A stretch of DNA of 64,000 nucleotides, taken from positions 1 to 64,000 of the forward strand of contig JAFGJM010000026.1 in assembly GCA_016929095.1 (NCBI GenBank), read 5' to 3'. Below are positions 1 through 64,000 of this stretch, one piece after another. Each line of letters begins with the position of its first letter. The stretch's first letter is position 1. The translations under genes were made by a program, and so were the position numbers. A model generated the notes under the pieces. It had not been told where the DNA came from. It made no database searches and saw nothing but the letters and a program-made list of their open reading frames with translations. Source of the stretch: Anaerolineales bacterium (GTDB lineage: Bacteria; Chloroflexota; Anaerolineae; Anaerolineales; UBA4823).

Positions 1-50
1 AGCGAAGCGAAACATCTCACATTATTAAAGTATAGACCCTTCGCTTCGCT
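1..50. repeat. Inverted repeat AGCGAAGCGAA ... TTCGCTTCGCT (REP-like), probably truncated by window edge
   Basis: AGCGAAGCGAA at 1-11 is the exact reverse complement of TTCGCTTCGCT at 40-50. Confidence 0.6.
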
Positions 51-116
51 CAGGGTGACAGGCTTCTTTTGGGACAAATCCTACATAATATGTGTATATA
101 TATTTAGAATAATCGG

Positions 117-1076
117 TTAATGTATTAATCGTCTAGGTAAACGCCCGTTCCAGCGTTTTTGCCATCGATACCACAAAGCGATGAGCAACGCCAAAGAAAT
201 TAGTTTGAGATCAAACCCAAGGCTAATATGGCGGATATACAGCCGGTCAAAGCGTAATTTCTGACGGGGTGTCAGGTAATAACTGCCGGCGACCTGGGCT
301 AATCCGGCAATTCCCGGCTTGATCCGATGGCGTTCAGCGTATTCCGGCATTTTTTGGAGATAGGAATAGACTAAAACCGTACGCTGGGGGCGTGGTCCAA
401 CGAAACTCATTTCCCCTTTGAGAATGTTGATCAATTGAGGCAGTTCATCCAGGTGACTCTTACGTAACAACCTGCCCACTGGTAAGGCGCGCATATCGTG
501 AATGCTGGCCAGGATGGGGCCGGTCGCTTCTTCTGCGCCCTGGATCATGGTGCGGAATTTCAATTGATGAAATGTAATGCCGCCTTGCCCTACGGAGTTT
601 TTTACAAATAGCAGCGGACCCGGGTCTTCAAACCAGACCAGAAAAGCAGTGATAATCCAGAGCGGGGAGAGAAAAATCAGAGCCAGAATTGCCAATGTCC
701 GGTCGAACAGGCATTTCCAGGCAGGGGTTGGATCAACGTTGGGAATGACCTGTTGGTGAATTTGCATCACCGCTTTCTGGATTTCGGGCGAGGGCGGCGA
801 GTTGTTTTCCCATAAAGGTGTTTTCTGCCGGGTAGCTAAGAGCCCCCCCCAGAACGCCCCCATGACGCCTGCAAATATCATCCACAGTGGATGGAGTGAA
901 GAGATAAGGGTATACCAGGGAACAAAAGAACAGGCGCCGCCAAGCAGAAAAGCCACCCGGTAACGCCAGGTATCCGAAATACGGATGACCGCCAGGATAC
1001 GCTCAATAAGTATCGTCAGAGCGGCAAGGCAAACCGCCTGTATCATTCCAATGAGCAGATAGAGGGGAGCAGACAT
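117..1076 (-). CDS. Bacterial sugar transferase (undecaprenyl-phosphate glycosylphosphotransferase family)
   Basis: KCLFDRTLAILALIFLSPLW...LKFRTM...SHLDELPQLINILKGEMSFVGPRP, characteristic of the bacterial sugar transferase family. Confidence 0.92.
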   Translation of the reverse strand: MSAPLYLLIGMIQAVCLAALTILIERILAVIRISDTWRYRVAFLLGGACSFVPWYTLISSLHPLWMIFAGVMGAFWGGLLATRQKTPLWENNSPPSPEIQKAVMQIHQQVIPNVDPTPAWKCLFDRTLAILALIFLSPLWIITAFLVWFEDPGPLLFVKNSVGQGGITFHQLKFRTMIQGAEEATGPILASIHDMRALPVGRLLRKSHLDELPQLINILKGEMSFVGPRPQRTVLVYSYLQKMPEYAERHRIKPGIAGLAQVAGSYYLTPRQKLRFDRLYIRHISLGFDLKLISLALLIALWYRWQKRWNGRLPRRLIH

Positions 1077-1164
1077 GGGTAATCACGGGGATTATACCGT
1101 ATCGATAAAATAAAAACATGCGACGCGTTCATAAAACACTTCGCATGTTTATACGTAATTTTGT

Positions 1165-1192
1165 GTAGGGGCGATGCATGCATCGCCCCTAC
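1165..1192. repeat. Perfect 28-bp palindrome (REP-like)
   Basis: GTAGGGGCGATGCATGCATCGCCCCTAC is self-complementary along its whole length. Confidence 0.85.
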
Positions 1193-1209
1193 CATATATA
1201 AATTTAGGA

Positions 1210-3171
1210 TTACGGGCAAACCGTGTTTACATACACATCGTCGACATACATAGCGGTCACTCCGCCATCGCCATCGTTGTAAACGCCAAACCGCAGCTCC
1301 ACGGTTTGACCGGCGTATGGTGTCAGATCGGCGGTCAAGTTCTCCCAGGCATCGGTATCGGCTCTTTGCCACAGGATGTAGTGCAGAGTACCTTCTGCAT
1401 CCTTAATGGCCAGGTATTGCGCGTCGCCGGCCATCATCGCTTGAGGCGAATTCTCATCGAATTCTCCGGTTGGTACGGCTGCCAATGGCACGGCATTGGC
1501 GGATTCTGTGGTGGTGGCGTATATCCAATAATCCATCAAGGCGCTGGTCGCTACCGATGGGATTTTTATCGATTGCGTGAAGATGGAGAAACTATATGTG
1601 TTATCCCATTTGGATGTGATGCCGGCTAACATCGACCATTTATTGCTATGGGCCTTGGCGGTTGTATAGCGGGCTATGTATTGAGAATTTCGAATAACCC
1701 AGCCATTGGTTTTTTCAAACTTCGGATTTGTGACGATATTCGTATTACAGCCTTCTACAGGTGCGGGTGGTATCGTACCAGGATCGACACAATGCACCAA
1801 TGAAACGTCATCCACGAACATACCCGTGACACCGCCCTCGCCATCATTATAGGTGCCGAACACCAATTGCAGCCGCTGTCCATCGAAACCCTCTAATAGG
1901 AAGGTATATTTCACCCAGGCGTCGACATCATCTTTTTCCTGCATCAGGGTAGCAAGCGTGTTGTGGTTGGTGTCTAAAAGTTTAACATAGTTAACGTCGC
2001 CAGCCAGCACTTCATCTGATGATTCAAGACCATTGGCTTCTGAAGATAGAGCCGCGGTCGTGTATTCGGTACTGTCTTGATAAATCCAGAAGGTCAGTGT
2101 TACGGCAACAGTAGCGGTGGGAATATCGACATACTGGCTGAACACTGAATAACTGTATGTGTTTAACCAGGGGTGGAAAATACCGGTGCGCATGGAGCGC
2201 AAGCCTTTGTGCGCTTCCCAGGTGGAATAGCCGGCTGGGAATCTTGAACCGTGAATATGCCAGGCTTTGTCCTTTTCAAACTTGCCGTTCACCACTTCTT
2301 CATAACAACCCGGCGCCAGAGCGGCTGTGAAATTAACCCCGGTTTGCGAGTTGTAAACATCGATCGTGTTGCCAGAATCAGGGAAGGCGTAACCATTTCT
2401 TCGCAGATTTAATGTATACACGCCTGGGTTCAGATTGTTTAATACATATTCTCCATTGAGGTCAGTGGTGGTGTAATACGGAGACCCGGCGTCCAGTTGC
2501 ACACCTTGTACCGGAGAACCATATTCATCGATAACCTGACCGGAAACGCTATAGCTGGGCGCATTTTGGAAGCCGGCAAATGGCATATAGGCGAATGATG
2601 GTTTGTCTACATCTGCCATTAATGCAAATTCGCCCAGTACGCAGCTTTCAACGGATATCTGGTTAGCTGCTGTGTCCTGTTTATATGTGGCTGAGGAGGA
2701 GCAGAGCGCGCCAACTTCCTGCCACTCCCCGGGGATTTCCTGCCAGTAGAAGAGCTTGAGCAGGCTTTCCTGGCTGACATCGGCAGGTTCATTGTAGATC
2801 ATTGTTACCGTGGCATTGAGGAGAAGTTCGACCTGTTCACCGCTGCCGTCATCAGCCCGTACTAAAAACGGGGTAAGCGACTCACCTCGCCACTCAGTCG
2901 CATTGAGCGATGTTTCCAAAGCATAAAGGTCAACGATAGTCTCTTTATCGACGGAATTCGCGGGAAAATCAATGCTTACGTTAACATTTGCAAGAGTACC
3001 AGCGCTGGATGGCGACAGGGTGATGCTGGTATATGGAGGGTCTTCCTCGGCAGGGATAGCAGCTTGTGATACGCCAGGGACGAGAAAGAACTGGGTTAAG
3101 CCCGCCAGGATGAGACAGGCTATTAAAAAAATTAGAAAGAACCTTTGGGGAAATTTATTGTAGCTGGACAT
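1210..3171 (-). CDS. Secreted protein with carboxypeptidase-regulatory-like (CarboxypepD_reg) domain and two duplicated C-terminal beta-sandwich-like modules
   Basis: Signal peptide; SVSGQVIDEYGSPVQGVQLDAGSPYYTTTDLNGEYVLNNLNPGVYTL; repeated FEK...W/MFVDDVSLVHC and MYVDDVYVNTVCP modules. Confidence 0.75.
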   Translation of the reverse strand: MSSYNKFPQRFFLIFLIACLILAGLTQFFLVPGVSQAAIPAEEDPPYTSITLSPSSAGTLANVNVSIDFPANSVDKETIVDLYALETSLNATEWRGESLTPFLVRADDGSGEQVELLLNATVTMIYNEPADVSQESLLKLFYWQEIPGEWQEVGALCSSSATYKQDTAANQISVESCVLGEFALMADVDKPSFAYMPFAGFQNAPSYSVSGQVIDEYGSPVQGVQLDAGSPYYTTTDLNGEYVLNNLNPGVYTLNLRRNGYAFPDSGNTIDVYNSQTGVNFTAALAPGCYEEVVNGKFEKDKAWHIHGSRFPAGYSTWEAHKGLRSMRTGIFHPWLNTYSYSVFSQYVDIPTATVAVTLTFWIYQDSTEYTTAALSSEANGLESSDEVLAGDVNYVKLLDTNHNTLATLMQEKDDVDAWVKYTFLLEGFDGQRLQLVFGTYNDGEGGVTGMFVDDVSLVHCVDPGTIPPAPVEGCNTNIVTNPKFEKTNGWVIRNSQYIARYTTAKAHSNKWSMLAGITSKWDNTYSFSIFTQSIKIPSVATSALMDYWIYATTTESANAVPLAAVPTGEFDENSPQAMMAGDAQYLAIKDAEGTLHYILWQRADTDAWENLTADLTPYAGQTVELRFGVYNDGDGGVTAMYVDDVYVNTVCP

Positions 3172-3348
3172 AATCTACACTCCTTTTTCCAATGAATTGA
3201 CCGAAAAGTGAAGAAAAAATACCAGTGAGATAACAAAAAAAAATGTATGTAATATACAGGTTATCACCTAATGATGTAATTGACAAGTGTGAAGATAAGA
3301 AAAGTGACTAAAATTTTAACAATTAATCGAAAAAAAACTCCCGAAATC

Positions 3349-3377
3349 TTGACAAAACGGCAAAAATAGCATAAGAT
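3349..3377 (+). promoter_or_regulatory. Sigma-70-type promoter, TTGACA-17-TAAGAT
   Basis: TTGACA at 3349-3354 and TAAGAT at 3372-3377 separated by 17 nt, upstream of the TetR gene. Confidence 0.7.
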
Positions 3378-3397
3378 ATGAACGAACGTTCGTTCAT
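3378..3397. promoter_or_regulatory. 20-bp perfect palindrome, probable TetR operator
   Basis: ATGAACGAACGTTCGTTCAT directly abuts the -10 element and precedes the TetR start at 3410. Confidence 0.75.
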
Positions 3398-3409
3398 ACT
3401 GGAGAGACA

Positions 3410-4018
3410 ATGGATGAATTAACCCCTAAACGCGGCGAGCAAACCCGCAAAGAAATTCTTCAAGTTGCTCACGATCTCTTTGTCCAACAGGGCTACCACG
3501 GCACTTCCATGCGCCAGATCGCAAAAAATGCTCATATGGCGTTGGGCGGCTTATATAATTATTTCGAGAGTAAAGAAATGGTATTTAAAGATGTTTTTTG
3601 GGAATATCACCCTTACCGCGATATTTTGCCTTTTTTGCTAGATGCTGAAGGTGACACTATTGAGGAATTTATTCACCATGCGACTACCCTTATGGAAAAT
3701 GCATTATTCTCCCATCCCGATTTTTTGAATATCATGTTTATCGAAATGGTGGAATTCAAAGGCATTCATACCGGCGAGATATTCCAATTCCTCTTCCCCC
3801 AGGGGATGCAGATTGCGCAGGGTTTTTTGGAAAAATACAAAGACCAGATTCGTCCAATATCCCCATACATCTTTATGCGTTCCATATTGTCTTTATTTTT
3901 TGGATATTTCGTCACCGGGATAGTCATATCCAAATATACACCACCCGAATTCAATACCAACGCTATGGCGCAACTTACCGATATCTATCTACATGGCATT
4001 TTGGAGAGTAAACCATGA
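3410..4018 (+). CDS. TetR/AcrR family transcriptional regulator
   Basis: N-terminal HTH: TRKEILQVAHDLFVQQGYHGTSMRQIAKNAHMALGGLYNYFESKE. Confidence 0.95.
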   Translation: MDELTPKRGEQTRKEILQVAHDLFVQQGYHGTSMRQIAKNAHMALGGLYNYFESKEMVFKDVFWEYHPYRDILPFLLDAEGDTIEEFIHHATTLMENALFSHPDFLNIMFIEMVEFKGIHTGEIFQFLFPQGMQIAQGFLEKYKDQIRPISPYIFMRSILSLFFGYFVTGIVISKYTPPEFNTNAMAQLTDIYLHGILESKP

Positions 4019-5142
4019 ATTCACGGCTTGTTTCTCTGATCCGTAAAGAATTTATCCAGCTATTCCGTGATAAACGGATGTTAGCTTTGATCCTGGTTTT
4101 ACCGCTTATGCAATTATTCTTATTAGGCTACGCGGCGACCAATGAGGTTCGTAATATACCTCTGGCAGTTTTCGATCAAAGCCTTACCCCAGAAAGCCGT
4201 GAATTTTTGGAACTATTCCAGGCAACCGATTATTTCAAGTTATCCTATTCGGTCAACTCAGATGCGGAGATACGTGATTTAATCGAAAAAGGTAAGGCGG
4301 GGGTAGGATTGATCATTCCGCCCGATTATGCAACTCGAATAAACCAAAACCAGGCTCAGGTGGCGTTCATTTTAGATGGGACGGATCCCACTATGGCAAC
4401 CACAGCATTATCGGCAGCTCAACTTATCGGGCAGAATTACGCTACAGAGTTAATGGTGGAAAAAATGGCGCGCAGTGGGATGAATTTGGACATGACCTTG
4501 CCTGTAGAAATACGCACCACCGTTTGGTACAACCCGGACATGATTTCTGCTTATTTTATGATCCCGGGCGTGATTGGCATGATCCTATATACAATCACCG
4601 CCATCTTGACTGCCACATCTGTGGTACGTGAACGAGAGCGCGGAACCATCGAGCAGCTTATCGTCACACCCATCCGCTCCTGGGAGCTTGTGGTTGGAAA
4701 GATCCTGCCTTATGTCATCCTCAGCCTGTTTGATACAGTAGAAGTCCTTGTGGTTGGGCACTTTTGGTTTGGTGTACCGGTGCGTGGTTCGGTGCTATTG
4801 ATTATCATACTATCGATCTTATTCTTATTCACCGGTTTGGGCATAGGGTTATTCGCATCCACCGTCGCCAACACCCAGCAAGAAGCCATGTTAAGCGTAT
4901 TCATGACATTGCTACCATCAATATTTCTGGCGGGATTTTTCTTCCCTATTGCCAATATGCCCAAGGTATTGCAGTGGATTTCATATATTCTACCATTGCG
5001 ATATTTTCTTAAAATTATCCGGGTATTGTTGCTTAAAGGAGTGGGGTTAGGGGCTATAAAAGAGGAAGTATTTGCCTTATTCTTGTTCGGTCTACTGATC
5101 ATGGGGGCAGCAACAATGCGTTTCCGGAAACGGTTAGATTAG
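4015..5142 (+). CDS. ABC-2 type transporter permease (YhhJ/YbhR-like)
   Basis: KEFIQLFRDKRMLALILVLPLMQLFLLGYAA...RERERGTIEQLIVTPI; overlaps the TetR stop by 4 nt. Confidence 0.92.
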   Translation: MNSRLVSLIRKEFIQLFRDKRMLALILVLPLMQLFLLGYAATNEVRNIPLAVFDQSLTPESREFLELFQATDYFKLSYSVNSDAEIRDLIEKGKAGVGLIIPPDYATRINQNQAQVAFILDGTDPTMATTALSAAQLIGQNYATELMVEKMARSGMNLDMTLPVEIRTTVWYNPDMISAYFMIPGVIGMILYTITAILTATSVVRERERGTIEQLIVTPIRSWELVVGKILPYVILSLFDTVEVLVVGHFWFGVPVRGSVLLIIILSILFLFTGLGIGLFASTVANTQQEAMLSVFMTLLPSIFLAGFFFPIANMPKVLQWISYILPLRYFLKIIRVLLLKGVGLGAIKEEVFALFLFGLLIMGAATMRFRKRLD

Positions 5143-5161
5143 TATTATGATGGAGGTATCA

Positions 5162-6589
5162 ATGAACCAAAATGGTATTGACAAGCAAGCGCCGAATTCG
5201 GGCTTTGGAAAACGCTTTCAGCAATTCTTCACAAAACACCCCATCGATACCCGAAAGCGGATCATTATCCTGGTTGTATTTGTGGTTGTATTAGGGGGCT
5301 GGTATTTTATCAGCCAGTGGAACTACAATAACAATAACGTGCTAAAAGCTTCGGGTATAGTTGAAGCCGAAGATGTCGTGATGGCGCCAGAGCTTTCGGG
5401 TAAGGTGGTAGAAATTATGGCAGAAAAGGGGGAGAAGGTTAGTGCGGGCGATCCGTTATTCCGGTTGGGTGATGAAATGCTGCAGGCACAGCGGAACCAG
5501 GCGGCTGCAGCATTGCAATCTGCCCAGGCAAACCTGGCAGCGGCGGAAAATGGAATTGTTAGTGCAGAAGTGGCTCAGAAAACAGCACAGATAAACCTTG
5601 AAGTCGCTCGGGCAAATACCGAGGCGGCGCGTCTGCCTGTTCAAAAATCCTTAGACGATTTAACCATCAATGCCGCAGCCGCGCGTGGTGAGGCAGCTCG
5701 TAATGTGGCAGCGGCGAACCGGGCTGTTCGTGATGCCACATATTACCTGGATAATTATTTGGTTTCATCGCTGCAAGAAAATTTTACGCCTGCTGAGGGC
5801 ATATCTGTAACCCAAAAACTGCTTAACCAGGCGCGTACTGCCTTCGAGCCTTATCGCAACGATTCAATTCATAATGATCGGCGCCAAGATTTGAAAGAAG
5901 CATTGGATAATGCACAAAGCGAATATGACAGTGCGGTGCGTCGTATTGAATTGGAAGCCGCGCTGGAAGCCGCAGAAACCCAGCTGCGTAAAGCAGAAGA
6001 CGACCTGGCAAAACTGCAAGATGGTCCTAACCCCCAGGATGTTGCCATATTGGAAGCCAATTTAGCTGCCATCGATGCTGTTCCCAAGCAGGCAGAAGTG
6101 CAATTGGAAGCTGCACAAAACGGAGTTGAAACAGCTCGCTCTCAGTTGAAAGCTGCTAAAGCGGCGGTAGCCCAGGCTCAGGCTGCTCTGGATCTAATTG
6201 ACCTGCAGATCCGAAAATTGACGGTTGTATCGCCCATCGATGGTGTTGTGCTTTCAAGCAGTGTGGAAGTTGGCGAAGTGATACAGGCAAGTTCATCGGC
6301 GATGACTGTTGGAAAGTTATCCACACTGAAAATAACCGTATATTTACCCGAGTATCGCATTGGCGAAGTATCGCTTGGTCAAATAACCTCGGTGACGGTG
6401 GATTCATTCCCCGATGAGAAATTTCAAGCGGCAGTCGTTTACATATCCGATAAGGCTGAGTTCACACCCCGAAATGTGCAAACTGTCGAAGGACGGAGAA
6501 ATACAGTCTTCGCTATTGAGTTGTCCATCGAAAATGAAGATGGAAGACTCAAACCCGGAATGCCTGCCGATGTGAGTTTTATTAAGTAG
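5162..6589 (+). CDS. HlyD family membrane fusion/efflux periplasmic adaptor
   Basis: N-terminal TM, biotinyl-lipoyl-like half motifs, long coiled coil; GGAGG RBS before 5162. Confidence 0.92.
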   Translation: MNQNGIDKQAPNSGFGKRFQQFFTKHPIDTRKRIIILVVFVVVLGGWYFISQWNYNNNNVLKASGIVEAEDVVMAPELSGKVVEIMAEKGEKVSAGDPLFRLGDEMLQAQRNQAAAALQSAQANLAAAENGIVSAEVAQKTAQINLEVARANTEAARLPVQKSLDDLTINAAAARGEAARNVAAANRAVRDATYYLDNYLVSSLQENFTPAEGISVTQKLLNQARTAFEPYRNDSIHNDRRQDLKEALDNAQSEYDSAVRRIELEAALEAAETQLRKAEDDLAKLQDGPNPQDVAILEANLAAIDAVPKQAEVQLEAAQNGVETARSQLKAAKAAVAQAQAALDLIDLQIRKLTVVSPIDGVVLSSSVEVGEVIQASSSAMTVGKLSTLKITVYLPEYRIGEVSLGQITSVTVDSFPDEKFQAAVVYISDKAEFTPRNVQTVEGRRNTVFAIELSIENEDGRLKPGMPADVSFIK

Positions 6590-6597
6590 AGTTCTCT

Positions 6598-7557
6598 ATG
6601 GAATGGCTTATTGAAATCTCACATCTCAATCGCTGGTTCGGTGCGATAAAAGCTGTTCAGGATGTTAATTTCCAGGTAGCAGAGGGTGAAATTTTTGGAT
6701 TGGTAGGCCCCGATGGTGCCGGGAAAACAACCACGCTACGTTTACTGTGTGGTGCATACCATCCGACGCAAGTGAGCGATCAAACAACAACAATCCGAGT
6801 TGGTGGATACGATGTACTCAAAGAAACCGAATTAGCTCGCTCTCAACTCGGTTATCTTTCTCAGCGTTTTTCTCTGTATGAGGATCTGACTGTATTGGAA
6901 AATATCCGATTTTTTGCCGAAATTCGCGGCCTTTCATCAAGGGACTGGCAACCGCGCTGTTTGGAAATCCTTGATTTTGTTGGACTGATTGATTTCAAAG
7001 ATAGACGCGCCGGTCAGCTTTCGGGGGGAATGAAGCAGAAATTGGGTTTAGCCTCGGCACTGGTTTCTCGCCCAAGGATTTTATTACTGGACGAACCTAC
7101 TACCGGGGTGGATCCGGTTACTCGCCAGGACTTCTGGCAGCTTATCATCCATCTGGTTGCCACTCCGCAAAATGGCCAGGGGGTGTGTGTGCTGATTTCT
7201 ACTCCTTATATGGACGAAGCATCTCGCTGCCACCGTCTTGCTTTCATGCGAGGCGGAAAAATTATTTCTAAAGGCACCGCCGATCAAATGCGCGCAACAT
7301 TGAAAGAGCGAATAGTGGAATTGCGTGGAACACCCTTGCCCTTATTGAAACGGATTGCATTACAGAATCCTGACATTGAAGATGTAACTGCCTTTGGTGA
7401 CAGGTTGCACTTGCGCATGAAAAAAAGTTTAGAACAGAAGATTATCGATAGCTTGCAGGTATCGATTCAACAGGCAGGCGGATTTTTTGATCAGGCCCGT
7501 GCCATTCCACCATCTTTAGAAGATGTTTTCATTGACCTGGCGAACAAAGATGATTGA
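6598..7557 (+). CDS. ABC transporter ATP-binding protein
   Basis: Walker A GPDGAGKTT, signature LSGGMKQKLGLA, Walker B ILLLDEPTTGVDP. Confidence 0.95.
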   Translation: MEWLIEISHLNRWFGAIKAVQDVNFQVAEGEIFGLVGPDGAGKTTTLRLLCGAYHPTQVSDQTTTIRVGGYDVLKETELARSQLGYLSQRFSLYEDLTVLENIRFFAEIRGLSSRDWQPRCLEILDFVGLIDFKDRRAGQLSGGMKQKLGLASALVSRPRILLLDEPTTGVDPVTRQDFWQLIIHLVATPQNGQGVCVLISTPYMDEASRCHRLAFMRGGKIISKGTADQMRATLKERIVELRGTPLPLLKRIALQNPDIEDVTAFGDRLHLRMKKSLEQKIIDSLQVSIQQAGGFFDQARAIPPSLEDVFIDLANKDD

Positions 7558-8491
7558 TATAGATAAACCCGCTATCCAGGTAGATAACCTGACTCGTCGT
7601 TTTGGTAATTTTGTAGCTGTAGATCATGTTTCATTCCATGTTCAACCCAGCGAAATTGTAGGCTACCTTGGCCCTAATGGTTCCGGAAAGACGACCACCA
7701 TTCGTATGCTTTTAGGATTGTTAAAGCCCAATGAGGGATCTGCCAGTGTACTGGGTTTCGATATTGCCCGCCAGTCAGAACAAATCCGCGCCGTTTGTGG
7801 GTATATGTCGCAGAAGTTTGCTATCTATGATGACTTGACGGTGTGGGAGAATTTGCAGTTCTACGCGGGTGTATATGGCATTGTTGAAAAATCTGAAATA
7901 CGAAAAACGATGGCGCATGTCGGACTAAACGAACAGGCAGATATTCTGACCCGCGAGCTATCTACTGGTTGGCGGCAACGCTTAGCCCTGGGGATTGCAT
8001 TAGTTCATAACCCGCGATTATTGTTTTTAGATGAACCGACATCGGGAGTGGATCCAAATGCCCGCCGTACATTTTGGGATTTGATCTATGATCTATCAGC
8101 CCAAGGGGTAACCATTTTGGTTACTACTCACTATATGGATGAAGCAGAATACTGCAATAGAGTGGGAATTATGCGAGATGGGTGTTTACTGGCGATGGAT
8201 ACCCCTTCAGCTCTGAAAGAGAACGCTTTACCCGGTTTAGCCTGGGATGTTTTTGCAGAACCGCTTATGACTGCGCTTACAGTACTGGAGAAATGTCCAT
8301 GGGTGATACGGGCGGGGCTGGCTGGTGACCACCTGCGCGCCATTACCCCTTCGGATGTTTCGCAAAAAACCCTGACATCGTTTTTGCATGAGAATGGGAT
8401 ATCTCAGGCAAGTATTGCGCGGGTGGAGCCGTCTTTGGAAGATGTCTTTTTAGCTCTGGCGGCTCGTCCTCAAAAGCAACCTGACGTATAA
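7550..8491 (+). CDS. ABC transporter ATP-binding protein
   Basis: Walker A GPNGSGKTT, Walker B LLFLDEPTSGVDP, atypical signature LSTGWRQRLALG; start overlaps previous stop by 8 nt. Confidence 0.93.
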   Translation: MIDIDKPAIQVDNLTRRFGNFVAVDHVSFHVQPSEIVGYLGPNGSGKTTTIRMLLGLLKPNEGSASVLGFDIARQSEQIRAVCGYMSQKFAIYDDLTVWENLQFYAGVYGIVEKSEIRKTMAHVGLNEQADILTRELSTGWRQRLALGIALVHNPRLLFLDEPTSGVDPNARRTFWDLIYDLSAQGVTILVTTHYMDEAEYCNRVGIMRDGCLLAMDTPSALKENALPGLAWDVFAEPLMTALTVLEKCPWVIRAGLAGDHLRAITPSDVSQKTLTSFLHENGISQASIARVEPSLEDVFLALAARPQKQPDV

Positions 8492-8498
8492 TTACCCC

Positions 8499-9515
8499 AT
8501 GAAACTTTCCACGCCTGGCGCGATTTTTATAGGTATGCTTCAACGCGGCTATTTAATCGTTCCCTCAGGTCAGGCTTATTTAGATATCCCTGCCGGTAAT
8601 TTGCTGTATGCCTCTGTAGGCTGGCTGCTGTGGAAGCCTGATTCATCTCCCGGAATGGTGGCGCGGGTAGGGGAGGATTACCCGCAAGTCTGGGTGGATA
8701 TGTTCCAGGAAAAAGGGCTGGATACGCGCGGCATAACCATCCTGCCCGAAGCCGTGGATGTGCGCCATTTTTGTGCGTTCACCAGCCGCACAACCCGCGT
8801 GAACGATGATCCGGTGAGCCATTTTGCCCGTCTGGAACTGCAGTTTCCCAAGGCGTTGTTAGGTTATCAACCGCCTTCCCAAATTGACAGTCGGACGCGC
8901 TTGAAAGTCACCTCGTTACGCCAGGGGGATATACCGGACCTTTACCTGGATGCCAGCGCAGCGCACCTGTGTCCGGTAGATTATCTCACGCACAGCTTGC
9001 TTCCGGCTTTGTTGCGCCAGTCGCAGGTTTCAACCATAACCCTCGATCCGGCAGCCGGGTATATGAATCCTACTTATTTTAATTTAGCGCCCACCCTGGT
9101 CACCGGACTGTCGGCATTCTTACCCTCGGAAGAGGAACTTCGTTTTCTTTTCCAGGGTCGCAGCACAGACTTATGGGAAATGATGGAGGCATTGGCGGCT
9201 TACGGATGCGATTTGATCGTGGTGAAGCGCGGTGAGGGTGGGCAGGCGCTTCTCGATTGGCCGGCGCATAAAAAATGGGAAATTCCTGCCTATCCATCCC
9301 GTATGGTCGATCCGAGCGGCGCCGGAGATGCTTTTTGCGGAGGATTTCTGGCAGGATATCGCAATACATATGATCCGTTGGCAGCGGTTCTGTGGGGTAA
9401 TATTGCTGCTTCTCTGGTTGTGGAGGGCAGCGGCGCCTTTTATGCCCTGGATGCTCTCCCCGGGTTAGCAGAAGCACGCCTGGAGGCGATCCGCCAGGGA
9501 GTGAGGAGGGTTTAA
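8499..9515 (+). CDS. PfkB family carbohydrate kinase
   Basis: C-terminal motif DPSGAGDAFCGGFLAGY. Confidence 0.88.
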   Translation: MKLSTPGAIFIGMLQRGYLIVPSGQAYLDIPAGNLLYASVGWLLWKPDSSPGMVARVGEDYPQVWVDMFQEKGLDTRGITILPEAVDVRHFCAFTSRTTRVNDDPVSHFARLELQFPKALLGYQPPSQIDSRTRLKVTSLRQGDIPDLYLDASAAHLCPVDYLTHSLLPALLRQSQVSTITLDPAAGYMNPTYFNLAPTLVTGLSAFLPSEEELRFLFQGRSTDLWEMMEALAAYGCDLIVVKRGEGGQALLDWPAHKKWEIPAYPSRMVDPSGAGDAFCGGFLAGYRNTYDPLAAVLWGNIAASLVVEGSGAFYALDALPGLAEARLEAIRQGVRRV

Positions 9516-9517
9516 TA

Positions 9518-9554
9518 ACAGATCTCCGAGGTATCAAAGACCTCGGAGATCTGT
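9518..9554. repeat. 15-bp perfect inverted repeat with 7-nt loop (REP-like or bidirectional terminator)
   Basis: ACAGATCTCCGAGGT-ATCAAAG-ACCTCGGAGATCTGT. Confidence 0.85.
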
Positions 9555-9557
9555 ATA

Positions 9558-10181
9558 TTATTTCTCCAAATCCAGTAAATAATTTCTTATATCATCAGAC
9601 AAACAGTGTGATTGAATGTAATCCAAAACACATATCTTATATTCTTCAATTGTTTTGAAATTCTCTCTAATAAAATCATGATCTACCAGTTTTCCCCTCC
9701 GTAATCCCATCCATTCGCGGTAATTCGAGAATTCCCAATCTTCCGGCAATTTTACTAAACCATCTTTTACAGGATTAGCGTGAATATAAATGCACATATT
9801 AAGTAACTGTTCATATTCTATTATGGGTTTACTCCGAAACTGTCCTTGAAATAGTGAACCAACGCGGTTGAATCGCTTATTGATGCCTTTGGTGTAGGAT
9901 ACGCCTAATTGCATCATTCCCTTTGAAACCTTTGAGCTAAAAGTATTGGGGTTTTCTAAAAAATCTGATGTATGATTACCTTTGATCCTCACTAGCATAT
10001 GATAATGTGTCGGCATTAAGCAATATGCGATAATATCTAAATGATGGCAAAGGTAGTTTTTTATACCTTGTAGAAAATAAAGGTAATTACTGTATTCAAA
10101 GAATACAGTCTGGCGGTTGTTGCCACGATTGTACAGATGGTAATACTGATCTGATAAAAAAGGAAAGTATCTTCGAGGCAT
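9558..10181 (-). mobile_element. REP-associated tyrosine transposase / IS200-like Y1_Tnp family
   Basis: YYHLYNRGNNRQTVFF...YCLMPTHYHMLVRIKG...YIHANPVKDGLVKLPEDWEFSNYREW. Confidence 0.93.
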
Positions 10182-10318
10182 TTTTTCTTCTGCCGTATCA
10201 TTAGATTATTTATGTTTATTATATTCATCATCTTGATTTGTATATATAATAACTAAGAGTAGATTATTCTAATATTTGAGCATATTTTTTTTCATTGGGT
10301 AGTTAGTGGAAAAATTCA

Positions 10319-11428
10319 ATGAACAATCGATTCCCCGAAAAAGTCCTTGATCTTGCCATCCAAATTCAGCAAATTCCTGCACCTACATTCAACGAACAGA
10401 GCCGGGCGGCATTTGTTCATCAGCGTTTCCAGTTGGAGGGGCTGCAAACCGAAATAGATGAGGTGGGTAATGTTTACGCCTGCTTGCCTGGGCGGGGAGA
10501 AGCTTCACCTGTGGTGGTCGTGGCGCATATGGATACTGTCTTCCCGGAAACGGTGGATTTAACCGTGACCCGCTACCCGGATCGCATCTGCGCGCCGGGA
10601 ATTGGCGATAATTCTTTGGGTGTGGCAGGTTTATTTGGTTTGATTTGGCGTACACGTCAAAACCACGGCGAATTTCCGGGTGATATCTGGCTGGTGGCGG
10701 ATGTGTGCGAAGAAGGTCTGGGGGATTTACACGGCATGCGTGCGGTGGTGGGACGGTTTATGGAAAATATTTCGGCATATATCATCGTCGAGGGGATGGC
10801 GCTGGGTCAAATTTATCATCGCGGGCTGGGTATTCGCCGTTACCGCGTTCAAGCCCAAACACCAGGGGGGCATTCATGGACAGATTATGGCAGTCCTTCT
10901 GCCATCCATGAATTGGCAGCGCTCATTCATCGTCTGACAACGGATATTAAAATTCCTGCCAATCCGCGCACATCGATTAATGTCGGCGTTATCTCAGGAG
11001 GGGTATCGGTTAATACCATTGCGAACAGTGCGCAGTTTGAATTGGATATACGCTCCGAACAGCAAAAAACGCTGGATGATTTGGTCAGCCAGGTATTGGA
11101 TATCATAAAAGCCGCCAATCGTCAGAATGTAACGATCACTGCGGAACTCATCGGTAGCCGTCCTTCCGGAGAATTACCCAGGAACCACCCGCTGGTTCAG
11201 GCAGCGGCAGATGCTTTACAAAACCAGGGTGTGACGCCTCAATTCCATTTCAGTTCAACCGATGCCAATATTCCACTCAGCTTAGGATTACCAGCCGTGG
11301 GTGTAGGCATTACACACGGCGCGGGGGCGCATACACCTGGCGAATATATTTGGACTGCGCCGGTAGCTCAAGGATTGGAAATTCTTGAGGATCTGGTAAA
11401 ACAAGCGTTTACCCTGAAAAACCAATAA
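10319..11428 (+). CDS. M20 family metallopeptidase
   Basis: VVVAHMDTVFP; GIGDNSLGVAG; CEEGLGDLHG; GGHSWTDYG. Confidence 0.92.
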   Translation: MNNRFPEKVLDLAIQIQQIPAPTFNEQSRAAFVHQRFQLEGLQTEIDEVGNVYACLPGRGEASPVVVVAHMDTVFPETVDLTVTRYPDRICAPGIGDNSLGVAGLFGLIWRTRQNHGEFPGDIWLVADVCEEGLGDLHGMRAVVGRFMENISAYIIVEGMALGQIYHRGLGIRRYRVQAQTPGGHSWTDYGSPSAIHELAALIHRLTTDIKIPANPRTSINVGVISGGVSVNTIANSAQFELDIRSEQQKTLDDLVSQVLDIIKAANRQNVTITAELIGSRPSGELPRNHPLVQAAADALQNQGVTPQFHFSSTDANIPLSLGLPAVGVGITHGAGAHTPGEYIWTAPVAQGLEILEDLVKQAFTLKNQ

Positions 11429-11435
11429 ATTATTA

Positions 11436-12227
11436 TTAATATTCCCCACACGCCGGCTCCGGATTGGAAGCAACATAAGCGCACCCAAAACGAAAGCCGT
11501 TTTCAAATCGGACTAACACGGCATATCCATGGTTCCCTTCGGCAGACAGGGGTAATTGAACGGGCATGACGGCGGGATTGTCGCTTAGCTGTAAAGTGTA
11601 ATTTCCAACCGCCCTTTCCAGAAAAGCATCGACCGGTAATAAGACGGCCGGTAATTGCTCATAGGTATTGGCAGACAAGCCCATTTCCAAATATTCATTG
11701 GTTTTTTCCAAAGCATATTGCCCGTCGAATGAATAAATCGAAAATAAACCAATGGGAAGCGCCATGACCACCAAACCCAGAATGGGAAGCGCCATTTTGA
11801 TCATCGAAAAATGGATCGTTTGAAGTTCCTTTTCCAAAATTTTAATCACCCGCCGTATTAACCAACCGACGCCAAAAATTACCGCTGCCCGGGGGAGGAT
11901 ATACAAAAAGAGTATCCGCCACCAACCTGTCTGGTTATGTGCGCCTCCGGCAACAATAAAATATGAGATCAATGTGCTCAATATGGCGCCCGTTAAGGCA
12001 CTAATTAACAGATTGCGCAAAACATCGCCAGACCAGGCAGCCAGACGCCCCACCAGTGCACCGCATATTGCGATCAGGAAGATGGTAAACACACGCCCGG
12101 GTAAAGGTGTATAGAGGGGAATTTTCGAAAAAATCAAATGATTGATATTGATTGCTACCAATCCATACGCCAACCCCATGAGCATCCCCAGGACGCTGCC
12201 CAGGTTTCTTTTAGCCTTTTTGGTCAT
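11436..12227 (-). CDS. Hypothetical multi-pass membrane protein
   Basis: Long ORF with several hydrophobic segments, convergent with M20 gene. Confidence 0.7.
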   Translation of the reverse strand: MTKKAKRNLGSVLGMLMGLAYGLVAININHLIFSKIPLYTPLPGRVFTIFLIAICGALVGRLAAWSGDVLRNLLISALTGAILSTLISYFIVAGGAHNQTGWWRILFLYILPRAAVIFGVGWLIRRVIKILEKELQTIHFSMIKMALPILGLVVMALPIGLFSIYSFDGQYALEKTNEYLEMGLSANTYEQLPAVLLPVDAFLERAVGNYTLQLSDNPAVMPVQLPLSAEGNHGYAVLVRFENGFRFGCAYVASNPEPACGEY

Positions 12228-14343
12228 ATCTCATGCGCACATCTACAGCATAGGCACCCTGCCCTTCTTCCAACACACGCAGGGGGTTGATCTCCATTTC
12301 TGCCAATTGCGGGAAATCGCCTGCCAGTTGACCCAGGCGCAGCAGTATTGTCTCGACAGCCTGGCGGTCAGCCGGGGGCAGGTTACGAAAGCCCTCTAAT
12401 CGCTTCCCAGCCCAGGTTGAATCTAACAGGTGGATTGCTTCCTCTTGTGTCATAGGCGCCAGGGCAAACGCTACATCCCGCAACCCCTCTACCTCCAAAC
12501 CACCGGAGCCGAACATGGCTAACGCGCCAAACTGGGCGTCTTGCACCGCTCCGATGATGGTCTCTTGACCGGGAGGCAGCATATGCTGTACCTGAACGCC
12601 ATTAATATATGCTTGTGGCTGCGCCTGTTTGGCATTATGCAAGATCAAATCGAAGCCTTGCTTTACTGCGCCGGCATCCGTCAGGTTTAGCATGACGCCA
12701 CCCACATCAGATTTATGCGGGATATCGGGCGAGTCGATCTTGAGCACTACCGGGTAGGTTAATTCATGGGCAAACTTAATGGCTTCTTCTGCATTTTTCG
12801 CCAGGCGGATGGGTAAGGTAGGAATATGATACGCATCCAGGATTTGCATGGCTAAATCTTGGGGTAATACATTGCCCAAAGAAGAGGAATCGCCGGCGAA
12901 ACGTTCAAGCAGGGATTGGACAGCCTGGTGGTTGATATCTTCAAAGAGAGGCGGCGGCGATTGATCGCGCACTAAGAACTCGGCGCGTTCCGCCAGGATG
13001 GCCAATGCCGAGGCAGCCCGTTCCGGGAAGCGATATTCCGGTATATGCGAGGCGCGGAAATGCTCTACGGCTTCCTGGATCATACGGTCACCCATTAAAG
13101 CAATGATCACTGGTTTTTGCGCGGTATGGATGACAGGGATAAGCGCCCGCGCTACCGCGCCTGCGGAGTCCATGGGCGGAGGCGGCAGAATGACCATTAC
13201 GCCATTGACATTGGGATCTTCGATCAACACCCGCAAACATTCCGCGTATTGCTCAACAGTGGCGGATGCCAGCATATCTACAGGGTTTTGTAAACTGGCG
13301 ACTGGTGGTAATAACTTCGCCAATTTCTTATGAGTTTCGGGAGTAAATGTCGCTAATTGAAGACCATTCGCTTCAAGGGCATCGGCAGCCGTGACACCCG
13401 GACCGCCAGCGTTGGTCAGCACCGCCATTGCCCGTCCTTTTGGAGGAGGGCACCATGCCAATGCTCTTGCCCAATCGAACATTTCTTCGCTGGTTTCAGC
13501 GCGAATCACCCCGGCGCGGCGGAATGCCGCATGATAGGCGTTTTCCTGTCCTGCCAGGGCGCCGGTATGCGAAGCAGCGGCGCGTTGACCACTGCTAAAA
13601 CGCCCCACTTTGAGGGCAATGATGGGTTTTTGAAACGATGTGTGATTGGCTTCTTCTACGAAACGCCTACCGTTGCTCACACTTTCCAGGTAGAGGGTGA
13701 GAACCCGTGTAAATGGGTCAGCAACGGTGGGCGCCAGCACGTCTGTCTCGCAGACATCTACCTGGTTGCCCAGGCTGATCAGGCGGGAGAGTCCAAAACC
13801 CTGGCCGCGTGCCCAGTCGATCACGGCGGCACAGATCGCGCCGGAATGCGAAATGAAGGCTACATCACCCGGAGGTGGACCTGGCGGAGGCAGGAAGGTT
13901 GTATCCAATGGTAAATGAGTATCCAGCAAGCCAATACAGTTAGGACCGATAAGGCGCATGCCATAGCGCTGGGCGATAGAGAGACATTCCTCTTCCAGTG
14001 CGGCGCCTTTCGGGCCGGTTTCGCGGAAACCGCCTGAACACAAGATGGCAGCGCGTAATCCTCGCCTGGCGCATTGTAGTAAAGCATCGGGTACAGCGGG
14101 GGCGGGGATCAGGATGACTGCCAGGTCGAGCGGGTTGGGTACTTCCTGAACATAAGCATATACCGGGCGGTTAAACATTTCGCCGCCCTTTGGGTTTACG
14201 AAGTAAATTGCGCCCTGGTAGTTGCTTTCCACCAGGTTGCGCGCCAACCCATAACCCAGTTTAACCGGATCACGGGATGCGCCGATGATCGCTACGCCTT
14301 TTGGCGAAAAGAAGGGAATAAGCGTATGAGGGGGAGAAGCCAT
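12211..14343 (-). CDS. Acetate--CoA ligase (ADP-forming)/acyl-CoA synthetase (NDP-forming), fused alpha-beta
   Basis: CoA-binding N-terminus FFSPKGVAIIGASRDPVKLGYGLARNL, SHSGAICAAVIDWARGQGFG, ATP-grasp PVVLKIDSPDIPHKSDVGGV. Confidence 0.93.
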   Translation of the reverse strand: MASPPHTLIPFFSPKGVAIIGASRDPVKLGYGLARNLVESNYQGAIYFVNPKGGEMFNRPVYAYVQEVPNPLDLAVILIPAPAVPDALLQCARRGLRAAILCSGGFRETGPKGAALEEECLSIAQRYGMRLIGPNCIGLLDTHLPLDTTFLPPPGPPPGDVAFISHSGAICAAVIDWARGQGFGLSRLISLGNQVDVCETDVLAPTVADPFTRVLTLYLESVSNGRRFVEEANHTSFQKPIIALKVGRFSSGQRAAASHTGALAGQENAYHAAFRRAGVIRAETSEEMFDWARALAWCPPPKGRAMAVLTNAGGPGVTAADALEANGLQLATFTPETHKKLAKLLPPVASLQNPVDMLASATVEQYAECLRVLIEDPNVNGVMVILPPPPMDSAGAVARALIPVIHTAQKPVIIALMGDRMIQEAVEHFRASHIPEYRFPERAASALAILAERAEFLVRDQSPPPLFEDINHQAVQSLLERFAGDSSSLGNVLPQDLAMQILDAYHIPTLPIRLAKNAEEAIKFAHELTYPVVLKIDSPDIPHKSDVGGVMLNLTDAGAVKQGFDLILHNAKQAQPQAYINGVQVQHMLPPGQETIIGAVQDAQFGALAMFGSGGLEVEGLRDVAFALAPMTQEEAIHLLDSTWAGKRLEGFRNLPPADRQAVETILLRLGQLAGDFPQLAEMEINPLRVLEEGQGAYAVDVRMRYDQKG

Positions 14344-14363
14344 AATATATATTCTCAACTTTC

Positions 14364-14420
14364 TGCTATCAGCTAATAGAAAACCGTGAATAGAGAATGG
14401 TGAGTAGTAGATAGAATGGG
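14364..14420. repeat. Degenerate heptad-like repeat tract (CTATCAGCTAATAG / GTGAATAGAGAATGGTGAGTAGTAGATAG)
   Basis: Read directly; resembles tracts at 30983, 42450 and 53480. Confidence 0.5.
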
Positions 14421-14694
14421 GACATTATACATGAATGCATATAATTTTATCGTTCGAAATCAATGAGTATCAATACTGTTTCTCTGAAAATGCATCAAAA
14501 AACACTTTCTAGAATTTCTATGATAACTCACTATTTATTATTACTGATTTTATTGTAGAATATTTAATAGTATTTGTATATTGAACGGTGATTATTTATG
14601 CTTCTAAATAATTACCCGGGGCGCGAGACAACATCCAATTTTAACCTGGTAAACACAAAATTTTCATATCGGACTATCCACATGGAGGCATACC

Positions 14695-16602
14695 ATGAAT
14701 CGGTTCTTGAAAGTAAAATTCATTTTTGTCTTTATGAGTGGGATTATGGGGGTGATAATATCCCTGCTATGCCTGATGAATTTCTCTCCCACACGGGCAG
14801 CCACAACGTTCACCGTAAATTTAGCCACGGATGTCTCTGACGCAGCCCCTGGCAATGGGCACTGTGATAGTGATATGGTCACGGTAGGGGACCAATGTAC
14901 GTTTCGGGCGGCTATACAAGAATCCAATGCACTGGCTGGTATAGACACCATTAATTTCAGAATTGGACAATCCAGCGGCGTACCGCGCACCATCTATATC
15001 CAGAGTAAATTACCTGCCATTACGGAGGATGTTGAGATAGACGGTGATAACCAAACCGGCGGCGGAGCGGTTGCCCTGAATGGTAATAGCGCCGGAGTGA
15101 ATGTCGAGGGCTTGATATTCGAGGCGGGGGATAGTGTGCTTCATAATTTGATGGTTTATCACTTTGACAGCGCGGGTGTTGTGATCAGCGGAACTGCTAC
15201 TATCTCGATGACGGCAAGTATGGTCTATGGCGGGGGAAACGCTGGTATTAAAATATATACCAGTAATAACCACATAGGAGGCTCATCCCCGGGCGATCGA
15301 AATTATATTTACGATAATGATCATGGTGGTATTTACGCCGCGGGAGTCTCCGGTGAACTTCATGGGATTATTATCAAAAATAATTATATAGGATTGGATA
15401 AAAATGGGAATACAGCCCTGCCAAATGGTGATGAAGGCATATACTTTAGTAATGTGGCTGATTCAACGATTGGCGAGGCTGGAATCGGAAATGTCATAGC
15501 TGGGAATAATAATTATAATAATAACGGCATCGAGTTTTATCAGAGCGATCGGAATTTTATTTCGGGGAATTTAATCGGTACTGATGCCAGCGGATCCACA
15601 GCCAGTGGTTTTAGCAATGGGATTTTATTAAACGCTTCCAGTCAAAATTTCATTGGCGGTTATTTTGCAGATGATCGAAATATCATTGCCGGTAATGCAT
15701 GGAATGGTATCCTAATCGAATGCACAGACACAATAATTCCCGATGGGAACTATATCATGGGAAATTATCTCGGGACGGACATTTCGGGTACATCTGCCAT
15801 CCCAAATGGGAGAGGTATTTATATCGCAAAGGGGAATGATACGCATATCGGTGGAAGCAATGCAGGCGCAGGGAATCTCATCTCAGGCAACTCAAATTAC
15901 GGAATTGTGTTGGATAGCGCTGACACAATGGAAACCATAATTGTGGGGAATGCGATTGGTGTGGATGCCAATGGCGATCCATTGGGCAATATTCTTCATG
16001 GTATATACGCTTTTCAGTCAGGGGATGCAACCATCGGTGGTGTGAACCTGGGAGAGGGGAACATTATTGCAAATAATGGAAATTTTGAAGGAATAAAGGC
16101 CGGGATTTGTATCTATAGAGGTACGGAGATCGAGATGCGCGGGAATTCGATTTACAATAACGGACTGTTCACCTCCACGAACAGTTTGGGAATTGATCTG
16201 GGAGGAGAATCGAACTGCGATGGTGTTACTGTTAATGATCTCGGCGACAGCGATACCGGCAGCAACGGATTGATCAATTATCCTGTGATAACCGAGGCGA
16301 CCTTGAATAATGATATGGTCACGATCACGGGGACTCTGAATAGTACACCTGTTAAAGGCTATTGGATCGATTTTTATGGCAACGACGTATGCGATGCCAG
16401 CGGTCATGGCGAAGGGAAAACCTATTTAGGTTATACCTCGGCTGTGACTGATGGAGACGGCAACGACTCATTTTCTATCACATTGCCTTATGCGAAATAT
16501 TACAGTGCGGTAACGGTTCATGTGTTTGGAGATACCAGCGAGTTTTCTGCCTGTTTCGAAGCGCCAGACCGGCAGGTGTTTTTACCATTGTTGTTGCGGT
16601 AA
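14695..16602 (+). CDS. Secreted CSLREA-type right-handed parallel beta-helix protein
   Basis: Signal peptide; TFTVNLATDVSDAAPGNGHCDSDMVTVGDQCTFRAAIQESNAL; repeated N-x-IG-TDxxG beta-helix turns. Confidence 0.85.
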   Translation: MNRFLKVKFIFVFMSGIMGVIISLLCLMNFSPTRAATTFTVNLATDVSDAAPGNGHCDSDMVTVGDQCTFRAAIQESNALAGIDTINFRIGQSSGVPRTIYIQSKLPAITEDVEIDGDNQTGGGAVALNGNSAGVNVEGLIFEAGDSVLHNLMVYHFDSAGVVISGTATISMTASMVYGGGNAGIKIYTSNNHIGGSSPGDRNYIYDNDHGGIYAAGVSGELHGIIIKNNYIGLDKNGNTALPNGDEGIYFSNVADSTIGEAGIGNVIAGNNNYNNNGIEFYQSDRNFISGNLIGTDASGSTASGFSNGILLNASSQNFIGGYFADDRNIIAGNAWNGILIECTDTIIPDGNYIMGNYLGTDISGTSAIPNGRGIYIAKGNDTHIGGSNAGAGNLISGNSNYGIVLDSADTMETIIVGNAIGVDANGDPLGNILHGIYAFQSGDATIGGVNLGEGNIIANNGNFEGIKAGICIYRGTEIEMRGNSIYNNGLFTSTNSLGIDLGGESNCDGVTVNDLGDSDTGSNGLINYPVITEATLNNDMVTITGTLNSTPVKGYWIDFYGNDVCDASGHGEGKTYLGYTSAVTDGDGNDSFSITLPYAKYYSAVTVHVFGDTSEFSACFEAPDRQVFLPLLLR

Positions 16603-17028
16603 TTGGAATTTGCTGTATACACGCCATTATCGGAAATCGTACGGGCATGTTAATCGTATTCGGCGCGGCGTATCAATGTCATGCGCCAATTGACCATGTA
16701 TCCCCAATTAGCGGCGTAATTGTTAAGAACATACCATGTGGGACGGGGATGAATACGACTTAATCAGGAATTCTAATAAAATTACCTGCCAATCGGAATT
16801 CTGACAACAAAAACCATGGAAATACACCGTTTATTGTAGATATGAGTTCTGACTCTGATTTTTTAATAAATATTTTAAGAAAAATGTTATTACTTTTTAA
16901 ATTACCTATACTAAAATTAGACATGTGTATTCGTGTTTGATAAGGCAATCATCAAGCTTCAAAATGCTTGCCAGGGTGCGCATATTTTTTAACGATAACC
17001 ATTAAGCCCTATTATTGGAAAAAATCAA

Positions 17029-18960
17029 ATGAAAAAAAGGAGGAACGTCATGCTTCGATTCTTGAACATCAAATTCATGTCAGTCTTTTTCAGTACAAGT
17101 TTAGGTCTGATAATGTTGTTGGCATGTTTAGCGAGTTTTTCACCCGCATGGGCAGCTACCACGCTCACGGTAAATTTAGCCACTGATGTTGGTGATGTTT
17201 CCCCGGGAGATGGAAATTGCGATTCTGATGGGGGCACATCAGGCAACCAATGCACATTGAGGGCAGCCATCGAGGAAGCCAATGCACTGACCGGAAAAGA
17301 TACGATTCGTTTTAGCATTGGGCAGCCTAGCGGCGTACCGCGTACAATTTACATTCAGAGTGAATTGCCTGCCATTGCCGGGGACGTTGAGATAGACGGA
17401 GACAACCTGACCGGTGGCGGAGCAGTCACCTTAAATGGCGACAGCGCCGGCACGGGTGCAGAGGGTTTGATATTCCAAGGTGGGGATAGCTGGATGTACG
17501 ACCTGATCGTAAAAAACTTCGACGGTGCGGGGGTTTTAATAACCGGAACGGCTTCAATCACGATGACCGCCAACACGGTCTTTGGGGCAGGCGAGTCGGG
17601 TATAGAAATCCATTCAAGCCATAATAATATCGGCACCACTTCGGTTGCTGACCGTAATTATATTTACAGCAATACTCATTATGGGATATTGGCAAGGGGT
17701 GATACAAGCAAAATTCAAGCCATATTTATTCACAACAATTATATTGGATTGGATAGAAACGGTAATGCCAATGTGCCAAATGACAATGGGGGCATATTTT
17801 TTGATAATGTAAAAGAATCCGTTGTTGGCGGGAATACCAGCGCGGGCAATGTTATTGCCGGGAATGATCTAAGTGCCACCGGTATCGAATTTTTCGAGTG
17901 CGAACGTAATTATATAACGGGCAACCTTATCGGCACCGATGCCAGCGGATCACAAGACAGCGGTTTTAATGATGGTATTTTATTATCAGCCTCCGATCAA
18001 ATTATTGTTGGTGGATATGGCGCAGATTATCGTAATCTTATCTCGGGCAACGATGACTATGGGATAAGGATTGAGATCGGCTCCGGTTCAACGATTCCCG
18101 ACGGAAATTACATATGGGGAAATTATATTGGAACAAACATCAGCGGCACCGCAGCCATTCCCAATGGGTCGGGGATTTATATCACCGATGGAAATGGTAC
18201 CCATATCGGCGACAGCACTGCCGGAGCAGGGAATATCATTGCGGGCAATTTAAATTATGGCATACGATTGGCGTCAGCTAACACTACCCAAACTTCCATA
18301 TTGGGGAATTCCATCGGGGTGGATGCCAATGGCGACCCGCTGTACGGTTATTATCATGGTATTTTCGTTTATCAAGCCGGGGAAACGGTGATCGGTGGGT
18401 TGAATACCGGAGAAGCGAACATCATTGCCAACCATGGCAATTATGTCATCAAACAAGCGGGCGTTTGTATCGATGGCAGCACAGGGATCGAAGTACGCGG
18501 TAACTCGATTTATAATAATGGGCCGGTCACTTCCACGGTTGGTTTGGGCATTGATCTGGCGGAAGCATCGGGGTGCGATGGCGTAACCGCCAACGATCTG
18601 GGTGACGTCGATACCGGCAGCAACGATTTGATCAATTTTCCTGTATTAACTGGTGTGATCTCGGATAGTAATTATATTACTGTGACGGGTATTATCAGTA
18701 GTGAAGCTACTAAAGGCTTTTGGGTTGATTTATACGGTAACGATGCCTGTGATGCCAGCGGTCATGGTGAAGGGCAAACATATTTAGGTACGACCTCCTC
18801 AATCACCGATGATGAAGGGAATGGATCGTTTTCCATTCAAATGCCCTATGCAAAATACTACAGTGCATTGGCTGTGGATGTGAACGGAAATACCAGCGAA
18901 TTTTCTGCCTGTATTGAGGGACCGCGTAAGAGGGTGTTTTTACCTGTGTTGTTACGGTAG
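17029..18960 (+). CDS. Secreted CSLREA-type right-handed parallel beta-helix protein (tandem paralogue)
   Basis: Collinear with the 14695-16602 product throughout, including tail KRVFLPVLLR. Confidence 0.85.
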   Translation: MKKRRNVMLRFLNIKFMSVFFSTSLGLIMLLACLASFSPAWAATTLTVNLATDVGDVSPGDGNCDSDGGTSGNQCTLRAAIEEANALTGKDTIRFSIGQPSGVPRTIYIQSELPAIAGDVEIDGDNLTGGGAVTLNGDSAGTGAEGLIFQGGDSWMYDLIVKNFDGAGVLITGTASITMTANTVFGAGESGIEIHSSHNNIGTTSVADRNYIYSNTHYGILARGDTSKIQAIFIHNNYIGLDRNGNANVPNDNGGIFFDNVKESVVGGNTSAGNVIAGNDLSATGIEFFECERNYITGNLIGTDASGSQDSGFNDGILLSASDQIIVGGYGADYRNLISGNDDYGIRIEIGSGSTIPDGNYIWGNYIGTNISGTAAIPNGSGIYITDGNGTHIGDSTAGAGNIIAGNLNYGIRLASANTTQTSILGNSIGVDANGDPLYGYYHGIFVYQAGETVIGGLNTGEANIIANHGNYVIKQAGVCIDGSTGIEVRGNSIYNNGPVTSTVGLGIDLAEASGCDGVTANDLGDVDTGSNDLINFPVLTGVISDSNYITVTGIISSEATKGFWVDLYGNDACDASGHGEGQTYLGTTSSITDDEGNGSFSIQMPYAKYYSALAVDVNGNTSEFSACIEGPRKRVFLPVLLR

Positions 18961-19010
18961 TGGAATGGAGGGGTAATTTTATTACTTGCTTTGAATATAG
19001 AGAACCCTAA

Positions 19011-21731
19011 ATGATGTCGATTTCATTACTGACCACCAAATTTCATATGCCTCATCCGAAAGTTGACCTTGTTCAACGTCCGAGGTTGATCGAACGATTG
19101 AATGCGGGATTGGATGGGAAGTTGATCCTGGTGTCTGCACCGGCAGGTTTTGGCAAGACGACCATCGTCACACATTGGATCGACAGCGTGTTGTCGGTAA
19201 ATTTTCGCAACAGGGTAGCTTGGCTTTCCCTGGATGAAAACGATAACGATCTGCCTCGTTTTTTTACCTATTTCATCGCAGCCCTGCAAAACATCGAACC
19301 CGGTTTTGGGGAGGAATTACGCACTGCCTTCAGCACCTCTCAAAATCCCCAAATCGATGTTTTGCTTACGCTAGTGGTCAATGAGATTGCGGCGGTCGAG
19401 GGGAAACTCATCCTGGTCATCGATGATTATCATATGATCTCTTCACTCGAAATCCATAAAGCTCTCCAATTCATTATCGAAAATCAACCCCCAAATTTAT
19501 TACTGGTGATCATTAGCCGTGATGAACCTTTTCTGCCTTTAGCGCGTCTACGTGCCAGGGGGCAAATGATCGATTTGCGTGCCAGTGATCTGCGCTTTTC
19601 GGGACAAGAGACAGCTCTATATCTTAACCAGACAATGAATCTGGGATTAGCCAAGGAGGACATCCTGGCACTGGAAACCCGCACAGAAGGCTGGATTACC
19701 GGCTTACACCTGGCAGCCCTTTCCATGCAAGGTCAAGATGACCGCAAAAGCTTCATCGCCGAATTTGCAGGGGATAACCGCTATATCATCGATTACCTTG
19801 TTGATGAAGTTCTATCCCATCGGTCTGAGAAGTCGCGAGTGTTTTTGCTACGCACCTCTATTCTTAATCGTCTGACCGGTTTGCTATGCCAGGCAATTTC
19901 CCAACAAGAAGATGCCCAGGGAACTCTGGGACAATTGGAACAAGAGAATATTTTCATCGTCCCACTGGATAACCGCCGACAGTGGTATCGCTATCATCAC
20001 TTATTCGCCGATGTTTTGCGCCAACGTCTGGCGGAGTCCGTTTCCCCTGAAGAAATAGCGATCCTTCATCACCGTGCCAGCCTATGGTTCGAGGAAAACG
20101 GGTCACTCATCGAAGCCGTAGAACATGCTTTTCAGGCAAACGAATCTGACCATGTAATACGCTTGGTTGATGCAGGTGCAGAAGAGATGTTCCTGAACAG
20201 CCAGTTGAACACCCTTCTGGCGTGGTACCATCGGCTACCTAAGCACCTGATCGAGGCTCAACCCAAGTTATGCCTGATCTTTGCCTGGGCTTGGGCATCT
20301 ACCGGCGAATTAGAAGAAGCAGAACAATGCCTCCAGAGCGCAGAAAAGGCATTAGGTGCAAGCCTAAGTGATCTGCTCAATGCGCCAGGGAGGGGCATCG
20401 ATGCGACGACCAGGGGAGCGTTGATCGAAACGGCTGTGGTACGTGCTCAATTGGCGATCGCGGGCGGAAATATTCCTGAGGCGTTGAATTTATCTGATTT
20501 CGCGCTGATCTACCTGGAAGACAATGATGGTCCCTACCTGCATAATCCGCCGATCGAATCGCGCATGGCCGCCCATTTTATCCGCGGATTAACCCAGAAA
20601 CTTTCAGGAAATCTCGAACAAGCTGCAAAAGACCTCATCGAATCGGGGGCTTTGGGGAAAAAACTAAATCATGTTCACATTGTAGCTTTAGCATACGGCC
20701 ATCTCGCCAATTTACAGGCCATCCAGGGGCATCTGCACCAGGCTTTGGAAACCTGTCAGCTTGGATTATTTGAAGTGAGACAGATGACGGGGGAAAATTC
20801 ACCACTCTCTGGTTTTCTGCGGGCGGAATATGGCTGGCTGCTGTATGAAAGAAACGATATGGAGGCTGCTGAAGAACACTTTCGGAAAGCGATACGGGTA
20901 GCTAAACTATGGGGATTCCTGGATGCCTTAATTCCGGGATTGACCGGCTTGGCGCACATCTGCGCTGCCCGGGGAAATTGGCAGGGCGCTTTTGACGCAC
21001 TCGATGAACTTGAGAAACTGGGGCGAAACAATATGCAGCTCGTGAAGCCAGTTGTGGAATCGCAACGAGCTTTATTGTGGGCCAGACAAGGGAATTCGGA
21101 TCAGACTCAACGGTGGGTGGATGCTGCCGGGTTAGATCCTTACGGTGAGTTTGCTTACCCTCGCGAAGATGAATTCATCACACTGGCTCAGGTTTTTATC
21201 ACCCAAGAGAAGTTTGACGAAGCCGCAGAGTTGATAGACAGGCTTTTGTCGGCTGCGAAAGCCGGTGAGCGCCAGGGATGTGTGATCAAGTTATTGGCTT
21301 TACAGGCAATCTTGTCAAAGGCGCAGGGGAAACAAAACGAGGCGCTGGAGTGTTTTAACCAAGTAATTTCCCTAGCTGCTCCTGAAGGTTATATTCGCAC
21401 GTTTGTAGATTTGGGAAATCCCCTGCGAGTATTGTTGCAGGTTGCTGTATCTACACACCCAGACTATACCAGGCAGTTATTAGCTGCTTTCGAATCGCGA
21501 AGCGCGCCCAAAGATGGTTTCTTTACTGGAATGTTTGCAGAGGAATTGAGTGAGCGCGAATTAGAGGTGCTGCGCTTGTTAGCCACAGAGTTATCCAGCC
21601 CTGAGATTGCCAGGGAGCTGATGATTGCTGTAAGCACGATACGTACCCACACGCAGCAGATTTACCGCAAATTGGGGGTCAATAATCGGCGAGCAGCTGT
21701 TAATAAGGCGCAATATATAGGGTTAATCTGA
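19011..21731 (+). CDS. LuxR family ATP-binding transcriptional regulator (MalT-like)
   Basis: Walker A SAPAGFGKTT; C-terminal LuxR HTH ELSERELEVLRLLATELSSPEIARELMIAVSTIRTHTQQIYRKLGVNNRRAAV. Confidence 0.95.
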   Translation: MMSISLLTTKFHMPHPKVDLVQRPRLIERLNAGLDGKLILVSAPAGFGKTTIVTHWIDSVLSVNFRNRVAWLSLDENDNDLPRFFTYFIAALQNIEPGFGEELRTAFSTSQNPQIDVLLTLVVNEIAAVEGKLILVIDDYHMISSLEIHKALQFIIENQPPNLLLVIISRDEPFLPLARLRARGQMIDLRASDLRFSGQETALYLNQTMNLGLAKEDILALETRTEGWITGLHLAALSMQGQDDRKSFIAEFAGDNRYIIDYLVDEVLSHRSEKSRVFLLRTSILNRLTGLLCQAISQQEDAQGTLGQLEQENIFIVPLDNRRQWYRYHHLFADVLRQRLAESVSPEEIAILHHRASLWFEENGSLIEAVEHAFQANESDHVIRLVDAGAEEMFLNSQLNTLLAWYHRLPKHLIEAQPKLCLIFAWAWASTGELEEAEQCLQSAEKALGASLSDLLNAPGRGIDATTRGALIETAVVRAQLAIAGGNIPEALNLSDFALIYLEDNDGPYLHNPPIESRMAAHFIRGLTQKLSGNLEQAAKDLIESGALGKKLNHVHIVALAYGHLANLQAIQGHLHQALETCQLGLFEVRQMTGENSPLSGFLRAEYGWLLYERNDMEAAEEHFRKAIRVAKLWGFLDALIPGLTGLAHICAARGNWQGAFDALDELEKLGRNNMQLVKPVVESQRALLWARQGNSDQTQRWVDAAGLDPYGEFAYPREDEFITLAQVFITQEKFDEAAELIDRLLSAAKAGERQGCVIKLLALQAILSKAQGKQNEALECFNQVISLAAPEGYIRTFVDLGNPLRVLLQVAVSTHPDYTRQLLAAFESRSAPKDGFFTGMFAEELSERELEVLRLLATELSSPEIARELMIAVSTIRTHTQQIYRKLGVNNRRAAVNKAQYIGLI

Positions 21732-22145
21732 CCTCTTTTATATCCCGAATTACATCCAGGGATTCCCACCGTGGAAGCTGTTGGTTTTACCCAATGGCGA
21801 TAAAACGAAAGCTGTTTTTAACTGTGGATCTAGTTCAGAAGAATCATACTAATCAACCCATCGGCGTTTCTTCGATGCGCAAAAAAATTTACCGCAGAGA
21901 CGCAGAGAGCGTGGAGTATAACGCCCCCACCTGTTATTAAACACACGTTTCGATCAAGTCTGATCAAATAAAAACCATGGAAGCATTTCGATAAACGCCC
22001 TCTCCGCTTGCGGGGAGTTTTGGGGAGGGGTGATCACCAATCTCATCAACTCAATCATCATATGTGATGATGACGACTCATCACCTTTGTTTGTATATTC
22101 CAGGTGCATAAATAGAGTTATTTAAACCCAAGAACGAGGAGATCT

Positions 22146-22385
22146 ATGAGTGAAGATCGAAAAGGAAAAGAAGTAATTTATGAAATCAGGATCCAGGGAC
22201 ATCTGGAGGAGCGCTGGGCTGCCTGGTTCGAGGACCTGGCTTTCAGCTACGAAGCAGAAAACACCACCATTCTACGAGGTTCCCTGGAAGATCAGGCTGC
22301 GTTGCACGGCGTGCTCAATAATATCCGAAACTTGAATCTTAAACTCATATCCGTTCAGACCATCGAAAAAAGGAGTAGTGAATAA
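22146..22385 (+). CDS. Small conserved hypothetical protein (79 aa)
   Basis: IRIQGHLEERWAAWFEDLAFSYEAENTTILRGSLEDQAALHGVLNNIRNLNLKLISV; type often found beside LuxR/MalT regulators. Confidence 0.75.
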   Translation: MSEDRKGKEVIYEIRIQGHLEERWAAWFEDLAFSYEAENTTILRGSLEDQAALHGVLNNIRNLNLKLISVQTIEKRSSE

Positions 22386-22564
22386 TGAAGCAATATCAAG
22401 CAACAATCAATGTCATTTGTAAAGCCGTCGCTTTAGGCGCATCAGCCGCGGTGTTGGTGTTAGGCATTTTGGGAGTCACCACCGCTGCCACCAGCATCAC
22501 CTTATTGGGGATCGGTTTATTTGCCCTGGCGTTGGTCGCACTACAAAGTCCGAACAAAGCGTAG
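22385..22564 (+). CDS. Small membrane protein, 59 aa (below ORF-track cutoff)
   Basis: TAATG overlap with upstream gene; translates MKQYQATINVICKAVALGASAAVLVLGILGVTTAATSITLLGIGLFALALVALQSPNKA*. Confidence 0.7.
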   Translation: MKQYQATINVICKAVALGASAAVLVLGILGVTTAATSITLLGIGLFALALVALQSPNKA

Positions 22565-22611
22565 ACCTTTCAGGTTTAGTATACCTGGAAGGCATAGAAG
22601 GAATTGTTTTA

Positions 22612-23469
22612 ATGAATAAAGTCCTCTCTGCATTCTGGAAAATTCTATTATTGACTATCGTTTTTTTCATCGTTAATGCCGCCATGGGAGTGGCACTACC
22701 GTTGTCCAATGACCTAATGGCAGCCATGACCCCTGAGGACCAGGCAGCCTTCATGCCACTCTTTTACTTCGACACGTCTATCAAGATGACTGTGCTGTAC
22801 CTGGTACTCACCACCCTACGAGATAAAGGTATGAAACTCTACCTTGGAGTGTGGCTAGCCTTTTTCGGAATTGTCAGCATGGTGAACGATACGGAGTTGT
22901 TTTGGTACAATGAATCCTTCCCGTTGATCACTTATTTAGACGCAACCAAAATGCTACTCATTGGGTTTGTGGTGCACGGCATGGTTGCGCTGGTGGGTAC
23001 TTGGCTGGTGGGTGGCTTTAATCGAGAAGAAGCGGATGAACAGACCATTTTCGATGCCGGGCGCTATGGTTGGAAGATTGGCTTATTCTGTATTCTTTAC
23101 TCGTTATTTTATTATAGCTGTGGATTCATCACGCGTATTTTCCCTGAGGTACGAGCATTCTATGCGGGGTGGGCAGCAACCATGGAGCCGCTTTACCAGT
23201 TGTTGCTGTTCAACGTTTTTCGCGGCGCACTCTGGTTCGTTTTCTCATTGCCGATTCTGTTGGGAGTGAGGACGCGCAAACAGGCTTTCTGGTTGATGCC
23301 TCTGGTTCTGTTTACGGGGACCGCCGTATCGCTCATCACCCCCTCGGCATTTTTACCAGGTATTGTTCGTCTGGCTCATTTTATCGAGTTGACCTTCTCA
23401 ATGCTTATTGTGGGATGGTTTATGGTCTGGCTATTTGTAAAAGATAAAAAATCACAGGGGAAAAACTAA
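22612..23469 (+). CDS. Hypothetical multi-pass membrane protein
   Basis: Multiple hydrophobic helices, operon position. Confidence 0.75.
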   Translation: MNKVLSAFWKILLLTIVFFIVNAAMGVALPLSNDLMAAMTPEDQAAFMPLFYFDTSIKMTVLYLVLTTLRDKGMKLYLGVWLAFFGIVSMVNDTELFWYNESFPLITYLDATKMLLIGFVVHGMVALVGTWLVGGFNREEADEQTIFDAGRYGWKIGLFCILYSLFYYSCGFITRIFPEVRAFYAGWAATMEPLYQLLLFNVFRGALWFVFSLPILLGVRTRKQAFWLMPLVLFTGTAVSLITPSAFLPGIVRLAHFIELTFSMLIVGWFMVWLFVKDKKSQGKN

Positions 23470-24611
23470 TGAAAGAAATACCAACAATTCGAGAAGTATT
23501 GGATAATTTGTTCGCCTATATGATCAAAGATTATGATGGCTCAGAAATCATTGAGCAGAAAGAAATTCTCTTCGATCTCAATCATGGGGGAGAAAACTTT
23601 CAATACACGTTAGTCGCAACTCCTGAAAAACTCGATCTACGAGACGGGCGAGTTGACGGTGCCGACCTGACAGTTCGGTGTAGTGCCTTCGATTGGCTCG
23701 ACATCGCCGGCGAAAACTTGAATCCTGTGATTGGCGCCATAACCGGAAGGGTGAAGTTTATCGGGGATATTAAAATCTTATCTACGATTACTTCGGGGAG
23801 TTCAAATGGGAGGTGGAAGAAGATTATTGATGCACCTCAGGATTACGAATTTCCGGACAAACGAAAATGGATAAAACCGGAGAAGGTTTTAGCTATCTCT
23901 GGGAGTCCCAGAGGCACCAGAGGCTACACCCACGCTCTATTGGAGCCAGTCCTTGAAGGGATGAGAGCGCAAGGAGTAGATGTCGAGATGGTTGTTCTCA
24001 GCAAGAAGCAAATCCATGCCTGCACGGGTTGCTGGACTTGTTGGACGCAGGCGGATGGTGAATGTGCATTTCGAGACGATATGAAGAACCTATCAGCCAA
24101 GATCCAGGAGGCGGATATTGTTGTGTATGCATTTCCGATTTATGTAGATAGTGTACCCGGCATTTTAAAGAATCTTTTGGATAGACAGACCCGCCGATTC
24201 TATCCCTATATGGTACCTGGTATATCCAAGACACGACACCCAAGGCGGGTTCCCAAAGAACAGTATTATGTGGTACTTTCCACCTGCGGATTTCCCGAGA
24301 TCGTAAATTTCGATCCTATAGTCTGTCATTTCGAAGCAATTTCCCACAATCACCATGCTCCTGTCATCGCATATTTGCTTTCCCCTCAAGGTAACAATTA
24401 CTATGAAAATCCCCTTTATTATCCACAACTGATCGAGAAAATAACAGCCTTGAAGAAAGCCGGAGAACAAATCGTGCTGAATGGGAAGGTCGACAAAAAA
24501 ATATTGAAGATAATCAGTGCGTCCACCCCCAGGAAAAAGATGACTCAATGGAGGGCCAACGCCAGCCTGTATTGGCAGAGCAAAATAGACGAAAAGAGTC
24601 AAGAACGATAA
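23469..24611 (+). CDS. NAD(P)H-dependent FMN reductase/flavodoxin-like oxidoreductase with N-terminal SCP2-like domain
   Basis: AISGSPRGTRGYTHALLEPVLEGM...CTGCWTCW...VYAFPIYVDSVPGILKNLLDR; N-terminal SCP2-like region. Confidence 0.8.
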   Translation: MKEIPTIREVLDNLFAYMIKDYDGSEIIEQKEILFDLNHGGENFQYTLVATPEKLDLRDGRVDGADLTVRCSAFDWLDIAGENLNPVIGAITGRVKFIGDIKILSTITSGSSNGRWKKIIDAPQDYEFPDKRKWIKPEKVLAISGSPRGTRGYTHALLEPVLEGMRAQGVDVEMVVLSKKQIHACTGCWTCWTQADGECAFRDDMKNLSAKIQEADIVVYAFPIYVDSVPGILKNLLDRQTRRFYPYMVPGISKTRHPRRVPKEQYYVVLSTCGFPEIVNFDPIVCHFEAISHNHHAPVIAYLLSPQGNNYYENPLYYPQLIEKITALKKAGEQIVLNGKVDKKILKIISASTPRKKMTQWRANASLYWQSKIDEKSQER

Positions 24612-24634
24612 TCGACGGAGAGAAAGAAAATATT

Positions 24635-25474
24635 ATGAATACTCACAAGTTAGATAAAGAACGCACCATTCGTGATCTGGTTCTCTTTGTGATCGCTATA
24701 AACTTATTGAGTTGGCTGGGTTGGATGGTTGCCGAGGATGGTACTGTTGAAGCAATAGGGTTAGGAACCATGATTTGGTTAGGCGCTCCCCTATTGGTTT
24801 CGCTTTTGATCCGTTTATTCAGCAAAGATTGGAAAGATATCGGTCTGAGTCTGAGGGTCAAAGGCAACGGCAGGTGGTACGCCTTCAGCCTTTTGGTTTT
24901 CCCGCTGGTCGTGGCTGTGGTCGTGCTGGTTAGCATTCTGTTCGGCGGGGGTTCACTAACCAACTTCAAGGGTGGCTCTTTCTTGCACGCCATGGTTGCC
25001 TCATTCTTCTCCTTTACTTTGGCAAAGAATATCTTCGAGGAATTTGCCTGGCGCGGTTACCTGACCCCCAAGGTGGACTCGGTGGTCAGAAGCCCTATTG
25101 TAGGGCACTTGCTGGTCGGTCTGATTTGGGGAATCTGGCATATCCCATATTATTTAGCTCTGCTGGATAAGACGACGCTTGCTGCTTACACATCCCAGGA
25201 GTTGACCGTTTTCCTGCCTATGGTTATCCTGGGCACGACCCTGGCTGGGATCCTCTTTGGCGAACTACGTCTGATCACCGGTTCAACATGGCCAGCCTAC
25301 CTGATGCACATGATGAGTAATGTCATCATCACCACCTTGTTAGTTGGAGGTTACCTGGATGTGGCGGAGAAGACCGAGATCCTTTTTACCCCCAGTTGGG
25401 AAGGGATTATCTCGATGGTTCTAATAACTCTAGCCGGGTTATGGCTTTATCAACACAGGATGCATAGGAAATAA
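24635..25474 (+). CDS. CPBP family intramembrane glutamic endopeptidase
   Basis: EEFAWRGYL and LIWGIWHIPYYL motifs. Confidence 0.9.
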   Translation: MNTHKLDKERTIRDLVLFVIAINLLSWLGWMVAEDGTVEAIGLGTMIWLGAPLLVSLLIRLFSKDWKDIGLSLRVKGNGRWYAFSLLVFPLVVAVVVLVSILFGGGSLTNFKGGSFLHAMVASFFSFTLAKNIFEEFAWRGYLTPKVDSVVRSPIVGHLLVGLIWGIWHIPYYLALLDKTTLAAYTSQELTVFLPMVILGTTLAGILFGELRLITGSTWPAYLMHMMSNVIITTLLVGGYLDVAEKTEILFTPSWEGIISMVLITLAGLWLYQHRMHRK

Positions 25475-25605
25475 TAGCCAATGCGAACAAGATCGTTAAC
25501 CTAACAAATTAACATGGGTGAAGACTGGCTGGGCAAAATTTTTCACATCTGGCATCGCATTGGCAACTTTGGATAACTATTGGGTAAAAAATCTGCTGCA
25601 TTTAT

Positions 25606-25664
25606 AAGGTTCTCCTTTGGCTGATAATCCCTCGATTTCAGCTTAGGAGAACCTTCCTTTTTTG
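25606..25664 (+). terminator. Intrinsic terminator of the LuxR-CPBP region
   Basis: AAGGTTCTCCT (25606-25616) pairs with AGGAGAACCTT (25645-25655), followed by CCTTTTTTT. Confidence 0.65.
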
Positions 25665-25910
25665 TCCAAATAGTATCAAAGGGTATTATTAAAATCACTC
25701 AATCAAGCATCTACCTTTTATGTGAAGACGAAAGCAAAAAGAATATCAGACTGCCAGTTTATATGTATATATAAAAAATAATCCAGCCAATTGGAAATCT
25801 GACCACGAAAATTAGGCAAATGAAAGCGAGTGGGATTGAGATATGCCTCTATTGTATTGTTGTTCCATACACTATAATTACATCATAATCTACATCACCG
25901 GATAAACGAT

Positions 25911-26774
25911 ATGAACATTGAACGGGTGGTATGTATTCGAAAAGAACTCGATTTTTACGAGACTTCGAACCTATTAGAAATCTGGCAATTGCACGATCAT
26001 GATGAATGGACAGATGAGGCATTTGATGCTATCCGTCAAATTCTAATATCAAGGGGAGTAGAGTTGCCCTCTTTTGAGGATAGGAAAGAAGCTGATAAGC
26101 ATCTTGATTGTGCGAATGAATATGCTAAAGATGATTTCCTTCAATTGGCATTGAATGAATGCAATATGGCTCTCCAATATGCGCCTCATTATGCAAAAGT
26201 GCATTTTTGTACAGGGATTGTATTAGATAGCATGGATAATTTAGATGAAGCAATGATTTCTTACCAGGAAGCGCTTTGTCTTGATCCGGATAATAAAGAC
26301 GCACAAGATTTTTTACGTCGTGTAAAAAATGAACGAACACGGAAATTCACTACCGATGAAGATCGGAATTGTGCGGCTATTGCGCATTTCGGGGTTATAT
26401 TTCCATTGTTCGGTTTTCTTATTCCAATTTTAATTTGGACCATCCAAGAAAAGAGATCCCATTATGTTGCTTTTCAATCTCTTCAGGCGTTGTTTTATCA
26501 ATTGCTGTCCATACTTTTTTTATTGCTATCTTATAGTTTTTCAAAGACCATAACAATTATTGGTAAGATATATATCTCTGCAGCCCTCAATCCCGGTCAA
26601 ATAACAAAAATTGTAGAAAACATCACGATAATTGGCTTATGCATTATTTTGCTTTTTCTCTTGGTATATATTGTTTATGGTATTTATGGGGCTATTAAGG
26701 TTATGTTTGGTTTCAATTTCAAGTATTTGATTATTGGCAATCTTGTTGAACGATATTGGAAGAGAGAAATTTAA
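25911..26774 (+). CDS. TPR-containing protein with C-terminal DUF4870-like membrane domain
   Basis: TPR (AKVHFCTGIVLDSMDNLDEAMISYQEALCLDPDN) followed by HFGVIFPLFGFLIPILIWTIQEKRSHYVAFQSLQALFYQ. Confidence 0.78.
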   Translation: MNIERVVCIRKELDFYETSNLLEIWQLHDHDEWTDEAFDAIRQILISRGVELPSFEDRKEADKHLDCANEYAKDDFLQLALNECNMALQYAPHYAKVHFCTGIVLDSMDNLDEAMISYQEALCLDPDNKDAQDFLRRVKNERTRKFTTDEDRNCAAIAHFGVIFPLFGFLIPILIWTIQEKRSHYVAFQSLQALFYQLLSILFLLLSYSFSKTITIIGKIYISAALNPGQITKIVENITIIGLCIILLFLLVYIVYGIYGAIKVMFGFNFKYLIIGNLVERYWKREI

Positions 26775-26855
26775 ATAACCGTGCGAATTAGATTTGAATT
26801 TTTTCCTACTTCGCTGAATGGTGGCCGATAATCTCATTTTGTTTTGGAGGCAATC

Positions 26856-27923
26856 ATGGTTAAAGTCGTCATTATCGGTGCCGGTTTAATGGGAACCGCC
26901 ACATCTTACCCTCTGTCTGACAATGGACATTCCGTTCACCTTGTTGGCACACATTTGGATGGTGAAATTATCAAAAGCTGTAAGGAAAAGCATTTTCATC
27001 CGCGCTTGAAGCGTACTCTTCCACAAGGCGTTCGTCCTTATTTTATTGAAGAAATCGCTGAAGCTATAGAAGGCGCCGATGTTATTTTAAGTGGGGTCAA
27101 TTCATTGGGAGTACATTGGATTGGGCGCACGATCAAGCCTTTTGTTAAACCAGGGCAGATGATCATTGCTATCACCAAGGGTTTGGAAGCAGATGCTCAA
27201 GGCAACCTGAGTATATTACCGGATGTATTAGCCAGCGAATTAGACGAGGCAATTCGACCGCAATTGAAGTTCGCCGCCGTGGGTGGTCCGTGCATCGCAG
27301 GCGAGTTGGCTGGACGTCGCCAGTCTTGTGTGGTGTTTGGCTCGCGCGATTTTTCGGCGGCGGAAAAATTAGCCGACATTTTTCGCACTTCTTATTATCA
27401 TATTTGGAAGACTGACGACCTGGTTGGATTGGAATTTGGCGCGGCGTTTAAAAATGCATATACCCTGGCTGTGGGAATGGCATATGGATTTTTAGAAACA
27501 GTAGGGGGCGTCGACGAAGCGGGTGCCAATGACCATAACCTGGCGGCGGCGGTTTTCGCACAAAGTTGCGTGGAAATGAAGCGTTTACTGGAAATTTCCG
27601 GTTCCGATCCGTCATTTGCATATAAACTACCCGGGTCAGGAGATCTTTATGTGACCGCCGTCGGTGGTCGCACTGTACGACTGGGAAAATTACTGGGGGC
27701 AGGGAAGAGCTATAAAGAAGCGCGCCAGATCATGGCTGGCGAAACCCTTGAATCGGCGGAAATCATCGGGATGATGGGAAAGGCACTCCCCAAGTTGGAA
27801 AAAGACGGCAAAATTAAATCCGATGAATTACCCTTATTACGCGCCCTGGTGAACGTTATTGTATATGGAAAGCCGCTTGAATTTCCCATCGATCAGTTTT
27901 TTGGGGGAACGGGGATTTTGTAA
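26856..27923 (+). CDS. NAD(P)H-dependent glycerol-3-phosphate dehydrogenase family protein
   Basis: VVIIGAGLMGTATSYPL; AITKGLEAD; GGPCIAGELAGR; FGAAFKNAYTLAVGMAYG; GSGDLYVTAVGGRT; GGAGG RBS. Confidence 0.88.
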   Translation: MVKVVIIGAGLMGTATSYPLSDNGHSVHLVGTHLDGEIIKSCKEKHFHPRLKRTLPQGVRPYFIEEIAEAIEGADVILSGVNSLGVHWIGRTIKPFVKPGQMIIAITKGLEADAQGNLSILPDVLASELDEAIRPQLKFAAVGGPCIAGELAGRRQSCVVFGSRDFSAAEKLADIFRTSYYHIWKTDDLVGLEFGAAFKNAYTLAVGMAYGFLETVGGVDEAGANDHNLAAAVFAQSCVEMKRLLEISGSDPSFAYKLPGSGDLYVTAVGGRTVRLGKLLGAGKSYKEARQIMAGETLESAEIIGMMGKALPKLEKDGKIKSDELPLLRALVNVIVYGKPLEFPIDQFFGGTGIL

Positions 27924-28225
27924 CTTGCGGAGCTTTGGACCTATCTACACTCACCCCACCGGAGAATGTGCACGCTACGATTGAAGCGGTGAGGGAATTT
28001 GGAAAATTCTGAATAATTTTATAAGGAATCCAGGAAATGAGGAAACCAGGAAAATTTCGATAAGGAATGCTGGAAGGTAGAAAAAATTTTTATAATCTGA
28101 CCATTTTTAATAATATATTTCATATAGGCGGGTTCAGTGTATTGACAATTACTATTATTGTATTATAATAAGCAAAATTGCGCAAAATACGCATATAAAG
28201 GCATTATAATACAGGAAAACTCATC

Positions 28226-29512
28226 ATGTTAATCGAATTTAGCGTCGGAAATTACCGCTCTTTCAAAGATCCGGTCACGTTTAGTATGGTGGCAGCTAAA
28301 ATAACCTCACAAGATCCTCAAATCGATGAAAATAATATTAATGTTATTGATAAACATTTAACTTTATTAACAACCTCGGCAATATATGGGAACAATGCCA
28401 GTGGTAAGAGCAATTTATATAAAGCAATTACTTTTATGAAATGGTTTATTCTTAATTCTTCCAAAGAAACTCAATCGGATGAACCAATAAAAATCGATAC
28501 TTTTCGGTTGAGTGAGGAAACTGAAAATAAACCAGCTTTTTTTCAAATGGTGTTTTTGATTGATAATATTAAATATCGGTATGGATTTGAAGTAACAAAT
28601 GAAAAAGTAACCTCAGAATGGTTATTTTATACGCCAACAATAAGAGAGGGCTTGTTATTTTTACGAGATGATAACGGCTTTAAACTTTCACGAACATTTA
28701 AAGAGGGGAATAAATTAGAAGGAAAAACTCGAATTAATGCATTGTTTCTTTCAGTTGTTGCTCAATTTAATGGGCAGATATCTAATAAAATAATTAATTG
28801 GTTTCAAAGAGTGGGAACTATTTCTGGAGTAGATGATACAAGATATCGAGGTTTTACAATTGGTAGTTTTGCTGAGGGACGATATAAAAATGAAATTTTA
28901 GAACTAATAAAGAAGCTTGATATCGGTGTAAAAGATATCAACATTGAAAAATTAGAAAAAGCGCAAATAAGTTTCCATAAAGATATTTCTGATGATATTA
29001 AAAAAATGATTTTAAAAGATATCGAAAAAGGGGGATCAGTATATGCGATCAATACAAAACATACCAAGTTCAATGAAAAAGGTATACCAACTGGTAATGA
29101 AATGTTTGGTCTAGACATGGAATCAAATGGGACCCAAAAATTATTTTTCCTTGCTGGGCCTATTATTGATACACTTTCTAAAGGCAAAATATTAATAATT
29201 GACGAATTTGAAGCAAGATTAAATCCATTGATTACTAAAGCTTTAGTTCAACTTTTCAATTCAATTGATACTAATCTCAATCGGGCTCAACTGATTTTTA
29301 CTACTCATGACATAAATTTACTCTCTAAAGAACTTTTCCGGAGAGATCAAATTTGGTTTATTGAGAAAGATAGTCGAGGCGCAAGCCACTTATTTTCTTT
29401 AGCTGAATTAAAAGTTCGCAACGATGCATTGTATGAAAAGGATTATATTCAAGGTAAATATGGTGCAATTCCATATCTGGGCAATATTCGAAATATTGTA
29501 TGTGAGGAATGA
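28226..29512 (+). CDS. AAA family ATPase (AbiLi/RloA-like, OLD-type)
   Basis: MLIEFSVGNYRSFKDPVTFSM; Walker A YGNNASGKSNLYKAI; Walker B ILIIDEFEARLNPL. Confidence 0.88.
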   Translation: MLIEFSVGNYRSFKDPVTFSMVAAKITSQDPQIDENNINVIDKHLTLLTTSAIYGNNASGKSNLYKAITFMKWFILNSSKETQSDEPIKIDTFRLSEETENKPAFFQMVFLIDNIKYRYGFEVTNEKVTSEWLFYTPTIREGLLFLRDDNGFKLSRTFKEGNKLEGKTRINALFLSVVAQFNGQISNKIINWFQRVGTISGVDDTRYRGFTIGSFAEGRYKNEILELIKKLDIGVKDINIEKLEKAQISFHKDISDDIKKMILKDIEKGGSVYAINTKHTKFNEKGIPTGNEMFGLDMESNGTQKLFFLAGPIIDTLSKGKILIIDEFEARLNPLITKALVQLFNSIDTNLNRAQLIFTTHDINLLSKELFRRDQIWFIEKDSRGASHLFSLAELKVRNDALYEKDYIQGKYGAIPYLGNIRNIVCEE

Positions 29513-30120
29513 TGGGGAAATCATATCAGTATAGACAAAATTCTCGATATCGACAGCGTGATGTTGATACTCGTGAAATTCGCCAAAGGTTTCTTATTGT
29601 ATGTGAAGGAGGAAAAACCGAGCCGAATTATTTTATTAAATTCAGAACAAATAAAACGGTAATCAATATTGAAGGGCTTGGATGTAATACTATAAGTTTA
29701 GTGACTAAGGCGATTGAGTTAATGAAAAATGATGACTACAATCAAGTTTGGTGTGTTTTTGATCGGGATATTTTTCCTCCTGAAATTTTTAATGCAGCAT
29801 TTGAATTGGCATCTAGGAATGGAATCAAAATAGCCTATTCAAATGAATCATTCGAACTTTGGTATTTTCTTCATTTTGATTATTTGGATACCGCATTAAC
29901 ACGAGATGATTATTGCAAAAGGTTAAACAAATATTTAGGAAGAAAATACGAGAAAAATGATGAAAATATGTATGAAGTTCTTTTAGCATATCAGCCTGAT
30001 GCAATTCGCAATGCAAAAATATTATTGAAACAATACAATCCATCGAATCCGGTGAAAGATAATCCCTCTACAACCGTGCATCTATTAGTTGAAGAATTGA
30101 ATCGGTTTAATTTCTTATAG
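29509..30120 (+). CDS. RloB family protein (AbiLii-like, TOPRIM-like)
   Basis: FLIVCEGGKTEPNYFIKFR...VWCVFDRD...NESFELWYFLHFDY; overlaps the ATPase by 4 nt. Confidence 0.88.
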   Translation: MMGKSYQYRQNSRYRQRDVDTREIRQRFLIVCEGGKTEPNYFIKFRTNKTVINIEGLGCNTISLVTKAIELMKNDDYNQVWCVFDRDIFPPEIFNAAFELASRNGIKIAYSNESFELWYFLHFDYLDTALTRDDYCKRLNKYLGRKYEKNDENMYEVLLAYQPDAIRNAKILLKQYNPSNPVKDNPSTTVHLLVEELNRFNFL

Positions 30121-30124
30121 GAAA

Positions 30125-30973
30125 TTATATCGGCACCCAAAATTTTCCAAACCCAAACATGGACAACCCCCCGCAGGTAAAAAATAATAATATCCCTAAT
30201 GCGATCAATACATAATCTCGTTTTTTATAGTGGAGCTGCTCCAGCCATACCCGCGGACCAACACCAAAGGCGCGCAGGTCCATGGCATCGATGATGTCTT
30301 CGCTGCCGATGATGGCGTGGATGGTGACCGGTACGATGAGCGGCGCCATTTTGCGCACCTGGGCAATCAGCCCGCCGCGCAGATTCTCCAATTCATAGCC
30401 TCGCGCCCGCTGGGCATCCATAGTCATCATGAAATCTCGCCCAAAGGTGGGGATGAAGCGCATGGTCAGGTCCATGGCATAAGCGATTTTGTCCGACATG
30501 CCCAAACCGCGAAAGATGATTCCGTATTGCGCCGGGTTGAGCGAATAGGGGATCAGGATGGTCATGCTTGCCAGGCTGGACACGCGTAAAAAGATCCCCA
30601 GCGAATAGAAAGCTTTTTCCAGGGTGACATTGATTGCCGGCTGCCAGCCGAAAATGGTGAAATTTGCCTGTAAGCGGGTAATTAAGTGCTCGCTTTCGTA
30701 AACCTCCATGCCGCCCCGCCCGGTGAGAAAAGTGAGCGCCGAATAGAAAATGCCAAAGACGGCGATGAACATCAGCGGGCGGCGCATTTCACTCACCCGG
30801 ATACCCGAGCCGATCAAGATCACCAGTGCAATGAACGCAAACACCGCCAGGTAGCGTACATCCCAGAAAAGCAGAGTGCATGCCAGAAAACAGGCGTAAA
30901 AAATCAGCCAGGCTCGTGGATCGAACCATTGGATGATAGATTTTCGGATACGGTATCGCCAGGTGACTAACAT
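30125..30973 (-). CDS. ecfT: Energy-coupling factor transporter transmembrane protein EcfT
   Basis: Five-helix membrane protein with AQRARGYELENL (A-R-G motif) and second ARG-like motif AMDLRAFGVG. Confidence 0.88.
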   Translation of the reverse strand: MLVTWRYRIRKSIIQWFDPRAWLIFYACFLACTLLFWDVRYLAVFAFIALVILIGSGIRVSEMRRPLMFIAVFGIFYSALTFLTGRGGMEVYESEHLITRLQANFTIFGWQPAINVTLEKAFYSLGIFLRVSSLASMTILIPYSLNPAQYGIIFRGLGMSDKIAYAMDLTMRFIPTFGRDFMMTMDAQRARGYELENLRGGLIAQVRKMAPLIVPVTIHAIIGSEDIIDAMDLRAFGVGPRVWLEQLHYKKRDYVLIALGILLFFTCGGLSMFGFGKFWVPI

Positions 30974-30982
30974 ATCGTTAAA

Positions 30983-31111
30983 AGGTAATCAGGTATTAGG
31001 TATCAGGTATCAGTGTGGGGTGAGTAGTGAGTTGTGAGTGGAAAAACGTAATTCTCACTAATCACTACTCACTAAAACTGAAAGCTGATGGCTAATAGCT
31101 GACAGCTCCTT
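30983..31111. repeat. Dense degenerate short-repeat tract (GTATCAG / GTGAGTAGTGA / AGCTGATGGCTAATAGCTGACAGCT)
   Basis: Read directly; includes inverted repeat GTGAGTAGTGA ... TCACTACTCAC. Confidence 0.65.
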
Positions 31112-32043
31112 TACCTTCCCGATTGTTTCCTCACTGCGGCGTAGGCAGCTACCAGAATGGGTACCAGGATGGCAGCGAAGATCAGGTTGGGACCGGCGGC
31201 AGGCAGGAATTCACCCACGATCGCCACCGCGGGCGAGAAGCCATTGATCCAGATATCGGACACCGCGGCAAAACCGATCCCCAGCAAGTTGCCCAGCATA
31301 CTCCAGGTGACAGCGGCTGCCACATCGATGTTCTTTCCAAAAAAGAAGCGCACCGCTAATACCAGAATGAAGCCAATAACTACCGAGAGCCCGGCGAAAA
31401 CCGAAATCTGCGCATCGCCAAAGATGTTATTGGCAACATCGTAGAATGTCATATTGGCTAAATTTCGGTTGAACAGGTAGAAAAGCAACCCGATAGCAGC
31501 CACCGCCGCGCTGATCCACATGACGGTATCCATGCTTTTCTTCTTATCCTTGAACAGGAAGACCATACCGGCGATCATGCCGACTAACCCGTTGCCGATG
31601 CTCCATTGTGGGGAAAGCCCAAATCCTGTCAACGCGTCGCCAAACATGTTGCCCACGGCACCGGTGAACAAGCCAACCGTCGGGCCAAAAGCATACCCGA
31701 AGAACATGGGGATGACAATCGCGGGGCGTAAAGCCACCTGGCTGACAGACGGCACAGCAAACACGGTACCGTTGAACAGGTAGGATAGGATCGCGTATAA
31801 CGCAGCGCCAATCGCCATATAGACGACTTCCCGCGTGCCCACTTCCCAAATATGGCTTCCGCGAGTTACATAATAAATTGCGAACACGATGAGTAGACCG
31901 ATGGCAACAAACACAAAACGCAATAAAGCGGTTTGATCAAGCTGTAAACTGGGATTGAGCATTCCTCCAATCCAGGCTATCAATAAGAAAACAATAAAGA
32001 CGGCTACCAGCGCCGAAATGACGGAAAGCAGTTTTTTATCCAT
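31111..32043 (-). CDS. ECF transporter S component
   Basis: GTREVVYMAIGAALYAILSYLFNG...ALRPAIVIPMFFGYAFGPTVGLFTGAVGNMFGDAL; adjacent to EcfT and EcfA genes. Confidence 0.88.
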   Translation of the reverse strand: MDKKLLSVISALVAVFIVFLLIAWIGGMLNPSLQLDQTALLRFVFVAIGLLIVFAIYYVTRGSHIWEVGTREVVYMAIGAALYAILSYLFNGTVFAVPSVSQVALRPAIVIPMFFGYAFGPTVGLFTGAVGNMFGDALTGFGLSPQWSIGNGLVGMIAGMVFLFKDKKKSMDTVMWISAAVAAIGLLFYLFNRNLANMTFYDVANNIFGDAQISVFAGLSVVIGFILVLAVRFFFGKNIDVAAAVTWSMLGNLLGIGFAAVSDIWINGFSPAVAIVGEFLPAAGPNLIFAAILVPILVAAYAAVRKQSGR

Positions 32044-32077
32044 GAATACCTCTCCTCTATAATGAATAAAAATATGT

Positions 32078-33685
32078 TTAAATATGCGCCAACGCCTCAG
32101 CGCGTTGGAAGTGCCCGGTAGCCTCCACCCGTTGTAAATTCAGTTTGAGCAAAGAGGTAGGCACTAGGCGTGTGGCAGAAAGCAGGTCGAAATTGCTTAA
32201 TACTTCTTCGGGTTTGCCGTCGGCAACCACCTGACCGTTGTCCACCAGCAATACCCGGTTTGCATAAATTACCGCCAGGTCTATATCATGAGTGATGAAA
32301 AGGATGGCTTCAAAATTTGGGAGTTGTAAAATCGCGTCCATGAATTCCATGTAATTGCGGTAATCCTGCCCGGCGGTTGGTTCATCCATGACCAATATGC
32401 GCGAACGCATGGCGAGGATAGCGGCAATACTAACCCGTTTCTGTTGTCCAAAAGAGAGCGCCAATGGGGGATCTTTCTCTCTTCCGGTAAGGTGAACAAT
32501 ATCAATCGCTTCTTGCACCTCCTTTCTGATTTCTTCGGGATCATGGCGCAGGTTGGTAGGCCCAAATGCCAGCTCTTCATAGACTGTAGGGGCAAAGAGC
32601 ATGTGGCTGGGGCTTTGGAAGACATACCCCAGAGTTTTAGCCACCTGCGCCACACTTATGTGACGTGTATCCTTGCCCTCCACTAAAACGCGCCCGGATT
32701 TGGGTTTTAATAATCCAATCGCATGTTTCACCATTGTGGTTTTGCCTGCGCCGTTTGCGCCTAATACAGCGATGACATCGCCCCGGTTTATCGAAAGTGA
32801 AATCCCTTTGAGCACTGTGGTATGGGTTTCGTAACCAAAAGATACATCCTCAAACTGCACCAGAGGCTGCGGTTTGCCGTCCGCCGGTTGGAATTGGACA
32901 GGATGGGGAGGCGGGTCGGCGGCCGCACGCTCAACGATTAACGGCGCGGGCAGTTTGATCTCGTGGTAGTTCACCGCTTTGCTCAAACCGTCCAATGCGC
33001 CAAGATAGCGAATTTCTCCTTCTTCCATGAATATAACCCGGTCGGGATGGATATTAAATACATCTTCTACACGATGCTCAACCATCAATACAGTCATGCC
33101 CTGGTCGGTAAGCTGACGCACCAGGCGCAGTGTCTCTTGAGCGCTGGCGGGGTCCAGGCTGGCAAGTGGTTCGTCTAATAACAGGATACTGGGGCGCATT
33201 GCCAAAACGCCCGCCAGAGCTACTTTTTGTTTTTCGCCGCCGGAAAGATTAAAGGTTTCGCGGTTGCGCAGTTGAAGAATTCCCAGGTATTCCAGGGAAG
33301 AATCGATGCGTTTGATGATCTCGGGGCGGGATAAAGCGAGATTTTCCAGGCCAAAAGCCACTTCGTTCATCACGCGGGTGCCTAAGATTTGCCGTTCAGG
33401 GTCTTGCAGCACTGTGCCAACGATTTGCGAGATGCGCGCCAGGGAGAAGTCAGTGGTTTCCTGGTCATGTAATAAAATCCGACCAGTGATCTCACCCTTG
33501 TAGCTGCGCGGAATCAACCCATTTATGCAGCGGATCAGGGTGGTCTTACCGCAGCCGCTGGCGCCAGCCAGGAGCAGCAACTCCCCCGGCATCATTTGAA
33601 ATGAGATATCTCGGATAGCCAATTCCTGGCGATCACGGTAGCGAAAAGAAACATTTTCGATGGATATGGCAGAAGATTGCGCCAT
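32078..33685 (-). CDS. Fused energy-coupling factor ATPase (two ABC domains)
   Basis: Two Walker A motifs (AGASGCGKTTL, GANGAGKTTM) and two Walker B motifs (ILLLDEPLASLDP, ILVMDEPTAGQD). Confidence 0.93.
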   Translation of the reverse strand: MAQSSAISIENVSFRYRDRQELAIRDISFQMMPGELLLLAGASGCGKTTLIRCINGLIPRSYKGEITGRILLHDQETTDFSLARISQIVGTVLQDPERQILGTRVMNEVAFGLENLALSRPEIIKRIDSSLEYLGILQLRNRETFNLSGGEKQKVALAGVLAMRPSILLLDEPLASLDPASAQETLRLVRQLTDQGMTVLMVEHRVEDVFNIHPDRVIFMEEGEIRYLGALDGLSKAVNYHEIKLPAPLIVERAAADPPPHPVQFQPADGKPQPLVQFEDVSFGYETHTTVLKGISLSINRGDVIAVLGANGAGKTTMVKHAIGLLKPKSGRVLVEGKDTRHISVAQVAKTLGYVFQSPSHMLFAPTVYEELAFGPTNLRHDPEEIRKEVQEAIDIVHLTGREKDPPLALSFGQQKRVSIAAILAMRSRILVMDEPTAGQDYRNYMEFMDAILQLPNFEAILFITHDIDLAVIYANRVLLVDNGQVVADGKPEEVLSNFDLLSATRLVPTSLLKLNLQRVEATGHFQRAEALAHI

Positions 33686-34477
33686 TCATTCCTCTAAGAA
33701 AACTTCCACACTATCTTCCAGCCGGGCATTTAACCTGCGCACGGCGTTCCCGTTGACCACAGATACAATTAAATTACCATTGCTGCCAAACAGCGCCACT
33801 AATTCTCCGGAGGAGCGCTCGCCAAAGGTTTGTACTAAGCCATGTATATTAACCCCGCACAGGCGAATGGTCGCGACAGATGCATCTCCCAGGTGCTCTG
33901 CGCGGATACTGGTATGAATATTGCCAAAATGATCGATATGAATGATATCCCCCCGCCAGCCGTAGACGGTACGCTGAGGTTGTTTCACATTCAGACGCAA
34001 CGGATCGTTGATTGGCGACCCTAATTCTTCGAGCGCCACACCGGAAGCCAGGTGAGCGGCAACCGGGGCAAAAATATCCCGACCGTGAAAGACATGGCTG
34101 ATCTTTTTCAGCCAGTAATGAGGTTGGTCGAGATGTACCCATTGCACCAATTGGTTGTTCTGTTCGAAGTATTGCAACAATAAAGTGAAGACTCCGTTAT
34201 CCGGACCGACAACAAACTGGCTGCCCAGCCTACCGGCAATGGGACGGCGCTCGGTACCCACACCCGGATCTACGACCACGACATGGATGGCGCCGTCAGG
34301 AAAATATGGCGCGGCGCGGGCGACGATCAATGCCGCTTCTTGGATATTTTGCGGCGAGATCAGATGGCTCAAGTCCGCGATCTGTGCTTGGGGGGCGATG
34401 TTCCAAATAACCCCTTTCATGGCGCCAACATTGCCGTCTTTTATTCCAAAATCGGTCGTTATCGTAATGATGGACAT
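33686..34477 (-). CDS. SAM hydroxide adenosyltransferase (DUF62, SAM chlorinase/fluorinase-like)
   Basis: ITITTDFGIKDGNVGAMKGVI, VVVDPGVGTERRPIA, GPDNGVF, HGRDIFAPVAAHLASG, DHFGNIHTSI. Confidence 0.93.
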   Translation of the reverse strand: MSIITITTDFGIKDGNVGAMKGVIWNIAPQAQIADLSHLISPQNIQEAALIVARAAPYFPDGAIHVVVVDPGVGTERRPIAGRLGSQFVVGPDNGVFTLLLQYFEQNNQLVQWVHLDQPHYWLKKISHVFHGRDIFAPVAAHLASGVALEELGSPINDPLRLNVKQPQRTVYGWRGDIIHIDHFGNIHTSIRAEHLGDASVATIRLCGVNIHGLVQTFGERSSGELVALFGSNGNLIVSVVNGNAVRRLNARLEDSVEVFLEE

Positions 34478-34759
34478 GAGATTGACTTATCCGTGAATAC
34501 CCTCAAGGTTGGTTAATCTAATTGTAAAGCAAAATCTGATTTGCTGTAACCCTGATATGAGAATAAAAAGCTCTTAATTAGGACAGCAGGAAAGCAGGAA
34601 GGTCATTTTCTGCAATATAAATGCGATCGTTCTTTGTCCGGCATATAGATACACTTTTCATAGAGTGTTGTTCTTAGTTTGGGAAACGGGTAAAATAAGC
34701 CGGGGATATTGGATTATTCTAATGTAAATGTGGTTTGATCCAGGCGTTTCTCCATTTCA

Positions 34760-35626
34760 TTGTTGAACGGATTGATTATGTTGTCTTCCAGCGTTTTAGG
34801 TGTCTTATCGGGTCTCACAGCGGCTTTTGTGTGGGGGGGTGCGGACTTCAGCGGCGGCTTAGCCGCGCGTAAGCAAAATCAGTTCCAGGTATTGGTTGGC
34901 ACGGCATTATCGGGGCTGGTAGTTTTAATTGCGGCTATGCTCATACGGCGAGAGGGGATGTTGGACTTCATCAGTACATTTTGGGCAGCATTGGCTGGTT
35001 TATTAGGCGCTTTTGGTGTTGCCGCGTTGTATCGCGGCCTTTCTTTGGGAAATGTTGTCAGTGTGGCCCCGGCAGCCGCGGTAATCAGCACAGGGTTGCC
35101 GGTCATTTACAGCCTTTTTTTCGAGGGCAGCCCTAAGGTTACGCAATTCATGGGATTTGGATTGGCGTTGGTGGGAATCTGGCTGACTTCCGGTTCCGAA
35201 TCAATGAAATTGGGTTGGAAAGCAAAAGAGAATTTTTTACTGGCTTTCGTTGCCGGGATTGGTTTTTCGGGATTTTTCATATTGATCGATCAGGTTGAAC
35301 CCGGGAAAATCTTTTCACCCCTGATTGTCTCACGGCTAATGACCCTGGTAGTGGCTTTTTCGATGATTAAATTCCAGGACGTTCCCATGCCGGCACTTTT
35401 TAGCAATCCCGCGGCCTTGTTCGCCGGCGTGATGGATGCCGGCGGTAATATTTTTTATATGGTGGCTATACAATTTACCCGTGTGGATGTGGCGGTTGTT
35501 TTATCTTCATTGTGCCCTGCGGTTACGGTTGTATTGGCGGCGCTGATTTTGAAAGAAAAGATATTGCATAAACAATGGATGGGAGTGGTTGCCTGTTTGA
35601 TTGCCGCAGCGTTGATTGCTTTATAA
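34760..35626 (+). CDS. EamA/DMT family transporter
   Basis: Ten-TM pattern; LSGLTAAFVWGGADFSGG and LSSLCPAVTVVLAALILKEK. Confidence 0.88.
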   Translation: MLNGLIMLSSSVLGVLSGLTAAFVWGGADFSGGLAARKQNQFQVLVGTALSGLVVLIAAMLIRREGMLDFISTFWAALAGLLGAFGVAALYRGLSLGNVVSVAPAAAVISTGLPVIYSLFFEGSPKVTQFMGFGLALVGIWLTSGSESMKLGWKAKENFLLAFVAGIGFSGFFILIDQVEPGKIFSPLIVSRLMTLVVAFSMIKFQDVPMPALFSNPAALFAGVMDAGGNIFYMVAIQFTRVDVAVVLSSLCPAVTVVLAALILKEKILHKQWMGVVACLIAAALIAL

Positions 35627-35704
35627 TGGGGTTTATTGACGTTAATTTATTCGACTTAATAAATATTGCGCTTCGTGAATCTTTTATGATTTGACAGCAT
35701 CTAA

Positions 35705-36313
35705 ATGGGTAAAGCAGAAGAAATCACACTTTCCATACAAGCCTTACGATCCGGTGACCGAGCAGAATATGCCCGGTTGGTGGATGCATACTATCAGCTC
35801 GTGTATCGGTTGGCGCTGAAAATGCTGGGCAATCCGCAAGATGCGGAGGATATCTTGCAGGAGACATTTATTAAAGTGTTTCGCAATATCGATAAATTCG
35901 ATGGGCGTTCAAGCTTATCGACCTGGATTTATCGGATAGCTACCAACGAAGCTTTAATGTTCTTGCGAAAAAAACATCCTGAGCTTGTTTCCATTGATCA
36001 GCCGACTGAAACCGAAGAAGGCGAGCAGGAACCTTTACAAATTGTCGATTGGTGTTGTTTACCAGAGAGTGAATTGATGTCTGCCGAAGCCAAAGCTCAC
36101 CTGGATGAAGCCGTGATGCGCTTACCCCTCAGGCTGCGGGCAGTATTTGTACTCCGAGATATTCAGGGGCTTTCCACCCGTGAAAGCAGCGAAGTATTAG
36201 ACATCAGTGAGATGGCAGTAAAAACACGTCTCTCACGCGCCAGGCTGCGTTTGCGGGAAGAGCTCTCAGATTATTTTGGCGACCGATTGGGAGAAAGGAA
36301 ATCTCTCTTATGA
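35705..36313 (+). CDS. Sigma-70 family (ECF) RNA polymerase sigma factor
   Basis: LVYRLALKMLGNPQDAEDILQETFIKVFRNIDKFDGRSSLSTWIYRIATNEAL. Confidence 0.95.
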   Translation: MGKAEEITLSIQALRSGDRAEYARLVDAYYQLVYRLALKMLGNPQDAEDILQETFIKVFRNIDKFDGRSSLSTWIYRIATNEALMFLRKKHPELVSIDQPTETEEGEQEPLQIVDWCCLPESELMSAEAKAHLDEAVMRLPLRLRAVFVLRDIQGLSTRESSEVLDISEMAVKTRLSRARLRLREELSDYFGDRLGERKSLL

Positions 36314-36567
36314 GTCACGAACAATGCCGATATTTGCTGGGTTCATTATCGGAATATATAGATGGCAAACTGGATGAATCCATATGTCAGGAGATCGAAC
36401 AGCATATGGCAGGTTGCGAGAACTGCCGTGTAGTAATAGATACTCTGCGGAAAACGGTTTCTCTATACCATGAAGAGGCTTTACATACTCAAACTCCGGA
36501 AGATGTTCGCCAGCGTCTCTATAAACGTTTGAAATTGGAAGATTTCTTGCTTAGCAAAAAGCCGTGA
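36310..36567 (+). CDS. Anti-sigma factor, zf-HC2 domain
   Basis: YIDGKLDESICQEIEQHMAGCENCRVVIDTLRKT; 4-nt overlap with sigma factor. Confidence 0.88.
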   Translation: MSHEQCRYLLGSLSEYIDGKLDESICQEIEQHMAGCENCRVVIDTLRKTVSLYHEEALHTQTPEDVRQRLYKRLKLEDFLLSKKP

Positions 36568-36607
36568 CATTAAAAAGAGTTTGTTATATGTGTATCTAAA
36601 GTAATCG

Positions 36608-36805
36608 ATGTATAAAAATTGCCAAGCAAGTGAAGAGCCAAACGTAACCCAAACCGATGAGCTGAAGCAAGAGACGATTATCCTATTACGGCGCGGCGAT
36701 TTATGCCCCCAATGCGGGCAAGGACGTATGGATTATGATGGGTTGCTAAATCTTAGCTGCCCGCAGTGCGGTTATACAAATACTACCGGCGGCAGTTTTA
36801 CCTGA
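36608..36805 (+). CDS. Small zinc-ribbon protein
   Basis: CPQCGQGRMDYDGLLNLSCPQCG. Confidence 0.65.
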   Translation: MYKNCQASEEPNVTQTDELKQETIILLRRGDLCPQCGQGRMDYDGLLNLSCPQCGYTNTTGGSFT

Positions 36806-36857
36806 TAAACAAATCATTCCCCGTCGGGGAATAAGGCAATAATTAAAGGAGCAAGTG

Positions 36858-37322
36858 ATGGATGCGAAAGTCATCTGGCAGGGACGCATGTCTTTCAACG
36901 GGAGAGCCGATAGCGGGTTAGATATTCCGCTGGGTACCGACCCGAGTGTGGGTGGTGACAACGATGGCGCCCGTCCTATGGAGTTGTTTGCCATTGGGCT
37001 GGCGGGTTGTACGGCGATGGATGTGATCTCGATTTTGCAGAAAAAACGAATGGGAGTCACGGAATTTGAGGTTCAAGCACACGTTGAGCGCGCCGACGAA
37101 CATCCTAAAGTGTTTACCCATATCGTATTGGAATATGTGGTTTACGGGCATGAGATCAAGGAAGACGCCGTGGTAAGGGCAATCGAGCTTTCTGCCACAC
37201 GATATTGTCCGGCTCACGCCATGATGGAAAAAGTATGTCCGATTGAGATCAAATATCATATTTATGAGGAAAAGGATGGCGGCGATCGAAGCCTGGTCGT
37301 GAGCGGAGAATTTACGCCTTGA
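36858..37322 (+). CDS. OsmC family protein
   Basis: MELFAIGLAGCTAMDVISILQKKR...AIELSATRYCPAHAMM. Confidence 0.93.
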   Translation: MDAKVIWQGRMSFNGRADSGLDIPLGTDPSVGGDNDGARPMELFAIGLAGCTAMDVISILQKKRMGVTEFEVQAHVERADEHPKVFTHIVLEYVVYGHEIKEDAVVRAIELSATRYCPAHAMMEKVCPIEIKYHIYEEKDGGDRSLVVSGEFTP

Positions 37323-37429
37323 TCGCAGGAAAACAAATACAATTATAGCTCCCCCATTTTTAATCGCAAAAAACGGAGAGGCGCGGCGGGGGGTATTACA
37401 ATATGAAGACAATAAGCGTCACGATTAAT

Positions 37430-38479
37430 TCACTGGGATTGGAAACCCCATAATTTTTCCGGCGGTAAATAAACCCGTATTTTTTCCCCCTCGGGAAAAA
37501 CATCTTGGGCGGTTGCTTCAGTGGCTAATTCCAATACTGTCTCCCCGACCTTGATTTTTAACCGCGTATGCGTGCCGGAAAACAAGCAGGATTGGATACA
37601 ACCGCTGATACAATTTTCCATGTGTCGGTATTCTTGATCGATGCGGATATTTTCCGGTCTTATCACAAGATTGACCGGTCCACTTAATGGAGGTTGATTT
37701 TTAAGCCGGAATTCTCCAATACCGGTTTGTACTTTTGTCCCTGTTGCCGCCCCGGATAAGATATTGTTCGCCCCGAAGAAAACGGCGGTGGGCAAATTTG
37801 CCGGTTTTTCATAGAATGCGCGTGGTTCGTCCACCTGCTGCAAAACACCCTTCAGGATCAACGCCAATTGGTCTGCCATGACCACCGCTTCCTCCTGGTC
37901 GTGAGTGACAAAGACGGTGGGTATCCCTTTCTGGCGCTGCAGTTGGCGGGTTAATTCACGCATCTCATCCCGCAAATTGGCATCCAGGTTAGAGAAAGGT
38001 TCATCGAGCAGCAAAACCATCGGCTCCACGACCAGGGCACGCGCCAGTGCCACGCGCTGCTGTTGACCACCCGAAAGCTGATTGGGTTTCTGGCGTTCAT
38101 AGCCGGTTAATTGCATCAAATCCAGCATATCAGCGACTTTTCGCCGAATTGCGGTGGGGGATTCACGGTGCATTTTTAATCCAAAGGCTACATTTTCTTC
38201 GACAGTTAAATACGGAAAAAGTAAATGGTTTTGAAAAACCATCACTGCCCCGCGCTTTTCTGCCGGTTGTCCTAGTATCGAATGACCGTCGAATAATATA
38301 TCGCCCGAAGTGGGTTGGATTATTCCGGCGATCATTTTTAAGATTGTGGTTTTACCGCAGCCTGAAGGGCCTAAAAGCGCGGTTATTTTGCCGTCCGGGA
38401 TGCCCAGGGTCAAGCCATTGACTGCGGTAACGGCATTGGGAAATTGTTTGGTGAGATTGGAAAGCGATACCCGGGTCAT
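37430..38479 (-). CDS. ABC transporter ATP-binding protein (YnjD/PotA-like with TOBE domain)
   Basis: GPSGCGKTTIL, LSGGQQQRVALARALVVEPMVLLLDEPFSNLD. Confidence 0.93.
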   Translation of the reverse strand: MTRVSLSNLTKQFPNAVTAVNGLTLGIPDGKITALLGPSGCGKTTILKMIAGIIQPTSGDILFDGHSILGQPAEKRGAVMVFQNHLLFPYLTVEENVAFGLKMHRESPTAIRRKVADMLDLMQLTGYERQKPNQLSGGQQQRVALARALVVEPMVLLLDEPFSNLDANLRDEMRELTRQLQRQKGIPTVFVTHDQEEAVVMADQLALILKGVLQQVDEPRAFYEKPANLPTAVFFGANNILSGAATGTKVQTGIGEFRLKNQPPLSGPVNLVIRPENIRIDQEYRHMENCISGCIQSCLFSGTHTRLKIKVGETVLELATEATAQDVFPEGEKIRVYLPPEKLWGFQSQ

Positions 38480-39297
38480 AATCTGCCGAAGCCTCCCAGG
38501 GATGTGTGTTGGTTCGTCAGGTAGGGAGAAGCCACCCATAGGACGATCACGGCTGGAATGATGAAAACCAGGCTGATGGCAGATGACACGGCATAATCCC
38601 CGCTGTTGATAAAATTCAATAATAAAATCGGCAAGGTAAGCACCCGGCCACCGCCGATGAGCAAAGTCAGCAGATATTGACTCAACGAAATCATAAATGC
38701 AAACAACCCGGCCACCACTACCCCTGGCATTATGGATGGCATGGTCACATACAATAAAACTTGCCAGATGTTGGCGCCCAGGGTGCGCGCTTCTTCTTCA
38801 AATTCTATATTGTAATTGGCAAAAACACCGCAAAATACCAGCACCACATACGGCAATACAGGGATGAGATGTACCAATATCACCCCAAAGAGTGTATCCG
38901 CCAGGTTTAGGTGGATGAAAACCACGTGAATTCCCATAGCGGCAGCGAAACTGGGGACAATCGCTGGCGCCAGGATCAGGAATTTCACCAATGTTTTCCC
39001 CTTGAAATGGTATAAACCCAACGCTCTGCCGGCCGGGAGGCCGATTATTAGCGACAGCAAGGTAACGATAATTCCGATAACCAGGCTGGTAGCCGCGGTT
39101 TTCCATAGATTAGCTCCCGGTGAAAGTAGATATGCCCAGGGGCGTAAACTCCACTCTGGCGGCAGCAAGGCAGGAAACAACCAGCGCTGGCTGACCGACC
39201 ATAAGGCCTGCGACGCAAATGGGAGCAGTAAACCACCCAACATTAACAGGGTGATCATGCGAAAGCATATCCTCTTGATATCGCGGCGGGTTTTCAT
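38476..39297 (-). CDS. ABC transporter permease
   Basis: Binding-protein-dependent permease EEARTLGANIWQVLLYVTMPSIMPGVVVAGLFAF. Confidence 0.9.
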   Translation of the reverse strand: MKTRRDIKRICFRMITLLMLGGLLLPFASQALWSVSQRWLFPALLPPEWSLRPWAYLLSPGANLWKTAATSLVIGIIVTLLSLIIGLPAGRALGLYHFKGKTLVKFLILAPAIVPSFAAAMGIHVVFIHLNLADTLFGVILVHLIPVLPYVVLVFCGVFANYNIEFEEEARTLGANIWQVLLYVTMPSIMPGVVVAGLFAFMISLSQYLLTLLIGGGRVLTLPILLLNFINSGDYAVSSAISLVFIIPAVIVLWVASPYLTNQHTSLGGFGRL

Positions 39298-39301
39298 CGA
39301 C

Positions 39302-40225
39302 CTACCTTTCGTTAAAACGCATATACAATCCAACCAGGAGGGTGATCGCTAGAGCGATAAACATGCTGATAGCCATCGCTTCGGGACGTGCCGTCAGTTC
39401 TACCCGGCTGTATTCACGATATGCCAGAACCGGCAGCATGGAAACCGCTCGCTGACCTAAAATATAGGGGACTTCGTAACCTCCGAAAGTAAACGCGAAC
39501 ACTAAAATGGAAGATGAAATCAGCGCTGGCCGCAACAGGGGCAGGGTGACATATCGAAAACGCTGCCAGGCATTGGCGCCTAATGTGCTGGCGATGGCTC
39601 CATAATCCTCGCCGACCGATTGCAGAGCTGCCAATAAAATGACTCCCATAAAAACGGAGGTCTTCCAGATATACTCCAGGATGATCCCCAATCCATAGGG
39701 ATCAAATACCAAGGCGGGAAAATCTGCCGGTGATTGAATTCGACCGGCGGCATATGCCATGCGGGCGAGCAACCCGCTTTGCGAGAAAAGCAAGAATATA
39801 CCCACAGCGCCGACACAATGCGGTACCGGTAAGTTTAATTGATAAAAAAAAGTGACCCATTGTTTACTGCGCCAGCCATTTTTTAATATCATGTGCAAGA
39901 GAAGGGCGGAATATAAAGCAAAGATGGTGGCGATGGACGTGGACGCAAACGATACCCATAATGTTAACCACAGCGAGCGGAAGAAATCCTGGCGTGAAAA
40001 AAGCGCTCGGTAGGCATCCAATGAAAAATGGGTCAAACCAGCAACAGGAAAATACCCCAGGCTTTGCAATCCAGCCAGCGCCATACCGCCAATATACAAT
40101 ACACCGATCAACCCCAATGCCGGCGTCAATAAAGCCGCCAGCCTTATGCATGAAGTGAACATTTCCTGGCGGCTTGTTTTCCTGCTAAATATGCCTTTTC
40201 CCAACTTTAACGGCTCATTTACCAT
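39302..40225 (-). CDS. ABC transporter permease
   Basis: IASTLGANAWQRFRYVTLPLLRPALISSSILVFAFTFGGYEVPYILG. Confidence 0.9.
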   Translation of the reverse strand: MVNEPLKLGKGIFSRKTSRQEMFTSCIRLAALLTPALGLIGVLYIGGMALAGLQSLGYFPVAGLTHFSLDAYRALFSRQDFFRSLWLTLWVSFASTSIATIFALYSALLLHMILKNGWRSKQWVTFFYQLNLPVPHCVGAVGIFLLFSQSGLLARMAYAAGRIQSPADFPALVFDPYGLGIILEYIWKTSVFMGVILLAALQSVGEDYGAIASTLGANAWQRFRYVTLPLLRPALISSSILVFAFTFGGYEVPYILGQRAVSMLPVLAYREYSRVELTARPEAMAISMFIALAITLLVGLYMRFNER

Positions 40226-41549
40226 TCAAAACATAATCCTCCCAGCCTTCTTCAATAGCCACCAGCCAATCGGCTTGCAATTCCGGCAAACGGTGAGCTG
40301 CCAGGGTGGAATCGTCTAAAGTGGCTTCGCCACGCGCTATACCGGAAAACTTCTCCTGCCACTCTGCCGGCAGCTTTTGCGGGTCGAGGGCAGTCAGGTC
40401 GCCCCAATTTTCAGGGAGCGCTTTGTGATATTGCGCTTCCGGAGAGAGCACAAAGTTTGCCACTACCATGGCGCCCGCTTTGTGATCAGAATTAAACGTG
40501 ATTGCCAGGTAATGTGTGTTGGCAATCGTCCCCTCGTCAAAAATGAAAGTACGGGCAGTTTCCGGATATTTCCCCTGGGCGATCAGGTTGGAAGCTTCTG
40601 TAGGTGAGTAGGTCATATCGAAGTAAACTTCACCATTGGCGAAAAGATCTTGCATCCGGGTACGGTTTTCCGGGTAGGTTTGGCCTTCCCGCCATAAGGC
40701 GGGGGCTATTTCGTTTAATGAATCCCAACAAGAAGAAAACTTGTCATTGAATAACGTCTCGTTATATTCACCCAGGAATTGTTCATAACCGCCTGTTGCG
40801 CTGTAACAAACATGGCGCACGAATACACTGCCGGTAAAATCGGGCGGGGCGGGGTAGGTAAATTTGCCAGGATTTTCCTTAGCCCAGGCAAATAATTCTG
40901 AAATCGAAGCAGGCGGCGTTTCGATTTTCGCCCTGTCGTACACCATCACAAATTGCGCCTTGCCGTAAGGCGATTCATAACCTTCCACAGGGTAACCAAA
41001 ATCATACGCTACACTGGCATCATCCCAATTGACATAACGTGTGTTGGGTAAGAATTGTGACCAGGCGCCGTAGAGTAAGTTGGCTTTGTGCATGGATCGG
41101 AAATTTTCGCCATTGATCCAGATCAAATCGACCGAACCTCCAGACTCTTTTCCCGCCTGCTTTTCACCCAAGACTTTGTTCACTGTATCCACGATATCTG
41201 CTACCGGTACCATATTCAGGGTGACGCCATAGCTATCCTTGATATGCTCCGCGACATAACCACTAACCCAGGTATTGGTAGTATCGCTGCCGCCCCACAT
41301 GTAAAAATTCACGGTTTGACCTTTCGCTTCGGCTAAAATGTCACCCCAGGTCTTCCCTTTATAACCGGCTGGCGCTTCGGCGCCCTCAGGTGCCTGCTCA
41401 ACAGAAGTAACGCTTTCCGATTTGGGTGCCTGCACATTCGGATCAGTGATTTCTTGTGGACTCATAGAGGGAGTAGATGTACACGCACTGATAAATAATA
41501 AGCAAATTACTAAAATAAATATCTTTTTCATTAAACTTGTATTCTCCAT
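40215..41549 (-). CDS. ABC transporter substrate-binding protein (YnjB-like)
   Basis: Lipobox LLFISACTS; TVNFYMWGGSDTTNTWVSGYVAEHIKDSYGVTLNMVPVADIVDTVNKVLGEK. Confidence 0.9.
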   Translation of the reverse strand: MENTSLMKKIFILVICLLFISACTSTPSMSPQEITDPNVQAPKSESVTSVEQAPEGAEAPAGYKGKTWGDILAEAKGQTVNFYMWGGSDTTNTWVSGYVAEHIKDSYGVTLNMVPVADIVDTVNKVLGEKQAGKESGGSVDLIWINGENFRSMHKANLLYGAWSQFLPNTRYVNWDDASVAYDFGYPVEGYESPYGKAQFVMVYDRAKIETPPASISELFAWAKENPGKFTYPAPPDFTGSVFVRHVCYSATGGYEQFLGEYNETLFNDKFSSCWDSLNEIAPALWREGQTYPENRTRMQDLFANGEVYFDMTYSPTEASNLIAQGKYPETARTFIFDEGTIANTHYLAITFNSDHKAGAMVVANFVLSPEAQYHKALPENWGDLTALDPQKLPAEWQEKFSGIARGEATLDDSTLAAHRLPELQADWLVAIEEGWEDYVLNGK

Positions 41550-41558
41550 TCAATTATA

Positions 41559-42440
41559 TTAACCCCCATGTATTTTGTTTTGCATGATAGCGTGATGCCA
41601 GGAATTGAGCATGATGTTTCGAAATTTTTTAACATCATTGATTTTTGAGGGCAGATTAATACGTTTATGGTCGCTGCTTTCATGCCCTAGAATTAGCGAG
41701 CCGTGCATTAAGTCTTCCACCGTCGAGGTTATGTTTACATCCCTTTTGTCGAACAGTTCCGGATTGGAAACAAATATCACCGGCAATAAATCCCATAAAT
41801 AAAAACGGTCCACACCACAGAATAAGCCAAAAGCAACCAGCCAATTGCGGATTGTGCGGCGCATCTCCCTATCAAAAAAACGTGTCAGACGCAAATCCCG
41901 CCAGCCGAAACTCGCCTGTAAGCATAATTGGGCGCTCATCACCGTTAATGCGCAGGGTGAGTTGAGCATCATCCACGAGGCTTGGGCATCGGCGGAAAAA
42001 TTCAATTCAGCCACATTGCGCCAGCCGATACGCAGGGGTTCGAGATACCCGCCCATGCATATTACCTGCTGCAAGTTGGCGAAAAATTGTGGATCGAGCT
42101 TTACGGCAGAAAACAGGTTGGTTATTGGACCGGTAGCGACCAGCGATATTTCTCCGGGATGCGCAGCGCATGTTTCTACCAGGAAATGAGCCGCCTCGCT
42201 GGATATTTCTCCGGCTTTTTCTGCACCTTTATACACGGGGATATCCTGGCGACCGTATATTCGTAACAATTGCCGGGTTTGTGTATATGACTGCGCCATG
42301 CTTCCATTACCAAACACTGTGGTCACACCCAGTATTTCAATATCTGGCCTGCCCAATAAATACAAAAGCGCCAACCCATCATCTATTTCTTTGAAGGGCA
42401 GCCCCAGTGTATTGTCACAATCAAGAATGATTTTCTGCAT
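41559..42440 (-). CDS. Nucleoside hydrolase (inosine-uridine preferring family)
   Basis: MQKIILDCDNTLGLPFKEIDDGLALLYLLGRPDIEILGVTTVFGN; start codon assigned at 42440. Confidence 0.9.
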   Translation of the reverse strand: MQKIILDCDNTLGLPFKEIDDGLALLYLLGRPDIEILGVTTVFGNGSMAQSYTQTRQLLRIYGRQDIPVYKGAEKAGEISSEAAHFLVETCAAHPGEISLVATGPITNLFSAVKLDPQFFANLQQVICMGGYLEPLRIGWRNVAELNFSADAQASWMMLNSPCALTVMSAQLCLQASFGWRDLRLTRFFDREMRRTIRNWLVAFGLFCGVDRFYLWDLLPVIFVSNPELFDKRDVNITSTVEDLMHGSLILGHESSDHKRINLPSKINDVKKFRNIMLNSWHHAIMQNKIHGG

Positions 42441-42449
42441 GATAAAAAT

Positions 42450-42520
42450 GGTATCAGGAATCAGGGATAAGTGAGGAGTGAATGATGAATAGTGAGCGGT
42501 GAAATGTGAGGAGCGAGTAG
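42450..42520. repeat. Degenerate heptad-like repeat tract (GTATCAGGAATCAGG / GTGAGGAGTGAATGATGAATAGTGAGCGGTGAAATGTGAGG)
   Basis: Read directly. Confidence 0.55.
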
Positions 42521-42551
42521 ACTGCTTTCCTACCTCCCTGTCCTCCGGACA

Positions 42552-42590
42552 TCCCCTCATTTTCCGCGAAAATGGGGGAAGATGAGGGGG
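42552..42590. repeat. GC-rich inverted repeat CCCCTCATTTTC-CGC-GAAAATGGGGG
   Basis: Read directly; related sequence at 52171-52206. Confidence 0.55.
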
Positions 42591-42662
42591 ACGGGGCAGG
42601 ATAGGAGGGGTTTGGGGGGAGATGGGGGGCTTCTGGCTTCCTTTTATTCCTGATTACCTTAT

Positions 42663-43697
42663 TTAAATTTTTATTTCCATATATTGGTCAAACAAGCTCC
42701 GTAAAAAATCCATTTGTAAGTATTGGTTAATTTTTTGGAATGTATCTTCATTCTTTAAGATATGTTGGTTGCTTTGGTAAGTGACCCAAGCCATGGTTGA
42801 CCAGGAAATGCCTCTCAGGCGGTTGAAGGGATCGCGCAGACGGACACGCTCTTCAATCGTATCCCGCAGATGAGCATCGGGAATTGAAGATTTATACATG
42901 TCAATGAACCGCTGGTAATCCACATTACTCATGCGGTAATCGGTTTTCCATAAAGTTGTCGTGGGGGCACAGAAATGGGATAAATCTTGCGAGGGGTCAC
43001 CCCACAATGGTTTTTCCCAATCCACCAGGTGTAATGTTCCCTTTGCCCGGTTGACGATGAAATTACCGGAATTGACTTCAGTATTGATGATGCAATTCCA
43101 GGGATCAGCCAGAAAGTACGCTTCTTTCAAGCGCGCCGTGTCTGCCCAATCTAAGACTTCTTTTAGGTAGGTGTATATACTTGGATCGGCTAATTCCGAT
43201 GTGAGATAAACCTTTAACAGGCGGCTGCATTCTTCGAAAGTCATGCTTAATGGCTGAGTTTCGATGATGAGGTGGTTCCTTTCAACCGGCCAGCTATGGA
43301 TACGGGCAAACAACCGGGCAGCTACATCGAGGTCGCAGTGATAATCCAACGCTTCGCCAGGCAGGTACTCCATCAGCAGCACGCCATAAGGCAAGTTCTG
43401 CCGGGCGTCATCGACAAAATATGGTTTAGGGGTGACGCCTGAATTTTCCAGCAGGCGCAGGGTTTGATATTCATAAAGAATTTGATCCGGGCGGTCAATT
43501 TGAGTGCCAATATTTACGCGCAAAACGTAATCATACCCCGCCTGGCTGATATGGTAATTCATGTTATATTCCCCCTGCGCCAAACCGCTGACTATAAATG
43601 GATATCCTTTACGCCATCCGGGAACTACCGAAAGATCTATAACGGCAAGGTAATTTTTAACCCGGGGCAATAACTCTTGTAAATTCATACCTTTCAA
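42663..43697 (-). CDS. Aminoglycoside phosphotransferase (APH/choline kinase-like) family protein
   Basis: YDYVLRVNIG...GVLLMEYLPGEALDY...NSGNFIVNRAKGTLHLVDWEKPLWGDPSQDLSHF. Confidence 0.85.
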   Translation of the reverse strand: MKGMNLQELLPRVKNYLAVIDLSVVPGWRKGYPFIVSGLAQGEYNMNYHISQAGYDYVLRVNIGTQIDRPDQILYEYQTLRLLENSGVTPKPYFVDDARQNLPYGVLLMEYLPGEALDYHCDLDVAARLFARIHSWPVERNHLIIETQPLSMTFEECSRLLKVYLTSELADPSIYTYLKEVLDWADTARLKEAYFLADPWNCIINTEVNSGNFIVNRAKGTLHLVDWEKPLWGDPSQDLSHFCAPTTTLWKTDYRMSNVDYQRFIDMYKSSIPDAHLRDTIEERVRLRDPFNRLRGISWSTMAWVTYQSNQHILKNEDTFQKINQYLQMDFLRSLFDQYMEIKI

Positions 43698-44437
43698 GGC
43701 CGGGTCATTGTGACCAGGCGAACCCCTTGATGTTGAATTTGATGAAATCGATCCCCTGCGGCAACGCTGTCCATCACCGGGTTGATTTTTTCCACGACGC
43801 TACCACAAATCATCTGGATGCCATGATTGAATAAAATGGGGCTGAGGGGTGTGCTGGGGCCTAAAATAATGATATATGCTTGAGGGGCGCAAAGCTCTAA
43901 TAAATATTGCATGGTGCCATTGATAAATGCCATGCTGGTGATGGCGACCACATCCATGTGGGGAATAATACGCGGCGATTCATTGGCATGTAAATCGCCT
44001 TCCTGCGGGCGGAGTTCTAACACGTTCAATTCTCCCACTCGGGCTCTCACGTCGGGGATAAATGGGAAATGCCCGATCAGGGCAACCCGCTTCCCTTTTC
44101 CCTGGCGGGCAAGCATCTCGCCGGCATTGATATCCACCCAGGTTTCCGGTTGGGGGCGGATCAATGCGTTCAGGCATGCCAACCCAGCGCTGGCCAAAGG
44201 TGTACCATGCCGGGGTGCCTGGTGAGCCAGCGCTCTGGCAGATTTTTGCTTCTTCAACTTTTGCAGCTCATCTTGATATTCCCCCAGCTTTTCATAACTT
44301 TCATGCGGAACAGATGCCAGCCCACATCGTTGTTGGCCATCGACCGTAACCAGCACCGCACTCCAATGCTCACCGATGCGAATATCTTCTATGACACCTT
44401 CCGGCAAGCCTGCTTCTATTTCTTCAATGATTTTCAT
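43694..44437 (-). CDS. DUF364 (DUF4213/DUF364, putative heavy-metal chelatase-like) protein
   Basis: N-terminal DUF4213-like region, then GKRVALIGHFPFIPDVRARVGELNVLELRPQEGD...VVAITSMAFINGTMQYLLELC. Confidence 0.83.
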   Translation of the reverse strand: MKIIEEIEAGLPEGVIEDIRIGEHWSAVLVTVDGQQRCGLASVPHESYEKLGEYQDELQKLKKQKSARALAHQAPRHGTPLASAGLACLNALIRPQPETWVDINAGEMLARQGKGKRVALIGHFPFIPDVRARVGELNVLELRPQEGDLHANESPRIIPHMDVVAITSMAFINGTMQYLLELCAPQAYIIILGPSTPLSPILFNHGIQMICGSVVEKINPVMDSVAAGDRFHQIQHQGVRLVTMTRP

Positions 44438-44814
44438 GGGATTTTTTCCTAATTTATACTGAATTTGTTTGAGAAATCAATGAATGCTTTCCATGGACGC
44501 GTGAAAAATTGAATACCCCTCGACCGATGCATTTATTTCTCAATCTGTATGTTAAGTTAGTGGTTTTATTATATTAGAATGATGTACATTCTGTAATATA
44601 CTAATGGGTTATTTTTAGGGGTGATTTTATCCGATACTCCTTAACGCTGATGTTCTTTATTCTTTACCAAACATATTGAGTTTAACATAAATTGCCACGG
44701 GCTGTTGTAGTCTCGGACACAATATGAATAGAGGGACTCCTTTTATTTCCCAATGCGAATATCAACAAAAACTTACTATCTTCGATAGTTTGTTAGCAAG
44801 ACTTCCCTTATCGT

Positions 44815-44858
44815 AATGACTTCAGTCGTTATTTTTGGAGAAAACAACTGAAGTCATT
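44815..44858. repeat. Imperfect inverted repeat AATGACTTCAGTCGT ... ACAACTGAAGTCATT
   Basis: 15-bp arms with one mismatch, loop about 13 nt. Confidence 0.7.
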
Positions 44859-44898
44859 GTGATGATTTCGTTGTATACGATAATATCGCGGAGGTTAT

Positions 44899-45378
44899 CT
44901 AAGGTGTGCTGCTTATAAGTGGGTATCCTGCCGAGTTCCAGGCTTGCAGTCCTCCACTGATGCATGAAGTGCGCGAAAAACCAGCCTGACGCAAGATATT
45001 CACTCCCTCTTTGCTGCGCGTTTCCAAAAGGCAAACCACCAGGATGTCACGGTCCTGAGGCAATTCGTCCAGATGGTTTGACAATTCATCTAAGGGGATG
45101 GATGTGCTTCCCTCGATGTGGGCTTGTGCCCATTCTTCTTGAGTTCGCACATCCAGGACAAATGCACCTTCAAGAAATTTTTGGTAAGCCGCAGAGGCTG
45201 AAATTTCGATGGGGGCGGTGGATTTTGGCTTAATCAGGAAAGCGACAACCAGAATAGCCAGGGCGGCTAAACCCAGGCCCATCAGTAGCCGATTTCTTTT
45301 TTGCTGAGTGGCTCTTTGAGTGCGCATTGCCGAACGTTTGGAAGATGGTGGTTGGGAAGTTTTATGTTTTTTTGACAT
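44899..45378 (-). CDS. Rhodanese-like domain protein with N-terminal TM anchor
   Basis: GAFVLDVRTQEEWAQAHIEGSTSIPLDELSNHLDELPQDRDILVVCLLETRSKEGVNILRQAGF. Confidence 0.88.
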   Translation of the reverse strand: MSKKHKTSQPPSSKRSAMRTQRATQQKRNRLLMGLGLAALAILVVAFLIKPKSTAPIEISASAAYQKFLEGAFVLDVRTQEEWAQAHIEGSTSIPLDELSNHLDELPQDRDILVVCLLETRSKEGVNILRQAGFSRTSCISGGLQAWNSAGYPLISSTP

Positions 45379-45663
45379 GGTAAGTTGATTTTCTATTCAA
45401 TCTTGAGGGTAATTTTATAGCAATCTGGATGATGATCTGTGATTGGTCAGGCTGCTTCTCAAATATGATTTAATACTCCCTTTCCGAAGATATGTCAATA
45501 AAAATTATACGTGATGTTTGGGATTTTTGGGTAAGAGAATTGCAGCGAAATATAAAAGAAAGCGAGAGATGCGCCATGGCGATCAATAACCGGCGGGTTA
45601 CCAGCCAGGGAACATTGTTACGAATTTTTCCTTAAGGTGTACTCTGCACCCAGGAATCTTTTA

Positions 45664-47565
45664 CTACTTCGCTGCTTGCGGCAGGTAGATAAGATGATCG
45701 GTTGGCATGGTGATTATCGTATCGGTCAGCAGCGACGGGTCGGTGGTGAGTGTGATCGTGTATCTGGTGTAATTTGTCAGATCGGTGAGGGTATAGGTGC
45801 GTGTGGGCTGTGGGAGTCCGGTGATGGGCGAAGGCGGAGCTTCCGTCGAATCGTCGTAGGCAATCGTCCAGGTTGTGGCGTCGGGCACAGTAATATAGGT
45901 GGTCCAATATAAATATACAGTTCGATCGCCAGGTACAGCGCTCAACTCGAGTTGTGTATCAAACTCGTATGCCCCAAAATCGGGGGCTGTTCCCTCGTAA
46001 GACAGGCTAATTCCCTGGTTTTGTGTCCAGGAAAGAACTCTGTCAACCGTGATCAGGTTGGATTCATAGTTGACGTTTGTGATGCGCGCCGATTGTCCGC
46101 CGGAGAGTTGAATCTCATCCCCCTGCACATGGGGGATGCCCCATCCATCGATGAAATATCGGGCATCTTCTACCTGGAACTGCGTACCCGAACCGCTGCT
46201 GCTGGTGATCCTGGTTGTAACCGGACCCGCATCGATACAGGGACTGCCGGCGCGCAGGTGCAAATCGGGCAGATTAGGGTTATCAGGATCGGTCGAAGTT
46301 GGGTTGGTAAATTTCGGGTCTGTACCAGATGGATCCCAGTTGTCTATCACTATTTGGGGATCTACCTTGCCTTCGTAAGTGACTGTGTTTATTTTATTAT
46401 CGAAGAAGAGATTGCCCTTGACGATATTCCCGACAGGGCTTTGGTGACTCCAATTGGCAAAATATATTCCCCCCTGGAAGCCGGGATCAGGCTCAGCCAT
46501 GTAGTGACCGTTATGATAAAACGTATTGCGGTAGATACGGTTATAGTCGGCGTGGTCCTGCCCGGCGGCGCTGGAGACGACCTGCAGCCCGCCGCTGGCG
46601 CTTTGATAGAACAAGTTGAAACGGAGAAGATTATAGGGGGTTCGCAGCGCCAGCCCAGAGCCGCCGTTATAGCCAAAGCGGTTGCCCTCGTATAAATTGT
46701 ACCCTCCCACTGGTCCCTCAGTGATCGAGCCGCGATACCCTTCGTAATCCCAATTGGCGGGATTGGTTTCATTATGAAAGTAATTATTCCGGATCACATT
46801 ATATTTGCTGTAAACGCCAAGCGTGTGGTGACCGCCATAGGCAAATATGTTGTCTTCGATGAGATTGTAGTAACTCTCGTCAACTGGGTCTTCCGTCCAA
46901 CTGCCAATATCCAGTAAGCCGCCTCTATGTTCCGCATAACTGCCATACACCCAGCGGTAAAACGTGCAATGGTGGACCCAGTTGTAGGTGGAGTTTTCGC
47001 TGGCTGGGGTGCTATCGTTGTAATCGTCCGCAATGAGTGCGCCCACCCAGTCTCCGGATTCGGGACTGCGGGTATCGAAATGGCAATAGCTGATCGTATT
47101 ATAGTGACCGCCATAGATACGCATGAACCGTCTGAGGTTGTAAAAATTGATGCCATTCACCGTGATATATGACTTTTTATAGATATAAATCCCGTAAGAC
47201 GAATCGCGAATGGTCACGTTCTCCTGGTTGTAACGCGTGTAGATGATGCGCACGCTGTCCGAAGAGCCCGAATTACTTGGGCGGATCTGCTGATCGGTGT
47301 AAGTGCCACCCCGGAGATAAATCGTGTCCCCAGCTACGGCATTTGTATTGGCTGTGCTTAAGGAACATGCATTGGTGCCACTTAATGGCAGTATGCTTTT
47401 ACAGCTTGTCCATGCTGCCTGCCCATCCGGGCTGACCCAGTAGGTGGTATCCGAGTCGCTTAAACCCTCAAGCGAGGCGGATGCATTGGCAAGAAGAGGG
47501 TGCGGTATTATGGCAATCTGCAGCAAAAAGGTGAAGATTATCACAAAAATCGTGTTCTTTTTCAT
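45664..47565 (-). CDS. Secreted right-handed parallel beta-helix protein
   Basis: Signal peptide; repeated N-x-I-x-x-N-x-F turns; tail HLIYLPQAAK. Confidence 0.82.
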   Translation of the reverse strand: MKKNTIFVIIFTFLLQIAIIPHPLLANASASLEGLSDSDTTYWVSPDGQAAWTSCKSILPLSGTNACSLSTANTNAVAGDTIYLRGGTYTDQQIRPSNSGSSDSVRIIYTRYNQENVTIRDSSYGIYIYKKSYITVNGINFYNLRRFMRIYGGHYNTISYCHFDTRSPESGDWVGALIADDYNDSTPASENSTYNWVHHCTFYRWVYGSYAEHRGGLLDIGSWTEDPVDESYYNLIEDNIFAYGGHHTLGVYSKYNVIRNNYFHNETNPANWDYEGYRGSITEGPVGGYNLYEGNRFGYNGGSGLALRTPYNLLRFNLFYQSASGGLQVVSSAAGQDHADYNRIYRNTFYHNGHYMAEPDPGFQGGIYFANWSHQSPVGNIVKGNLFFDNKINTVTYEGKVDPQIVIDNWDPSGTDPKFTNPTSTDPDNPNLPDLHLRAGSPCIDAGPVTTRITSSSGSGTQFQVEDARYFIDGWGIPHVQGDEIQLSGGQSARITNVNYESNLITVDRVLSWTQNQGISLSYEGTAPDFGAYEFDTQLELSAVPGDRTVYLYWTTYITVPDATTWTIAYDDSTEAPPSPITGLPQPTRTYTLTDLTNYTRYTITLTTDPSLLTDTIITMPTDHLIYLPQAAK

Positions 47566-47586
47566 TTCATGCCTCCTGGCAACCGA

Positions 47587-50500
47587 TCAGGGGGTGGGTG
47601 GTTGGAATGCCAACGGCATGTAGTATATGTAGTCTGTTGGCATCACGCGCACCGTATCCGTCAGAGTCGGAGCGCCGTCTGCTATCGCCTGTAACGTAAC
47701 GGTGTACCACTCATAGTTCGTCAGACCGGTGAGAATAAAAGTACGGGCGGGTTCAGGGATTTCGGTGATGGGAGAAGCCTGATCGCCGGGTGTGCCCTGG
47801 TAATCGATGGTCCAGGTGGTGGTTGCGGGCAGGGCAACGTTGATGGTCCAGGTGAGGATGATCGCTTTATCTGCCGGAAGCCCTACCAGTTCCACTTCAG
47901 GCATCGCTTCATACGGACCGATATCCCACCCAGCGATCTGCGGACGGACGAGGAATTCTTTATCGTAATTGAAACCCGAGAGTGGGATACCCTGGTCAAT
48001 GGCGGGCGAAAAAGTACGCAGGTGATAATCCCCCGCTGAGGGATTCCGAAAACGCGGGTCAATCCCGAACAGGCTGTGCTGATCGTATTCGGGTTGTTTG
48101 GATGGCCAGGAGAAATCGGGATAATGAAGGTTGTAATCCCACACCGATCCGATCTTGGAGGCGTTGTCATTGATCTGCGAACCGCTGCCGTTGTTATAAA
48201 AAATATTGTTATAGACGGTCAAATAGGGGTTATTGCTCAAACCAAAGCCGCCGTAATGGCTATCGGCGATAATGTTGTTCACAAAGGTGAAATGATCGGC
48301 TCTGCCGCCCTGGATGGCGAACGCCCTGGCATGGCGGAAGATATTATTGCGGAAGGTAATGTGATGGATCTCATTGCCGGTGCCGTTCACCTCGCTCGAA
48401 TCTTCGATCATCAACATTTGACCAAAATCATCGCAGGTGTTGCCTTCGATCAAAATGTCATGAGCGAACTGGCTGTCGGGATACACGGAGAAACTCTGAA
48501 AACAATCGATATGAGGGTCGCCGTATTGCTCCTCATCCAGATAATCGTGCATGAAGTTATTGCGGATGGCATGCCCGCTGCCGAAGAAGCGCATGGCATC
48601 CGAATCGCCGCCCACGTGAGCGCCGGTATCCGTGTTGGCATCCAGCCCATGCGAGAGATTGTTGCCCTCCACCAGCCAGTCCTGCCCTACAATACCGATG
48701 CCGGTACCCTGCACCCGGTAGAGAATATTATCCTTGATCACCGCCTCAATATTATCGTGCCCTTCGCCGCGAATACCAATGTAATCATAGCCGTCAAATT
48801 TGGGGTTGAGATCGTGCAGGAAATTACCCACGATTTGCACCTGCCCGGTATTTGCCAGACGAATACCGCCGCGAGCGTTTGAACCTCCCTCTTGATAAAT
48901 GGCTGTGATCTCGAAATTCTCGATACGCACATAGCCGACCGGGGTTGTGCCGGGATAAGCCGGATGCAGGTCGAAACCTTTGGTAACAGCGTTGACCGCC
49001 GGATTGCCCGGGGTTTGCACCGGATGCGCCGGGTCGAAGCGGGCATTCCAATTCACCAGACTGGTATTGGGGACAGTAGTCCCCTTGAAGGTGATATATT
49101 GCCCTGCAGCACCGCCGTGCTCGATTACGGTACGGCCGTAATTTCCCGGCTCGACGAAAATGGTGTCGCCGGGTTGGGCTATATCCGCGGCGTGCTGGAT
49201 GGTGAGCCAGGGCAATGCCTGTGTGCCGGGATTGAGGTCGCTGGTTTGGGGATGGTTTGCATCCACGTAATAAAATGAACCAAGCGCCGCCGTGGTGAAA
49301 TCACTCTCGTCGGAGACGGTTTCGTTGTCGCCGATATCGATCGAACGCGCCCGGAATTGATATAGGGTCGAGGCGTCGAGACCGCGCAGCAACACCGAAT
49401 GGGCAGCCACCAGGGTTGTGTCCAGCACCGTGAATTGACTATCTCCTGTTATTGAGCCAAATGCCACCTGCGAGGTGGTCGGTTCGTCGGTCGTCCAGGT
49501 CACCTCGGCGGTGTAAGGGGTAATATTGTTCACCTGTACGTTTGAGATCACCGGCGGGGTGACATCCGCTGAGTCGATGGAAAAACTGATCAGAAAATCA
49601 TCGTTATTGGTGTTTGTGGCAGTATCCTGGCATTTGACGGCAAAGGTGTAACTCTGTTCATCGTGCAGTCCGCTGATGAGCTGGGTGTGGGTGATGCCGC
49701 CAGTGTTCTCGAAGGTATTGGGCATGGCATTATACGCCACCCCTTCGCCGGTCGCATAACGGCAGATGGCATTCTCAGCAGTATCCAGCGCCAATGTGAC
49801 CTGGGTGGTATCGGAGGGCAATTCGCCAGAAGGCGCACCATTGAAACGGATGGGCGGCACGCTGTCTGTTCCGCTGGCAGCTTCATCGGCGCCGATGTCC
49901 CAGCCGCCTGAGCGCGCCACTCCGTCGATATCGTCGGCAATCGGATTGACCGGATCGTGAGATAGATCCAATCCATAATTGCGCGCCCCCCCGTCGCTGG
50001 CAGCCAGGTGATAATTGCCTGCCGAGGGATTGACAAAAGAAAAAGTCTGATTCAAACGAGAATGGAAGCCGGGCGCTGAATCGTCCGATGAGGCGTTGAA
50101 ATCAGAACCGGGGTAATAGCTGCCGTAGAAATCCTCCCCCGGTGCATCGGTCAGGTTGTTCTTCGCCACCACCACCCCGCCCGAACGGATGGCGAAGCCG
50201 CTGGTGATACCGGCGATGGTGTTGTTATAGAGGTAGGCTGTACCGCCGCCGGTTTGGATGCCGGCAGTGTAACCCGGTTCCCCCACCCCATAGATGACAT
50301 TATTCCAGGCGTAGAGTGTGCCGCCCAGGGAATAACTCATCAGCCCGCTGGCTGTACTCGTCCCATTGCCGTGGATCAGGTTGTGGCTGAAGTGGATTTC
50401 ACCCACCCCCTCATCGGTGTTGGGATTGAGATAAATCAGGTGGTCGCAAGTATTCCCCGAAATATCCAGCCCTTCCACACGAAAATAAGCCACGCTGCTG

Positions 50501-50916
50501 TAAATCGGTCTATCGCCGCTGGTTTGCAGCCGGTAGCCGGAGTTGGGTGTGCCCTTATGGCGGGCTTCGGGTGTGGTGTATATAAGGATGTAATGAGAGG
50601 CATCGGTCGTCCATCCCCCCAGGGCAAGCGGAGTGGTATCCGCTTGAGTCCAGGTACCCTCGATGCGGGCGACCGCCGTCAGACCGGCGGACACCAAATC
50701 ACCCTGCGGAGCAGCGCCGAAATCGATCCCGCCGAAATGGGCTTCCCAGGCTGCTAATGAGGTATAACATGGTTCTGGTCCCGCATAGCTGATGCAACTC
50801 TGGCGGATGACGGCTGTCACTTCGGTTGTGCTGGAAGGGGATTGACACCTGGCGCTCCCCGTCTTCAAACCCAAAATCAAGCACGCAACCAGGAAAATAT
50901 TGGTCAACTTGTGCAT
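47587..50916 (-). CDS. Secreted multidomain beta-helix/fibronectin type III protein
   Basis: Signal peptide; IDGVARSGGWDIGADE; fn3-like ISNVQVNNITPYTAEVTWTTDEPTTSQVAFG; second beta-helix ITFRNNIFRHARAFAIQGG. Confidence 0.82.
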   Translation of the reverse strand: MHKLTNIFLVACLILGLKTGSARCQSPSSTTEVTAVIRQSCISYAGPEPCYTSLAAWEAHFGGIDFGAAPQGDLVSAGLTAVARIEGTWTQADTTPLALGGWTTDASHYILIYTTPEARHKGTPNSGYRLQTSGDRPIYSSVAYFRVEGLDISGNTCDHLIYLNPNTDEGVGEIHFSHNLIHGNGTSTASGLMSYSLGGTLYAWNNVIYGVGEPGYTAGIQTGGGTAYLYNNTIAGITSGFAIRSGGVVVAKNNLTDAPGEDFYGSYYPGSDFNASSDDSAPGFHSRLNQTFSFVNPSAGNYHLAASDGGARNYGLDLSHDPVNPIADDIDGVARSGGWDIGADEAASGTDSVPPIRFNGAPSGELPSDTTQVTLALDTAENAICRYATGEGVAYNAMPNTFENTGGITHTQLISGLHDEQSYTFAVKCQDTATNTNNDDFLISFSIDSADVTPPVISNVQVNNITPYTAEVTWTTDEPTTSQVAFGSITGDSQFTVLDTTLVAAHSVLLRGLDASTLYQFRARSIDIGDNETVSDESDFTTAALGSFYYVDANHPQTSDLNPGTQALPWLTIQHAADIAQPGDTIFVEPGNYGRTVIEHGGAAGQYITFKGTTVPNTSLVNWNARFDPAHPVQTPGNPAVNAVTKGFDLHPAYPGTTPVGYVRIENFEITAIYQEGGSNARGGIRLANTGQVQIVGNFLHDLNPKFDGYDYIGIRGEGHDNIEAVIKDNILYRVQGTGIGIVGQDWLVEGNNLSHGLDANTDTGAHVGGDSDAMRFFGSGHAIRNNFMHDYLDEEQYGDPHIDCFQSFSVYPDSQFAHDILIEGNTCDDFGQMLMIEDSSEVNGTGNEIHHITFRNNIFRHARAFAIQGGRADHFTFVNNIIADSHYGGFGLSNNPYLTVYNNIFYNNGSGSQINDNASKIGSVWDYNLHYPDFSWPSKQPEYDQHSLFGIDPRFRNPSAGDYHLRTFSPAIDQGIPLSGFNYDKEFLVRPQIAGWDIGPYEAMPEVELVGLPADKAIILTWTINVALPATTTWTIDYQGTPGDQASPITEIPEPARTFILTGLTNYEWYTVTLQAIADGAPTLTDTVRVMPTDYIYYMPLAFQPPTP

Positions 50917-51125
50917 GTCAACCTCCTTGCCATATACCTATCTCCCCAAAAGAATCCATGATCTATGACCCAGTCTAACGGCAATACCCTTCTATGGATT
51001 TGGATATTATAATGAGCAGAAGTATTTTTGGTGGTTAAGAACAGGATAAGGGATATAACTGTATTGTATTTATTTTGAGATCAAAGCACAACTTTATCGT
51101 CGTAGGTTGCGTCGTAACATGATGG

Positions 51126-51151
51126 TTGGGATGCGTCGCGATGCATCCCAA
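51126..51151. repeat. REP-like palindrome (26 bp, one G/T mismatch pair)
   Basis: TTGGGATGCGTCGCGATGCATCCCAA. Confidence 0.75.
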
Positions 51152-51234
51152 TAGATAAACGCATCTCAACTATTACGCAATCATATAATCACGAATTTCA
51201 ATAATAAATATCATTGATTACTTTATAGATCAAA

Positions 51235-51810
51235 ATGAAATACAATCCCAACCATCAACGAAAATCGATTCGCCTGAAAGGATATGATTACACCCAAACG
51301 GGCGCCTGTTTTGTCACCATGGTTACCTGGCAGCGCGAATGTCTGTTTGGTATTGTTGATGCGAACCAAATGAGGTTGAACGAATTTGGCAAAATTGTCA
51401 CCGCAACATGGGAATGGTTGCCGGCGCAATATCCGTATGTCGAATTTGGCGCATGGTGCGTCATGCCCAATCATGTTCATGGGATTATCATCATTAATGG
51501 TAGGGATGCGTTTCCGGGTAGGGATGCGTCGCGACGCATCTCTACCGTCGATTCGCGACGCGCCCCTACAACCATTGATTCGCGTCATGATCAAATGGAT
51601 ATAAAAATCAAACCCCTCGGTCAATTAATTGGTGCCTTCAAAACCGTATCCGCCAAACAAATAAATATTCTGCGAGATTCAATCGGCGTTCCGGTTTGGC
51701 AACGAAATTTCTATGAACATATCATCCAGAATGAAAAGGAAATGCAACGCATTCACACATATATCCAAAACAATCCCCGCAATTGGAAAAACGATAAAGA
51801 AAATCAATAA
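51235..51810 (+). mobile_element. REP-associated tyrosine transposase-like (Y1_Tnp) gene with internal REP insertion
   Basis: GACFVTMVTWQRECLFG...FGAWCVMPNHVHGIIIING...LGQLIGAFKTVSAKQIN...VWQRNFYEHIIQNEKEMQRIHTYIQNNPRNW. Confidence 0.88.
51518..51545. repeat. REP-like palindrome inside the RAYT reading frame
   Basis: GTAGGGATGCGTCGCGACGCATCTCTAC, one mismatch pair. Confidence 0.85.
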
Positions 51811-51926
51811 TTCGTTCTTGACATAAAATTATCGTATAAACCCAAATACGGTTTTATCTTTACAGCCTAATAATGGAATTGCAAAGATCGTAATTATCAT
51901 TGTCCCACCATATAAAACAATAACAG

Positions 51927-51998
51927 TGAGCGCGGAAGGGCTCGAACCTTCAACCAATGGCTTAAAAGGCCACTGCTCTACCATTGAGCTACGCGCCC
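51927..51998 (-). tRNA. tRNA-Lys (anticodon TTT)
   Basis: Reverse complement GGGCGCGTAGCTCAATGGTAGAGCAGTGGCCTTTTAAGCCATTGGTTGAAGGTTCGAGCCCTTCCGCGCTCA folds as cloverleaf with anticodon loop CTTTTAA; CCA not encoded. Confidence 0.93.
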
Positions 51999-52170
51999 CT
52001 GTTTAGCGGAATGCATTCTATCATCTTCTCCAAAATGCGTCAATTCTTCTTGGGGGATTGGTGAGGAGTGAGGGGTGGGGGGAATCTGTTGTGGATATCA
52101 AAAACTGGGCAGAAAGTAAAGGGGGAGGGGGCACTTTTGAAAACCAGAAATGGGGGGATGCATATACCAA

Positions 52171-52207
52171 CCCCTCCCCAATTTTCGTTCTGTGAAAATG
52201 GGGGAGG
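52171..52207. repeat. GC-rich inverted repeat CCCCTCCCCAATTTTCG...GAAAATGGGGGAGG
   Basis: Arms about 14 bp; related to 42552-42590. Confidence 0.6.
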
Positions 52208-52218
52208 CTGGGTAGGGG

Positions 52219-53457
52219 CTAGTATCCCACAAACCGCAAGGCGTTTTGGGCATCCAGATAATTGGGGTTTTCCACCAGCGCTCTTTGAAATTCGGCTACT
52301 GCTTCAGCGATTTCACCCTGGCGGTAAAGCGCCCACCCATGCCATAAAAGCGCCTCCTCGGAAGTGGGGGTGCGTTTGAGGGCGTACTCAGTCAACGCCA
52401 AAAGGTCATCATTGCGATTGGCGTGGAAATAGGCAAAGAACGGCCCAAACTGGTAACGCAGCATACGCTGGGGAATACCGATCTGGCGTGCCTTATCATA
52501 AGCCTGGGCTGCCTCGGCATAACGCTCGAACCATACCAGGCTGCTGCCCAGGTTGAACCAGGCATAGGGATTATCTGGATCGGTTTTGGTCTCTCCCTGT
52601 GAAATTTCCAGGGCGCGTTGGCGGTTGGCATCCACATCCCAATCTTCCCCCAGGATGGATTTAACCAGTTCCTCCTGCTCAACAGGGTAAACCACCAAAT
52701 AAATTCGGTTGAACGTTTGCCAGTATTCATCCAGCATTTCATAGGAGACCTGTAAATTCGCCCCGTGATAGCTATCCTGGGTGATGAATACTTGCTCGGC
52801 ATCATCATAGCCGGTCAACAGGTTATAGTGTGCTGCCCACAGGTCGTCATTAGGCCAATAAGCCGATTCGAAATAAAAGGTCTCTTCCACAATCACCGGC
52901 AATCCGGCTGCAAGTAACGTTTTGAGTAATTTAATATCACCCGCTACACGGAATTCGGCGTTCAACCAGCCCGCGTAATTACGCACATAATAAACCAACT
53001 CATCCACGTTTACATTGCGGTCGTGCCGCTGCGGTTTGAGGATGTTGGCGATATCCAACTGGTCGCCGCCCCAACCGAAATAGCGAAGATACATGGTCAG
53101 TGCTGCCGGACCGCAATTATTAATATCCTGTAATTCCCACTTCGGGGCGGTGAGTGTAACGCTTTCCGGCAGAGGGGTCGGGGTAAGGGTTGGCGAGGGG
53201 GTGGGAATCGCAGCTACCATTTTTACACCCGTTTCCGCAACCGTGGGTTGAGGGTGCGATGTAATAGCAACCGCCGGGGGTGGCAAAGCCGTGGGTACTT
53301 CCCCTGCCGGATTGACCACACTGCGCAGATAGGTGAATGCAAAATCCAATCGCCATGAAAGGCGCTGGTTTACATAGGGGATCTGGTAGATAAGTATCCC
53401 GATTGTTACCAATCCGGCTGCGGTTAATAATGCTAATGAAATATTCCGCTTCCACAT
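52219..53457 (-). CDS. C39 family peptidase-like protein with TPR region
   Basis: LQDINNCGPAALTMYLRYFGW; HYNLLTGYDDAEQVFITQDSYHG; C-terminal TPRs. Confidence 0.87.
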   Translation of the reverse strand: MWKRNISLALLTAAGLVTIGILIYQIPYVNQRLSWRLDFAFTYLRSVVNPAGEVPTALPPPAVAITSHPQPTVAETGVKMVAAIPTPSPTLTPTPLPESVTLTAPKWELQDINNCGPAALTMYLRYFGWGGDQLDIANILKPQRHDRNVNVDELVYYVRNYAGWLNAEFRVAGDIKLLKTLLAAGLPVIVEETFYFESAYWPNDDLWAAHYNLLTGYDDAEQVFITQDSYHGANLQVSYEMLDEYWQTFNRIYLVVYPVEQEELVKSILGEDWDVDANRQRALEISQGETKTDPDNPYAWFNLGSSLVWFERYAEAAQAYDKARQIGIPQRMLRYQFGPFFAYFHANRNDDLLALTEYALKRTPTSEEALLWHGWALYRQGEIAEAVAEFQRALVENPNYLDAQNALRFVGY

Positions 53458-53479
53458 GGCGGCTATTGTAACATCGGGG

Positions 53480-53513
53480 GAGTGAATAGGTGATTAGTGA
53501 ATGGTGAAAGTTG
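53480..53513. repeat. Degenerate heptad-like repeat (GAGTGAATAGGTGATTAGTGAATGGTGAAAG)
   Basis: Read directly. Confidence 0.5.
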
Positions 53514-53603
53514 ACCAGTAGCCTGTGCCTCGTTATCAGTACTCCGGAACTAATGCTACATAAATAATGCTCGAAAACAGAGAACGGAATATTATTAACT
53601 GAG

Positions 53604-53634
53604 AGCTGATGACTGATAGCTGACAGCTTCTTTT
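53604..53634. repeat. AGCTGATGACTGATAGCTGACAGCT repeat, near-identical to 31083-31112
   Basis: Direct comparison of the two sites. Confidence 0.6.
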
Positions 53635-53649
53635 GTTATAATACGCGAC

Positions 53650-54975
53650 ATGAAGTATCAAATTTGGACTGAAGGGTGCCAAATGAATGTGGCTGATTCA
53701 CAACGGGTGGCATCTGCCCTGGAGCAATTGGGCTACGAATCTGCTGCCAAACCGCAGGATGCTGATGTGATCGTACTGAATACTTGCGTGGTGCGGCAGA
53801 GCGCCGAAGATAAAGCCATAAGCTGGCTAAATAACCTGCGCCCTCTGAAAAAACAAAACCCCAACCTGGTCATCAACCTTATGGGCTGCCTGGTAGGTGT
53901 TAAAAGTCCTGATAAACTACAAAAACGCTTTCCATTTGTGGATGTCTTTTCACCTCCTTCTGACCCCCAACCGCTGGTGGCATTTCTGAGTCAAAGTGAA
54001 GACCAGTTTTTGGAACAAGCTGAACGGCAAAAACGTCTAAACATTCAAGATGAAGAAATCGTATTGCCCATGGCAGAATGGGGCAAACTGGTGTCGGCTT
54101 ATGTGCCGGTGGTGTTGGGGTGTTCCCATGCCTGCACGTATTGCATCATCCCTTACCGGCGTGGCATTGAACGCAGCCGTCCGTCATCCGATATCCTCGC
54201 CGAAGTGCGTTGCCTGGTGGAACAAGGTGTTCGTGAGGTAACATTGCTGGGACAGATTGTCGACCGTTATGGCAAGGATATGCCTTCGGAACCCAATCTG
54301 GCAGGATTGTTGCACCTTCTACAAGAAATAGATGGGTTGGAACGCATTCGATTTTTAACCTCCCATCCCGGCTACTTGAACGAGGAGTTGTTGGATGCCG
54401 TCGCCGAATTGCCCAAGGTCATGCCGCATATTGAAGTACCCGTTCAGGCAGGCGATAACCAGGTATTGGAGAACATGAGGCGCGGTTACACTGTGGAAGA
54501 TTATGTACATTTGGTGGATGATATCCGCTACCGGTTACGTCATAAATCACCAGGCGTTTCCATTGCCACCGATATCATCGTGGGCTTTCCGGGTGAGACT
54601 GAGGCGCAATTTTTAAATACTTATGATTTATTACATGATTTACGTCTGGATGTTGCCCATCTGGCGCGATACTCCGCCCGCCCGGAAACAGTAGCCACCC
54701 GTCACCTGATCGATGATGTGCCTGAGCAGGAAAAGTGGTCTCGTTTCCGCCACCTGGAACAATTACAAGAGGGCATAGCCGGAGAGATTAACGCGGCCTA
54801 TAAAAACATTATCGTTGAGGTGCTTTTTGAAGAAAACGTACGTGGTCGTTGGAGAGGACGCACACCCACAAACAAGCTGGTATTCGTTTCCAGCCAGCAA
54901 AATTTGCGTGGACAAACCCGCCTGGTTCATATAGATTGGAGTGGGCCATGGTCTATGCAAGCATCTTTAACATAA
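53650..54975 (+). CDS. miaB: tRNA (N6-isopentenyl adenosine(37)-C2)-methylthiotransferase MiaB-like
   Basis: EGCQMNVADSQRVASALEQLGY; radical SAM motif CSHACTYC; TDIIVGFPGETEAQF; C-terminal TRAM region. Confidence 0.9.
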   Translation: MKYQIWTEGCQMNVADSQRVASALEQLGYESAAKPQDADVIVLNTCVVRQSAEDKAISWLNNLRPLKKQNPNLVINLMGCLVGVKSPDKLQKRFPFVDVFSPPSDPQPLVAFLSQSEDQFLEQAERQKRLNIQDEEIVLPMAEWGKLVSAYVPVVLGCSHACTYCIIPYRRGIERSRPSSDILAEVRCLVEQGVREVTLLGQIVDRYGKDMPSEPNLAGLLHLLQEIDGLERIRFLTSHPGYLNEELLDAVAELPKVMPHIEVPVQAGDNQVLENMRRGYTVEDYVHLVDDIRYRLRHKSPGVSIATDIIVGFPGETEAQFLNTYDLLHDLRLDVAHLARYSARPETVATRHLIDDVPEQEKWSRFRHLEQLQEGIAGEINAAYKNIIVEVLFEENVRGRWRGRTPTNKLVFVSSQQNLRGQTRLVHIDWSGPWSMQASLT

Positions 54976-55048
54976 ACGCGGTTGCTAAAACGCAAAACTC
55001 GTTGTACACTTTGAGAATGATCACGGATGAAAGATGAAAGAGGTTACC

Positions 55049-55993
55049 ATGATTAATAAAAACACTCGTCCGATTGCAATTTTGTCAATAGTGCTGATAT
55101 TCATGAGTGCTTGCAACTTACCCGGCACGACTACTTTACCCCCTGCCGTCACCGCGGTTGGCGCGGATGTAATTTACACCGCCGCAGCGCAAACATTGGC
55201 GGTGCAGCTTACTGAACATGCGCCTACCCCTGGAATGGCTACAGATACTCCTGATGCGGGAGTTCAGGTTGTTGAAGAAACGAACACACCGTTGATCCCG
55301 CCCACCGATACACCTTCGCCATATACATCAACTCCTGAATTCACCAACACGCCCATGTTTACCGCCACCAGTTCCAATCCGATGATCACTGCCAGTATGC
55401 CCACCAATTGCCGCACCGGTACCAGCAAGGATTATCCTCGCGTAGGATCGTTGAATGTAGGCGATGTTTCCCAGGTGATCGGACGCAACAGCACCAGCAC
55501 CTGGTGGTACATCGAGAATCCCAGCAATCCGGGAAGTTATTGCTGGGTGTGGGGTGAAACAACTTCGGTGACAGGCAATACTTCTGCCTTGCAGGTGATG
55601 ACCCCGCCCCCACCACCGCCCACATCCACTTCTGAAACAGCGTCAAGCTTCAGCACGTCTTTCGCCGACACACATAAATGCAGCGGCGATAAATATGCCT
55701 ATTTCAAAGTCACCAATAGCGGTGGTAAGGCATTGGAATCGGCAAATGTGAAGATTAAAGATGAAACCGATGGCGACACCATATCATCTGCTTCGAGCAA
55801 CAAGCCGTTTTTGTCAGGTACAAGCGATTGCTCGGGCGATGACACATTGGAAGTTGGCGATTCTGCCTATGTAGCCGGTTATCTTGGCGGAGGTAATTCG
55901 GGTCATGAAGCAAAAGCCGCCATCTATCTCTGCACTAAAGAAAGTTTGGAAGGCTCGTGCACCAACATTGTCATCACATTTACCATACCATAG
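55049..55993 (+). CDS. Lipoprotein with SH3-like region, hypothetical
   Basis: Lipobox IFMSACNLPG; CRTGTSKDYPRVGSLNVGDVSQVIGRNSTSTWWYIENPSNPGSYCWVWGE. Confidence 0.75.
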   Translation: MINKNTRPIAILSIVLIFMSACNLPGTTTLPPAVTAVGADVIYTAAAQTLAVQLTEHAPTPGMATDTPDAGVQVVEETNTPLIPPTDTPSPYTSTPEFTNTPMFTATSSNPMITASMPTNCRTGTSKDYPRVGSLNVGDVSQVIGRNSTSTWWYIENPSNPGSYCWVWGETTSVTGNTSALQVMTPPPPPPTSTSETASSFSTSFADTHKCSGDKYAYFKVTNSGGKALESANVKIKDETDGDTISSASSNKPFLSGTSDCSGDDTLEVGDSAYVAGYLGGGNSGHEAKAAIYLCTKESLEGSCTNIVITFTIP

Positions 55994-56055
55994 TATGCCT
56001 TTTTAGAGGCAAAGCACACAAAATTGACCTGCCAGTAAAACTGCTGGCAGGTTCT

Positions 56056-57219
56056 ATGGTTATTGTGCTTTTGGCTTTATCTGCCTGCAACATGCCGCGT
56101 AAAAGCGCCACAAAAACTGTTTCCGCGGCGGGTATGATATATACGGCTGCTGCTCAGACCCTGGAAGCGGAGTTAGACACGGCAACTTCCATGGCTGCCA
56201 TTGCCTCTTCTACCCCGCAACCCTCCCTTACTCCTGAAATTGCCGAAACGCCCTCTCCCACCGAAACGGAGGATGTCGAGGAAGAGGATGAGGATGATTA
56301 TGATTACGAAGGACAACCTCCGGCGCCACCCCCTCCACCTACCGCTGTTCCCTGCGACCACGCCACGTATATAAAAGATGTGAGTTATCCTGATAATACC
56401 GAGTTGGCAGCCGGTACTACTTTTGTCAAAACATGGCGTATTAAAAATACCGGCGCCTGTACTTGGTCGGAAGATTATGCCGTCGTCTTTATGGGCGGCG
56501 ATGAGATGGACACGCCTTCTTCCGTATCCATGCCACACACGGTACACCCCGGCGAAACAGTGGATATTTCGGTGGATTTATTAGCGCCGTCTTCACCGGG
56601 CACATACCGTGCGGAGTATAAATTGCGCAGCGATACCAACCAGGTCTTTGGCATTGGCGGGAATAAAGCATTTTGGGTTCAGATCAAAGTCACTGCTGCC
56701 ACCGGTTTACTGTTGGATTTCATTGCAAACGCCAAATCCGCCGAATGGAGCAGCGGGCTTGGCAGCCCTCCTGGCACCGAACTGGAATTTGACGGTGCGG
56801 AGGATAGTGTTGAAGGTGTTGCCAAAATAATGGACGGCGTGAAATTAGAAGATGGCTCCACTTCAGGGAAAGTGCTATTAACCTTTCCCAAGCATGAAAG
56901 CAACGGCTATATCATGGGAGTATATGAAGAGTATACGGTTCAAAAGGGCGATCATTTTAAAGCGCGGCTGGGTTTTATGCTTTCGGGCGATACATGCAGC
57001 GGCGGTGACGTGTATTTTCAATTGGCTTACAAAGATGACGATGGATACCATTTGATCAAAAAATGGAATCAGACCTGCAATGGCGGGCAAACTCCGGTCG
57101 ATGTGAACCTTTCGGATTTTAAAGGACGCACTATCCGCTTTGCCCTTCTCGTAACAGCCAATGGCGATCCCACCAACGACTGGGCGATCTGGAATTCCCC
57201 GCGCATCGAACATCCGTAA
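56056..57219 (+). CDS. Lipoprotein with NBR1-Ig-like domain (start uncertain; may lie upstream)
   Basis: LSACNMPR; KDVSYPDNTELAAGTTFVKTWRIKNTGACTWSEDYAVVFMGG...VDLLAPSSPGTYRAEYKLRSDTNQVFG. Confidence 0.82.
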   Translation: MVIVLLALSACNMPRKSATKTVSAAGMIYTAAAQTLEAELDTATSMAAIASSTPQPSLTPEIAETPSPTETEDVEEEDEDDYDYEGQPPAPPPPPTAVPCDHATYIKDVSYPDNTELAAGTTFVKTWRIKNTGACTWSEDYAVVFMGGDEMDTPSSVSMPHTVHPGETVDISVDLLAPSSPGTYRAEYKLRSDTNQVFGIGGNKAFWVQIKVTAATGLLLDFIANAKSAEWSSGLGSPPGTELEFDGAEDSVEGVAKIMDGVKLEDGSTSGKVLLTFPKHESNGYIMGVYEEYTVQKGDHFKARLGFMLSGDTCSGGDVYFQLAYKDDDGYHLIKKWNQTCNGGQTPVDVNLSDFKGRTIRFALLVTANGDPTNDWAIWNSPRIEHP

Positions 57220-57460
57220 TACAATAAGTTAACAATTTTCAGTAAATAATTATTGTGGAAATCTTGGGAATTTTCCCCCATTTTTGCTTTTCATAACAGG
57301 GAAGGGCAGGAAGGGGGGCTGAATTCCTCATTAATCTATGATTATTTTTATGTGACACATACTAATATCGTATTAATCTGTTGTGGGGTAAAATTATTGC
57401 CATAAGTATTCAGGCAAACAAAATTACTCTGAATGAAAGGTTTTTCAAATAGGAGTTGAG

Positions 57461-58540
57461 ATGGCTAGAAAAAAATATTCGTTGTGGGCGGCGCTTACGA
57501 TTTTCGCAATCATGTTAAGCGCATGCCAGTCTGAACCTGCAGAACCCACAGCGACACAAGTTGATCCTGCTGCAATTTTTACCGCGGCGGCAAAGACGGC
57601 GTCTTTTCTGCAGACGGAAATTGCAGCCAGCACTCCCAGCCCAACAGCCTCTGAAACATTGGCGCCTGTAACACCAACCATTACCCCCACCCTCACATTG
57701 ACACCCACCGTGGCTAGTGGCGCTACCGGTGTTTCTCCCGATAAAGCTGATTTTGTAAGCGATGTATCTGTTCCTGATGAAACCCAATTCGCGCCAGGGC
57801 AGTCTTTTACGAAAACCTGGCGGATTAAAAATAGCGGAACAACAACCTGGACCACAGACTATGCTTTAGTGTATGCCACCGGTAACCAGATGGGAGGAGC
57901 GGCATCGATTCCTCTGACCAGCAGCATAGTCCCCGGCAGTTCAGTTGACCTGTCTGTGGATTTGATAGCCCCCATGGAACAAGGCCGGTACGTGAGTTAT
58001 TGGATGCTTCGCAATACCAGCGGGACAAATTTTGGGGTTGGTCCAAACGCCGATCAGGCAATCTTTGTAGTGATCAATGTGGTGGGCAGCGCCACACTCA
58101 CCCCAACCGGGCAGACAACTACTTCCGTCACACCGACTGCCACAACCGGTTCAAGCGCCAATACCGCGACGGCAACGAATGCCGCGCCAACGTCTACTTC
58201 TACAACGGCCTCGGCAGCCGTCGGCAATTTAGGGATCAGTGTCAGCACGCCTAATTACTCGGGAGCATGTGCGCCATATCTCTTGGAAGTTCCGGTTTCT
58301 TTCACGGTATACGAAGAAACCGATATTTCCTTCGAATTGATTGCCGGGTCGGATACGGGAGGTATGTCAAATGTCCTGTTGCCTGATCCCGCTTCATACA
58401 GCAATATGCCGGTCGGCACCCATCCCGGGAAATTTACGGTAACGATATTCGATTCTTCCAGCGGCTGGCTGCAATTCCATGTAATCTCTCCGGTGGATTT
58501 ATATTCGTCAAAAGTCAATATCCTTTTCACTTGCGAATAA
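57461..58540 (+). CDS. Lipoprotein with NBR1-Ig-like domain
   Basis: MLSACQSEPAEP; SDVSVPDETQFAPGQSFTKTWRIKNSGTTTWTTDYALVYATG. Confidence 0.85.
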   Translation: MARKKYSLWAALTIFAIMLSACQSEPAEPTATQVDPAAIFTAAAKTASFLQTEIAASTPSPTASETLAPVTPTITPTLTLTPTVASGATGVSPDKADFVSDVSVPDETQFAPGQSFTKTWRIKNSGTTTWTTDYALVYATGNQMGGAASIPLTSSIVPGSSVDLSVDLIAPMEQGRYVSYWMLRNTSGTNFGVGPNADQAIFVVINVVGSATLTPTGQTTTSVTPTATTGSSANTATATNAAPTSTSTTASAAVGNLGISVSTPNYSGACAPYLLEVPVSFTVYEETDISFELIAGSDTGGMSNVLLPDPASYSNMPVGTHPGKFTVTIFDSSSGWLQFHVISPVDLYSSKVNILFTCE

Positions 58541-58558
58541 GGCTCGCCGGTTGTATAA

Positions 58559-59740
58559 ATGACGCTCACACACGCCATCCAGGTTGAAGCCCATCGTCTT
58601 GGATTTGACCTGGTTGGCGTTACCACCCCATTCCCACCCCCTCATTACCAGAAATTTGAAGAATGGTTATCTGCCGGCTATCACGCCGGGATGGCGTACC
58701 TTGAGAAAATGTCTTCCCGTGTGCGCCGCGCCAATCCCTTAGAGATATTGCCCGATTGTCGTAGGATCCTTGTGCTGGGAATACGCTATCCGCCTTCTCC
58801 GGGCACCATGACAGAGTTCTATGACCCCACTTCCGGTTTGGTAGAAGATGTGAAATCAAGCCCTTATCGTGGACGCGTTGCCTCTTATGCCTGGAGTGAG
58901 GATTATCACCAGGATATCCCAACACGCTTGAATGATCTGGTTGCGTTCATTGAGACTGAAATGGGTAAGACGGTTCCCCATGCCTGTTATACGGATAGCG
59001 GGCATATCCTGGAGCGCGACCTGGCTCAGCGCGCCGGTTTGGGTTGGATAGGCAAAAACACCAACCTGATCAATCCACAAATGGGCTCCTACTTTCTTTT
59101 AGCGGAAATTTTGCTGGGGATAGAATTGGAGATAAGTGCGCCATTTGAACAGGATCGCTGCGGGACATGCACCCGCTGCCTTGAAGCCTGCCCCACCGGC
59201 TGTATACTACCGGATCGCACGTTGGATGCTTCCCGCTGTATTTCATATCTAACCATCGAGAATAAAGGCAACATCCCGGTTGAGCTTCGCAGTAAAATGG
59301 GCGAATGGGTTTTTGGCTGTGATATCTGTCAGCAGGTTTGCCCGTGGAACCGGCGTCTTACTGCTCCTGCCGGGGCAGAGGCATATGCACCGCCTGGTAT
59401 TGCTCACCCCGATTTGACCCAGGCGCTTTCTTTAACCCCTGAAGATTTTTCCCGCCAATTTCGAGGAAGTCCGGTGAAACGCACTAAACGCACCGGATAC
59501 TTGCGTAATGTCGCTGTAGCCCTGGGAAACCAACTCGTTGCATTTCCAGATCACAAACAGAGGCCTTTAGCCGTTGCCGCCTTAAGAGAGACTTTGATAC
59601 ATGATTCCCAACCCCTCATACGCGCCCATGCCGCCTGGGCATTGGGCAGAGCCGGTGAGGTGCAAATCCTTCAGACGGCTTGCCGCTTGGAACGTGACCC
59701 GTCGGTTCTAAATGAAATTCAAATTGCCCGAGACCAGTAA
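58559..59740 (+). CDS. queG: Epoxyqueuosine reductase QueG
   Basis: Ferredoxin-like clusters CGTCTRCLEACPTGCI and CDICQQVCPWNR; GLGWIGKNTNLI; C-terminal HEAT-like region. Confidence 0.94.
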   Translation: MTLTHAIQVEAHRLGFDLVGVTTPFPPPHYQKFEEWLSAGYHAGMAYLEKMSSRVRRANPLEILPDCRRILVLGIRYPPSPGTMTEFYDPTSGLVEDVKSSPYRGRVASYAWSEDYHQDIPTRLNDLVAFIETEMGKTVPHACYTDSGHILERDLAQRAGLGWIGKNTNLINPQMGSYFLLAEILLGIELEISAPFEQDRCGTCTRCLEACPTGCILPDRTLDASRCISYLTIENKGNIPVELRSKMGEWVFGCDICQQVCPWNRRLTAPAGAEAYAPPGIAHPDLTQALSLTPEDFSRQFRGSPVKRTKRTGYLRNVAVALGNQLVAFPDHKQRPLAVAALRETLIHDSQPLIRAHAAWALGRAGEVQILQTACRLERDPSVLNEIQIARDQ

Positions 59741-59858
59741 GGGCAATCACGCAGGAAATGGGGTTAAAATTATCATCTGAAGCCATAAAATCATTGCCAT
59801 GATAGTGAAATCTCTCATGACCTGGATTTATGAGATTTTTGGCGGTTTATCATGACGG

Positions 59859-61064
59859 ATGATGTTCGGGAATACCCTGTTAGAGCAGGGTATGGTAAAA
59901 ACATTTTTTGGATTATCGGGAATGACGACACGCATACATTACTCTTGCCTCATGATTTTATTGATAATTGGGATAAGCGCCTGCCAGACCGCCGGGACAC
60001 CCACGCCAGACTCGCCACCGAGTATTACTCTGGTTAATCCAACAATACCCAATCCCTCGCCAACAGCGCTTCCTTCGCAAACAGTTACTCCCGCGTCACA
60101 GCCTGAGCCAGCTCTTATCCCTTCATCCACCACCATCCCGGTGACCACCCTGCTTTTCACCGGTAATATCGTGCCGGCGCGTTGTGTACAGGCAAAAATC
60201 GATGAGGTGGGCGAAGCCGATTATATCTATGCGGAGGTTAGAGAGATCATCTCTCAGGCTGATATCGCCGTGGGCGTCTTTAACGGCACCATGAGTGACT
60301 TTCCCAGCCATACCGGGTGTGTGCCGACATATGTATTGGTGAGCAGCCCGCAAAACGCAGACGCTTTACAGCGCGCCGGTTTTGACATCATGAATGTGGC
60401 TACCAACCATATCAAAGATTGCGGCAGGACCGATTGCGGCGACCGGGCTTTTTTCGATACGCTGGATAACTTAAAACGGGTTGGTATTATCTCTGTAGGT
60501 GCGGGGAAAAATGAACAGGAAGCGCTGCAGCCGGCGGTGATGACCGTGAATGGGGTACGGTTTGGTTTCGTCGCTTTGAGCCAGTTGGAACAGGGTGGTG
60601 TATTTGCGACGGAAGAAAAAGCTGGTGTGGCACAATTGAACAGCGAAAACATTGCATTTGCCATCGATGCGGCAAAACAACTCGCCGATGTGGTGATTTT
60701 TATGCCGCATTGGGGGCCGGAAGAGGTCTCTGCGCCTAATTGGCTGCAACGCAATCTTGCCCATGAGATTGTGAAAGCCGGCGCCGATGCAGTGGTAGGC
60801 AACCATACCCATGTGGTCCAAGGAGTACAAGAAATTGCAGGGATTCCGGTATATTATGGGTTGGGAAATTTTGTATTTGACCAATGGCAGCGCGATCACC
60901 AACAGGCAGTCATATTGAAATTGATGTTCCGGGGTAGCACTTATATCGGGTACGAATACATCCCTACCCGGGTAGAGAAAAACGGCACCGTGCATATCGC
61001 CGAGGCTGAGGAAGCTGCGGAAATCCTGGAAAGGATCGAGATAGCCAGTGAGGGATTACATTGA
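59859..61064 (+). CDS. CapA family protein (poly-gamma-glutamate synthesis-type metallophosphatase fold)
   Basis: LLFTGNIVPARC; AGFDIMNVATNHIKDCG; VVIFMPHWGPE; GADAVVGNHTHVVQGVQEIAGIPVYYGLGNFVFDQW. Confidence 0.92.
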   Translation: MMFGNTLLEQGMVKTFFGLSGMTTRIHYSCLMILLIIGISACQTAGTPTPDSPPSITLVNPTIPNPSPTALPSQTVTPASQPEPALIPSSTTIPVTTLLFTGNIVPARCVQAKIDEVGEADYIYAEVREIISQADIAVGVFNGTMSDFPSHTGCVPTYVLVSSPQNADALQRAGFDIMNVATNHIKDCGRTDCGDRAFFDTLDNLKRVGIISVGAGKNEQEALQPAVMTVNGVRFGFVALSQLEQGGVFATEEKAGVAQLNSENIAFAIDAAKQLADVVIFMPHWGPEEVSAPNWLQRNLAHEIVKAGADAVVGNHTHVVQGVQEIAGIPVYYGLGNFVFDQWQRDHQQAVILKLMFRGSTYIGYEYIPTRVEKNGTVHIAEAEEAAEILERIEIASEGLH

Positions 61065-61142
61065 AATCATATTCCACGGTTTATGCATTGTCTGGCGCAT
61101 TTCTTGCAAGTGATAATAAATAAAAATTCGATATAATAAACC

Positions 61143-62714
61143 ATGCATGCTAAATCGACCAATTCAAGACTCCCGGTTTTTATTTCCATTCTCTTGTTAT
61201 TAACAGGTCTCAGTCTGGCTTGTTCCCGATCTGCCTTACCTGAAGAGGAGGCTTCGTGGCGTGTGCCCGGGTTGCAGCCCACAGCTGCCCCTGTCATTCA
61301 AAGCCCCAACCTGCTCTCACTATTGCCCCCCACTCGGCTTCCGGGGGAGCCCATCCTGACGCCCACACCGGATAATCCCCATCCTGTGCCTTCACCGCGC
61401 ACCGATGCTGAAAAATATATTGTCCAGTATGGCGATACGCTGGGCATCATTGCGGAACAATATAATATTTCTCAAGAGCAACTGATGGAAGCCAACCAGT
61501 TGTATGATCCCAATTTGCTAGCGGTAGGTCAGGAATTATTTATTCCCATCGCACAGCCGGAGGGTAACAGCCCTGATTTTAAGATCATTCCGGATTCCGA
61601 GCTGGTGTATGGTCCATCTGCCGCGTTGTTTGATATCAAAGCGTTCGTGAACAGCAAGGGCGGTTATTTAAGCAGTTATCAGGAAGAGATCAGCGATAAA
61701 GTATTAAGCGGCTCGGAAATTGTTGTACGGGTTTCGCAAGATTATTCGGTAAACCCGCGATTACTATTAGCAATTCTCCAGTACCAAAGCCAATGGCTCA
61801 CAAAAATCAATCCGAAGGCGGCTACATTGGATTATCCCCTTGGCATTCGGCGAGAATCGCAAAAGAAAGGGTTGTATCATCAACTCGCCTGGGCTGCCAA
61901 CCAGCTCAACCGGGGATATTATCTTTGGCGGGTGAACGGCGCCAGCACCTGGCTATTAACCGATGGCAAGGTCATTCCTGTTTCGGCTACCATCAACGCT
62001 GGTACGGCTGGGGTGCAAAATTTGTTTGCCCAATTGTACGGGGAAGATAAATGGACGATTGCGGTATCTGAGGAGGGTCTTTATGCAACTTTCAATACCC
62101 TCTTCGGTTTTCCCTTCGAGCAAGCAGTCGAACCGCTAATACCACTCCAATTGAAAAATCCCTCTTTGCAACTCCCATTTGAACCCGGTAAAGTATGGTC
62201 ATTCACGGGAGGGCCTCACCCTGGCTGGGATAACGGCTCTGCCTGGGCTGCTTTGGATTTTGCGCCTCCCGGTGAAGCCAATGGCTGCATGATCAGCCAG
62301 GACTGGGTGGCGGCGGTGGGCGATGGATTAATCATACGCACGGGAGAGGGGGTGGTCATTCAGGATTTGGATATACCGGGGGACCTGCCCAGTGATGGTT
62401 ACGAGCAAACCGGATGGGTTATTTTATATATGCATGTCGATGAGCAGGAACGGGTGGAGTCTGGCGTTACTGTGAAAGCCGGTGAACACATCGGACACCC
62501 ATCCTGCGAAGGGGGGCTCTCGAACGGTACCCATGTACATATCGCAAGGCGATATAATGGCGAATGGATCGCGGCCGATCAAAACATGCCATTTATCCTG
62601 GATAATTGGGTGTCTATTGGTGTCGGTGTAGAATATGATGGCTTTTTGGAACGCGACGGTGTACGTATTGAAGCAGAAGAGTTGGAAACAGAAGAAAATG
62701 ATATTTCGCGTTAG
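61143..62714 (+). CDS. LysM domain protein with C-terminal M23-like peptidase region, lipoprotein
   Basis: Lipobox GLSLACSR; LysM YIVQYGDTLGIIAEQYNISQEQLMEANQLYDPNLLAVGQELFIP; C-terminal GTHVHIARR. Confidence 0.87.
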   Translation: MHAKSTNSRLPVFISILLLLTGLSLACSRSALPEEEASWRVPGLQPTAAPVIQSPNLLSLLPPTRLPGEPILTPTPDNPHPVPSPRTDAEKYIVQYGDTLGIIAEQYNISQEQLMEANQLYDPNLLAVGQELFIPIAQPEGNSPDFKIIPDSELVYGPSAALFDIKAFVNSKGGYLSSYQEEISDKVLSGSEIVVRVSQDYSVNPRLLLAILQYQSQWLTKINPKAATLDYPLGIRRESQKKGLYHQLAWAANQLNRGYYLWRVNGASTWLLTDGKVIPVSATINAGTAGVQNLFAQLYGEDKWTIAVSEEGLYATFNTLFGFPFEQAVEPLIPLQLKNPSLQLPFEPGKVWSFTGGPHPGWDNGSAWAALDFAPPGEANGCMISQDWVAAVGDGLIIRTGEGVVIQDLDIPGDLPSDGYEQTGWVILYMHVDEQERVESGVTVKAGEHIGHPSCEGGLSNGTHVHIARRYNGEWIAADQNMPFILDNWVSIGVGVEYDGFLERDGVRIEAEELETEENDISR

Positions 62715-64000
62715 CGTCCGGCGCTCTATCAACGTTTTTATAATCTTTTTTACCGTCACGTTATTGTTATTTATCAATACGGCGTGCACGGTGGGAGGTG
62801 CATATTTTGTCGCCCCTCATGCCAGCGCTACCATTCCGCCCGAAATTGCCATGTTGGCAAATACGGGCGTCCCGTGGCAGAATTTACCCACCAAAACTCC
62901 GGCGCCCACCAATCCACCCACGGCTACCCGCACTCCCTTGCTTTTAGATTCTCCCACACCTACGCCAACATCCGCCATTCAAGCCGATGCACCCCCGTAT
63001 TTATATTATGTTCAGGCAGCCGATACACTGCCGGTAGTGGCGGTGCGCTTCAATGTCAGCCCGAGTGAAATCACTTCGCCGGATCCCATTGTGACGGATA
63101 CCCTACTCTCCCCGGGACAATTACTGATCGTTCCCCGACGACTGGCAAATACATCGACCTCCCAAAAAATCCTGCCCGATAGCGAATTGGTGTATTCGCC
63201 ATCCGCGATAGATTTCGATGTGGAAGAATATGTCCGAAAAGCGGGGGGAAAACTGAGTACTTATTCGCAATGGTTGAAAAGCACAGGCACCAGCACCGGG
63301 GCGGAGATTGTTCAAAGGGTGGCACTGGAAAACTCGATCAATCCGCGGCTCTTGCTGGCATTGCTGGAATACAACAGCCATTGGGTTACCGGGTACCCGG
63401 AGAATCAAAACCAGATCGATTACCCTATGGGTTTAATCGATTTGAATAAAAAAGGCCTCTACAAGCAAATGGTGTGGGCAGTTGACCAGCTATCTGTGGG
63501 ATATTTTAACTGGCGGGAAGGCCGCATTATTGAGTTGAAATTCATAGATGATGGTTACAGCACCCGCCTGGCGCCCGACCTCAATGCTGGAAGTGTGGCA
63601 TTACAATATTATTTTTCGAAATTATATAGCAGTACAAACTGGCTGACAGCTATCGATCTGGAAAACGGTTTCCCGGCGCTTTACGAAAGCATGTTTGGCA
63701 ATCCCTGGGAGCGGGCGCAGATGGTTGAACCCCTTTACCCACCCGGTTTGGAACAGCCTCCGCTCATTCTCCCGTTCGAAATGAACCAAAAATGGAGTTA
63801 TACGGGCGGTCCACATGGCGCCTGGGAGGCAGAAGGTTCTTATGCAGCTCTGGATTTTGCCCCGCCCAGCGCCAACTCAGGCTGTATCCCTTCCAATGCC
63901 TGGGTAGTGGCTTCGGCTTCCGGTCTGGTTGTGCGTTCGGGGAAGGGCGTTATTGTATTGGATTTAGACGGCGATGGTTACGAACAAACCGGCTGGGCGC
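62698..64000 (+). CDS. LysM/M23-like lipoprotein, tandem paralogue of previous gene, truncated by window end
   Basis: ORF opens at ATG 62698 (MIFRVSVRRSINVFIIFFTVTLLLFINTACTVGG) and stays open to the window end; KILPDSELVYSPSAIDFDVEEYV and GGPHGAWEAEGSYAALDFAPPSANSGC match the upstream paralogue. Confidence 0.85.
   Translation, partial: MIFRVSVRRSINVFIIFFTVTLLLFINTACTVGGAYFVAPHASATIPPEIAMLANTGVPWQNLPTKTPAPTNPPTATRTPLLLDSPTPTPTSAIQADAPPYLYYVQAADTLPVVAVRFNVSPSEITSPDPIVTDTLLSPGQLLIVPRRLANTSTSQKILPDSELVYSPSAIDFDVEEYVRKAGGKLSTYSQWLKSTGTSTGAEIVQRVALENSINPRLLLALLEYNSHWVTGYPENQNQIDYPMGLIDLNKKGLYKQMVWAVDQLSVGYFNWREGRIIELKFIDDGYSTRLAPDLNAGSVALQYYFSKLYSSTNWLTAIDLENGFPALYESMFGNPWERAQMVEPLYPPGLEQPPLILPFEMNQKWSYTGGPHGAWEAEGSYAALDFAPPSANSGCIPSNAWVVASASGLVVRSGKGVIVLDLDGDGYEQTGWA

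What the first reader, a model, noticed from the sequence alone, without database searches (positions are those of the whole stretch)
28226..30120. AT-rich ATPase + RloB/TOPRIM-like pair, candidate anti-phage module
Seen: two overlapping ORFs (4 nt). The first is an OLD/RloA-type AAA ATPase (GNNASGKS, IIDEFEARLNP). The second is RloB-like (CEGGKTE, FDRD), compatible with a TOPRIM-like acidic triad. By eye the segment is clearly more AT-rich than its neighbours and sits between unrelated housekeeping genes, as if acquired horizontally. Established: RloA/RloB-type pairs are linked to AbiL and resemble ATPase-TOPRIM systems such as PARIS. Inference: this is a two-gene abortive-infection-type system in a Chloroflexota background.
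Basis: partly seen in the sequence, partly recalled or inferred. Interest (0 to 1): 0.66.

Follow-up and report, generated by a model that had tools for sequence, protein, structure and literature searches.

The report
Ordinary AbiL-type phage-defence gene pair
Two overlapping AT-rich genes in a Chloroflexota genome are a clear member of the known AbiL (RloA/RloB) anti-phage family, inserted where a close relative carries a different gene; the family is widespread and was first described in dairy lactococci, so the find is real but ordinary.

Summary
Window 28226-29512 (+) encodes a 428-aa OLD/ABC-type ATPase and 29509-30120 (+) a 203-aa RloB-family protein, joined by an ATGA overlap behind a perfect sigma-70-type promoter match. 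PADLOC calls them AbiLi (E 3e-98) and AbiLii (E 8e-31); Pfam calls AAA_21 and RloB. GC is 0.314 against 0.48 around it (z about -5.4). In the one held genome of the same genus the pair is absent and an URO-D-like gene lies between the same two neighbours; the window keeps only that gene's 3' end, so this is an insertion or replacement. Of 60 relatives only four keep an intact pair; some sit beside BREX or type I restriction genes, and distant ones lie on plasmids and prophages. In 81 of 82 homologous loci the ATPase gene lies directly upstream. AT-richness is typical of the family (75 of 77 pairs are AT-richer than their flanks). PARIS membership fails (no DUF4435). The TOPRIM link of RloB has consistent motif order and topology but was statistically weak in my tests. 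Verdict: a new member of a known kind, most likely an ATPase-gated toxic nuclease acting by abortive infection. Low interest.

The parts
28142..28169 (+). putative promoter of the pair: TTGACA - 16 nt - TATAAT, 56 nt upstream of the ATPase start
   Evidence: 12 of 12 consensus positions; consensus match only, no expression data; the total number of promoter-like sites equals the shuffled expectation
28226..29512 (+). abiLi (rloA-like): 428-aa OLD-family ABC-type ATPase; Walker A GNNASGKS, signature-like ESxGTQK, Walker B LIIDEFEARL, TTHD
   Evidence: PADLOC AbiLi E 3.2e-98; Pfam AAA_21 E 5.3e-43; model pLDDT 89 matches Rad50 and PtuA, best E 3e-10
29509..30120 (+). abiLii (rloB): 203-aa putative nuclease effector; E33-G34..E38, D85-R-D87, S111/E116/W118/H122
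   Evidence: Pfam RloB E 3.1e-47; PADLOC AbiLii E 8.4e-31; key residues invariant or nearly so in 61 sequences; model pLDDT 88
27938..28013 (+). 3' remnant of an URO-D-like gene that is intact at the same place in the same-genus genome; marks the left edge of the insertion/replacement
   Evidence: 34-35 of 45 nt and 11/20 aa identity to the end of L031:5028-6116, 0 of 2000 shuffles as good; intact gene

Best explanation
The pair is an AbiL abortive-infection system (AbiLi + AbiLii, equivalent to RloA + RloB), acquired horizontally as a two-gene cassette. Most likely mechanism: the OLD/ABC-type ATPase forms a multimeric sensor that binds RloB and keeps it inactive; when it meets a phage-derived trigger it releases or activates RloB, a metal-dependent nuclease with a probable TOPRIM-like core (E33, D85, D87, plus E116 and H122), which cuts an essential cellular nucleic acid, perhaps tRNA as AriB does in PARIS, and stops the infected cell before phage release. 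Shown here: gene identity, pairing, conservation, patchiness, defence context of relatives, ABC-ATPase fold. Shown elsewhere for homologues: AbiLii of F. nucleatum is toxic in E. coli (PMC3985639); an RloB:AAA pair of C. algidicarnis passes toxicity-neutralisation (PMC10440598). Inferred: trigger, gating, nuclease activity, target, and phage defence by this copy.
For: Family hits for both genes. The Lactococcus prophage proPhi7 'abortive phage resistance' pair hits the same two models and its ATPase aligns over nearly its whole length at 29% identity. 81 of 82 collected loci keep the ATPase directly upstream, mostly overlapping. Relatives in the same host family lie beside BREX (PglX, PglZ, BrxL) and type I R-M. 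More distant pairs lie on plasmids and in a P2-type Klebsiella phage between the replication gene and portal. Patchy distribution and absence at the same place in the same-genus genome.
Against: No anti-phage or toxicity test of this copy. Foldseek of the RloB model finds no significant solved homologue; the best match is a TOPRIM protein (DnaG) but at TM 0.24. hhalign to OLD-TOPRIM reaches only 5.6% probability, where AriB-like against OLD gives 86%. In a 2014 test AbiLi did not neutralise F. nucleatum AbiLii (PMC3985639), so simple antitoxin gating is not shown to be general.
Confidence: 0.9

Rival explanations
1. It is a PARIS (AriA/AriB) system: the ATPase senses anti-restriction proteins and the second protein is the DUF4435 tRNase.
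For: Same two-gene ATPase + TOPRIM-like layout; the ATPase also matches the PADLOC AriA model, E 8e-40; relatives sit next to BREX and type I R-M, where an anti-restriction sensor would make sense.
Against: AbiLi beats AriA by about 190 bits. The second protein has no DUF4435 hit and is RloB. DUF4435 is absent from all 38 genomes searched of the host family.
Confidence: 0.02
2. A toxin-antitoxin module kept as an addictive passenger rather than for phage defence.
For: An RloB:AAA pair passes toxicity-neutralisation (PMC10440598); pairs are common on small plasmids.
Against: The family was found by phage resistance in Lactococcus (AbiL, cited in PMC10440598 and PMC3985639); relatives sit in BREX and R-M loci and a P2-type phage. 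The two readings overlap.
Confidence: 0.07
3. A chromosomal gene pair inherited vertically with a housekeeping role.
For: Sits between metabolic genes; the nearest tRNA is 22 kb away and no neighbour tested is an integrase.
Against: Absent from the same-genus genome at the same place and intact in only four of 60 relatives; GC anomaly.
Confidence: 0.01

Closest known systems
AbiL (abiLi/abiLii) of Lactococcus lactis; also called RloA/RloB
   Same: Two overlapping or abutting genes, OLD/ABC ATPase then RloB-family protein; both PADLOC models hit; proPhi7 pair aligns with 29-30% identity.
   Different: Diverged in sequence; chromosomal in Chloroflexota rather than on a plasmid or prophage. No difference in architecture found.
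C. algidicarnis RloB (TOPRIM_OLD D44):AAA (D29) toxin-neutraliser pair (PMC10440598)
   Same: Same two families; experimentally tested as toxin and neutraliser.
   Different: No phage test of it is reported in the text read; not compared at sequence level here.
PARIS (AriA/AriB)
   Same: ATPase plus small TOPRIM-type effector; the ATPase matches the AriA model, but weaker than AbiLi.
   Different: Effector is RloB, not DUF4435; no significant profile match between RloB and AriB-like proteins.
Septu / retron PtuA-PtuB and Gabija GajA
   Same: ATPase of the same fold class (Foldseek hits to PtuA).
   Different: Effector is RloB, not HNH (Septu); the effector is a separate protein and there is no UvrD-like helicase partner (Gabija).

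Membership tests
AbiL | AbiLi-type ATPase | tested here: met
   PADLOC PDLC02335 E 3.2e-98, protein residues 1-422
AbiL | AbiLii / RloB-family second protein | tested here: met
   PADLOC PDLC02337 E 8.4e-31; Pfam PF13707 161.7 bits against cut-off 31.5
AbiL | two genes adjacent in one operon, ATPase first | tested here: met
   4-nt overlap; same order in 81 of 82 loci
AbiL | abortive infection / phage resistance | not testable with these tools
   needs plaque assay; known for the lactococcal type member
PARIS | DUF4435 (PF14491) effector with AAA_15/AAA_21 ATPase | tested here: not met
   only RloB found in the effector; no DUF4435 in 38 genomes of the family including this one
TOPRIM nuclease superfamily (RloB) | conserved E after strand 1 and DxD after strand 3 of an alternating beta-alpha core | tested here: met
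   E33 directly after strand 26-32, D85/D87 at the end of strand 79-85 in the model; conserved in 58-61 of 61 sequences
TOPRIM nuclease superfamily (RloB) | significant fold or profile match to a TOPRIM protein | tested here: inconclusive
   Foldseek best hit DnaG E 2.9e-3 but TM 0.24; hhalign to OLD TOPRIM 5.6% and AriB-like 3.7%, OLD motifs in register, negative control 0.5%, positive control 86%
Gabija | GajA with fused TOPRIM plus GajB helicase | tested here: not met
   428-aa ATPase without a second domain; no helicase gene beside it

The most novel reading that the evidence does not exclude
RloB effectors are a strongly diverged nuclease class whose invariant S-x-x-x-F-E-x-W-x-x-L-H block (S111-H122) builds an active site different from AriB and OLD, so that AbiL systems cut a different target from PARIS.
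Probability: 0.25. Interest if true: 0.35.

Novelty: new member of a known kind. Interest (0 to 1): 0.15.

Why it matters
It adds a clean, intact AbiL example in Chloroflexota with a counterpart site lacking the pair in the same genus, and shows that AbiL pairs are common in Chloroflexota and Cyanobacteriota, far from the lactic acid bacteria where the family was named. The molecular target of AbiLii is still unsettled in the papers I could read, so an intact, well-delimited pair could serve in such work, but any of hundreds of others would do as well.

Tried and rejected
PARIS membership rejected: no DUF4435. Vertical housekeeping pair rejected by presence/absence. Target-site duplication or terminal repeats: the only pair at the edges is a 13/14-nt inverted match (27998-28011 / 30138-30151), whose right arm lies in the cbiQ coding end, and is probably chance. 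Solved-structure sequence search for RloB found nothing meaningful. Fold comparison of RloB was inconclusive. tRNA-Lys at 51926-51998 is 22 kb away and not linked. The phylogeny of RloB has weak deep support and does not fix the donor; the window lies in a mixed Chloroflexota-Cyanobacteriota part.

Full report
Observation. ORFs 28226-29512 and 29509-30120 (+) exist as described and share ATGA. Their GC is 0.310 and 0.322, against 0.48-0.52 for the genes on either side; no stretch of the same length outside the pair falls below 0.380. A TTGACA-16-TATAAT site stands at 28142-28169, 56 nt upstream of the first gene.

Identity. The first protein is AAA_21 in Pfam (E 5e-43) and AbiLi in PADLOC (E 3e-98, 327 bits; the next model, AriA, scores 136 bits). 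The second is RloB in Pfam (E 3e-47) and AbiLii in PADLOC (E 8e-31). NCBIfam gives no specific name for either. The pair annotated as abortive phage resistance in Lactococcus prophage proPhi7 hits the same two models; its ATPase aligns with ours over nearly its whole length at 29% identity and its RloB at 30% over 96 aa. A pair on a 3.9-kb E. coli plasmid behaves the same way.

Host and site. The window lies in a 3.9-Mb, 61-contig assembly. In G001, the only held genome of the same genus, the same neighbours (85-90% protein identity) flank a 362-aa gene that I read as URO-D-like from its sequence (a family name from memory, not tested) instead of the pair. The window keeps the last part of that gene at 27938-28013; the match is better than in any of 2000 shuffles. 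The best matches to that gene elsewhere in this genome are only about 30% identical, so it seems lost here. The pair was therefore inserted with, before or after deletion of that gene. The stretch is contiguous in G001, so the absence there is not an assembly gap.

Distribution. Of 60 relatives, four carry intact pairs (G002, G010 twice, G028, G032); G034 is cut by a contig end, G036 holds only a 132-bp remnant, and G041's hit is marginal. A scan of one genome per species found 393 relatives by two short patterns, of which 80 were kept, mostly Cyanobacteriota and Chloroflexota. In 81 of 82 loci (80 plus 2 viral contigs) an AbiLi homologue lies directly upstream. In 75 of 77 measurable pairs GC is below that of the flanks, median difference -0.086: low GC is a habit of the family, so on its own it does not date the transfer.

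Context of relatives. G028's pair lies inside a BREX locus (PglX on one side, PglZ and BrxL on the other) and G002's beside a type I restriction operon. Distant pairs occur on plasmids of Bacteroidota, Pseudomonadota, Actinomycetota and Cyanobacteriota, and in a Klebsiella Peduoviridae phage between the replication gene and portal; published work describes a defence hotspot in P2-like phages (PMC9122126), and I did not check that this is the same position. OLD-ABC modules as frequent BREX companions are described in PMC12839542.

Structure. The ATPase model (pLDDT 89, pTM 0.87) matches Rad50, SMC heads and PtuA (E 3e-10 to 1e-8), so it is an ABC-type, not AAA+, ATPase. The RloB model (pLDDT 88, pTM 0.81) has alternating strands and helices with E33 just after strand 1 and D85-R-D87 at the end of strand 3, the order expected for TOPRIM (from general knowledge). 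Foldseek gives no convincing solved match. Profile comparison puts the CEG motif on the OLD EG motif and FDRD on its DxD, but at 5.6% probability; the same method gives 86% for AriB-like against OLD and 0.5% for a negative control. A published HHpred analysis relates RloB to OLD_TOPRIM (PMC10440598). E38, D85, S111, E116, W118, L121, H122 and T188 are invariant in 61 diverse RloB proteins, E33 in 60 of 61.

Mechanism. Published tests: AbiLii of F. nucleatum inhibits E. coli growth, without rescue by its AbiLi (PMC3985639); a C. algidicarnis RloB:AAA pair was validated as toxin and neutraliser (PMC10440598). In PARIS the ATPase is a hexameric sensor and AriB a two-metal tRNA nuclease (PMC12409363). 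I infer the same logic here: ATPase sensor and gate, RloB toxic nuclease, infected-cell arrest. Trigger and target are unknown.

Verdict. A real, intact, horizontally acquired AbiL system; a new member of a known kind, with no unusual part.

Noticed in passing
G000:C47:90165-101443 (L153:166-11444): The same genome holds a defence island with BrxD and BrxHI (BREX), GajA-GajB (Gabija) and ZacA-ZacB homologues in a row.
   Followed up: partly
window 25911-26774: A second AT-rich gene (GC 0.35) with TPR repeats and DUF4870, just upstream of the glycerol-3-phosphate-dehydrogenase-like gene; in G001 an ABC-transporter ATPase gene stands upstream instead.
   Followed up: partly
L038:7318-7449 (G036) against L035:3649-5581 (G032): Within one related genus the AbiL pair is intact in one species and reduced to a 132-bp remnant between similar neighbours in another, showing loss as well as gain.
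   Followed up: partly
L151:1644-3630: AbiL pair in a P2-type Klebsiella phage, between the replication gene and portal.
   Followed up: no
window 9558-10181 and 51235-51810: Two ORFs whose N-termini look like REP-associated (Y1) transposases; the first is AT-rich, GC 0.34; not tested by HMM.
   Followed up: no
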